From positions 1 to 37,855 of IMG/VR virus record IMGVR_UViG_3300009537_000068: DNA of 37,855 bases; one strand, written 5' to 3'. Position 1 is the first letter of the stretch. Each line of letters starts with the position of its first letter. This document shows positions 1 through 37,855 of this stretch, one piece after another. This DNA comes from a virus. The notes under the pieces are model-generated. The model made no database searches, was not told the origin of the DNA, and worked only from the letters and a program-made list of their open reading frames with translations. The position numbers were made by a program, and so were the translations under genes.

Positions 1-1
1 C

Positions 2-196
2 CTAATGCAAGGATTTGTAAAAGACACTTCTTGGAGTTGGACAATAGGTGGAACATTATATGTTAGTGCAACTACTGGGGCCTTAACGCAAACTGCTCCA
101 TCAACTACTGGAGAACAGGTACAGGCTGTGGGGTTTGCTACTAATACTGACAAGATATATTTTAATCCTGATTATACAATGATAGAAATAGCTTAA
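2..196 (+). CDS. C-terminal end of a fibre/tail protein (partial, cut by window start)
   Basis: The reading frame is open back to the first bases, so this is the 3' end of a longer gene whose start lies outside the window. The visible residues (SWSWTIGGTLYVS, TTGEQVQAVGFA, IYFNPDYTMIEIA) line up closely with the last 60 residues of the fibre protein ending at 28559 (IWSWTPGNIIYLS, TGEIVQAVGVA, IRFDPDLAWTEIQ). It is therefore probably the tail end of a paralogous fibre protein. The motif resembles the small beta domain found at the end of many phage fibre and decoration proteins. The next gene follows after 11 bases with its own ribosome binding site. Assignment rests on internal paralogy only. 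Confidence 0.7.
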   Translation, partial: LMQGFVKDTSWSWTIGGTLYVSATTGALTQTAPSTTGEQVQAVGFATNTDKIYFNPDYTMIEIA

Positions 197-207
197 GGAG
201 AAGATAA

Positions 208-1950
208 ATGGCTGATATATCTGAAATTTCAGAAGTTGCTATTGCGAATATTGCTAAAGTAGATACTGTGGCAGCTGCTAATATAGCTTCAATATATGGT
301 ATAAATTTTGTTAGTGAGTTTTATTCTGAAACTATAGGTGAATCGTTGAGATTTGAAGACGGTGATAGTGCTTATTTGAATAGAACTCCTAGTAGTGCTG
401 GCAATCAACGAAATATGACTTTTAGCGCATGGATTAAGAGAGGCAACTTTGGAAGAAAAGCGATATTTAGCGCTGGTGTGTCTTCCGACGATTATGATAT
501 GCTTGAATTTACAGCGAGTGACCAAATACGTTATGTTTCTGTAATATCAAATATTCAAGATGCAGAATTAATTTCAAATGCGGTGTATAGAGATATTGGT
601 TCTTGGTATCACATTGTTGTTGCCATTAATACCGCCGAGGGAACGGCATCCAACAGATGTAGAATTTATGTTAATGGTAATGAAATAACAAGCTGGGCAA
701 CTGAAAATACTGCTACATCAAGTCAACTTGTAAATTGGACTGATAATGTAGCTCATTATGTAGGCCAATATATTAATAGTGCTATTCTATTTGATGGTTA
801 TATGTCGGATGTATATTTTATAGATGGATCACAACTAACTCCTGGAAGTTTTGGTGAAGAAAGTTCGGGAGTTTGGATCCCTAAAGCTTATTCTGGATCT
901 TATGGAACTACAGGATTTCATCTGGATTTTGCTGATTCTGGCGATATAGGAAATGATGTGTCTGGAAATGGCAATGATTTTACTCCTAATAATTTAGTTA
1001 GTACTGATGTGACGCCAGACACCCCCACTAATAACTGGTGTACATTGAACTCTATCCAAGAAAATATACTAAATACTTTTTCCGAGGGTAATTTAAAACT
1101 TGTGCATACCGGGAGTAATGCTTATAGGTCTGATGTTTCGACATTTGGTGTTAGTGCAGGTAAATGGTACTGGGAGGCTAAGATAACCAATCAAGTTAGT
1201 TTGGATATATTTATTGGTATTGCTTCTGCAAGTCGAAGTGATATGGATGCCAATTTGTGGACATTATCGACTGATTATGCTTATAGAGGTTATAATGGTC
1301 AAAAATATAATAATGGAGCTGGCAGCACTTATGGCGACACTTATACTACTGGCGACATTATAAGTGTAGCTCTAGATCTTGATAACGGAAAAATTTGGTG
1401 GGCTAAAAATGGTACATGGCAAGCCAGTGGGGATCCAGCTGCTGGAACTAATGAAGCATTTAGTGGTTTAACAGGTTCATTTGTCGCTGCAGTACAGCAC
1501 TATGCAACAAATGATGGTATATATTTCAACTTCGGTCAGGATTCAATAAATGTGGCCACTGGAAACGTAGATGATAATGGATATGGAAATTTTGAATATG
1601 ATGTACCAGCTGGTTTTTTAACTCTATGTTCTGCCAATTTAATAGCGCTAATATCCTTTACTGCCTACACAAGTTGCGGAACAGAAGACGAAGACGGGCA
1701 AGTTACTTACACTGGTAATGGCAGTGTTGATGGGCCATTTATATTTTGTGGAGGATGCCCAGAAGATATTTGTATTGATGGAACTCATTATGATAGAACA
1801 TCAAGTGATTTTGATTTTTTAAGTAATGGAATAAAGGTAAGATCTGCCACAACAAAGAATACACTTAGTACAGTCTATACATTAGAATATTGGCTTGAAA
1901 CGGAATTTAAAAACGATTTTAAGTATGCGAATGCTCAGATACATTCATAA
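208..1950 (+). CDS. Adhesin-like tail protein with LamG and SPRY domains
   Basis: A 580-residue protein starting behind GGAGAAG. Residues 1-32 form a short peptide (MADISEISEVAIANIAKV) also seen at the start of the propeller-like gene at 15999, so it probably anchors different heads to the same virion part. Residues about 45-235 look like a LamG/concanavalin jelly roll (FSAWIKRG, GSWYHIVVAIN, CRIYVNGNEITSW). Residues about 296-450 look like a SPRY domain (GKWYWEAKI, ISVALDLDNGKIWWAKNG, GIYFNFGQ). A Cys-containing tail follows the phrase YDVPAGFLTLCSANL, common at the end of such domains in environmental phages. Both folds bind sugars or proteins, so a receptor-binding or capsid-surface role is likely. 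The exact virion location is inferred. Confidence 0.75.
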   Translation: MADISEISEVAIANIAKVDTVAAANIASIYGINFVSEFYSETIGESLRFEDGDSAYLNRTPSSAGNQRNMTFSAWIKRGNFGRKAIFSAGVSSDDYDMLEFTASDQIRYVSVISNIQDAELISNAVYRDIGSWYHIVVAINTAEGTASNRCRIYVNGNEITSWATENTATSSQLVNWTDNVAHYVGQYINSAILFDGYMSDVYFIDGSQLTPGSFGEESSGVWIPKAYSGSYGTTGFHLDFADSGDIGNDVSGNGNDFTPNNLVSTDVTPDTPTNNWCTLNSIQENILNTFSEGNLKLVHTGSNAYRSDVSTFGVSAGKWYWEAKITNQVSLDIFIGIASASRSDMDANLWTLSTDYAYRGYNGQKYNNGAGSTYGDTYTTGDIISVALDLDNGKIWWAKNGTWQASGDPAAGTNEAFSGLTGSFVAAVQHYATNDGIYFNFGQDSINVATGNVDDNGYGNFEYDVPAGFLTLCSANLIALISFTAYTSCGTEDEDGQVTYTGNGSVDGPFIFCGGCPEDICIDGTHYDRTSSDFDFLSNGIKVRSATTKNTLSTVYTLEYWLETEFKNDFKYANAQIHS

Positions 1951-2020
1951 TGGATAATAAAATGATTAGAGCACTAGTTCAAATATAGTAATGCAAGATA
2001 ACATAGGGAGGAAAAAACAA

Positions 2021-2506
2021 ATGTGGAAATTACCAGACGGATCAATAATTAATAGACCAAAAAAAGTGGTAATTAATGATCAAACATATGCTTCAAGTAT
2101 ATTTACATCGTGGAATATGACTCAGCTTAGTGGTATTGGCATACAACCATTTAGGGAAGTTTCTTATGATGATCATCACTATCGTTCTACTGGATACAGT
2201 GATGTTGATGTAGCTGGAGAGATAGTAAGAACACATACGATCACAGAAAGAACTACATTGAGTGGATTAAAATCAGAAAAAATTGCCAAGATAAAAACTG
2301 AAGCTAGATCAATTTTAAATAATACTGATTGGTATGTGATTAGAGAATCAGAGACCAGCACGGTTGTGCCAGCTGATGTTACAACATATAGATCAAGCGT
2401 TAGAAGCATGTCAGAGGACATTGAATCCACAGTTAATGGATTTGATGAGTATGCTGATCTAGCTAACTATAATTGGACTTGGCCAATCGCTTCAGGAACA
2501 TTTTAA
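2021..2506 (+). CDS. Small tail-associated or fibre-chaperone-like protein
   Basis: 161 residues from ATG 2021, preceded by GGGAGG at 2006-2011. An upstream in-frame ATG at 1991 lacks a good ribosome binding site and would include that motif in the coding sequence. The N-terminal half begins WKLPDGSIINRPKKV. The C-terminal half is helical (LKSEKIAKIKTEARSIL, then YRSSVRSMSEDIESTVNGFD) and ends NYNWTWP. The pattern of a short substrate-like start followed by an Arg/Ser-rich helix resembles tail-fibre assembly proteins of the DUF4376 type, and the position right after an adhesin gene fits. Not recognised with certainty. Confidence 0.55.
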   Translation: MWKLPDGSIINRPKKVVINDQTYASSIFTSWNMTQLSGIGIQPFREVSYDDHHYRSTGYSDVDVAGEIVRTHTITERTTLSGLKSEKIAKIKTEARSILNNTDWYVIRESETSTVVPADVTTYRSSVRSMSEDIESTVNGFDEYADLANYNWTWPIASGTF

Positions 2507-2510
2507 TAAT

Positions 2511-2548
2511 TTATCTAGCAAAATCAATAAAATATTCTATAATATAGA
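2511..2548 (+). promoter_or_regulatory. Promoter-like element, copy 1 (CTAGCA-17-TATAAT)
   Basis: Immediately after the stop at 2506 comes TTTATCTAGCAAA, then an A/T spacer, then AATATTCTATAATA. With TATAAT at 2538-2543 as -10, the hexamer 17 bases upstream is CTAGCA. The same two blocks with the same spacing recur at 8633-8670, again just after a gene end and just before a ribosome binding site. Spacing and -10 fit a sigma-70-like promoter, but the -35 is not TTGACA, so a phage-modified specificity is possible. Confidence 0.6.
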
Positions 2549-2595
2549 TGCATATAGTATGCAAATTTTTAGAATTACGGAGGAATTATATATAA

Positions 2596-3525
2596 ATGCG
2601 AATTTGTTGGGATAATTTGGAGGGAGTCTATTTAACCAGGAATGGAAATTTTTGCAAAGGGTCAGCAATCTATATAGAAAATGATAGATGTGAAACGTGT
2701 GGAGGATCTTTCTTGATGCTAAAAGCCAGACCAACAAGCATATGTTCCAAACCTTGTAAACGGCCCGGGATATGGTCTGAGGCTCGGAGAGAGTATATGT
2801 CCACAATAATGAAGGAGAAATATGCGGACCCAAAAAATCATCCATTTTATGGCAAGAAACATTCAGAGGAAACAAAACAAAAATTATCTGGACCAAAATC
2901 GAAAGCACACCGAGTCAAATTATCAGAAGCTGCTAAAATAAGGAAAGTTTCTGACGATACTAAAAGAAAAATGTCTAAGATGTTTGGTGGATCTGGTAAT
3001 CCTAATTATAAGGGCGGAGTATATGAAAAAAATATAGCTCTGTATGATACCTATGTTGCACAAATTTCATTTGCTGAAAGGATTAGGCGTAATAAAGATA
3101 ATGTGGATATTTTAGAAATTAAGTGTGTGTATTGTGGAAAATGGCACATTCCGAAATTAATGGATGTCAAAAATAGAGTAGGGGCACTAAATGGTTATAT
3201 GAATGGAGAACAAAGGCTGTATTGTTCTGATGGTTGTAAAAGTGCTTGTCCTATTTATTGGCAGAAATTATGGCCAAAAGGATTCAAACCAGCAACTTCT
3301 AGGGAAGTTCAGCCCGAACTCAGGAAAATGGTGTTGGAAAGAGATGATTGGACTTGTCAAAGGTGTGGAGAATCAGAGGCTGAACTCCATTGTCACCACA
3401 TCACCGGTGTTGTTCAAAATCCAATAGAATCAGCTGATGTAGATAATTGTATAACTTTTTGCAAAGATTGTCATAAATGGATACACCAACAGGATGGATG
3501 TAAATATCATGAATTGAGGTGTTAA
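2596..3525 (+). CDS. Free-standing HNH homing endonuclease with NUMOD3-like motifs
   Basis: 309 residues, start behind ACGGAGG. The N-terminus has Cys pairs (CETCGG, then CSKPC) suggesting a zinc-binding site. Residues about 75-110 carry NUMOD3-type DNA-binding motifs (HPFYGKKHSEETKQKLS, DDTKRKMSKMFGG). A second Cys cluster (CVYCGKWHIP, LYCSDGC) precedes the C-terminal McrA-type HNH nuclease: CQRCG, HCHHITGV, a central Asn in VDNCITFC and CKDCHKWIH. Such enzymes cut intron-less or HEG-less alleles to spread their own gene. It sits between a promoter-like element and the ClpP gene. A paralogue lies at 5052-5867, nearly identical over the last 80 residues but without the NUMOD3 part. Confidence 0.85.
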   Translation: MRICWDNLEGVYLTRNGNFCKGSAIYIENDRCETCGGSFLMLKARPTSICSKPCKRPGIWSEARREYMSTIMKEKYADPKNHPFYGKKHSEETKQKLSGPKSKAHRVKLSEAAKIRKVSDDTKRKMSKMFGGSGNPNYKGGVYEKNIALYDTYVAQISFAERIRRNKDNVDILEIKCVYCGKWHIPKLMDVKNRVGALNGYMNGEQRLYCSDGCKSACPIYWQKLWPKGFKPATSREVQPELRKMVLERDDWTCQRCGESEAELHCHHITGVVQNPIESADVDNCITFCKDCHKWIHQQDGCKYHELRC

Positions 3526-3538
3526 TGAAAGGAGAATT

Positions 3539-4120
3539 ATGGATGTACCTTATGTAATTGAAGGATCAGGAAACAAGGAAAGATCTTACAGTCTTTCGAG
3601 CAGGCTCTTAAAAGATAGAATTATATTTGTTGGAAGAGAATTTACAGACGGTTTGGCAAATTCAGTGGTGGCACAGCTACTATTTTTAGAATCAGATAAT
3701 CCGGATAAAGACATAACGATGTATATAAATAGTCCTGGAGGACTTGTTAGTGCTGAATTGGCAATATTTGACACGATGAAATATATAAAGCCTGACATTA
3801 GTACGGTATGTATTGGACAAGCGGCTAGTGCTGCTGCATTTATTTTGGCATCTGGCACTAAGGGAAAACGATATGCTCTTAAAAATGCAAGGATAATGCT
3901 ACATCAAGTTTCTAGTGGCGCTCATGGCCATGTTGAAGATATGAAAATCCAGATTAATGAAGCTGAAGTTGTGAATCAGATAATGATAAAGGAATTATCT
4001 AATATTACTGGGCATTCAGTTAAAAAAATATTAAAAGATCTTGACCGAGATTGTTATATGAGTGCTGATGAGGCCAAAAAATACGGCTTAATAGATAAAG
4101 TTTTTATGGCAAGGAGTTAA
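3539..4120 (+). CDS. clpP: ClpP-family serine protease
   Basis: 193 residues, the length of mature bacterial ClpP, starting behind AAAGGAGAA. The catalytic triad is intact at the same numbering as mature E. coli ClpP: Ser97 in CIGQAASAAAF, His122 in IMLHQ, Asp171 in LDRDCYMS. The NSPGG oxyanion strand (64-68) and the handle-domain Glu/Gln helix are present. ClpP forms a barrel-shaped peptidase that normally needs an unfoldase such as ClpX or ClpA. No Clp ATPase is visible here, so a host partner or an ATP-independent role is implied. Some phages use ClpP-like enzymes as prohead proteases, but this phage has another candidate at 19023. The next gene starts one base after its stop, indicating coupled expression. 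Confidence 0.92.
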   Translation: MDVPYVIEGSGNKERSYSLSSRLLKDRIIFVGREFTDGLANSVVAQLLFLESDNPDKDITMYINSPGGLVSAELAIFDTMKYIKPDISTVCIGQAASAAAFILASGTKGKRYALKNARIMLHQVSSGAHGHVEDMKIQINEAEVVNQIMIKELSNITGHSVKKILKDLDRDCYMSADEAKKYGLIDKVFMARS

Positions 4121-4121
4121 A

Positions 4122-5039
4122 ATGGCATCAAGGATTAAATATAACAAAGAGGATTCTGGCAAACACCTTGGTAGAGGTGGCCCAAGAGATGTACAAATGC
4201 GTCAAAGATTGATGCATGAGGAGATGATTAGACGAGAGGTAACTACTGGTAATGATGGCCTTGTGCCTCACATGGAAAATGATGTAAAGAAATCAGTGAA
4301 AGAAGTTGATTTATCAGGATATTTACCATTGGAAGAAGTCAGAAAAAGGATAGAAGAAGCTGTCAATCATACTAAACAGTCCGAAAAAGAGCGTTATGAT
4401 AGTGGACTTCGTAATCTGAACGACAGGCTTAATGCCACCAATAAAAAATACGCTGGTGTGGAAGAAACCTTAATAAATAAAAATGCTGAAATTAAACGAC
4501 TAACGGCTCAAATATCTGAAACTCCTACTATTTCAAAGGAAGCCTTAGATAAAATTAATGAAAGGGACTTACAAATATCCAAACTAACCACTGAATTAGA
4601 AACTAAGAAAGAATTGTATGATAGGTCTGAAAAAGAAATAAATAGAATTAGAGAACAACTATCAGAGCTCTCTAGTACGAATAGTGAATTATCCAAAAAT
4701 ATGGTTGAAAAAGATGTTGCTCTGGCAGAAGCTAAGGCTTTCATAACAAGCAAAGAAGAATACTATGAACAAACAAATTCATCCTTTAAAAACCTACAAA
4801 ATAAAATGGATGAGTTATATAATAAAATAGCAGACGGTTCTATAAGCCCATTGGTCGGTAGTAAAATGAAAAGACCCGAACTGGAAACGAAGATCTTTAT
4901 AGATCCTATTGAAACAAAAAACGAGAAGAAGTTAGATTCACATATAGAAATAAAGGAAGAGAAAAAACAAAAAGACGTGCCGGAAAAAGATATAACAAGC
5001 GACCTGGCTAAATTAAGGAACTTACTAAAATTAAAATAA
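4122..5039 (+). CDS. Coiled-coil protein downstream of ClpP
   Basis: 305 residues starting one base after the ClpP stop, so translation is probably coupled. Residues about 75-240 are a long charged heptad-like stretch (Glu/Lys/Leu-rich, for example ISKLTTELETKKELYDRSEK), predicted to be an extended coiled coil. The N-terminus has a basic, Gly/Arg-rich patch (HLGRGGPRDVQMRQRLMHEE), and the C-terminus is Lys/Glu-rich ending in LAKLRNLLKLK. No enzyme motif is seen. By composition it could be scaffold-like or an adaptor or substrate of the adjacent protease. A separate scaffold candidate sits beside the capsid gene at 20694. Function unknown. Confidence 0.7.
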   Translation: MASRIKYNKEDSGKHLGRGGPRDVQMRQRLMHEEMIRREVTTGNDGLVPHMENDVKKSVKEVDLSGYLPLEEVRKRIEEAVNHTKQSEKERYDSGLRNLNDRLNATNKKYAGVEETLINKNAEIKRLTAQISETPTISKEALDKINERDLQISKLTTELETKKELYDRSEKEINRIREQLSELSSTNSELSKNMVEKDVALAEAKAFITSKEEYYEQTNSSFKNLQNKMDELYNKIADGSISPLVGSKMKRPELETKIFIDPIETKNEKKLDSHIEIKEEKKQKDVPEKDITSDLAKLRNLLKLK

Positions 5040-5051
5040 GGATTATATATT

Positions 5052-5867
5052 TTGAAAATTTGTTGGGATAATCTAGAGAACTTGACGTATAGTAATAAGA
5101 TTGGTAAGTGGAGAAAAAACTACCCTAGTGGCCACAGAAGTTATTATGTGTATAATGATAGTTGTGATGTATGTGGAGATCCTTATTTACAATTACAAAA
5201 TAGAGAAAAAACTAGAAAGTATGGCTGGTGCAGTAAGAAATGTGGTTTCGGATCAACTTTTTATAAAGAGAATATGCGCAAAAATTGTAAGCCTGCACTG
5301 CCAGGTTGTGAGCACATTAATTGGAAGGGCGGGGTTATAGAAAAAAAGTTAGTTTTGTATGATACCTATGCTGTACAATTATACCCTATGGATGAAGTTA
5401 GGCGAGCTCGTGAAAATGAAAGATTGTTAGAAGTGAAATGCACTTATTGTGGAAAATGGTATTTACCAACAAGGGCGTCCGTGCTGTGTAGAGTTCAGGT
5501 TATTAATGGTACTAATGGTAATGATGGCCGTAATAGGGATTTAAGACTGTATTGCTCTACTGGGTGCAAAAAGACATGTTCAATATTTAGACAAAGAAAA
5601 TATCCAAAAGGTTTTAAACCAGCTACGTCTCGTGAGGTTCAACCAGAACTAAGGCAAATGGTTTTTGAACGGGATGGTTGGACTTGTCAAAGGTGTGGAG
5701 AATCCTATGCTGAACTCCATTGCCATCATATTATTGGTGTTGTTCAAAACCCCATTGAATCAGCTGACGTGGATAATTGTATAACTTTTTGTAAAGTTTG
5801 TCATAAGGAAATTCATGAACAAGATGGTTGTAAATATCATGAATTAAGATGTAAAGGAGGATTATAA
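5052..5867 (+). CDS. Free-standing HNH homing endonuclease (paralogue of the one at 2596)
   Basis: 271 residues from a TTG start behind AAGGATT. It opens KICWDNLEN, like the copy at 2596, and has the same plan: N-terminal Cys pairs (CDVCGD, CSKKCG), middle Cys cluster (CTYCGKWYLP, LYCSTGC) and a C-terminal HNH nuclease (CQRCGESYAE, HCHHIIGV, VDNCITFC, CKVCHKEIHE). It lacks the NUMOD3 insert of its partner. The C-terminal 80 residues and the DNA coding for them are far more alike than the rest, suggesting recent gene conversion or strong selection on the nuclease. It separates the coiled-coil gene from the actin-like gene, as homing nuclease genes often interrupt phage operons. Confidence 0.85.
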   Translation: MKICWDNLENLTYSNKIGKWRKNYPSGHRSYYVYNDSCDVCGDPYLQLQNREKTRKYGWCSKKCGFGSTFYKENMRKNCKPALPGCEHINWKGGVIEKKLVLYDTYAVQLYPMDEVRRARENERLLEVKCTYCGKWYLPTRASVLCRVQVINGTNGNDGRNRDLRLYCSTGCKKTCSIFRQRKYPKGFKPATSREVQPELRQMVFERDGWTCQRCGESYAELHCHHIIGVVQNPIESADVDNCITFCKVCHKEIHEQDGCKYHELRCKGGL

Positions 5868-5868
5868 A

Positions 5869-6861
5869 ATGAGTAAGGGTAATGGGCTAGATTTGGGCAC
5901 AAATATGATTGTGCATGCTACAATGGGAGATGATGGAAACCCAGTGTACAAAAAACAGCGAGATGCTTTTTTTAAAATTAAGCCTCGATCAGAGGTAAAC
6001 AAAAAGAGTATTAGAATGGCTCTGGAGAGTAGAAAAGCAAATTTTATTGTAGACGGCGATGATTTTTTTATAGTAGGAGAGGATGCATTGAGAATGGCGA
6101 ATGAGAGAAATATGGAAGCTAGGCGACCTATGAGTAGAGGAGTTTTATCGCCGCGAGAAAAAAGCTCTTTACCAATGATAAAATTGATTATTAAAAGTAT
6201 TATTGGTAAAGGCAATGGAAGTGATAAGCTGGTATTTTCTATTCCTGCTGAACCAGTAGATGGAGATTTTGATATATTTTATCATGAGGCTATGATAAAG
6301 ACTTATTTGAGGGAGATGGGGTTTGACTCTACTTCTTTAAATGAGGCGTTTGCGGTTGCCTTTTCTGAACTTTTAGATGATAACTTGACGGGACTTTGTG
6401 TAAGTCTAGGTGCCGGGATGGCAAATACGGCTGTTGTATATGAGGGAGACCCTATTTTGCAGTTTTCGGTCACTAAGGGTGGAGACTGGATAGATCAATC
6501 TGTAGGCAAAGCTTTGGATTTGAGTGCCTCTATGATACAGATTGAGAAGGAAGAATCAAATGTAGATTTGCTTAAACCCGAAGGAAAGATACAAGAAGCT
6601 ATAGCTGTTTATTACGGAGTTCTGATAGGATATGTGTTGGATAATATTATCTTTGAACTGAAGAGGTCAAAGCTCCCATTATTTAGAGACCCGGTACCGA
6701 TAGTAGTATCAGGTGGGTTGACACTGGCAACTAATTTCACGGAGAGATTTAGGATGGAGGCAGAAGCAAAGAAATTCCCATTTGAAATTAAAGAAATACG
6801 TAGAGCCAAAGACCCGATGAATTGTGTCAGTCATGGGTGTTTAATGGCGTCCATACTATAA
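5869..6861 (+). CDS. Actin/Hsp70-fold ATPase (MreB/ParM-like)
   Basis: 330 residues, start behind AAAGGAGG. The three nucleotide-binding signatures of the actin/Hsp70 superfamily are in order: phosphate-1 GLDLGTN (6-12), phosphate-2 GLCVSLGAGMANTAVVYEG (175-193), and an adenosine motif VVSGGLT (279-285). The length is typical for ParM, MreB or Alp proteins. Such proteins polymerise into filaments that move DNA or place structures in the cell, but non-filament ATPases share the fold. It lies between an HNH gene and a coiled-coil gene, which could be its partner. No obvious ParR or centromere-like repeat is nearby. The fold is strongly supported; filament formation is inference. Confidence 0.8.
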   Translation: MSKGNGLDLGTNMIVHATMGDDGNPVYKKQRDAFFKIKPRSEVNKKSIRMALESRKANFIVDGDDFFIVGEDALRMANERNMEARRPMSRGVLSPREKSSLPMIKLIIKSIIGKGNGSDKLVFSIPAEPVDGDFDIFYHEAMIKTYLREMGFDSTSLNEAFAVAFSELLDDNLTGLCVSLGAGMANTAVVYEGDPILQFSVTKGGDWIDQSVGKALDLSASMIQIEKEESNVDLLKPEGKIQEAIAVYYGVLIGYVLDNIIFELKRSKLPLFRDPVPIVVSGGLTLATNFTERFRMEAEAKKFPFEIKEIRRAKDPMNCVSHGCLMASIL

Positions 6862-6873
6862 AGGAGAATTAAT

Positions 6874-7866
6874 ATGTCAAGAAAGACAAAGACTAAAGAG
6901 CTGGTGCCTATAAATGAAATTAGAGATATAACTACTCAGGCAGATAAATTGATTGATAAGTCCAATGTGTTTATGCAGATTTCTACACGAGGCGCTGATC
7001 CAGGAAGTACATCCATAGTTGATTTTAAAGTTTTTAATGACGCTAAACTTGCTAAACTAGCTGAGAATATGCCAGAGATAAACAGAGCTACGAATGTTTT
7101 TGGCAGGCAGAACTCACAGGCTACTGGAAAGCTAATGAGTTTGAATATGATTTCACAGTCCCCATATAGAAGACTAAAACAATGTCTTGCTAAGATAGAA
7201 CGTAAACGAGGAGCACTTAAAGAGAATATTTTTCGCCTCCGAAAAGAAAAACTTGAGATGGATAGGCTGTTGTACAAAAGGCGGTGCCTTGAAGATAAAT
7301 TATCTGTTACTGAAGTAGATGTAGATTTACAGGAAATTAAATTTGATATACAATCTATAGAAATAGAAGTTCAGGAAAAAGCTGCGAATATAGCAGATAC
7401 AAATCTTTATATAGAAGGAAGTTTGAAGGAAGTAGGAATGTATCAAGATGCGTATAGTCAAATAAAAGAATCTTACAATATTCCTGATCATTGGGACGAG
7501 GAAGATTTTGAAAAGTGTGAGGTAGAGGAGCACGTAAAGACCGCGTTTCTTCATACAATTCGAGACGTGGAAATGACTGGCAGGCTAAACTGTGGTACCC
7601 ATGAGTACTTGGAACAGTACGGAGTCAATCCTCACACTGCACTTAAACTGGTTCAAATTTATCTAAGCAATGTAGAACGATTAACCACTGAGGGTAAATA
7701 TCCTAATGTCACCATGCTGTATGATTTTTTGGATGAGATGCACAACACATTCAAGGAGGAATATAAGCACGCAATGCGTAGAATTGGTCTAAAGAAACTA
7801 ATATCAGAAGATTATTTATATTTGGAAGACAAAACTAGTGATACTGTGGACGAACTGAATGGCTAA
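6874..7866 (+). CDS. Coiled-coil protein of unknown function, downstream of the actin-like gene
   Basis: 330 residues starting behind AAGGAGAA, 12 bases after the actin-like gene, so both are probably on one transcript. The N-terminal third has mixed composition with a QADKLIDKSNVF helix. Residues about 105-185 form a charged coiled coil (RRLKQCLAKIERKRGALKE, EKLEMDRLLYKRRCLEDKL). The C-terminal third is helical and acidic, ending DTVDELNG. No catalytic motif or membrane segment is seen. Its stop codon overlaps the start of the HNH gene at 7859 by eight bases. A partner, adaptor or structural role with the ATPase is possible but unproven. Confidence 0.65.
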   Translation: MSRKTKTKELVPINEIRDITTQADKLIDKSNVFMQISTRGADPGSTSIVDFKVFNDAKLAKLAENMPEINRATNVFGRQNSQATGKLMSLNMISQSPYRRLKQCLAKIERKRGALKENIFRLRKEKLEMDRLLYKRRCLEDKLSVTEVDVDLQEIKFDIQSIEIEVQEKAANIADTNLYIEGSLKEVGMYQDAYSQIKESYNIPDHWDEEDFEKCEVEEHVKTAFLHTIRDVEMTGRLNCGTHEYLEQYGVNPHTALKLVQIYLSNVERLTTEGKYPNVTMLYDFLDEMHNTFKEEYKHAMRRIGLKKLISEDYLYLEDKTSDTVDELNG

Positions 7867-8602
7867 AAAAAGTAATCTAGTTGGAATGAGATTTGGAAGA
7901 CTTATAGTATTGAGATATACTCATAATAATAAGTACGGTAAAACAATGTGGGAGTGTAGATGTGACTGTGGTAGTAATAAAATTATCTGTGGTAGTAATT
8001 TAAAAAACGGCCATACAAAATCCTGCGGTTGTTTTCAAAAAGAAAAAGCTTCTGAAGCAAATAGTAACAAATTTGTTTCGGACAAGACACGAAAAAAATT
8101 ATCAGATTCATGGAAAAATAGACCAGCAGTATCAAAAGAAACTAGAAGAAAAATGTCTGATGCAAATAGAGGCAAAAATAATCCTATGTTTGGTAAAAAA
8201 CACAGTGAAGAGTCTAAAGAAAAGAATTCTAAATCTCAAAAAGGATCCATCCCATGGAATAAAGGTAAGATCGGGATTTACTCAGAGAAGACACTAAAAA
8301 GGATGTCTATTCTAGCTAAACAGAGGATCAAACACGGCCTAACTGGTACCAAGTTTTATAATAATGCAAAAGCAGCAAAGCGTAGAGCGTGGAAATTAAA
8401 ACAAACACCTTTGGACGCAAATCAAGAAGAAATTAGTAGAATATATAAAATTTGTAGTGATATCAATGCTCGAGCTGGAAAAATATTGTTTCATGTAGAC
8501 CATATAGTGCCTTTATCGAAAGGTGGTTTGCACCACCAAGATAATTTACAAATACTGCGGGCAGAAGATAATTTAAAAAAGGGATCAAAAATATTATATT
8601 AA
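7859..8602 (+). CDS. Free-standing HNH endonuclease with NUMOD3-like motifs
   Basis: 247 residues. The start overlaps the end of the preceding gene and has little ribosome binding site of its own, so it is probably translated by coupling. The N-terminus (GMRFGRLIVLRY, WECRCDCGSNKIICGSNLKNG, SCGC) is the zinc-like domain common in phage HNH proteins. NUMOD3-type motifs follow (NPMFGKKHSEESKEKNSKS, GSIPWNKGK). The nuclease is at the C-terminus: HVDHIVPLSKGG with NLQILRAEDNLKKGSK. This is a different HNH subtype from the two genes at 2596 and 5052, so it came from a separate invasion. It is the closest nuclease gene, about 1 kb upstream, to the ORF-less intron at 9658. Confidence 0.85.
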   Translation: MAKKSNLVGMRFGRLIVLRYTHNNKYGKTMWECRCDCGSNKIICGSNLKNGHTKSCGCFQKEKASEANSNKFVSDKTRKKLSDSWKNRPAVSKETRRKMSDANRGKNNPMFGKKHSEESKEKNSKSQKGSIPWNKGKIGIYSEKTLKRMSILAKQRIKHGLTGTKFYNNAKAAKRRAWKLKQTPLDANQEEISRIYKICSDINARAGKILFHVDHIVPLSKGGLHHQDNLQILRAEDNLKKGSKILY

Positions 8603-8632
8603 GAAAAAAATAGTAATCAATGCTTTATTAGT

Positions 8633-8670
8633 ATTTATCTAGCAAATTACAAATAATATTCTATAATAAT
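8633..8670 (+). promoter_or_regulatory. Promoter-like element, copy 2 (CTAGCA-17-TATAAT)
   Basis: Reads TTTATCTAGCAAA, an A/T spacer, then AATATTCTATAATA, matching the element at 2511-2548 in both blocks and in spacing. The -10 is TATAAT at 8660-8665, with CTAGCA 17 bases upstream. It lies in an 84-base gap after the HNH gene, followed by CGAGGAG and the start at 8687. It is the likely promoter for the accessory block that begins with the 77-residue protein and the glycosyltransferase. Confidence 0.6.
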
Positions 8671-8686
8671 AACGAGGAGATAAACT

Positions 8687-8920
8687 ATGGTAACAGATTA
8701 TATCGCATTTGAACTTTCACCAGGACAAAAACCACCTGTTGGTGCAACTGGCATTACGATTTCTGGAACCGGCGAAATTATATGGGTGGGCGAGGAAGGC
8801 ACATTTGATATGAATGCCACATTTGGAACTATTTTACAAACAGATCCTACGCCTCAGTCTACTATCACAAACAGGTCAATGACACAACAAGAAATAGACG
8901 ATTATCTAGCCACTTTATAA
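8687..8920 (+). CDS. Small protein of unknown function (77 aa)
   Basis: 77 residues behind GAGGAGA, first gene after the promoter-like element at 8633. It has a Pro/Gly/Thr-rich beta-like body (SPGQKPPVGATGITISGTGE, IIWVGEEGTFDMNATFGT) and ends in a short acidic helix (MTQQEIDDYLATL). No signal peptide, Cys pair or membrane span. The composition resembles small phage structural or accessory proteins. Not recognised. Confidence 0.6.
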   Translation: MVTDYIAFELSPGQKPPVGATGITISGTGEIIWVGEEGTFDMNATFGTILQTDPTPQSTITNRSMTQQEIDDYLATL

Positions 8921-8930
8921 GGATTATATT

Positions 8931-9581
8931 ATGAGTATTAATTTATTTATAGGCACGCCTTGCTATGGCGGTCAATGCCACACTGACTACCTACACTCAT
9001 TGATTTCATACTATGAGTCAAAAATACCCTTCACTGTTATGACTCTAGGAAATGAAAGTTTAATTTCGAGGGGAAGAAATACCTTGGCCTCTTATTTTTA
9101 TAGAATGGTAGGCCCAACATATTTGTTATTTTTGGATGCGGACATCTATCTTCATGCAAATGAGCTTATAAAACTTCTATCTCATGATAAAGATGTTATA
9201 GGAGCTCCGGTGGCTTTGAAGGGCCACGATGCGGAAGGCAACCCCGTTTATAACACAGGTAAAATACTTGAAGAAGAGGGTGATTTATTAAAGGTAGACA
9301 AATTAGGCACAGCTGTCTTGTTATTATCTAGAAAGGCTGTTAATGAACTAGTTTATCACGCTGAGGATAATGGTGATGTGTATTATAGTAATCCTCATAC
9401 TAGGGGAGATGCCGATCCTAGTGTGAAAATGTTTGATATATTTAAAACAGGGGTATTTAATAAAGAATATTATTCTGAGGATTATTATGCTTGTAGAACT
9501 CTTAGAAAATTAGGTTTTGATATATATGTTAATCCAAATGTACGCACCAGGCACAATGGGAATTATGTGTTTGGTAATTAA
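8931..9581 (+). CDS. GT-A-type glycosyltransferase
   Basis: 216 residues behind AAGGATT. It begins with a Rossmann-like strand (INLFIGTPCYGGQCHTDY). A nucleotide-sugar and metal-binding DxD follows in LLFLDADIYLH (Asp69 and Asp71). The preceding SLISRGRNTLASYF motif and later YYSEDYYACRTLRKLGFDIYV fit the GT-A fold of GT2-like and Anp1-like enzymes found in large environmental phages. It probably transfers a sugar to phage DNA, to a virion protein or to a host surface molecule. The acceptor cannot be read from the sequence. No membrane span is seen, so a soluble cytoplasmic enzyme is expected. Confidence 0.8.
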   Translation: MSINLFIGTPCYGGQCHTDYLHSLISYYESKIPFTVMTLGNESLISRGRNTLASYFYRMVGPTYLLFLDADIYLHANELIKLLSHDKDVIGAPVALKGHDAEGNPVYNTGKILEEEGDLLKVDKLGTAVLLLSRKAVNELVYHAEDNGDVYYSNPHTRGDADPSVKMFDIFKTGVFNKEYYSEDYYACRTLRKLGFDIYVNPNVRTRHNGNYVFGN

Positions 9582-9603
9582 TTAATTAGGAGGAATTAGT
9601 TTA

Positions 9604-10079
9604 ATGGGAGACGAAAGAGTTAGTGGAGTAGTTAAATGGTTTTCTTCAGAACGAGGTACATAGTGGCCCTTCATAGGGGAAACCTTATGTCGAAATCCCT
9701 CTAATTGCTGGGACATCCTACAATAAGGCTGAGGACAATCAGCAGCGAATCCCGAAAGGGCACGTTCAACGACTAGAGCATAGGCTCGTAGATTCAAGCG
9801 AATCGAAACGGGGGAGACCTTAAATGGTTTTGATATAGTCTGATCTCATAGGAAACTATGAGCTGCTTTTAAAAGCGGTATAAGATTAGCGACCTTATAT
9901 GAACATTAATGTACGGTTTTGTACTAAAAGATGGAGACGAGTCTACTGAATATTTTGTTCATTTTTCTTACATCCAGATGGACGGCTATAAGACGCTTAG
10001 AGCTGGACAGAAAGTAGAATTTACGCTAGTAGAGACAGACAAGGGTATTCAAGCGCAGGAAATTACTCCTGTGGAATAA
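9604..10079 (+). CDS. Cold-shock (CspA-family) protein, gene split by a group I intron
   Basis: Exon 1 is 9604-9657 (18 codons) behind TTAGGAGGAA. Exon 2 is 9912-10079 (55 codons plus stop). Joined, they give a 73-residue protein of normal CspA length. It has the VKWF motif (Trp12, Phe13), RNP1 in RGYGFV with the intron between Gly18 and Tyr19, RNP2 in YFVHFSYI (33-36), and the usual end GQKVEFTL, KGIQAQEITPVE. These proteins bind single-stranded RNA or DNA and melt RNA structure. Without splicing, exon 1 runs into a TAG codon within four bases of the junction region. The split between two perfectly matching halves is direct evidence for splicing. Confidence 0.88.
9658..9911 (+). ncRNA. Group I self-splicing intron (254 nt, no ORF)
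   Basis: Core elements occur in order: Q-type AATCAGCAGCG at 9737-9747; a CCC-GAAA-GGG hairpin at 9751-9760; R-type GTTCAACGACTAGAGC at 9764-9779; a GATTC-AAGC-GAATC hairpin (probable P8) near 9791-9804; S-type GATATAGTC at 9832-9840, whose TAGTC pairs with GACTA of R to form P7; and a perfect P9 hairpin CTCATAG-GAAA-CTATGAG at 9845-9862. The 5' exon ends in T and the intron ends in G, as expected. GTAC is repeated at both junctions, so the exact cut may shift by up to four bases without changing the spliced product. P1 pairing is weak by eye. Confidence 0.88.
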
Positions 10080-10095
10080 AACAAAGGTGAAGTAA

Positions 10096-10530
10096 ATGCT
10101 TTTATCAGAGGCTATTAAAGAGAAGGATTACATCGAGGAGTCCATTAATAATTTACTAGATTATATTAATGCACTACTTGTTGAAGAAAAGACAGAATTT
10201 AAAATGAACAAAACTTTAATCGATGGCAGGATACAAGAATTGAAAGAGTCTTGTAGGAAGTACCAACAATTTTCTGTCACGATACAAAGGGCAAAGGCTG
10301 ACGCCATCATTAAAGTTAACGATACAGAATTAAGCATTTTAGATGCTGAAGCTATAAAAGAATCTATGCAAAAAAAATTGAATGCTTTTGAGAGTATGCT
10401 AATAACAGCTACTAAAAATGTATGTGAAAACATAGACTGGTTGTTCAATGAGCTAGAAAACATGAGAATAGACGTAAAAACTCTTGGGGCAGAAATAGAT
10501 TATGCCACATGGCATGTTGAGGTACAATAA
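10096..10530 (+). CDS. Coiled-coil protein resembling the DIP1984 (septicolysin-like) family
   Basis: 144 residues behind AAAGGTGAAG. It opens MLLSEAIKEKDYIEESINNLLDYI and is helical throughout. It has the family-like phrase DGRIQELKESCRKYQQFSVTIQRA, in which a helix is followed by a short region mentioning residues needed for pairing of two helices. The resemblance to DIP1984-type proteins, in which LxEAL-like starts and NxT-type middles recur, is from memory and moderate. No catalytic motif is seen. The stop overlaps the next start by one base (TAATG). Role unknown. Confidence 0.55.
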   Translation: MLLSEAIKEKDYIEESINNLLDYINALLVEEKTEFKMNKTLIDGRIQELKESCRKYQQFSVTIQRAKADAIIKVNDTELSILDAEAIKESMQKKLNAFESMLITATKNVCENIDWLFNELENMRIDVKTLGAEIDYATWHVEVQ

Positions 10531-10760
10531 TGATTTTTAGATATTGGGTGCAATTTGATGATGAGGGAGAAATCGAATCATTGAACTTAGATAAACAAAA
10601 GGGTTGTGAGGAATATATAGTAAAATTAATACCAATAGATAGAGTGCAAGAGTCAACAGAAGAACTTGAAAAATCTATTATGGAAAGCAAACACCAGTTC
10701 AAAAAATTTAAGACGGAAGTGGAAAAGGTTACAAAAGGATTAAGGAGGATTAAGATTTGA
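10530..10760 (+). CDS. Small charged protein of unknown function (76 aa)
   Basis: 76 residues, starting in a TAATG overlap with the preceding stop, so translation is coupled. It has a beta-like start (MIFRYWVQFDDEGEIESLNL) and then a charged helix (ESTEELEKSIMESKHQFKKF). The next gene starts within its last codons. No recognised family. The tight overlaps on both sides support it as a real gene. Confidence 0.6.
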   Translation: MIFRYWVQFDDEGEIESLNLDKQKGCEEYIVKLIPIDRVQESTEELEKSIMESKHQFKKFKTEVEKVTKGLRRIKI

Positions 10761-11371
10761 AAATAGGAATTACAGGAAAGGCAAGAAGTGGTAAAAATCA
10801 ATTCGCAGAATATTTGATTACAGCATTTAATCATAAACAGATATATTATGAATCCATGGCATTTGCTACACAATTAAAAACTATGTGTAGGGATCATTTT
10901 GGTTTGAGTGATGATCAATTATGGGAAAGAGGAAAGAATCTTAGAGAAATACCTGATGAGAGATTTGACAAGGATGAATGTATTTACTGGACTCCTAGAG
11001 AAATAATGCAGGAATTGGGTAGTTTTTACCGAAAGATCAAAAGCGACTACTGGGTGTATGCTTTAGACCAGGAAATTAAAAAACGGAATTATGACAATGT
11101 TATTATAACAGATGTAAGACACTTAAACGAATGTGCTTATATAAAAGAAAATAAAGGCATTCTTATTAAGATTACAAGAAATGAAGTTGCAGAAATTCAT
11201 GGCATGGATCATGAGTCAGAAACGGCATTAAATAACTATAAAGATTTTGATATTGAAATCAAGAACGATGGTACACTAGATGACCTATATGAGGCAGCAA
11301 GAAAGATTTTGCCGGCCATCATGAAGTTAGAAAAATTAATGGAAAGAGGGGAGATGTACAATGGCAAGTAA
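10757..11371 (+). CDS. Deoxynucleoside monophosphate kinase-like P-loop protein
   Basis: 204 residues from a TTG start behind TAAGGAGG at 10741-10748, overlapping the previous gene by four bases. Walker A is GKARSGKN (7-14), right after strand KIGIT. The middle contains YWTPREIMQELGSFYRK and DYWVYALDQEIKKR, and the strand NVIITDVRHLNECAYIKE fits the second acidic site (Asp in TDVRH). This arrangement matches the phage dNMP kinase family (T4 gene 1-like and its many relatives), which phosphorylates deoxynucleoside monophosphates for DNA synthesis. The substrate is inferred from the family. The last 11 bases overlap the next gene. Confidence 0.8.
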   Translation: MKIGITGKARSGKNQFAEYLITAFNHKQIYYESMAFATQLKTMCRDHFGLSDDQLWERGKNLREIPDERFDKDECIYWTPREIMQELGSFYRKIKSDYWVYALDQEIKKRNYDNVIITDVRHLNECAYIKENKGILIKITRNEVAEIHGMDHESETALNNYKDFDIEIKNDGTLDDLYEAARKILPAIMKLEKLMERGEMYNGK

Positions 11372-11621
11372 ACCAATGGTAATAAAGATTATGCCCGACG
11401 AGATAGTTGGCACTGAAATTATGAAGCACGGTGATTATAGAAGTGCAAGAGTAGGTGTTAAAACAAATGAGGATGAGTATCTTAGTGTTTCGTATGAATG
11501 GAAAGGCGAAGGAGTTCCAGAGTTTGTAATGAACTTAATGGATTTTATGAAATCAAACGCCGAAGAAATTGCACAATCTAAGAACGATGAAGAATATGCA
11601 GCTCTAAAAGAGAGGATATAA
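11361..11621 (+). CDS. Small protein of unknown function (86 aa)
   Basis: 86 residues behind AGAGGGGAG, overlapping the kinase-like gene by 11 bases. It has a mixed strand-helix pattern: PMVIKIMPDEIVGTEIM, then RSARVGVKTNEDEYLSVSYEWKG with alternating polar and apolar residues typical of beta strands, then a C-terminal acidic helix. No metal site or membrane span. The next gene starts at the base after its stop. Not recognised. Confidence 0.6.
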   Translation: MASKPMVIKIMPDEIVGTEIMKHGDYRSARVGVKTNEDEYLSVSYEWKGEGVPEFVMNLMDFMKSNAEEIAQSKNDEEYAALKERI

Positions 11622-11855
11622 ATGGCTATACCACATTCTGATTTTACTAATCCTCGTTTTATACGACATGATTATGAAGCGACTTTGGTTAGAGATGATA
11701 GGCGTAGATTTGATAACATGAGATTACAATATGCTGGTCAGCCTAATCGACATTGGCGTATTGAACCTCAACCAGGATATAATGCACAGGATCCAAGTAT
11801 CAGAGTGGATAAAATAAATCTAGACATAAATGTACCAGTAATACGCGCTAGGTAA
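11622..11855 (+). CDS. Small Arg-rich protein of unknown function (77 aa)
   Basis: 77 residues, starting directly after the stop of the previous gene. It is rich in Arg, Asp and Tyr (NPRFIRHDYEATLVRDDRRR, NRHWRIEPQPGYNAQD) and ends DKINLDINVPVIRAR. The stop codon lies inside the stem-loop of the terminator at 11835-11869, so this is the last gene of its transcription unit. No family recognised. Confidence 0.6.
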   Translation: MAIPHSDFTNPRFIRHDYEATLVRDDRRRFDNMRLQYAGQPNRHWRIEPQPGYNAQDPSIRVDKINLDINVPVIRAR

Positions 11856-11869
11856 TTACTGGTTTTTTT
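11835..11869 (+). terminator. Intrinsic terminator
   Basis: CCAGTAAT (11835-11842) pairs perfectly with ATTACTGG (11855-11862), a 12-base loop lies between, and seven T residues follow (11863-11869). The stop codon of the preceding gene falls in the loop/3' arm boundary. It separates the kinase block from the HD-domain gene at 11889. Confidence 0.85.
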
Positions 11870-11888
11870 ATATAAAAGGAGAATTAAA

Positions 11889-12461
11889 ATGGAAACAAAG
11901 GAAAGGTTAGAAGTATTTAAAAATGAGTTAGAACTAATAATAAATCCAGCCATCAGGGAATTTGTAGAAGAGTGCCTTAAACAAGCACCTGATTATGTGT
12001 TTACTGATTGCCCATCAAGTTCAAGTGGGAAATATCATCCTATCGAAGAGCTCGGCCCTGACGGAACCGTGTTGCATACTAAAAAAGTATTTGCTATGGC
12101 TTATGAATTAAGCCGAGGACTGGACTGTGAACAGTATAGAGACGAGATATGCGCAGCTGCTCTTTTACATGATATGGCTAAGCAAGGCATGACCCAGAGT
12201 GGTCATACGATTAAGACTCATCCACAGGTGATGGCTATGCAAGTAGCGGATGTATATAAGTCAAAGTTTACTGATAAGCTGGACAGAGAGTCAGCATTGA
12301 AGATATACTATGGAATTTTTTACCATTACGGGCCATGGTCGAATGGTGAAGCTAAAAAGCCGTTATCTGACTATCAACCATGGGAACTTGTGGTATATAT
12401 TTCAGATTATGTTTGTAGTAAACGGTTTGTGCATGTAAACCATATTACATCGGGGGTATAA
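11889..12461 (+). CDS. HD-domain phosphohydrolase
   Basis: 190 residues behind AAAGGAGAA, first gene after the terminator at 11835. The HD signature is complete: His63 in VLHTKKVFAMAYEL, His94-Asp95 in ALLHDMAKQGM, His111 in IKTHPQVMAMQ, and a distal Asp in YISDYVCSKR. Such enzymes use metal ions to hydrolyse phosphates of nucleotides, (p)ppGpp or cyclic nucleotides. Lacking extra domains, the substrate cannot be told. A role in nucleotide metabolism or in countering host nucleotide signals is plausible. It forms a close block with the zinc-ribbon and NusG-like genes, with one base between this stop and the next start. Confidence 0.8.
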   Translation: METKERLEVFKNELELIINPAIREFVEECLKQAPDYVFTDCPSSSSGKYHPIEELGPDGTVLHTKKVFAMAYELSRGLDCEQYRDEICAAALLHDMAKQGMTQSGHTIKTHPQVMAMQVADVYKSKFTDKLDRESALKIYYGIFYHYGPWSNGEAKKPLSDYQPWELVVYISDYVCSKRFVHVNHITSGV

Positions 12462-12462
12462 C

Positions 12463-12735
12463 ATGGCAGGACTAACTCCAGGATCAACGCCTAGAAGATG
12501 GATTCCAGCAGGTGGGGAACAAAGGCATAGAGAAAAGATTCATAGAGAAAGTAAATTTGCTGATGATCATAAAAACTTACCGTTCTCATTTTCAAAACCA
12601 CAGAAACCAAAAAAGCACGATTGGTTTGAATGTGTGGAATGTGGATATATACTTTCTGCGCCCAAAAACACTGTTATGGTTGGATGTAAACAGTGTAATA
12701 AAGCAACGAAGGTGGAAAGGATTGGAGATGAATAA
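12463..12735 (+). CDS. Zinc-ribbon small protein (90 aa)
   Basis: 90 residues starting one base after the HD gene. The N-terminal half is basic and Pro/Gly-rich (TPGSTPRRWIPAGGEQRHRE). The C-terminal half holds two Cys pairs, CVECGYIL and CKQCNKAT, separated by 17 residues, a classic zinc ribbon. It overlaps the start of the NusG-like gene by eight bases. The combination suggests a nucleic-acid or RNA-polymerase-binding accessory factor, but this is inferred from the zinc ribbon and neighbour only. Confidence 0.7.
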   Translation: MAGLTPGSTPRRWIPAGGEQRHREKIHRESKFADDHKNLPFSFSKPQKPKKHDWFECVECGYILSAPKNTVMVGCKQCNKATKVERIGDE

Positions 12736-13213
12736 TTGGCATGTTTGGGTAATAAATCCTCAACGATATAAGAAAGTAGAGGAATTTTTGACAAGTGTTT
12801 CAGAAATAGATACATATATGTATCCTACAGTAGTAAAAGAATATTCAACTAAATCTGGTTGGAAGAAAAAAGATATTCCTTTGTATAGTAATTACATATT
12901 TATTAAATACAACTATACTAATAGTATTCATTCAAGACTAGAAAATTGTTTATGGATTAAAGATTATTTGGGAATATGTTCTCAGCAAGAAATTATAGAT
13001 ATAAAGAAGATGTCCGAACAGAAATATGAGGATATAATGCCTGCTACTGAGATTAAAGAAAATCATTCTTATAAACTCATAGGCACCCCTTTCAAAGGAA
13101 TGATTTGTACAGTGGTAGATATTAACGGTGAAAAATTAACAGTGTCGGTAGAGTTATTTGGATCTGCCAGACTGATTAAATGTTCAATCTATGATGTCGA
13201 TGTGGAGGGGTAG
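12728..13213 (+). CDS. NusG/RfaH-like transcription elongation factor
   Basis: 161 residues from ATG 12728, inside the last codons of the zinc-ribbon gene. The start was chosen because the NGN domain begins there: NNWHVWVINPQRYKKVEEFL, then YMYPTVVKEYSTKSGWKKKD and the conserved strand IPLYSNYIFIKY. The C-terminus carries a KOW-like unit: GTPFKGMICTVVDINGEKL followed by TVSVELFGSARLIKCSIYDV. NusG proteins bind the RNA polymerase clamp and change pausing and termination. Phage copies of this family are uncommon. It may help antitermination of the long late operons. An upstream reading frame in the same phase exists but overlaps the zinc-ribbon gene. Confidence 0.8.
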   Translation: MNNWHVWVINPQRYKKVEEFLTSVSEIDTYMYPTVVKEYSTKSGWKKKDIPLYSNYIFIKYNYTNSIHSRLENCLWIKDYLGICSQQEIIDIKKMSEQKYEDIMPATEIKENHSYKLIGTPFKGMICTVVDINGEKLTVSVELFGSARLIKCSIYDVDVEG

Positions 13214-13218
13214 ATAAA

Positions 13219-13659
13219 GTGGAGCCGTATTCAGCTAAAAAGCCAAGGGGGAGGCCTTTTGGATATCGATTAAGTGAAGAAACTAAAAACAAGATTAGTA
13301 AAGGTAGGCAGGGTAGTAAGCACTCAGAAAAAACTAAGGATAAAATATCTAAATCATTAACAGCGTATTTTAAGAGAAGAGATTCTTTAGCCGATAGTAT
13401 AGCCAATGAGTATAGTTATATATCTGAAGAGGCCTCGGAATGGGTAGTTGATAATAAAGAAGAGATAGATAATGAAGAATATAGTATATTAACAGAGAAA
13501 AGATTATCCTATCTTAAACAAATAGAAATATGCATAGGATCTGATATAGAACATCTTTTTGGACATGACACTAATCCAGAATTTTTAATGATATTAAGAG
13601 AAGAATTACAAGAAAAATGTGATCCAGAGTTATTAAAAGAATTTTATTCAATAGTATAG
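13219..13659 (+). CDS. AT-hook/NUMOD3-bearing small protein beside the terminase genes
   Basis: 146 residues from a GTG start behind GGAGGGG with an 8-base gap. The N-terminus has an AT-hook-like KKPRGRPFG followed by two NUMOD3-like repeats, RLSEETKNKISKGRQGSKHS and SEKTKDKISKSLTAYFKRR. The rest is acidic and helical (EEASEWVVDNKEEIDNEEYS, REELQEKCDPELLKEFYSIV) with no nuclease motif. NUMOD3 normally occurs in homing endonucleases as a DNA-binding part, so this looks like that module reused in a DNA-binding protein. Its position just before the small and large terminase candidates suggests a packaging or recognition role. That is inference. Confidence 0.65.
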   Translation: MEPYSAKKPRGRPFGYRLSEETKNKISKGRQGSKHSEKTKDKISKSLTAYFKRRDSLADSIANEYSYISEEASEWVVDNKEEIDNEEYSILTEKRLSYLKQIEICIGSDIEHLFGHDTNPEFLMILREELQEKCDPELLKEFYSIV

Positions 13660-13666
13660 AGGGTAT

Positions 13667-14188
13667 ATGGCTAAAAAAGGAAGACCAAAGAAACCACCTA
13701 AATTTAAAGAGATACTAGAGAGTTTGATACCTTCAGATGATATTTTTGAGCCAGAAGAGAAAAAAATGTATGAAGGATTGATATCTGTTTATCTACAAGA
13801 CTTTGATGAAGAACAGCTCACTGCAAATGATATGGATGATATAATGTCTATAGCTATGAACAGGGTCTTAGAAATAAGATTACTGAAAGCAGGTAAGGTT
13901 AGCACTATAGCACATATAGACTCATCCACTGCTATAGAGAAGCTTAGAAAGCAAACAGAAAAACTTAAGGAAAACCTAGCATCTCGTCGAAAAGATAGAA
14001 TTGATCCCAAAAAATATAGCGGATTTTCTATTGTAGATTTGGCTGTAGCGTTTGATTCAGAAAAAAAAGATGCTTTATTAGAGAGAACGTATGCATTTAA
14101 AATAGAAGAGGATGATGTCCTAAAGTCTGATATGTTAATAGGCAATAGGAATGACGAAGATGCAGATGTAATAAACAAAGAGGAGTAG
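13667..14188 (+). CDS. Probable small terminase subunit
   Basis: 173 residues behind GAGGGTAT. The N-terminus is basic with an AT-hook-like KKGRPKKPPKFKEIL, then an acidic helical body (FEPEEKKMYEGLISVYLQDFD, TANDMDDIMSIAMNRVLEIR) and a helix IEKLRKQTEKLKENLASRRKDR. The length, an N-terminal DNA-binding-like segment, an oligomerising helix and a position directly before the large terminase all fit a small terminase subunit, which recognises the viral DNA for packaging. Sequence similarity alone does not prove it, because this family is very diverse. Confidence 0.6.
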   Translation: MAKKGRPKKPPKFKEILESLIPSDDIFEPEEKKMYEGLISVYLQDFDEEQLTANDMDDIMSIAMNRVLEIRLLKAGKVSTIAHIDSSTAIEKLRKQTEKLKENLASRRKDRIDPKKYSGFSIVDLAVAFDSEKKDALLERTYAFKIEEDDVLKSDMLIGNRNDEDADVINKEE

Positions 14189-14197
14189 AGATACCAA

Positions 14198-15913
14198 TTG
14201 GCGTTTGTAGACTTGTATGACAATATAGACGTTGTCATAAAACAGGGAGCGAATATGATCCAATATTATCGCAATGATCCTGTAATGGCGGCGTATGATC
14301 TTTTGGGGGTAGATTTAGCACCGATTCAACGCGTTGTATTACGTGACATGTGGTCTAAGAACTTTTCTATTTCAGTATGCGCAAGAGGATTCGGCAAAAC
14401 ATTTTTACTTGGTCTAAATGCTGTTTTACATACACTTTTATATCCTGGCTACCGAGTCGGTCTTATTGGCCCCTCCTTTCGTCAATCTAAAATGATCTTC
14501 TCTGAAGTAGAAAAATTATATCAGAGATCATCTATATTAAGAGAGGCTTGCGAAAAAAGACCTACAAGAGGATCTGATACTTGTTATTTAAAATTTAGAG
14601 CGACTGATAAATCTAACGGGAGCTACATAGAAGCATTACCAATTGGAGTCGATGGTGCTAAAATTCGTGGGTCTCGTTTTTATTTAATTGAAATAGATGA
14701 ATTAGCCCAAATGACGCCAGATATCATAGATTTAGTCATCAGACCTTTTGGCGCTGTTTCTCTTGAGCCTATGCAAAAGGTTCGTGAGCTTGAACGACGA
14801 GAAGAATTGATTAGAAAGGGACTAGCTACTAAATATGATTTTGTAGAAGATGCTGCGAATAAGATGATTATGACATCATCTGGATTTTTTAAATTTAATC
14901 ATATGTGGGATAGAATGAAGTCCTATTGGCATGCAATAAAAGAAGAAGGCGAGAACACAAAATATGCAGTACACCAAGTGCCGTATCAATTGTTGCCTCC
15001 AGCGTTTCTTGATGAGGGAAATATAAAGGAAGCTAAAAGAACTATGTCTACTATAGAGTTTATTATGGAGTACGAAGCTGCTATGGTTTCTGATAGTGAT
15101 GGATTCTTCAAAGCTTCTATGCTCGAGGCATGTACAAATCAAAGTAAGTTTAGTATACAGCTGACTGGTACTTCTGGCAGACAATATGTAATGGGGGTTG
15201 ATCCAAATCAGGGAGGGGCGGCTGCGTGCGGAGTTGTTATAATCGAAATAAGTAATCCTTATAAGATAGTTTATGTAAAAGAGCTTAAGAAAAAGACCAC
15301 GCAAGAAATGGTTAAAGAACTACAAAATCTGACGGATATTTTTAATATAACTAGAATCTTTATGGATTCGCAGGGTGGTGGTAAACCTATAAGGGATTTA
15401 TTACAAGAGGGATATAATGAACATGAGCCTATATTAGACATGGATGATGAAGCTACTTTAGGCAAACACGGTAAAAGAATTCTACAATTAGTAAACCCAA
15501 CTACTTCATGGATAAACGATGCTAACTTTGACACATTGGCACTATTTGAGCATAAAGAACTTTTGTTTCCTGCAATGCCTCTATCGTCCAATCCTATTGC
15601 TGAAAAACTATATGAGCAGATTAAACTATTGAAATCACAACTATTAAACATAGTAGTTACACAGACGCCTCGCGGTATAAGGCATTTTGATACGCCTAAA
15701 AAAGGTCAAAATAAGGATTTATATTCTGCGCTTATACTTGGTGCCTGGGGCGTTAGAGAGATGTACAGAGAGGGCATAGAAGAAGAAAAAATTTTACATG
15801 GCAATGGATATGTTAGACAGCATAGTCCTGGAGCTAAGTTCAGCCCAACTTCAAATATAGGTAAACTTAGTAAGGGCCATTTGGAAGCTGCTGTTTTGAC
15901 TAAAGTAAAGTAA
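14198..15913 (+). CDS. terL: Large terminase subunit (ATPase and nuclease)
   Basis: 571 residues from a TTG start behind GAGGAG. The ATPase has an adenine-contacting Gln44 in APIQ, Walker A CARGFGKT (61-68) and Walker B FYLIEIDELA (161-170) with catalytic Glu168. The C-terminal RNase H-like nuclease shows three Asp positions: Asp335 in VMGVDPNQGG, Asp390 in RIFMDSQGGG and Asp507 in NKDLYSALILGAWG. This motor cuts concatemeric DNA and pumps it through the portal. It is full length with no sign of intron or frameshift. No portal gene follows directly; a propeller-like adhesin gene is placed between terminase and portal. Confidence 0.95.
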   Translation: MAFVDLYDNIDVVIKQGANMIQYYRNDPVMAAYDLLGVDLAPIQRVVLRDMWSKNFSISVCARGFGKTFLLGLNAVLHTLLYPGYRVGLIGPSFRQSKMIFSEVEKLYQRSSILREACEKRPTRGSDTCYLKFRATDKSNGSYIEALPIGVDGAKIRGSRFYLIEIDELAQMTPDIIDLVIRPFGAVSLEPMQKVRELERREELIRKGLATKYDFVEDAANKMIMTSSGFFKFNHMWDRMKSYWHAIKEEGENTKYAVHQVPYQLLPPAFLDEGNIKEAKRTMSTIEFIMEYEAAMVSDSDGFFKASMLEACTNQSKFSIQLTGTSGRQYVMGVDPNQGGAAACGVVIIEISNPYKIVYVKELKKKTTQEMVKELQNLTDIFNITRIFMDSQGGGKPIRDLLQEGYNEHEPILDMDDEATLGKHGKRILQLVNPTTSWINDANFDTLALFEHKELLFPAMPLSSNPIAEKLYEQIKLLKSQLLNIVVTQTPRGIRHFDTPKKGQNKDLYSALILGAWGVREMYREGIEEEKILHGNGYVRQHSPGAKFSPTSNIGKLSKGHLEAAVLTKVK

Positions 15914-15921
15914 ACTAACCA

Positions 15922-15930
15922 TGATATAAT
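15922..15930 (+). promoter_or_regulatory. Possible extended -10 promoter
   Basis: TGATATAAT is a perfect extended -10 (TGnTATAAT) in the 85-base gap between the large terminase and the propeller-like gene. A TTGACT lies upstream at 15896, but 23 bases away, too far for a normal -35. A promoter relying on the extended -10 is possible. Confidence 0.35.
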
Positions 15931-15998
15931 AGGGGCATGTTTTGTTTTTTGTATGGCATTATGATAAAAATTAATAAAATATAATAGGAGAAAACATA

Positions 15999-17000
15999 AT
16001 GGCTGATATTTCAAAATTCATGCAAGTCAGCATTGAGAATTTGGCTAAGATATTTGGAGTTAGTAAATCTAGTTTATCTAGCATTGTGACTAAGAGCGTA
16101 TCATCTGGTGGAGGTAATAGTAGGGGCGTATGGGCTGGAGGTAATACTGGATCCGTTACAAATACTATGGATTATGTCACTATTTCAACACTTTCAGATG
16201 CTGACGATTTTGGTGATTTATTAGTAGCAAGAAGGGCTCTAGCAGCTACTTCAAATGGAGCTACTGATAGAGGAGTAATTGGTGGTGGTTATAGCGCTGG
16301 TAATAAAGATGACATTGATTATATAACTATTTCATCTATTGGTAATGCTGCAGATTTTGGAAATTTATTTGTAGCTAGACAGAGTCTAGCGGCTACTTCA
16401 AACGGCACTAGTGATAGAGGTGTATTTGGAGGTGCATATGTAGCTGCTCCTAGTAATATCATTGAATATATAACTATATCATCTCTTAGTGATTCAACGA
16501 ATTTTGGTGATTTAACTGTCGCTAGATATGTGGCGGGCAGCACTTCAAACGGTACTGGGGATAGAGGAGTGTGGGCTGGTGGCACGGACACAACTGTTAG
16601 TTCAAACTTTATAGATTACATTACAATATCATCAGCTGCTGATGCTCAGACTTTTGGTGATTTGACGACTGAGAGACATTCTCCAGCTGGTACTTCAAAT
16701 GGAACTAATGATAGAGGTATATTTGGTGGTGGAGGCCCTGGTAAGATAAATAATATAGATTACATTACAATATCATCCACAAGCAACGCTGCTAATTTTG
16801 GAGATTTAGGTGTTGGTAGGGAAACATCAGCTGCTGCTTCTAGCGGTGCTAATAATAGGGGTGTTTTTGGCGGTGGTAATGAAACCTCAGGCTTTTCAAA
16901 TAGTATTGAATATGTAACAATTTCTTCTCTTAGTGATGGGCAAGATTTTGGTGATTTAGATACTGCAAGAGATGGTATAGCTGCTACATCAAATGCATAA
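15999..17000 (+). CDS. Propeller-like adhesin with six tandem repeats
   Basis: 333 residues behind ATAGGAGAA. Residues 1-35 (MADISKFMQVSIENLAKIFG) resemble the N-terminus of the LamG/SPRY adhesin at 208. From residue 42 to the end there are six repeats of 48-50 residues, each with RGVxGGG, then DYITISS, then FGDLxxAR, then TSNGTxDR. Six such units suggest a six-bladed beta-propeller (kelch-like), a fold used for glycan or protein binding. Similar repeats occur in virion proteins of environmental phages, as far as I recall. Unusual placement between terminase and portal. Likely a head or tail surface adhesin, with exact location unknown. Confidence 0.75.
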   Translation: MADISKFMQVSIENLAKIFGVSKSSLSSIVTKSVSSGGGNSRGVWAGGNTGSVTNTMDYVTISTLSDADDFGDLLVARRALAATSNGATDRGVIGGGYSAGNKDDIDYITISSIGNAADFGNLFVARQSLAATSNGTSDRGVFGGAYVAAPSNIIEYITISSLSDSTNFGDLTVARYVAGSTSNGTGDRGVWAGGTDTTVSSNFIDYITISSAADAQTFGDLTTERHSPAGTSNGTNDRGIFGGGGPGKINNIDYITISSTSNAANFGDLGVGRETSAAASSGANNRGVFGGGNETSGFSNSIEYVTISSLSDGQDFGDLDTARDGIAATSNA

Positions 17001-17024
17001 GGAGTAAAATAAGGAGTATTATAG

Positions 17025-18947
17025 ATGAACTTTACTAAATTTACAGAAGACCTTAAAACTAAATATCCAGATATAGGTATACAGAAAGTAGAGGTAGATG
17101 AAGCAACTGGCAAATCTACATTTTTCTTAAAGCCTACTGATAAAGTTTTAGCTTCTTTGCCGACAGAAAAGGCTATTAATTTACATCTACCTGCTAGAAG
17201 AGGGATGGCTTCTACTGTAAGACGAGATATTATAGATAGATCAATACTGGATTTGGTTAAGACAAGTCCGTCAACTTCAGATCCACATGAAATTTATAAG
17301 AGAGCTATTAAATATTATTACGAGTTTGATGTTTATGGAGCTCACATAGATATATTGACTAATCTGGCTTCTAAAGGATTTGAAAACGATATAGATGATG
17401 ATAAAATAAAACTTTTTTACGACGTATGGAACTTTGACGTGCATTTTAAACAGATGTTGGATTGGATATTTTTTGATTTTTTTAGAGTTGGTATGGTAAG
17501 AACTTATAAGATAATAGGTAAATACGAGCCAGGTCTAAATTTTGTAACCAATGCTCCAGGTCAAAAAGTGGCAAGGGGAGATCTTAGAGCGATGGCTGAA
17601 AGAGCTGAACGTATAAGACTAGCTAAACTTAAAAAAATAAATGCTAAATTAAAGCAACTAGACGGGCGTAAACCAGATGAAAACGAACTAAAAAAAGAAT
17701 TAGCTGCAAAAAAGAAAGTATGGTCTAAAGGTTTTATGCCAATAGCTTATACAGTACTTAATCCACTACTAGTTACTATTGAAGGTAGTTTATTGTTTGA
17801 GAGATCTAAGGTTACACTAGAGCCTTCAGATGAACTAAAAGATTTGATAAAGAAAAGTCCTAGTGAAATGACTGACGATGAAAAAGAAATTATCAAGCTA
17901 TTACCATCTGACTTTAAGAAATCAGTAGAAGAGGGTGGTGGCATTGTACTTGATCCTATATTTACTGGAGAAATAGACTATAGAAAGCAACCATATGAGC
18001 GTTACGCTAAACCTCGTGGTATTAAAGCTTTTGATTCATTGGAATACAAAAATAGTTTGAGAGAAGCTGATTTAAGTACATTAGATGGTATTACTAATTA
18101 TATACTTAAAATAACTATAGGAAATGATCAATTTCCTGCATGTGAGCAGGCACAGTTAGAAGCAGTAGCTGAGTTATTTAATACTCCTTCAAAATCATTT
18201 GATGTAGTTTGGAACCATACTTTACAAGTAGAAAAGATTGTCTCTCCTGAGATCGAATCTGTATTGGGGCAAGATAAATATAAACAAGTTAATGAAGATA
18301 TATCTGGCGCTCTGGCAATGTCTAGGGCACTAATTGATGGTGTAACTAATGTAAATGAGGGAGAAGCTGGACTTTTAGTAAAGACTTTAACAGAAGAAAT
18401 TCATTATGCAAGAACCCAGGTGGAAAGATGGATTTATCATGAATATGCACAGATAGCAGAAGCGGCTGGGTTTGATAGATTTCCTAAAGTTAGATGGGAT
18501 AATGCAGTACTTAGAGATATTATATTATATATGAGCACTATTTCATCACTCGTAGACCGTAGAATGTTATCTTATGAAACGGCTCTTGAAGAACTTGGAT
18601 TTGACTATCCTAATGAATTTAATAATATGAAAAAAGAGCTGCCATCTGTTAAGCAGGGCATTCTAGGCATCGTCGGAAGTCCTTTTCAAAAGTCAGCTAC
18701 ACAGCCTGGCGGAGCTCCTAATGGAACCCCTTCACAAGGGCGCCCAACAGGACAAGTGCCAAAGAAGAAGCAGCCCAATACTAATCCTCAAAGTAAGACT
18801 AAAGTGCCAAATCAGTCGCCTAGTAATCAACCAGGCACTGGTCCGGCTACAGCTAGCTTTACCAAGAAAGATCTAATATCGTATGCTGTTGAAAATATGA
18901 CAGAAGAACAATTTGATGCATTTTTGGCAGGGTTTCTTACCACATAA
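17025..18947 (+). CDS. Portal protein
   Basis: 640 residues behind AAGGAG. The order and content fit a portal. The N-terminal helical wing runs RDIIDRSILDLVKTSPSTSD, IYKRAIKYYYEFDVYGAHID. Then comes VHFKQMLDWIFFDFFRVGMVRTYK, a typical portal core. A charged insert follows at about 185-235, then FMPIAYTVLNPLLVTIEGS, a stem/clip region, and GALAMSRALIDGVTNVNEGE leading to VERWIYHEYAQIAEAAGF with late-domain PKVRWDNAVLRD. The C-terminal 90 residues are Pro/Gln/Gly-rich and low complexity. Portals form the ring at the capsid vertex through which DNA enters. It sits before the prohead protease as in many phages. Confidence 0.85.
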   Translation: MNFTKFTEDLKTKYPDIGIQKVEVDEATGKSTFFLKPTDKVLASLPTEKAINLHLPARRGMASTVRRDIIDRSILDLVKTSPSTSDPHEIYKRAIKYYYEFDVYGAHIDILTNLASKGFENDIDDDKIKLFYDVWNFDVHFKQMLDWIFFDFFRVGMVRTYKIIGKYEPGLNFVTNAPGQKVARGDLRAMAERAERIRLAKLKKINAKLKQLDGRKPDENELKKELAAKKKVWSKGFMPIAYTVLNPLLVTIEGSLLFERSKVTLEPSDELKDLIKKSPSEMTDDEKEIIKLLPSDFKKSVEEGGGIVLDPIFTGEIDYRKQPYERYAKPRGIKAFDSLEYKNSLREADLSTLDGITNYILKITIGNDQFPACEQAQLEAVAELFNTPSKSFDVVWNHTLQVEKIVSPEIESVLGQDKYKQVNEDISGALAMSRALIDGVTNVNEGEAGLLVKTLTEEIHYARTQVERWIYHEYAQIAEAAGFDRFPKVRWDNAVLRDIILYMSTISSLVDRRMLSYETALEELGFDYPNEFNNMKKELPSVKQGILGIVGSPFQKSATQPGGAPNGTPSQGRPTGQVPKKKQPNTNPQSKTKVPNQSPSNQPGTGPATASFTKKDLISYAVENMTEEQFDAFLAGFLTT

Positions 18948-19022
18948 TGGCAATAAGGGCAATCAATTTAACTAACCCTTCTTATTATAGGAGAGTGTTT
19001 ATTTTTTCAAGGGAGGAGCGTC

Positions 19023-20114
19023 GTGAAATCACATTATGATCCAATAAAGCTTGAGGCAGATATTCAATTTGTTGAATGTACTGAAGAACTCCAACAAGAA
19101 GTTGCTTCGATAGTTAAGTTTCCAGAGAACAAGACACCAGATATGTTGTTTTTTTCAGGAATTTTTGTATCGTCTGGTGGAAATTTAAATCATGCATTCT
19201 TTTTGCCTTCTGAATTAGTAAAGGCACATAATACTATTGATAACAAGGCTTTAGATATAGAACATGAAGAGACAGATATAGTTGGGCATATTTATTCAAG
19301 TGCCTTTATTGATAGATCTGGTCAAAAACTAGAGATAGGGAATTTACAGAATAAAGAAGATGCTGAGCTTAATAATATAGAAATGGATGTAATGATAGCT
19401 GGTATTTTATATAAAAGTAGATTTCCAGAGCTGGCAAAGGAAGTTCAGGATAATAAATGGAAGCTGTCTATGGAAACATATTTTCAGGATTATGATATTA
19501 AAATAGGCAACGTGATATTATCTAAAAAGGAAGCTGAAGCTTTAGGAATAGCTTCAGACAATGTCTTAGGGCGTGTGGCAAGGGTTTTACGTAAGGGAAA
19601 GGAAATTGCAAAGGGAGAAATTGATCGTGTTTTAAGAGAGTTGATGTTTTCAGGATGTGGCTTGGTAAAAAATCCTGCTAATCCTAGATCTGTTATTTTA
19701 GAAACTGCTAAAAAGAAGGAAGTGGAGGAGGGTGAAATCGTGGTAGAACTAGAACCTACAAACGATGCTGAAAATAAAGAGAAGGCGATTGATTTTACAT
19801 CCCCTGTTAGTGTGCAAGGAGGCCCTAATGCATATGATATTCGCACGCAAACAAGTCCTGGTATTTGTGTTGATTATAAAAGGCGCGTAATAGACGCCAC
19901 GTTTGAAGGCCCTGATGCAAAAATTTTGCATGAAGACTGGTGTGCATTATATGATACGGGATGTACATCTCCTTCACGAGGAGCTGATCATCCAGAATGT
20001 ATTAGAAGAGAGATAATAGAAGTAACTCGTGATTATACTAAGCACAAATTAGCTGACCTAGTTGCGAAAGATAAAAGAGGCGATCTTTTGGCTACGTTAA
20101 AGAGTTTGTTGTAA
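19023..20114 (+). CDS. Prohead protease-like protein
   Basis: 363 residues from a GTG start behind GGGAGGAGCG. It sits between portal and scaffold/capsid genes, the normal place of a head maturation protease. Candidate catalytic residues are His81 in ALDIEHEETDIVGHIYSSAF and Ser149 in WKLSMETYFQDYD, in the His-Ser order of the phage/herpes assemblin group (T4 gp21, HK97 gp4). A Cys-rich C-terminal part (SPGICVDYKRRVIDATFEG, CALYDTGC, HPECIRREI) is additional to the usual length and may be a zinc-binding or cleaved tail. Catalytic assignment is by motif order and context. Confidence 0.75.
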   Translation: MKSHYDPIKLEADIQFVECTEELQQEVASIVKFPENKTPDMLFFSGIFVSSGGNLNHAFFLPSELVKAHNTIDNKALDIEHEETDIVGHIYSSAFIDRSGQKLEIGNLQNKEDAELNNIEMDVMIAGILYKSRFPELAKEVQDNKWKLSMETYFQDYDIKIGNVILSKKEAEALGIASDNVLGRVARVLRKGKEIAKGEIDRVLRELMFSGCGLVKNPANPRSVILETAKKKEVEEGEIVVELEPTNDAENKEKAIDFTSPVSVQGGPNAYDIRTQTSPGICVDYKRRVIDATFEGPDAKILHEDWCALYDTGCTSPSRGADHPECIRREIIEVTRDYTKHKLADLVAKDKRGDLLATLKSLL

Positions 20115-20165
20115 AATCTGATCACGAATTAGAATTACAAAATTTAAAATAGGAGGAAATCGCTC

Positions 20166-20579
20166 ATGCCACAAGCACAAACTGGATCAAGAAAAAGTAT
20201 GCCCAAAGTTGTCAGAGTAAATGCTGCTGATGGCGAAGCCGTATTGTTTAGAAATCTGGGTAATGGTCGTAGGCTCCCTTTTGTATGGGGCACAACTGTT
20301 ACATTGGCATCTGGTACCACCGAAGTAGTGGTATCTAGCGGTGTTTCATTTAATAATCATAGTGTTGCAGATGCAATAGTTATGGCAACGCCACTATCAG
20401 CTGATGGTGGAGCTCTTAATTACCATATAATAAAAGATACAGCGAATAATGTAGTTACATTAGAATCATCAGCTGCTCCAGGGGATATTGATTTTGATAT
20501 TCTAATTATGTTAGGCACTGCTTATAACTTTGATAGTACGCATACTAATCAGATTTGGAGAAGAAGTTTTAGTAATTAG
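20166..20579 (+). CDS. Small head protein of unknown function (137 aa)
   Basis: 137 residues behind AGGAGGAAAT. A basic Ser/Lys start (QTGSRKSMPKVVRVN) is followed by an all-beta pattern (AVLFRNLGNGRRLPFVWGTT, VTLASGTTEVVVSSGVSFNN) and an end with DFDILIMLGTAYNF and QIWRRSFSN. No catalytic motif. The position between the protease and the scaffold suggests a head decoration, stopper or minor capsid protein. About 114 bases to the next gene hold only a weak 16-codon frame. Confidence 0.6.
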   Translation: MPQAQTGSRKSMPKVVRVNAADGEAVLFRNLGNGRRLPFVWGTTVTLASGTTEVVVSSGVSFNNHSVADAIVMATPLSADGGALNYHIIKDTANNVVTLESSAAPGDIDFDILIMLGTAYNFDSTHTNQIWRRSFSN

Positions 20580-20693
20580 TTTAATATGAATTGGGATAAG
20601 GAAATGGTTCAAAATTTAATTATTAGAATGCTTATGTGAGGTTGGTAATTGTGGTAATTTGTTATGAAATTTTTATTTTAGGAGGTTTAGTTC

Positions 20694-21482
20694 ATGGCTG
20701 ATAAACTTACTCAAGATGTTCAAGACATCGTTGACAGCATCTTTAAGCAAAAAGAAGAAGTTGCGATGCGTAAAGAAACTGAAGACGCTCTGAATAAGTC
20801 TGCTGATAAGATAAATGAACTGGTCGCGTCCTTAGAGGCAAAGGATGAAGAACTGGGCATATCTACAGCTAAATTAGAAGAGTTAGAAATTCTAGTTTCG
20901 GAGATGACTGACAAAAACAAAGAGCTTGACGAGAATCTTGGGAAAGCAACATCTGACTTTGAAGCTGAAAAGGCAGAATTAACTAAAAGAGCGGAGACGG
21001 CTGAAGAAGAGCTTTTGAATATGAAAAAAGACCAGCTTGCAAAAGCTAGGTATGAAGAGCTCGTATCTGATGGCGTAGCTGTTGTTGAAGAAAAAGCTAA
21101 AAAAGATCAGGTTGCTAAGATTCGTGAAATGGAAGACGAAGAATTCTCGACATATAAGACAGATCGTGTTGAGTTGCGCAAAGCTATTATTGCCGAGCTA
21201 GAAACGTCTACTAGTGAAGAACAAGAAGTAAAAGCTGAAAAGAAAGTATCTTCCAAAGAAGAAACTGCTGAGGAAACTATCGAAGAAGATGCTTCAGAAT
21301 TGGAAGCTGAAGTAGAAGGTAATGAGGAAGAGGCTGCTGCCGATTCTGAAGATTCTATTGATCCGATGCGCGCTGTTGCTGCTGCTCTTAACATGGAAGT
21401 TATGCCTGATAAAAATACTATTGCTAAATATAGAGAATTAGGCAAAGCTATGGCTAAGAAGTTTGCAAGTAAGAGCGAGTAA
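20694..21482 (+). CDS. Probable capsid scaffolding protein
   Basis: 262 residues behind TAGGAGG. It is almost all helix: charged coiled coil from about 15 to 130 (QKEEVAMRKETEDALNKSAD, LEAKDEELGISTAKLEELE), then a very acidic stretch (EETIEEDASELEAEVEGNEE) and a basic C-terminal end (IAKYRELGKAMAKKFASKSE). A long acidic coiled coil with a small basic C-terminal helix, two genes before the capsid, is the standard look of a phage scaffold. Scaffolds guide capsid assembly and are usually degraded by the prohead protease, here encoded two genes upstream. Confidence 0.8.
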   Translation: MADKLTQDVQDIVDSIFKQKEEVAMRKETEDALNKSADKINELVASLEAKDEELGISTAKLEELEILVSEMTDKNKELDENLGKATSDFEAEKAELTKRAETAEEELLNMKKDQLAKARYEELVSDGVAVVEEKAKKDQVAKIREMEDEEFSTYKTDRVELRKAIIAELETSTSEEQEVKAEKKVSSKEETAEETIEEDASELEAEVEGNEEEAAADSEDSIDPMRAVAAALNMEVMPDKNTIAKYRELGKAMAKKFASKSE

Positions 21483-21517
21483 TCGCCTGAAAAATTTTTT
21501 AAGGAGGAAAGGTAATC

Positions 21518-22096
21518 ATGTTTATTCCTAGACATCCTGTTATTGAAAACCAATTCTGCCAGTTTAATTCCACCAGTACTACTACTGGAGCTGGCGCTGT
21601 TTTGGCGTATGCAGGTTCTGTGTGTTATTTGGATGATAGTCAGACTGATTCTATTGTAAAAATCTATACTGGCAACGAAAACAAGCGTGCATTTGGTTTT
21701 TTAATGCAGAAGGTTAAGACTGGATATCATTCAATTCATCCGGCTGGGTTTTTTATGCCTGGGGATCTTGGATCTTCTGATGTAATAGCACAGCCTAGTT
21801 ATAATTCAAGTGGAGTAATAAATGGTACAAAAGCTGCTCCAGTAGGTGTTGCCCATCTGGGCGTATGGGATACCATTCATTATACTGCAACTGGAGCTTT
21901 AAATGTTGGTGAAGCTATGTATGTAGTTCAGTCTCTCGCATCACAGCTTTGTGATGATTCAGCTGATGAAAATACTCAGACAAGCGCTGATGGCGGTATA
22001 CTTGCTCGTGTAATGAAAGGCGCTAGTGCTGCACAGGTTGCGGCTAATGTAGCTAATACTACACTTTATCCAATAAGAGTAAAACTTTTAGTTTAA
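21518..22096 (+). CDS. Probable head decoration/capsid-stabilising protein (192 aa)
   Basis: 192 residues behind AAGGAGGAAAG. It is beta-rich and Gly/Ala/Ser/Thr-rich with alternating patterns (STTTGAGAVLAYAGSVCYLD, IHPAGFFMPGDLGSSDVI, AAPVGVAHLGVWDTIHYTAT). The phrase ALNVGEAMYVVQSLASQLC and the end LYPIRVKLLV resemble the small beta barrel of capsid decoration proteins. Location right before the capsid gene supports that role. Family not named with certainty. Confidence 0.65.
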   Translation: MFIPRHPVIENQFCQFNSTSTTTGAGAVLAYAGSVCYLDDSQTDSIVKIYTGNENKRAFGFLMQKVKTGYHSIHPAGFFMPGDLGSSDVIAQPSYNSSGVINGTKAAPVGVAHLGVWDTIHYTATGALNVGEAMYVVQSLASQLCDDSADENTQTSADGGILARVMKGASAAQVAANVANTTLYPIRVKLLV

Positions 22097-22123
22097 AAAT
22101 AAATAAATCAAGAGAAGAAGTAT

Positions 22124-22148
22124 GGATCAAAGCACGTATAGTGCATCC
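22124..22148 (+). other. Short hairpin in the 5' leader of the capsid gene
   Basis: GGAT (22124-22127) pairs with ATCC (22145-22148), and GCAC (22132-22135) with GTGC (22141-22144), leaving a GTATA loop and a CAAA bulge. It sits 30 bases before the capsid start and has no T tract, so it is not a terminator. It may influence mRNA stability or processing. Confidence 0.35.
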
Positions 22149-22177
22149 AAAACTACTTGAGGGAGGACAGTTAGGTT

Positions 22178-24409
22178 ATGGAAAGAAAAGAAATGCAAGA
22201 ACTGTTTAAGGCTACTGCTGCTATTAATACCCCTGAAGGGCTTATGGCTTATAGAGCCTTCGCACAAGCACTGACTACTCCAATCCTTCAAGCTGTAGAG
22301 AGAGAATCCATTATGAGACAGCTATTTGCTGTTGAAAGACTAGGACCCGGAGCCCAAGCCAGTTATCCGGTGGCAGAAGATTTTGAGATCAAAATTACGG
22401 GGGTCTCATAACTTAGCTGTATGCTGGAAACTTCTAAAGCCGTCCTTTACTGATATGGTAATAATAAGGAGGATATATGGACAATCAGCAGGCAACTTTA
22501 ATAACTAATAATAATTATTTTGCAGGTTTAGTAGATTCTGATTTTGGTGTAAATATTTATGAAAGTACTTACAAGGGTAAATTACAACTTCAGCCTAGAA
22601 TAACATTCACCAATACTAGATTTAATTTAATTGAGTTGTGCGCATCTATTTTATATAATAACAATATAAATCACTATATAGGAAATATGAAAGCGTCTAT
22701 TGGTAGAGATGCTAAGCGTATTACAATACAAAGACTTTCTAAATGTATAGAGTTTGTGGATCTTTGGTTAAGTTTTTGTATTGTTCGGCGACCTCAATTG
22801 GAATTAATTAAAAATTTTTGTATTGATAGAATGAATTATGTGAATGATTATGGTTGGAAATATAAAAATACTCCTTACAACGATGTACAGAGGTATATCT
22901 ATAAAAAATTAAAATTATTGAATTTAAATTATAACTATGATAATGGGCATAGAAATTATACATTTTCTTGGTTAGGTGGTATGATTGATGGTGATGGGAG
23001 TGTATATTTTAGTGTAACCAAAAGAAGATCTAAATATAAGCATAAAGAATATATATACACCAAAATACAGCCATGGATTAAAGTTACTACTGGATCTGAC
23101 ACGGCTAAAAATAATATTATAGAGCTATATAATAAATATTGTATAAAATATTATATCGACACTGTAAAATCTAAGGCATCGAAAAAATTAGATAAGAATG
23201 GTTATAAATTCCATTATAGTATTTTAGTAAAAGAATTCAACGATCTATTAATATTGATACGTGAGTTGAACGGTAAAATTTTTGCTAAACAAGAACAACT
23301 CAACTTGATGAAAGAATATATTGATGCTAAAAAAATTAATAGGCATAACACTAAAGATGTGTTTGATATAGTACAAAAAGTTAGTATATTAAATAATAGT
23401 TATTAAAGGAGCCCCAGAGACTACATGCTAAGCACATTGTTTATATGTGAAGATATAGTCCGAACTGTATGGAGACATACAGAGTTATTCAGAAATGAAT
23501 AGCCGCCTAACAGGTAAAGCTGAGGTTATTATAAGTAACAATGCTTGTCCCGTTTGGGTATTGCCTGGTCTTGGTTATGTTGCACAGAACTTTATAGAAG
23601 GTATAGGAGAGGAAGTATATGTTCCTACATTTACCATTGATGCTTCTGGCGACTGGAAACTCACCTACGCTAGGGATTCGAGAATTGACATTGCGGCAAG
23701 GGCTGCTGAGAAGGCAGCTAAAGCTATTTCAGATTATGAAGAGGAAAGTGGTTGGAGAGTAATTTTACCTGCCGCCACCTCACTATTTTTTGGTAAGGGT
23801 CTGCTTGGTTCACGCCCAGCTCCTATTTATGAAATTAATCCGGCATCTACTGGTGCTGGGTATCTTTCAAAGGAACTTATCAATAAAATGATAGTTGGTT
23901 TTAGGAGAATCGGGCGTACATTAACCGATCTTTATGTTTCACCTGAAGATGCAGCCGACATCCGTGAGTGGACTGATACGGACATAGATCCTGTAACAAG
24001 AAGAGAAATATTTCAGGCTGGTGGTATGGGTAGTATATGGAATGTGTCTCTTACTGAACTTCAGCATCTTGGAGCTACTGGTCTATATAACATTAATGGC
24101 AGTACTTCAGCTTTTGGCAAGTTTCTTGCTGATACTGGTACTGAGGCATTTAATGGATATACCTTAGACAATCCTAATATCACATCTGCTGATGGTACAG
24201 TTGCAACACTAGGAGAAACTCAGATTATCGGTTTTGACCTTAGTGTTAATGATTCATTGGTAATGCCTATTCGTAAAGATTATGAGGCATATGATGATCC
24301 AACCCTACTTAGAGTCCAGAAAGCTGGTTTCTTTGGTTGGGAAGAAATTGGATTTGCATGTTTAGACCCACGTATGCTTGGTATGGGCATTATTGACAGA
24401 TCCCTATAA
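22178..24409 (+). CDS. Major capsid protein, gene split by a group I intron
   Basis: Exon 1 is 22178-22389 behind GGGAGGACAG. Exon 2 is about 23503-24409. Removal of the intron gives a continuous 372-residue protein whose junction codon (AT plus C) reads DFEI-RLTGKAEV. Exon 1 has the helical start (MQELFKATAAINTPEGLMAY, RQLFAVERLGPGAQASYPV). Exon 2 has the capsid body (CPVWVLPGLGYVAQNFIEGI, EEVYVPTFTIDASGDWKLTY, LTDLYVSPEDAADIREWTD) and the end FGWEEIGFACLDPRMLGMGI. This resembles capsid proteins of HK97-fold phages as I know them. Neither exon alone is a full capsid. Scaffold and protease genes lie upstream. Confidence 0.85.
22390..23502 (+). ncRNA. Group I intron in the capsid gene, carrying a LAGLIDADG endonuclease gene
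   Basis: The 5' splice site was placed by P1: exon end TGAGAT (22384-22389) pairs perfectly with guide GTCTCA (22403-22408), giving the required U-G pair. Core elements: Q-type AATCAGCAGGC at 22483-22493; R-type CAGAGACTACATGC at 23415-23428; S-type AAGATATAGTCC at 23450-23461, with GACTA/TAGTC forming P7; and a perfect P9 hairpin CTGTATG-GAGA-CATACAG at 23465-23482. The 3' splice site must end in G and keep frame: 23502 or 23505 both fit. The endonuclease gene lies between Q and R. Confidence 0.85.
22477..23406 (+). CDS. LAGLIDADG homing endonuclease (intron-encoded)
   Basis: 309 residues behind AAGGAGG at 22466-22472, only four bases before the start. It has two LAGLIDADG helices, the single-chain two-domain form: YFAGLVDSDFG (14-24) and WLGGMIDGDGS (165-175), each with the catalytic Asp (Asp20/Asp22 and Asp171/Asp173 region). 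The regions after each contain basic, aromatic beta-strand segments for DNA contact. The enzyme would cut intron-less capsid genes to spread the intron. Its start codon overlaps the intron core element Q, so the coding sequence and the ribozyme share bases. The C-terminus ends just before R. Confidence 0.88.
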   Translation: MDNQQATLITNNNYFAGLVDSDFGVNIYESTYKGKLQLQPRITFTNTRFNLIELCASILYNNNINHYIGNMKASIGRDAKRITIQRLSKCIEFVDLWLSFCIVRRPQLELIKNFCIDRMNYVNDYGWKYKNTPYNDVQRYIYKKLKLLNLNYNYDNGHRNYTFSWLGGMIDGDGSVYFSVTKRRSKYKHKEYIYTKIQPWIKVTTGSDTAKNNIIELYNKYCIKYYIDTVKSKASKKLDKNGYKFHYSILVKEFNDLLILIRELNGKIFAKQEQLNLMKEYIDAKKINRHNTKDVFDIVQKVSILNNSY

Positions 24410-24422
24410 TAATTGCTATAAT
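24393..24422 (+). promoter_or_regulatory. Consensus sigma-70-type promoter
   Basis: TTGACA at 24393-24398, an 18-base spacer and TATAAT at 24417-24422, with TGC before the -10 (extended TGn). The -35 lies in the last codons of the capsid gene. The start point would be near 24429, inside the 5' arm of the terminator below. It is the likely promoter for the downstream connector and fibre genes. Confidence 0.65.
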
Positions 24423-24424
24423 AC

Positions 24425-24457
24425 GGCGTGTCCCGCTATAAGGCGGGCACGCCTTTT
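24425..24457 (+). terminator. Intrinsic terminator after the capsid gene
   Basis: GGCGTGTCCCGC (24425-24436) pairs with GCGGGCACGCC (24443-24453), with one bulged T and a TATAAG loop. Then TTTT (24454-24457). The stem is very GC-rich in an AT-rich genome and ends head-gene transcripts. Confidence 0.85.
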
Positions 24458-24472
24458 ATAAATGAGGAAATT

Positions 24473-24817
24473 ATGAATTTAGCTTTAACTATTATAGCTG
24501 TTATAATTTTGATTGAAGCTATTACTAACTTAATTACTAAATCGGAATTATTCAGCCCAATCAGAGAATTTTTATTTAACAGTAATTATAAAGTTTTAAA
24601 ATTTATTCATAACATAGTAGATTGTCCCTATTGCGCGTCGGTGTGGGTAAGCCTGTTTTGTACGGCTATGTTTTATTTATTCACGATTAATACACTACCA
24701 CATATACTGGCGTTGTTTTTTATAGGGCTTATACTACATAGATTATCCAATGTATTACATTTCATCATCGATAGATTTGATTCGAACCATGATAATTTTG
24801 GTTTGGACAAGGAATAG
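24473..24817 (+). CDS. DUF1360-like small membrane protein
   Basis: 114 residues from ATG 24473, behind TGAGGAAAT. A longer in-frame GTG start at 24428 would lie inside the terminator stem, so it was not used. Three probable membrane segments: residues about 2-24 (LALTIIAVIILIEAITNLIT), 48-68 around the motif DCPYCASVWVSL, and 70-92 (LPHILALFFIGLILHRLSNV). The CPYCxSVW motif is the mark of DUF1360 proteins, membrane proteins known in Bacillus and some phages with unknown function. It begins a new transcription unit after the capsid gene. Confidence 0.7.
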   Translation: MNLALTIIAVIILIEAITNLITKSELFSPIREFLFNSNYKVLKFIHNIVDCPYCASVWVSLFCTAMFYLFTINTLPHILALFFIGLILHRLSNVLHFIIDRFDSNHDNFGLDKE

Positions 24818-24841
24818 AAATATAAATGGAGGACAAGGTAA

Positions 24842-25303
24842 ATGAAAGGATACATAAGAAATAAAAGTTCAGTTTGGCGACACGCTATGAAAAGGTCTAT
24901 CGGACCTGGGCATAAAATACCATTGGATGAATTGTTTAAACAATATGGTGAAAAGCATAATTTAGAAGAAGGTCAGCCTTTTGTGGAATGGCTGCGGCAA
25001 GTTAAACTAAGAGATACTGCTATATGGGAAGTAGTTGAAAATGATAAAATAGAGCCCGAAATAAAAGACAAGCCTACTAAAAGAAATAATGACATGTTGA
25101 CATCTCCAATTCTTAAAAAGGATATGGAGGTTTCCGATATTACTTCTATGTCGGTTAGAATGGCTAGAGAACAATTGAAGAAAATAACAGATTTAAAACT
25201 TATGAAATACGCTTTATCCGAAGCTAATAAGATGGCTAATAAGGACACATTGGTTAGGATGATAAGGAAGAGAATATCTGAGCTAGAACTTACTAGGAGG
25301 TAA
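24842..25303 (+). CDS. Basic helical protein of unknown function (153 aa)
   Basis: 153 residues behind GGAGGACAAG. Its N-terminus is basic (KGYIRNKSSVWRHAMKRSIG), with a short motif GPGHKIPLDELFKQYGEKHN. The C-terminal part is helical and charged (SVRMAREQLKKITDLKLMKY, MIRKRISELELTRR), like a small helix-turn-helix fold or a head-completion factor. The next gene starts five bases after the stop. Not recognised; head-tail connector role is only suggested by position after the capsid. Confidence 0.6.
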   Translation: MKGYIRNKSSVWRHAMKRSIGPGHKIPLDELFKQYGEKHNLEEGQPFVEWLRQVKLRDTAIWEVVENDKIEPEIKDKPTKRNNDMLTSPILKKDMEVSDITSMSVRMAREQLKKITDLKLMKYALSEANKMANKDTLVRMIRKRISELELTRR

Positions 25304-25308
25304 TATTA

Positions 25309-25563
25309 ATGCCTTTAGTACCTAAAAACTATAATAGAAACTTACAATCCCCAAAATTTTATAGTACGGCTGTAGGCCATGAAGGATATAATCCCACTAT
25401 AACTACATATCATGATTCTAATGACAATTTAGTTAGGATTGAGGAGGTTTGGCGGGGTAAACAATATAGTCAAACTGTATCGGGAACTAACTATGTACAA
25501 CAGTGGCCTACCTATACATATTCTATAACTTACAATGCGTGGGAAGAAACAACAGTATCATAA
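25309..25563 (+). CDS. Small beta-rich structural protein (84 aa)
   Basis: 84 residues behind TAGGAGG. Tyr/Thr/Asn-rich with alternating strand patterns (PTITTYHDSNDNLVRIEEVW, YVQQWPTYTYSITYNAWEET). It has no catalytic motif and no Cys. It lies in the run of probable connector or fibre genes. Not recognised. Confidence 0.55.
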   Translation: MPLVPKNYNRNLQSPKFYSTAVGHEGYNPTITTYHDSNDNLVRIEEVWRGKQYSQTVSGTNYVQQWPTYTYSITYNAWEETTVS

Positions 25564-25576
25564 ATAAGAGGCAAGT

Positions 25577-26482
25577 ATGATAAAACTAACTATACAAGTC
25601 AGTAATATAAGTGTTGTTATAAGTTTATATGACAAGATTTATATTTATACATCTGATACAGAAAATGGTACTTATACATTTCTAGACTCCATATTACTAG
25701 TTGCTGGTGTCTCAACGTATACATATAATCATACCGCCGGGACAACTGGTACATGGTATAGATCTTCCTTTTTTAATACAACAACATCTGCTGAAAGCGC
25801 ATTGTCAAACGCGACTCATGGTACAGCTCCTGCATTATTTCATGGCATTACCTATCCCGAAGAATTTGATTTTACGGCTACTGAAGATACCATTATACTA
25901 AAAATGCGCCAACTTATAGGTGGTATAAAAGGATTGGGTCGTTTATATATAGATGGTACAACAGATACCGAATGTGAATCAGCGGCTATACTTGATGACG
26001 ACAAAACCATAGACCTTGATGAAAAAGGATGGCCATTATTTATTACTGTTAATGGAACAGAATTTACAACTCTTGATAATCCAGTCGTTAATGGGTATCA
26101 GTACTTAACTTTTAGTGGAACTTTAGCCAGTACTGATATTATAGAAATATGGTATCATACTTTTGAGTTTTCTGATATACAATTATATAATGCTTATTGT
26201 AATGCTATGATACCGCCTATGGTTACCACTGATTGTGTAACCCAAGATCATTTAATGTTACAAGGCGCTATAGATTTATTAGAAGGAGCACTCATATCTG
26301 ATACTATAGGTGACTTTGCTATGATCAGAGATGATCAGACCGTTTATGATCCATCAGGGGGAGCTGGTATTTTAAGGGAAAGGGGAAGAGTTATAGAACG
26401 TCTTAGAAAACAACTAGATGGTTTAATAAAAGAATGTATACGAAGTTGTATGCTTGGTTTAGAAGGTGTATTATTAGATTAA
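25577..26482 (+). CDS. Structural protein with a fibronectin-like N-terminal part (301 aa)
   Basis: 301 residues behind AAGAGGCAAG. Residues about 20-80 have a fibronectin-III-like rhythm (YIYTSDTENGTYTFLDSILL, YTYNHTAGTTGTWYRSSFFN, TTSAESALSNATHG). The middle (EDTIILKMRQLIGGIKGLGR, LYIDGTTDTECESAAILDDD, WPLFITVNGTEFTTL) and the helical end (RERGRVIERLRKQLDGLIKE, CIRSCMLGLEGVLLD) resemble head-tail connector or virion proteins of environmental phages. Probably virion structural; family not named. Confidence 0.6.
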   Translation: MIKLTIQVSNISVVISLYDKIYIYTSDTENGTYTFLDSILLVAGVSTYTYNHTAGTTGTWYRSSFFNTTTSAESALSNATHGTAPALFHGITYPEEFDFTATEDTIILKMRQLIGGIKGLGRLYIDGTTDTECESAAILDDDKTIDLDEKGWPLFITVNGTEFTTLDNPVVNGYQYLTFSGTLASTDIIEIWYHTFEFSDIQLYNAYCNAMIPPMVTTDCVTQDHLMLQGAIDLLEGALISDTIGDFAMIRDDQTVYDPSGGAGILRERGRVIERLRKQLDGLIKECIRSCMLGLEGVLLD

Positions 26483-26513
26483 GACATAAACCCTAAATGG
26501 AGTAAATATTCAT

Positions 26514-28559
26514 ATGTGGATACTGGCGCACTTCACGCGGGATGGGGAGCCAGCGACCGGGCTATCGCCCTTAGTTAGAATTAGAGATGTAGAAACCGCA
26601 GTTGTTGTTGTAACTGGAAGTTTGATGTCAGAACACGGTGACGGTTTTTACAGATATGACTTCTCCCTGTATAACCCCGAAAGAGATTATGCAATAATTT
26701 GCGACAGCGTGACCTTGTCTGGTGTGGAGAGGTATACCTACGCGTCCAGTGGCGAATATAATGAAGTCCTAGACACTATAGAATCTACTGTTAGTGTAGT
26801 TGATATAAGGACTAACTTATTACGAAAAATTCAAACTAATAGGCTTGAACTTTTTGATGGTGATACAGATAACTGGATTCTATACGATGATGATGAAACA
26901 ACCCCTCTTTTAACATTTAGTGTCTCTGATAAAAACGGAGATCTAATTGTCCAATGTCCTAATACCCCCTCCAAAAGATCTGGTGCAGACGGTGTTATTA
27001 GCGGAACTATTACGCCAGAAATATATATGCGTAAATCCGTTTATGATCCTGATGAGAATGGATGCGTATCTTGTGCTGAAAATGTAAGCACTGGTAGCGG
27101 ATGCATTTCTACAGCATGTGAAATTAGAAATGCTGTAGATTTATCTCATGTGCGCTTACATTCAATGACTAATACTTTAGATCATTATGCTGGTGTTGAC
27201 AAGATATTTTATTCTGACAACTCTGGCAATGTACAGGAATTAGCACTTGGAGCTTCTGGCACTGTTCTCACATCAACTGGACCATCATCTACTCTTGTAT
27301 GGACAGTTGCTAGTGGAATTGGAGGAGCACCAGGAGTTAGTGATCATGGTCTGTTGACAGGACTTACTGACCAAGATCATCCAGCTTCTGCGATTTATAC
27401 TAGCACCGCTACTTTTAGCGGTGTTTTGTCAGTAGCTGATGATGATGTGCAGAAAGCATTAGAAACTATTGATCAGCATCTGCATCATACACACATAGGC
27501 GCTGATTCTTCTACTATATGTGGTAGAGAGCCTATAATTAGTGGATCTACTTTTACTACAGTTTCATTACCATTGACTATGGCAAACGATCAGTATGTAC
27601 TGATCACAGATGTTATGAATGAAGTAGACGATGAATCATCTATTTATGGGCATGGTATTACTAATGTAACACCGACCGGATTTACAGTAGATTATTCTGG
27701 AGACATAGATTCTGATAATTATGTTTTGCATTGGTCTATATGTTCAGGAACAGTCACATCATTATGTACATCGTATTACACTAGATCCGAAATAGATGCT
27801 TTGTTGGGCACAAATAAATCTGGTAAAGAACCAATAAGTTTAAATGATATTGAAACTTCGGTTTCTTTTGTTAGTCCTTTTACAGCAGATGATTATGCCT
27901 TGGTAGTAAGTTTAGAAAATGAAATAGATTCTCCAGCTTCAGAATATGGAATGACAATAACAGAAACTACTGTTAACGGATTTAAGGTCCATTATTCTGG
28001 TAATATTGATTCTAATAATTATTTTTTAAACTGGTATGCTACATCATCTGGATTACACGGAGGTAATTATTTAGAGGCAGTGATTGATGATGAATCACCG
28101 GAATTAGGAGGGGATTTAGATTTAGGTAACCACAGTATAGAATTGAATACGACTCCAAGTGGACTTGTGGTGTCTGGATTTACGGTAGGATGGAGTGGAG
28201 AAATATCTACTATGATAGTAGATTTGAATGATCCTGTTGGTGGAGTGACTCCGTTATATATGAAAAGTAATGGTCATTGGGCCCAAACCACCGCGGCTAG
28301 TGGTAGTACTAGTTTTCCTTGTACTGCTTTAGCTCTTGAAGCAGGTACTGGTATAAAAAAGATATTATGGAAAGGTATAGTAAAAAAAGGCATATGGTCT
28401 TGGACACCAGGAAATATAATATATCTTTCCACGGTAGATGGTGCTTTATCCAATACTGCTCCTACAAACACGGGCGAAATTGTTCAAGCAGTTGGAGTAG
28501 CAATTGCTTCAGATGTAATAAGATTTGATCCTGATCTCGCATGGACGGAAATACAATAA
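26514..28559 (+). CDS. Modular tail/fibre protein (681 aa)
   Basis: 681 residues behind ATGGAGT. Residues 1-155 match almost the whole product of the gene at 36663 (EPATGLSPLVRIRDVET, NRLELFDGDTDNWILYDDD), so this is a reused N-terminal module. The DHGLLTGLTDQDHP motif lies near 280. Residues about 329-425 and 433-520 are two copies of a domain ending GFTVDYSGDIDSDNYVLHW; a third copy ends the next gene. Residues about 580-681 match the partial gene at the window start. It is a fibre or adhesin assembled from exchangeable domains. There is a Cys-rich spot near 183-200 (CVSCAENV, CISTACEI). Confidence 0.75.
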   Translation: MWILAHFTRDGEPATGLSPLVRIRDVETAVVVVTGSLMSEHGDGFYRYDFSLYNPERDYAIICDSVTLSGVERYTYASSGEYNEVLDTIESTVSVVDIRTNLLRKIQTNRLELFDGDTDNWILYDDDETTPLLTFSVSDKNGDLIVQCPNTPSKRSGADGVISGTITPEIYMRKSVYDPDENGCVSCAENVSTGSGCISTACEIRNAVDLSHVRLHSMTNTLDHYAGVDKIFYSDNSGNVQELALGASGTVLTSTGPSSTLVWTVASGIGGAPGVSDHGLLTGLTDQDHPASAIYTSTATFSGVLSVADDDVQKALETIDQHLHHTHIGADSSTICGREPIISGSTFTTVSLPLTMANDQYVLITDVMNEVDDESSIYGHGITNVTPTGFTVDYSGDIDSDNYVLHWSICSGTVTSLCTSYYTRSEIDALLGTNKSGKEPISLNDIETSVSFVSPFTADDYALVVSLENEIDSPASEYGMTITETTVNGFKVHYSGNIDSNNYFLNWYATSSGLHGGNYLEAVIDDESPELGGDLDLGNHSIELNTTPSGLVVSGFTVGWSGEISTMIVDLNDPVGGVTPLYMKSNGHWAQTTAASGSTSFPCTALALEAGTGIKKILWKGIVKKGIWSWTPGNIIYLSTVDGALSNTAPTNTGEIVQAVGVAIASDVIRFDPDLAWTEIQ

Positions 28560-28580
28560 ATAATAAGGAGAAAATGAATC

Positions 28581-31421
28581 ATGGCTAAATTTACTAATAG
28601 TGACTTAAGACTTAAAGATGGCCAGAATGTGACTTGGGGTACAGATCTAGATTGTTCTATGTACTACGATGGAATAGCCGATCAATTGGGAGTAACTTGT
28701 ACACTTTCTGGCGTGGATCCAATACAGCCTTATCATCTTACTACTAAATTTTATGTAGACGATGCAATAACTAATATTAGTGGCGCGCTAAACGAACATA
28801 ATGAACTGCTGAATATACAAGGTGGTACTTTTGTTAATCATTACCATATGACAGATGAACAATATGAAGTTCTGCCAAACGGTTTCGTAAATAGAACCGA
28901 TAGTGCTATTTCTTTTGATTCTAGTACTATGACAGTAACGGTAACTGGTACTAGTGGTGATTTTGCGTATTATGTAGAAGGTGATAGATATACTAGCGCT
29001 GGAGATTCACAAGTTATTACTAATGTTGATGGTGTACATTTTGTTTATTATAATTCGACCGGTGATATTACCCACTCTACGACTCCATGGGATTTAACGA
29101 CTACTGCTCCAATAGCTTACGTGCTTTGGAATGTCGCTACGGCTAGTGGTTTGATTGCTGAAGAACGACATGGTATAGAAATGGATGAAGAAACTCATCT
29201 TTATTTACACACTACAAGAGGCACGGCATATACGTCTGGGTTCGGTATTCTTGGATATACGTTAGACACAGATACTAATGCAGCTGTAACCTTTGGACTA
29301 TCTATAGGTACGATCAGGGACGAAGATATACCAATATCTGTACTTGTTGGTACTGGCAGCGCAGATTTTGAGCAGGACTTGACAGATCCAGGTAAGATAC
29401 CAGTATTCTATAGAGATGGAGCGTCTGGTCCTTGGACATGGGACGCGGCTACGGATTATGCATTTAAGAATACTACTGCTTCTGGAAGGGTCAATTATAA
29501 CCTAGACACTGCTGGTACTTGGTCTCAGGCTGAAACAACTAATTCTGGAATAATGGCCTATTATATTGTTGCTACTAACAGTCTGCTTGATCCGGTTATA
29601 TCTATACAGGGACAAGCAGAATATACAGATCTACAAGATGCTAGAGATAATAGTTCATTTTCAAGTCTTTCTTTTGGAACTTTACCATTCCAGGAAATGA
29701 AATTGTTATATAGAATACTTATACAAACTGCCGATTCATTTGGCGGTGATAGGGTTGCTAAGATACTTGATATAGGTGATTTTAGGTCGTCAGCTCCACT
29801 TCCAGGCACTGTCACTCCTTCTAGTGATCATGGTGCGTTAAGTGGTCTTAGTGATAATGACCATATGCAGTATTTGATGACTGCTACTGCCCCACTAAAA
29901 GTTACCGTACAGGATGTTGCATTGACAATATCTGGAGCATCTCTTGGTGTAACTGGTGGCGGCGCTCTTTATGTTATTGAGAGCGGAATTGATCATAATG
30001 AGTTGATTAATACTCATAATTTAACTACCGACATTGATCATGGATCTATTTCTGGTTTATCTGATGATGATCATCCACAGTATAGTTTAGCTAATGGTTT
30101 GAGAGCGTTTACTGGAACAGTATCTGGTGTAGATCCTACAGAACCAGAGCATCTAACTACTAAACAATATGTTGATATGGCTGTTCAGGGGCTGGATTGG
30201 AAAGAATCTGTATTAGATATAGTACCAGTTGCCTCTGGTGTACAGGTTCTCGGTAATAGATATCTTGCTTCCGTCACTGGTGGTGGCTGGACTATAGATC
30301 AGATTTATGAATGGGATGGAGCTCAGTGGGTAAATGATCCAGTAAACGAAGGAGCTGCTACTTGGGTAGAAGATGAAGATACTAATTATGTATATAATGG
30401 TACATCATGGGTAAAGCTGGGTAGTACAATAACTCATAATAATTTATCTGGTCTACAAGGCGGGAATGCTACTGAACGCTACCATATGACATCTGATCAG
30501 CATTCTAGTGTAACTAATACAGGTGGGGTAGAAGATGCAAGTGATCAACATACTCATGATGATAGATATTTTACAGAAGTAGAAATAACTACGATTAGTG
30601 GAGATATAATAGCTCAAAGATATACTGATGAAGAGGCTCAGGACGCTGTTGGTACTATAATTACAGGATTAGGCGGTGTAACAGTAGTCTACGATGATGC
30701 TAGTAACTCTATAACGATTAGTGGCGCTGTCACACCTCAAGATGTTATCAATTTCACTGAAGAAGTTCAAGATGTTATGGGAGCAACATTGACTGGAGTT
30801 GGTACTGTAACTGTGACTTATGATGATCCAGGTAATGTAATAGTTATTAGCGGGTCCCCTCATTCAGCTCAAGAGATTATTGACTTTGCTGAAGAAGTTC
30901 AGGATGTAGTTGGAGGATTTACGGTAGGAGCAGGCTCAGTGACAGTAACGTATGATGATCCTAGTAATACTCTTACTATTAGTGGAGCGACTGGCCCAGA
31001 ACTAGCTTCTACTATTGATCACGGACTACTTCTTGGGTTAGAAGGTGACGATCATCCGGCGTTAGTGCCAAGAGACGGTTCTCGTGGATTTACATCTACA
31101 GTAAGCGGTGTTGATCCGGTACAAGATTATCATTTAACAACTAAACAGTACGTAGATGATGTAACTTTATCTGGTGGAATAGATAGACATGGGAGGACGT
31201 CTATAGGTAATGGGGTTTCTTTTATTGCTGTTACTTTTGCAGATTTGGGAACCACTAATTACACAGTGAACGCAACTCTTGAGAATATTACAGATAGTCC
31301 CCCGAGTATATATGCCTTTATTGTTACGGCTAAGTCTTCAACTGGCTTTACTGTGACGTTCATGGGCGACACGGATTCGAGTAACTATGTTTTGAACTGG
31401 ATGATAATAGAAGACGCATAA
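28581..31421 (+). CDS. Large modular tail fibre protein (946 aa)
   Basis: 946 residues behind AAGGAGAA. Modules in order: an N-terminal unit ending YHLTTKFYVDDAI (50-65), as in the gene at 31491; a beta-rich region to about 410; DHGALSGLSDNDHMQY (416) and DHGSISGLSDDDHPQY (485), typical short fibre motifs; QGLDWKESV (537), a common fibre start unit; three 45-residue repeats with QDxxG and YDDxxNxxxISG (687-805); DHGLLLGLEGDDHP (812); and a C-terminal domain ending GFTVTFMGDTDSSNYVLNW, shared with the preceding protein. Probably a trimeric fibre that contacts the host. No chaperone or peptidase domain was seen at the end. Confidence 0.75.
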   Translation: MAKFTNSDLRLKDGQNVTWGTDLDCSMYYDGIADQLGVTCTLSGVDPIQPYHLTTKFYVDDAITNISGALNEHNELLNIQGGTFVNHYHMTDEQYEVLPNGFVNRTDSAISFDSSTMTVTVTGTSGDFAYYVEGDRYTSAGDSQVITNVDGVHFVYYNSTGDITHSTTPWDLTTTAPIAYVLWNVATASGLIAEERHGIEMDEETHLYLHTTRGTAYTSGFGILGYTLDTDTNAAVTFGLSIGTIRDEDIPISVLVGTGSADFEQDLTDPGKIPVFYRDGASGPWTWDAATDYAFKNTTASGRVNYNLDTAGTWSQAETTNSGIMAYYIVATNSLLDPVISIQGQAEYTDLQDARDNSSFSSLSFGTLPFQEMKLLYRILIQTADSFGGDRVAKILDIGDFRSSAPLPGTVTPSSDHGALSGLSDNDHMQYLMTATAPLKVTVQDVALTISGASLGVTGGGALYVIESGIDHNELINTHNLTTDIDHGSISGLSDDDHPQYSLANGLRAFTGTVSGVDPTEPEHLTTKQYVDMAVQGLDWKESVLDIVPVASGVQVLGNRYLASVTGGGWTIDQIYEWDGAQWVNDPVNEGAATWVEDEDTNYVYNGTSWVKLGSTITHNNLSGLQGGNATERYHMTSDQHSSVTNTGGVEDASDQHTHDDRYFTEVEITTISGDIIAQRYTDEEAQDAVGTIITGLGGVTVVYDDASNSITISGAVTPQDVINFTEEVQDVMGATLTGVGTVTVTYDDPGNVIVISGSPHSAQEIIDFAEEVQDVVGGFTVGAGSVTVTYDDPSNTLTISGATGPELASTIDHGLLLGLEGDDHPALVPRDGSRGFTSTVSGVDPVQDYHLTTKQYVDDVTLSGGIDRHGRTSIGNGVSFIAVTFADLGTTNYTVNATLENITDSPPSIYAFIVTAKSSTGFTVTFMGDTDSSNYVLNWMIIEDA

Positions 31422-31441
31422 AATTAAATAAAACCTTGGTT

Positions 31442-31464
31442 GCTGGGGGCTTAAAGCCCCCGGC
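31442..31464 (+). other. GC-rich hairpin between fibre genes
   Basis: GCTGGGGGCT (31442-31451) pairs with AGCCCCCGGC (31455-31464) around a TAA loop, 10 pairs with one G-U. No T run follows, so it is not a standard terminator. It stands out in an AT-rich region and could slow polymerase, be a processing site or partly block read-through into the next gene, which begins at 31491. Confidence 0.55.
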
Positions 31465-31490
31465 AGCGGTCTAAAACGACGGAGGTTGAA

Positions 31491-32294
31491 ATGGTTAAAA
31501 TTAGAACCAATGATATATTTATAACTGATAATGACAAGATTATTTTCGGAAATGATCTAGACTCCGAGCTGTTTTGGGATAGCTCTATAGAAGATTTAAG
31601 ATTAACTACTACTATCAGTGGCGTAGTTCCTACTCAATCCTATCATCTCACGCCCAGATTTTATGTGGACGATCAAATAGGAGTAGCTTCTGGTAGTTTA
31701 CAAAATCAGATAACTTTATATTCTAATCATGCTAATCTACTAGGTTTAGATGGTGATGATCATAATTTATATGTGCCTACAGATGGAAGTAGGGGGTTTA
31801 CTAGTACTGTTTCTGGTATAGATCCGACACAGCCTTATCATCTGGTCACTAGAAATTATTTGGACTCAGGATTTCAAGCTTCGGCTTCTGCTGAATCTGT
31901 TTTATTTGGTTTACAATTTCATTTTGCAATAGAGGCTGCTGAACAACAAACCATTAGTACTTCATATGTGCAGGCTTTAAGTTTAACTGTTTCTGGTACC
32001 TATGGTGGTGGTATTGAAGCTGGTATATATAGGATTGGTTGGAATTTTAACTGGACTCAAGATAAATTGAATAGAGAGTTTTTGGCTAGAGTACAACTAG
32101 ATGATACAGAGACTTTATTTGAAGTAGTAATATCTCCATATGTAGATGTTGCTTATTTTGCTAGTATAACAGGCTTTTTTTATAGCACCATAGCATCTGG
32201 TACTCATTATATAGATCTTGATTTTGCTACTAGTAATATCTCGGCTACATCTAGAATTAAAAACATTAGATTAGAATTTTGGAGGGCTCAGTAA
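31491..32294 (+). CDS. Modular fibre protein (267 aa)
   Basis: 267 residues behind ACGGAGG. Its N-terminal part (IFGNDLDSELFWDSSIEDL, PTQSYHLTPRFYVDDQ) parallels the start of the 946-residue fibre. The middle has GLDGDDHNLYVPTDGSRGF and DPTQPYHLVTRNYLDS. The C-terminal domain (GIYRIGWNFNWTQDK, HYIDLDFATS, RLEFWRAQ) matches the end of the 634-residue protein at 33956. Its stop overlaps the next start (TAATG). It looks like a shortened fibre subunit made of the same parts as its neighbours. Confidence 0.7.
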   Translation: MVKIRTNDIFITDNDKIIFGNDLDSELFWDSSIEDLRLTTTISGVVPTQSYHLTPRFYVDDQIGVASGSLQNQITLYSNHANLLGLDGDDHNLYVPTDGSRGFTSTVSGIDPTQPYHLVTRNYLDSGFQASASAESVLFGLQFHFAIEAAEQQTISTSYVQALSLTVSGTYGGGIEAGIYRIGWNFNWTQDKLNREFLARVQLDDTETLFEVVISPYVDVAYFASITGFFYSTIASGTHYIDLDFATSNISATSRIKNIRLEFWRAQ

Positions 32295-33934
32295 TGGCTA
32301 CTTATAATTATACAAAAAGCCCAGTCGCTGTAGGGACACTAAGAGACGAAATACTAGCTGAAACCGGTATAACAGCCACGCTGACTAATATAAACTACCA
32401 AAGCGGTACCAGTTCTTTAGATATATTCTTTGCTACTACTTTGTCAGCTCCTGAAGTAACTTTACTAAATGCTATTGTAGCTGCTCATGGTGGAGTACAC
32501 CCACCCACACCAGCGGAACTTCCTACTGCAAATGTACCAGCTGATTATGTTATAATATCAGATGGATCAAGTGGTAGTATGTGGGTACCAAGATCAGTAG
32601 TTGTGTCTGGTGTAAATCACAGCGCGCTGGCAGATTTGGACAATGATGACCATCCTCAATATAGCTTGGCTGATGGCAGTAGGCCATTTACTGGCACAGT
32701 AAGTGGTGTAAGTCCTATAGATCCAGATCATCTTACTACTAAATTTTATGTAGATGATGCAATAGCTAGTATTAGCGGTGTGCTAGATGAACATAATGAA
32801 TTGTTGAGCATACAAGGCGGAACAGCCAATGAATACTATCACTTGACGTCCTCTGAGCATACAAATCTTACAAGCGCAGGCGGGGTTAGTAACGCAAGTA
32901 CAGAGCATATTCATGATGATAGGTATTTTACAGAATCAGAGATAACAACTATATCTGGTGATCTTGTATCTCAGTTTCCAACACAATATACTGACGAGTT
33001 GGCGCAGGACGCTGTTGGTAATATAATGGTTGGTACAGGCACGGTTACTATTACTTATGACGATGCCGGTAATACAATTACAGTTAGTGGTATGGAAGCT
33101 GGAGGAATAGATCATGGAGATTTGGCCGGGTTGGGGGATGATGATCATACGCAATACTCACTGGTCGACGGAACTCGCGCATTTACTGGTACAGTAAGTG
33201 GTGTATACCCTACAGATCCAGATCATTTAGTTACCAAAGAATATGTAGATAGTGCAGATAGCCATCAATCCAAATATTTATCGTGGTCCGAATTTCCTAC
33301 GTTTAATGGTACAGCTAATTTAATAGGGTGGAACATTAAAACAGATAGTAATAAAGTTTTAAATAACACGCCGAAATATCCGGCTGAGCCAGCCTATAGC
33401 TCACATATAGTATTAGATGTTTTATCAGCCACATCTTTTCCACTCACTGTTACTGTCTCTGGATTGACAGTTGATGAATCTACAGAATTATATTATGATT
33501 GGGGAGAGAATATTACTATTACTGGCACTGGTTATTATCAAACTTCAACCACTTTTATTGATGCTCCTCAACTTTTTGTTATAGAATCTGGTGAAAGTTG
33601 TAATTGTGATATTTACAGGACGTCTTATTGGGATAATGGTAATTTTAATCTAACAGTGGAAGGATCTAGATTAGAATGGGTACCAGACGCCACTACATGG
33701 AATATAAACGTTATCATATCTGAAGTCTTAGAAGACGGTAGCTTGTTTGTAATTGATGATATTAATTTTGCTAATACCAATACAATTAAAAGAGCCGCGC
33801 TAGACAAAGTTGGCAAATACAAAAGAACTGATTACAATCATTTTATAAAGGCATCTAACAATAGAGGTTTACTAATCCAAATAGACCAGTTTGCTATCTA
33901 TAAGTATAATTTTTATTTAAGATATAGCATGTAA
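32294..33934 (+). CDS. Modular fibre protein (546 aa)
   Basis: 546 residues from ATG 32294, behind GGAGGG and overlapping the previous stop. A TTG five codons upstream is less likely because it would use up the ribosome binding site. The N-terminal 75 residues (ATYNYTKSPV, LDIFFATTLSAPEVTLLNAI, VAAHGG) match those of the gene at 35860. It then has HSALADLDNDDHPQY, YHLTSSEHTNLTSAGGVS, an aligned QDAVG/YDDAGNTITVSG unit and IDHGDLAGLGDDDHTQY. The C-terminal 190 residues (LDVLSATSFPLTVTVSGLTV, DIYRTSYWDNGNFNLTV) are a distinct beta domain. Probably a fibre or baseplate-attached protein. Confidence 0.7.
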   Translation: MATYNYTKSPVAVGTLRDEILAETGITATLTNINYQSGTSSLDIFFATTLSAPEVTLLNAIVAAHGGVHPPTPAELPTANVPADYVIISDGSSGSMWVPRSVVVSGVNHSALADLDNDDHPQYSLADGSRPFTGTVSGVSPIDPDHLTTKFYVDDAIASISGVLDEHNELLSIQGGTANEYYHLTSSEHTNLTSAGGVSNASTEHIHDDRYFTESEITTISGDLVSQFPTQYTDELAQDAVGNIMVGTGTVTITYDDAGNTITVSGMEAGGIDHGDLAGLGDDDHTQYSLVDGTRAFTGTVSGVYPTDPDHLVTKEYVDSADSHQSKYLSWSEFPTFNGTANLIGWNIKTDSNKVLNNTPKYPAEPAYSSHIVLDVLSATSFPLTVTVSGLTVDESTELYYDWGENITITGTGYYQTSTTFIDAPQLFVIESGESCNCDIYRTSYWDNGNFNLTVEGSRLEWVPDATTWNINVIISEVLEDGSLFVIDDINFANTNTIKRAALDKVGKYKRTDYNHFIKASNNRGLLIQIDQFAIYKYNFYLRYSM

Positions 33935-33955
33935 AAGGTATGGGGGAGAGAAATA

Positions 33956-35860
33956 ATGCCAGAATATATTGATAAATTTTTAAGAGAACCAGGACATTCA
34001 AAAGACGTAGATCATTATTTTATAGATCTCAGGGATACCCCTACAACTTATACTGGGTCACAAAACTATGTTGTAACTGTAATTCCCACAGAATCAGGCG
34101 TACAGTTTAGTAATGTTCTTAGTAACATAGGATTTGACACTACTGTATCTGGTGTATATCCAATAGAAGAGTATGATCTAGCTACTAAAGGATATGTTGA
34201 CGATGCTGTTGTGTCTATATCCGGAGCTCTGAGTGTTGGAGACTTACCTTGTTTACAAATAAGAAGAACCACTGACTATACTTTTAACACAACTTGGGAA
34301 GATATAACATTCAATGTAACTGATATAGAAAATAAACCAGATATAATTGAACATGATAATACAAATACAGATAGGATATTGATTAAAGAAGATGGGTTCT
34401 ATAAAATAACCTATACAATGCCTATTCACCCAATAGCATCAGCTACATTTCAGGCCAGAATGCATATAAATGATGCTACAGTGGTTTCTGGTAGTTGGAT
34501 GTGGGTTAAAGATTCTAATGATACTGATGAAATGAGTAATGATTTTATAGCTGAGTTAAGTGCTGGAGACTTTATTACTTTACAACTTGATGCCGACTGT
34601 AATCCTGGAGATGGGTATGCAAGAGCTGATATAGTTGTTACTGTTATAAAACTAGAGGGTATGAAAGGCGATGATGGCGTCGATGGTGCTATAGGCCCTG
34701 CCGGTGCTGGGTCTACTCTTAATATATACAAAGATGGAACTTTAGTGACTGGATCGCCTTTTGAAGCCATAAATTTTGCTAATTTCGACATGGTGGAACA
34801 AACTTCTAGTGGTGTAGTGACAGTGTCAGGCAGTTCTGGTGGAGAATCAGTATCTAGTACGCTTGCTGCTGTACAGGCCAGGAGAACTACTACATATACT
34901 CTTACTAGCTCATATGTTGATATAACGTTTGATATTACGGACGAAGAAACTGATAGTGTATCTATAGAGCACAACGATACAAATACTGATCGTATAGATA
35001 TAAAATCGAATGGAACATATTTAATTACATATAATTTTGATATAGATGCTGGAACTACGGCGGCTGTTACTGATGTTCATGGTCAGATACGTAAAAATGA
35101 CACGTCCGTATTAAACGGCTCACACGCATTGTCTACATCATTTAGCGACACTTCTGTTGATGCTAGATCAGATGTTTATAGCCATTTGTCAAACACATTT
35201 ATTGCTACTCTTTCTAGCGGTGATTTTATATCTCTGCAATTAAAATATAGTGGTCCGGATGCAGCTTCTACTTTTGCTGATGGTACATTAACCATAACAA
35301 AACTACAGGGAATAAGAGGAGATAAAGGGGATACTGGATCTGGTACAAGTATAAATTTGCAGGACGAAGGGTCTAATATAAATAACACGCCTCACACCAC
35401 TTTGAATTTTGTTGGAGATGGGGTGTCAGTTAGTGATTCAGGAAGCGGAGTTGCTACTATAACTGTAAGTGGTAGTAATAGCGCTATAGTTTTTGGATCT
35501 GAATTTCAGGAAGCTTCTTCTGACAGCGAGTCATCCACTACTAGCGAATCATATCAACAGAAATTAAGATTAACTACTAGTAGTTTGCCATCTGGAACCT
35601 ACCGAATAGGATGGTATGGTGAAATTAAAACCGGTGATCAAGATAAAAGAGGGGTTATTAGAGTTGAATTAAATAATACAACTACGCTGGGAGAAGATCA
35701 TACCGAGCCTGATAATGATAACAATTATTGGTCTCGTAGTGGTTTTAAACATATATCATTATCTGGTGTGAACAATATAGATTTAGATTTTAAGTGCGAT
35801 GAAAGCTATATGACAACTTATATAAGAAGATCTAGACTAGAAATTTGGAGGGTTTCGTAA
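33956..35860 (+). CDS. Fibre protein with two C1q/TNF-like domains and collagen-like linkers (634 aa)
   Basis: 634 residues behind GGGGGAG. It has an N-terminal unit with SGVYPIEEYDLATKGYVDDA, then two copies of a jelly-roll-like domain (about 100-232 and 307-448). Both contain the pattern IEHxxTNTDRIxIKxxGxY and end FIxxLSxGDFIxLQL, like C1q/TNF folds. Each copy is followed by a short collagen-like Gly-X-Y linker (GMKGDDGVDGAIGPAG and GIRGDKGDTG). The C-terminal part ends GTYRIGWYGEIKTG and RLEIWRVS, shared with the gene at 31491. Collagen-like plus TNF-like modules suggest a trimeric receptor-binding fibre. The stop overlaps the next start (TAATG). Confidence 0.75.
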   Translation: MPEYIDKFLREPGHSKDVDHYFIDLRDTPTTYTGSQNYVVTVIPTESGVQFSNVLSNIGFDTTVSGVYPIEEYDLATKGYVDDAVVSISGALSVGDLPCLQIRRTTDYTFNTTWEDITFNVTDIENKPDIIEHDNTNTDRILIKEDGFYKITYTMPIHPIASATFQARMHINDATVVSGSWMWVKDSNDTDEMSNDFIAELSAGDFITLQLDADCNPGDGYARADIVVTVIKLEGMKGDDGVDGAIGPAGAGSTLNIYKDGTLVTGSPFEAINFANFDMVEQTSSGVVTVSGSSGGESVSSTLAAVQARRTTTYTLTSSYVDITFDITDEETDSVSIEHNDTNTDRIDIKSNGTYLITYNFDIDAGTTAAVTDVHGQIRKNDTSVLNGSHALSTSFSDTSVDARSDVYSHLSNTFIATLSSGDFISLQLKYSGPDAASTFADGTLTITKLQGIRGDKGDTGSGTSINLQDEGSNINNTPHTTLNFVGDGVSVSDSGSGVATITVSGSNSAIVFGSEFQEASSDSESSTTSESYQQKLRLTTSSLPSGTYRIGWYGEIKTGDQDKRGVIRVELNNTTTLGEDHTEPDNDNNYWSRSGFKHISLSGVNNIDLDFKCDESYMTTYIRRSRLEIWRVS

Positions 35861-36663
35861 TGGCGTCTGCAAAATATACTTATAGTGTATCAAATGATTT
35901 TCCTAATAGTGCAGTAGAATCAACAGCATTAACGTCTCAGATACAAGCATCTAGTATTACGAGAGTACTGGATTATATAAACACTAGTGTAGATGATTGT
36001 GATATATGGTTCCTAGACATTCTTACTGCTGAGGATATAACAACTCTTAGTGGTGTGGTGGCCGCCCATGATGGAACAGCTTTGCCTGTTACTACAGCTC
36101 CTACAATGGCTGATGGAAGGCCTATAGTTATGTCTAACAGTAGACCAGTTGGATATCAAACTATATTCACAATGGCTGGAGACACTGCTAGTGGAATTGG
36201 TGATGGTAAAGAAATTGTGTGGGATTTTTCAAATGATGATGATTTAATGGCTAGTGGAATAGCCCCAGCTGGATATAAAGGCAAATGTTTGAAAATTAAT
36301 TTTTTGGATCCGGTTTACGTGAAAGAAGGAACTATATATTTTCATGGCGCTAAAAAAGGATCTTATATGAATTTTAATATTATATGTCCAAATGGTCAAT
36401 ATTATCTTAACAGAGACGGTACGCCTGCACAGGCTAATGGAGATGTAACAGTTGTTAGATATGTAAACAAGCATCATTTTTATGGTGATTGTCCCATGGG
36501 AGACGAGTTAAATACAGAAAGTGCTACTGAAAATGCTATACCAGAAAATTATAAATTATGTGTAGAAGTGTTTGTGCCAGATACTGATAATGATAGTTAT
36601 GGATATGGTGAGTTGGAATTATATAGATCCAGAACAGTACTATTACCAGGAGAGTCTGTTTAA
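35860..36663 (+). CDS. Fibre-associated protein (267 aa)
   Basis: 267 residues from ATG 35860, behind GGAGGG and overlapping the previous stop. A TTG start five codons upstream is less likely, as with the gene at 32294. The N-terminal 75 residues (SAKYTYSVSNDFPNS, CDIWFLDILTAEDITTLSGV, VAAHDG) are a paralogue of those at 32294. The rest (GKEIVWDFSNDDDLMASGIA, YKGKCLKINFLDPVYVKEGT, HHFYGDCPMGDELNT) is beta-rich with Tyr and Asp, of unknown family. The gene overlaps the next start (TTTAATG). Likely a virion fibre part. Confidence 0.65.
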   Translation: MASAKYTYSVSNDFPNSAVESTALTSQIQASSITRVLDYINTSVDDCDIWFLDILTAEDITTLSGVVAAHDGTALPVTTAPTMADGRPIVMSNSRPVGYQTIFTMAGDTASGIGDGKEIVWDFSNDDDLMASGIAPAGYKGKCLKINFLDPVYVKEGTIYFHGAKKGSYMNFNIICPNGQYYLNRDGTPAQANGDVTVVRYVNKHHFYGDCPMGDELNTESATENAIPENYKLCVEVFVPDTDNDSYGYGELELYRSRTVLLPGESV

Positions 36664-37142
36664 TGTTTATAACAACTTATTTTGATGCTAGTGGTGCTCC
36701 TATTACTGGACTTAGTCCTATAATTACGATAAGAGATATAGACACAGAAGCCATAGTTATTAGTGGTGCGGCTATGAGTGAAGTCGGTGATGGCTTTTAT
36801 GTATATGATTTTGTTGGGTTTGATATAACAAAAGATTATTCAATACTGAGTGATGCTGTTACATTACCAAATATAGCTAGATATAAAGATGCAGTTACAG
36901 GTGAATATGGTGATATAATCAACAATATACATCTGGTTAGTGATAATGTAGAGTTGAGAACAGCCTTGATTAGAAAAATACTTACCAATCGTTTAGAACT
37001 TTTTGACGGAGACACTGACAACTGGGTTTTATATGATGATGACAGCTCTACAGTCTTATTTAAATGGGATGTTACTGATAAAACTGACACTGATATATTA
37101 CAAGAATCTAATGATGATGCAAAAAGAACTAAAGGCGGTTAA
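36663..37142 (+). CDS. Fibre N-terminal-module protein (159 aa)
   Basis: 159 residues, start overlapping the previous stop. Almost the entire protein aligns with residues 1-155 of the fibre protein at 26514: GAPITGLSPIITIRDIDTEA, GDGFYVYDFVGFDITKDYSI, RTALIRKILTNRLELFDGDT, NWVLYDDDSS. It is thus a free-standing form of that module, ending in a Lys/Arg tail. It may be an attachment or adaptor protein. The stop overlaps the next start (TTAATG). Confidence 0.7.
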   Translation: MFITTYFDASGAPITGLSPIITIRDIDTEAIVISGAAMSEVGDGFYVYDFVGFDITKDYSILSDAVTLPNIARYKDAVTGEYGDIINNIHLVSDNVELRTALIRKILTNRLELFDGDTDNWVLYDDDSSTVLFKWDVTDKTDTDILQESNDDAKRTKGG

Positions 37143-37435
37143 TGATGGGGATAAGCACATGGGGATTTGGATCATGTTGTGGAGCGATAACTACGTGGGG
37201 CTGGGGATCAGGTCCGTGCAATCTTATACCCGATATACTAGCTAGTTTTTTAGCGGACCCTACATGCTATGATTGCGTAGCTACTAGGTCTTATGTTGAA
37301 ATTAGTACCAGAGATAGATCAACTGTTTTACTTAGGATTAGGCCTGATAGTATTCCTGAACGATTGTTATCTACTATTTTATTGAGAGCTAAGCCAGATC
37401 AGATTTCTGAGCGGTTGAGATGTTCGACTACATAA
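37142..37435 (+). CDS. Small Gly/Trp/Cys-rich protein (97 aa)
   Basis: 97 residues, start overlapping the previous stop. The start is Gly/Trp-rich (STWGFGSCCGAITTWGWGSG) and has several Cys residues (CC, CNL, CYDC), followed by a repeated Arg/Ser stretch: RSTVLLRIRPDSIPERLLST then RAKPDQISERLRCSTT, two copies of a 19-residue unit ILLRxxPDxIxERL. No family recognised. Tight overlap supports a real gene. Confidence 0.6.
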   Translation: MMGISTWGFGSCCGAITTWGWGSGPCNLIPDILASFLADPTCYDCVATRSYVEISTRDRSTVLLRIRPDSIPERLLSTILLRAKPDQISERLRCSTT

Positions 37436-37454
37436 AATACATAGAAGGTGCTAT

Positions 37455-37855
37455 ATGTCAAGGCGTATAAAAATCAATAAAAAGAAATTTAGAAAGACAT
37501 GGAAACGCCTAGCCAAGGGACTGGGACGGCGTATAGCTGTTTACTTAGCCGATATAGAAAGAGAATGCCCAGCTTGCTATTATGATAAAGTGAACAGAAC
37601 TAGCAGCGGTGTAAGTAAGCTTAGCCCTGGTGATCCTAATTATTTTGTAGTTGGCAGATGCCCAGTCTGCAATGGTAGAGGGGTATTAATAACTACCAGA
37701 AGAAGATGTATCGATGGTATAGTTATATGGAATCCAGGGGGAGAAAAAACCAATAATCTAACCTTTACAGAAGCAGGATATGAAGGAGCTACTTCTGTAG
37801 AAATAAAAATAGACCCGTGTCATTTAAGTTTAATTAAAGGAGCTAAACATTTAGT
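37455..37855 (+). CDS. Cys-rich zinc-finger-like virion protein (partial, cut by window end)
   Basis: Starts at ATG 37455 behind AGAAGGTG and stays open to the end of the window (133 codons visible). It is basic at the start (SRRIKINKKKFRKTWKRLAK). It has a Cys pair CPAC and then CPVCNGRGVL, a CxxCxGxG zinc-binding motif like that of DnaJ. This layout is known in some phage virion proteins between connector and tail genes. The remaining sequence lies beyond the window, so its length and role cannot be given. Confidence 0.7.
   Translation, partial: MSRRIKINKKKFRKTWKRLAKGLGRRIAVYLADIERECPACYYDKVNRTSSGVSKLSPGDPNYFVVGRCPVCNGRGVLITTRRRCIDGIVIWNPGGEKTNNLTFTEAGYEGATSVEIKIDPCHLSLIKGAKHL

What the first reader, a model, noticed from the sequence alone, without database searches (positions are those of the whole stretch)
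9604..10079. Cold-shock protein gene interrupted at RNP1 by a small ORF-less group I intron
Exon 1 stops at Gly18 and exon 2 begins with Tyr19, splitting the conserved RGYGFV RNA-binding motif. Joining them gives an intact 73-residue protein. The 254-base insert has Q, R and S core elements, P7 pairing and a perfect GNRA-capped P9. Phage introns are known in polymerase, reductase, thymidylate synthase, terminase and lysin genes. A cold-shock gene as host gene is new to me. The CspA protein itself melts RNA structure, so a feedback on its own intron is imaginable.
Basis: partly seen in the sequence, partly recalled or inferred. Interest (0 to 1): 0.72.

Follow-up and report, generated by a model that had tools for sequence, protein, structure and literature searches.

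The report
Self-splicing intron in phage cold-shock gene
A bacterial virus carries a small self-splicing RNA insert (a group I intron) inside the most conserved part of its cold-shock protein gene; related viruses show the same gene intact or invaded at two different places, so the insert is real, and what is new is mainly the gene that was hit.

Summary
A cold-shock gene is split: exon 1 9604-9657, intron 9658-9911 (254 nt, no encoded protein), exon 2 9912-10079. The joined product is a 73-residue cold-shock domain (Pfam E 2.5e-22). The insert scores 82.3 bits, E 2.4e-21, against Rfam group I introns; whole-window scans missed it through their speed filters. Six related phage contigs carry the gene uninterrupted with exactly the predicted junction. 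One related phage carries a diverged intron at the same site (87.2 bits). Three contigs of a more distant phage carry a related intron at a second site 17 nt upstream (88.2 bits). Across the three introns 28 helix positions change by compensation, and P7.1/P7.2 place them in subgroup IA. Mobility by an endonuclease acting in trans is only a lead; autoregulation by the cold-shock protein is untested. I found no report of a cold-shock gene as group I host in the library held; the kind of element is well known. Verdict: a new host gene, invaded at two sites at least, for a known kind of intron. The same phage carries a second group I intron, with an endonuclease-like gene, in its capsid gene.

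The parts
9604..9657 (+). csp exon 1 (codons 1-18, MGDERVSGVVKWFSSERG)
   Evidence: unspliced reading stops at TAG 9661-9663, two codons into the intron
9658..9911 (+). group IA intron, 254 nt, no ORF; U before it and G at its end
   Evidence: Rfam RF00028 82.3 bits E 2.4e-21; intron-free alleles
9912..10079 (+). csp exon 2 (codons 19-73 + stop), starts YGFV of RNP1
9655..9668 (+). P1: exon GGU (9655-9657) with guide sequence GCC (9666-9668), U.G at the splice site
   Evidence: same 3 bp in all three csp introns at both sites
9672..9689 (+). P2, 7 bp, GAAA loop
   Evidence: compensatory changes
9696..9815 (+). P3 (9696-9701 / 9810-9815)
   Evidence: compensatory changes
9705..9764 (+). P4-P5-P6 domain (P4 9705-9710/9740-9745; P5 9715-9719/9732-9736; P6 9746-9747/9763-9764; P6a 9751-9753/9758-9760)
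9771..9840 (+). P7 (9771-9775 / 9836-9840), with P7.1 9776-9787 and P7.2 9791-9804 inside
   Evidence: P7.1/P7.2 indicate subgroup IA
9816..9829 (+). P8
9845..9862 (+). P9, 7 bp with GAAA tetraloop
   Evidence: helix kept in L058 with several exchanged pairs
9865..9899 (+). P9.1 (9865-9868/9873-9876) and P9.2 (9879-9884/9894-9899)
   Evidence: helices kept while the sequence differs in all three introns
9663..9665 (+). P10 5' strand, pairs with first bases of exon 2 (9912-9914)
   Evidence: 3 bp in window, 2 bp in the other two introns; weak
2596..3525 (+). free-standing HNH/NUMOD3 endonuclease gene; candidate trans-acting homing enzyme (lead only)
   Evidence: Pfam; frameshifted remnant 71%/64% identical in the other site-A intron phage

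Best explanation
The insert is a self-splicing group IA intron without its own protein. After transcription the RNA folds (P3-P9), the U.G pair of P1 marks the end of exon 1, guanosine attacks there, the exon 1 end attacks after the terminal G, and the exons are ligated in frame to make an intact 73-residue cold-shock protein. The intron is a descendant of mobile elements that persists because it removes itself from a conserved site (RNP1). Shown here by sequence: fold, boundaries, intact product, natural intron-free alleles, same-site and second-site introns in relatives. Inferred: that splicing happens in the infected cell, and that the intron spread by homing, possibly with a free-standing HNH enzyme.
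For: Rfam group I hits: window 82.3 bits E 2.4e-21, L008 site-A intron 87.2 bits, L058 site-B intron 88.2 bits. Intron-free alleles L002-L007 read exactly across the junction. 28 compensatory, 5 one-sided, 34 invariant and 2 partly mispaired positions over 15 helices in three introns. All three have U before and G at the end of the intron, with the same GGU/GCC P1. csp is under purifying selection in both exons between two intron-bearing phages: pN 0.16 vs pS 0.53 in exon 1, 0.13 vs 0.92 in exon 2, so exon 1 is still in use. In-frame stops lie 2-4 codons into every intron.
Against: No RNA data. P1 is short (G-C, G-C, U.G, then a mismatch), so the choice of 5' site rests partly on relatives. 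One P5 pair is not standard in two of the introns. Site-B boundaries rest on the U/G rule and homologues, not on an intron-free allele of the same species.
Confidence: 0.95

Rival explanations
1. The intron is a decayed, non-splicing relic and the gene makes only exon 2 from the in-frame ATG at 9909 (MYGFVLK...), a truncated protein.
For: An in-frame start codon spans the 3' splice site in the window (ATG) and in L008 (GTG).
Against: Every core helix is intact in three diverged introns with compensatory changes; exon 1 stays under purifying selection; no Shine-Dalgarno-like sequence upstream of 9909; a barrel lacking its first strand and the start of RNP1 would not be expected to fold as a cold-shock domain; at site B the ATG is out of frame.
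Confidence: 0.03
2. Frameshift, read-through or protein-level joining restores the protein instead of RNA splicing.
For: None found.
Against: 254 nt is not a multiple of 3 and has a stop two codons in; the insert scores as a group I ribozyme and encodes no intein-like ORF.
Confidence: 0.01
3. Addition to the best explanation, not an alternative to it: the intron is spread in trans. A free-standing HNH enzyme cuts the intron-free csp allele and the ORF-less intron is copied in (collaborative homing).
For: The window holds three HNH genes (2596-3525, 5052-5867, 7859-8602). The other site-A intron phage holds a frameshifted remnant 71%/64% identical to HNH 2596-3525. Intron presence does not follow the phage tree, while the two site-A intron cores are sisters (0.917). 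Free-standing enzymes and ORF-less introns sharing a target are known (PMC3984707, PMC2988022).
Against: Two cases only; contigs are fragments; weaker HNH relatives also sit in intron-free contigs; no cleavage site known; loss in intron-free lineages explains the distribution equally well.
Confidence: 0.3
4. Addition: the cold-shock protein binds or melts its own intron and so tunes its own splicing (feedback, perhaps with temperature).
For: Csp proteins bind RNA non-specifically and melt structure; the OB-fold protein IF1 promotes td intron trans-splicing in assays (PMC3017892); P1 is weak.
Against: No test; Csp binding is micromolar and non-specific (PMC11587861); insertion at conserved sites of many genes is the rule for phage introns, so csp needs no special reason; intron-free relatives do without it.
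Confidence: 0.08

Closest known systems
Phage group IA introns (T4 td and nrdB; phiKZ; Twort-like and Bastille-like phages; mostly filed as IA2)
   Same: P3-P9 core, P7.1/P7.2, P9.1/P9.2, U before and G at the end; blastn finds T4-like td and nrdB, phiKZ-type, rv5 terminase and Staphylococcus lysin-region introns at 68-79% over parts of the query; insertion in a conserved protein-coding site
   Different: Host gene is csp; no homing endonuclease ORF inside; only 254 nt
ORF-less phage introns with free-standing endonucleases (collaborative homing)
   Same: ORF-less intron, free-standing HNH genes in the same genome
   Different: No shown cleavage of the intron site; the candidate HNH gene is not next to csp in either phage
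Cold-shock proteins CspA/CspB (PF00313, phrog_729)
   Same: Full domain with RNP1 (RGYGFV) and RNP2 (YFVHFS) after joining; E 5e-17 to CspA structures 2l15/1mjc
   Different: Gene interrupted by an intron

Membership tests
Group I intron | Covariance-model match to the catalytic core | tested here: met
   82.3 bits vs gathering 50, E 2.4e-21
Group I intron | P3/P7 pseudoknot and P4-P6, P8, P9 helices | tested here: met
   formed in three introns, 28 compensatory positions
Group I intron | U.G pair at the 5' splice site, terminal G of the intron | tested here: met
   all three introns
Group I intron | Exact joining of exons to a working reading frame; intron-free alleles | tested here: met
Group I intron | Guanosine-dependent self-splicing | not testable with these tools
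   needs an in vitro transcript
Subgroup IA (IA2) | P7.1 and P7.2 between P7 and P3'; P9.1/P9.2 | tested here: met
Subgroup IA (IA2) | IA2 rather than IA1 or IA3 | tested here: inconclusive
   no subgroup models available; nearest relatives are phage introns usually filed as IA2
Self-mobile (homing) intron | Homing endonuclease encoded in the intron | tested here: not met
   no ORF of 60 aa or more lies within 9658-9911; the one overlapping ORF (71 aa, minus strand, 9582-9797) runs out through exon 1
Collaborative homing | Free-standing endonuclease cuts the intron-free site | not testable with these tools
   HNH genes present, no activity data
Cold-shock protein | CSD domain with RNP1 and RNP2 | tested here: met
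   PF00313 79 bits; alignment

The most novel reading that the evidence does not exclude
The gene of an RNA-melting protein has been invaded by group I introns at least twice, at two sites 17 nt apart within and just before RNP1, because its product modulates folding of the intron: a self-regulating, perhaps temperature-tuned splice switch.
Probability: 0.07. Interest if true: 0.75.

Novelty: new member of a known kind. Interest (0 to 1): 0.42.

Why it matters
It adds a very small gene outside DNA replication to the host genes of phage group I introns, which are otherwise mostly polymerases, reductases, thymidylate synthase, terminases and lysins. Two separate insertion sites in the same conserved stretch, plus natural intron-free alleles, give a ready comparative set. 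The 254-nt intron with a 54-nt first exon is a compact system in which to ask whether an RNA chaperone affects the splicing of its own message. It also warns that whole-contig covariance scans with speed filters miss such introns (against 5) and that gene callers will report a truncated csp.

Tried and rejected
Whole-window Rfam scans: no hit because of filters; the four-locus scan missed L008 for the same reason, while a short stretch or the genome search finds these introns. Frameshift and intein readings rejected (254 nt, stop after two codons, no ORF). HNH gene 7859-8602, 1 kb upstream of the intron, as the obvious trans enzyme: absent from the other site-A intron phage contig, so proximity is not evidence. 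Site A and site B introns as one lineage that shifted site: not supported, the site-B intron is not their sister in the core tree, though support there is low (0.32). Recent transfer of the site-A intron: intron 83% identical against about 73% for csp and neighbours, but variable helices such as P9.2 have diverged fully, so constraint explains it as well. Other interrupted csp genes: none in about 60 further csp-encoding viral contigs, none among the phage records listed, where 5'-truncated matches lie at contig ends, none in 25 bacterial/archaeal loci. A covariance model of my own was not built: the full alignment (281 columns) is beyond the practical size limit, and the pair count was done by hand segmentation instead, which leans towards the structure tested.

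Full report
Observation. The csp gene at 9604-10079 is split exactly as described. Exon 1 (9604-9657) ends after Gly18, a 254-nt insert follows (9658-9911), exon 2 (9912-10079) resumes at Tyr19. Joined, they read as a 73-residue protein that is a full cold-shock domain, PF00313 at 79 bits, E 2.5e-22, closest among solved structures to CspA and CspB. Unspliced, translation stops after 19 residues at a TAG two codons into the insert.

What the insert is. A covariance search of the short stretch gives Rfam Intron_gpI at 82.3 bits, E 2.4e-21, gathering score 50. Two scans of the whole window returned nothing, a filter effect. The exon-flanked intron folds 3.7 standard deviations below shuffled controls.

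Comparative evidence. Scans of IMG/VR for the spliced protein found six contigs with the gene uninterrupted, reading straight through the predicted junction (L002-L007), and one contig, L008, in which the match begins at residue 19. L008 has a 259-nt intron at the identical site, 87.2 bits against Rfam. A wider scan found three contigs (L057-L059, same sequence here) in which csp is interrupted by a 263-nt intron at another site, inside the Phe13 codon, 17 nt upstream, 88.2 bits. I call the two positions site A and site B. The site-B boundaries were set from the U-before/G-at-end rule and from homologues (WFSN), since no intron-free allele of that species was found.

Structure. Segmenting the three introns by hand gives P1 to P10 with P7.1, P7.2, P9.1 and P9.2. 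Of 69 comparable pair positions, 34 are invariant, 28 change on both sides and stay paired, 5 change on one side, 2 include a mismatch. P9 has a GAAA tetraloop and keeps its seven pairs through sequence change in L058. In all three the exon ends GGU and pairs with GCC, with U.G at the splice site, and the intron ends in G. P7.1/P7.2 mean subgroup IA; IA2 is likely but not tested.

Is the gene in use? Between the window and L008, both with the site-A intron, nonsynonymous change is low in both exons (pN 0.16 and 0.13) against pS 0.53 and 0.92. Exon 1 would have decayed if the gene were dead. Exon 1 has only about 11 synonymous sites, so its numbers are rough.

Setting. The contig is a virus record of 37,855 bases with terminase, portal, head protease, capsid and an actin-like gene; its terminase is only distantly related (about 30%) to Bacillus phages such as Slash. 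Gene order around csp is shared by the related contigs; the site-B phage shares much of it at lower identity. A concatenated protein tree of six phages puts the intron-bearing L008 phage with intron-free phages and not with the window (support 100), whereas the two site-A intron cores are sisters (0.917). So the distribution is patchy: loss or lateral transfer, undecided. The site-B intron does not group with the site-A pair, which suggests separate invasions of csp, with low support.

Mobility. The intron has no endonuclease gene. The window has three HNH genes. The L008 phage has a frameshifted remnant of a close relative of HNH 2596-3525, while intron-free contigs show only weaker relatives. 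That fits collaborative homing as described for other phages (PMC3984707; PMC2988022), but two cases prove nothing.

Feedback. Csp proteins melt nucleic-acid structure and bind RNA weakly and non-specifically; the related fold IF1 promotes td trans-splicing in assays (PMC3017892; PMC11587861). An effect of Csp on its own intron is possible and cheap to test, but no sequence evidence points to it: phage introns sit at conserved sites of many genes.

Novelty. The library searches found no report of a group I intron in a cold-shock gene. A 2025 survey of Bastillevirinae names polymerase, terminase, thymidylate synthase and reductase genes (PMC11878797), and a review names polymerases, reductases and terminases as phage targets (PMC3984707). 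The library lacks most subscription journals, so absence there is not proof. Known kind of element, new host gene, at least two insertion sites.

Noticed in passing
22178-24409: The major capsid gene is split by a second group I intron (22390-23547, 1158 nt) that holds an endonuclease-like ORF (22477-23406, LAGLIDADG-like by eye, best PHROG match named HNH endonuclease); joining 22178-22389 to 23548-24409 gives an intact capsid protein like the uninterrupted one in L016 (Rfam 44.5 bits, E 9e-10, just below gathering, the ORF splitting the core).
   Followed up: partly
2596-3525, 5052-5867, 7859-8602: Three free-standing HNH endonuclease genes; the first two are 45% identical to each other.
   Followed up: partly
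L014 9603-12701 and L015 14943-18059 (terminase, csp-forward orientation); L015 7643-9742 (actin-like gene): Long in-frame insertions that look like inteins in the terminase of two related phages and in the actin-like gene of one.
   Followed up: no
8637-8668: A conserved promoter-like element ATCTAGCAAA...TTCTATAATA lies directly upstream of csp in several related phages; in the window two extra genes (8687-8920, 8931-9581) lie between it and csp.
   Followed up: no
9909-9911: An in-frame ATG (GTG in L008) spans the 3' splice site, so an unspliced message could in principle start exon 2 there; no ribosome-binding sequence seen.
   Followed up: partly
5869-6861: Actin-like protein matching Pfam Volactin at E 5e-68, upstream of csp in all related phages examined.
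   Followed up: no
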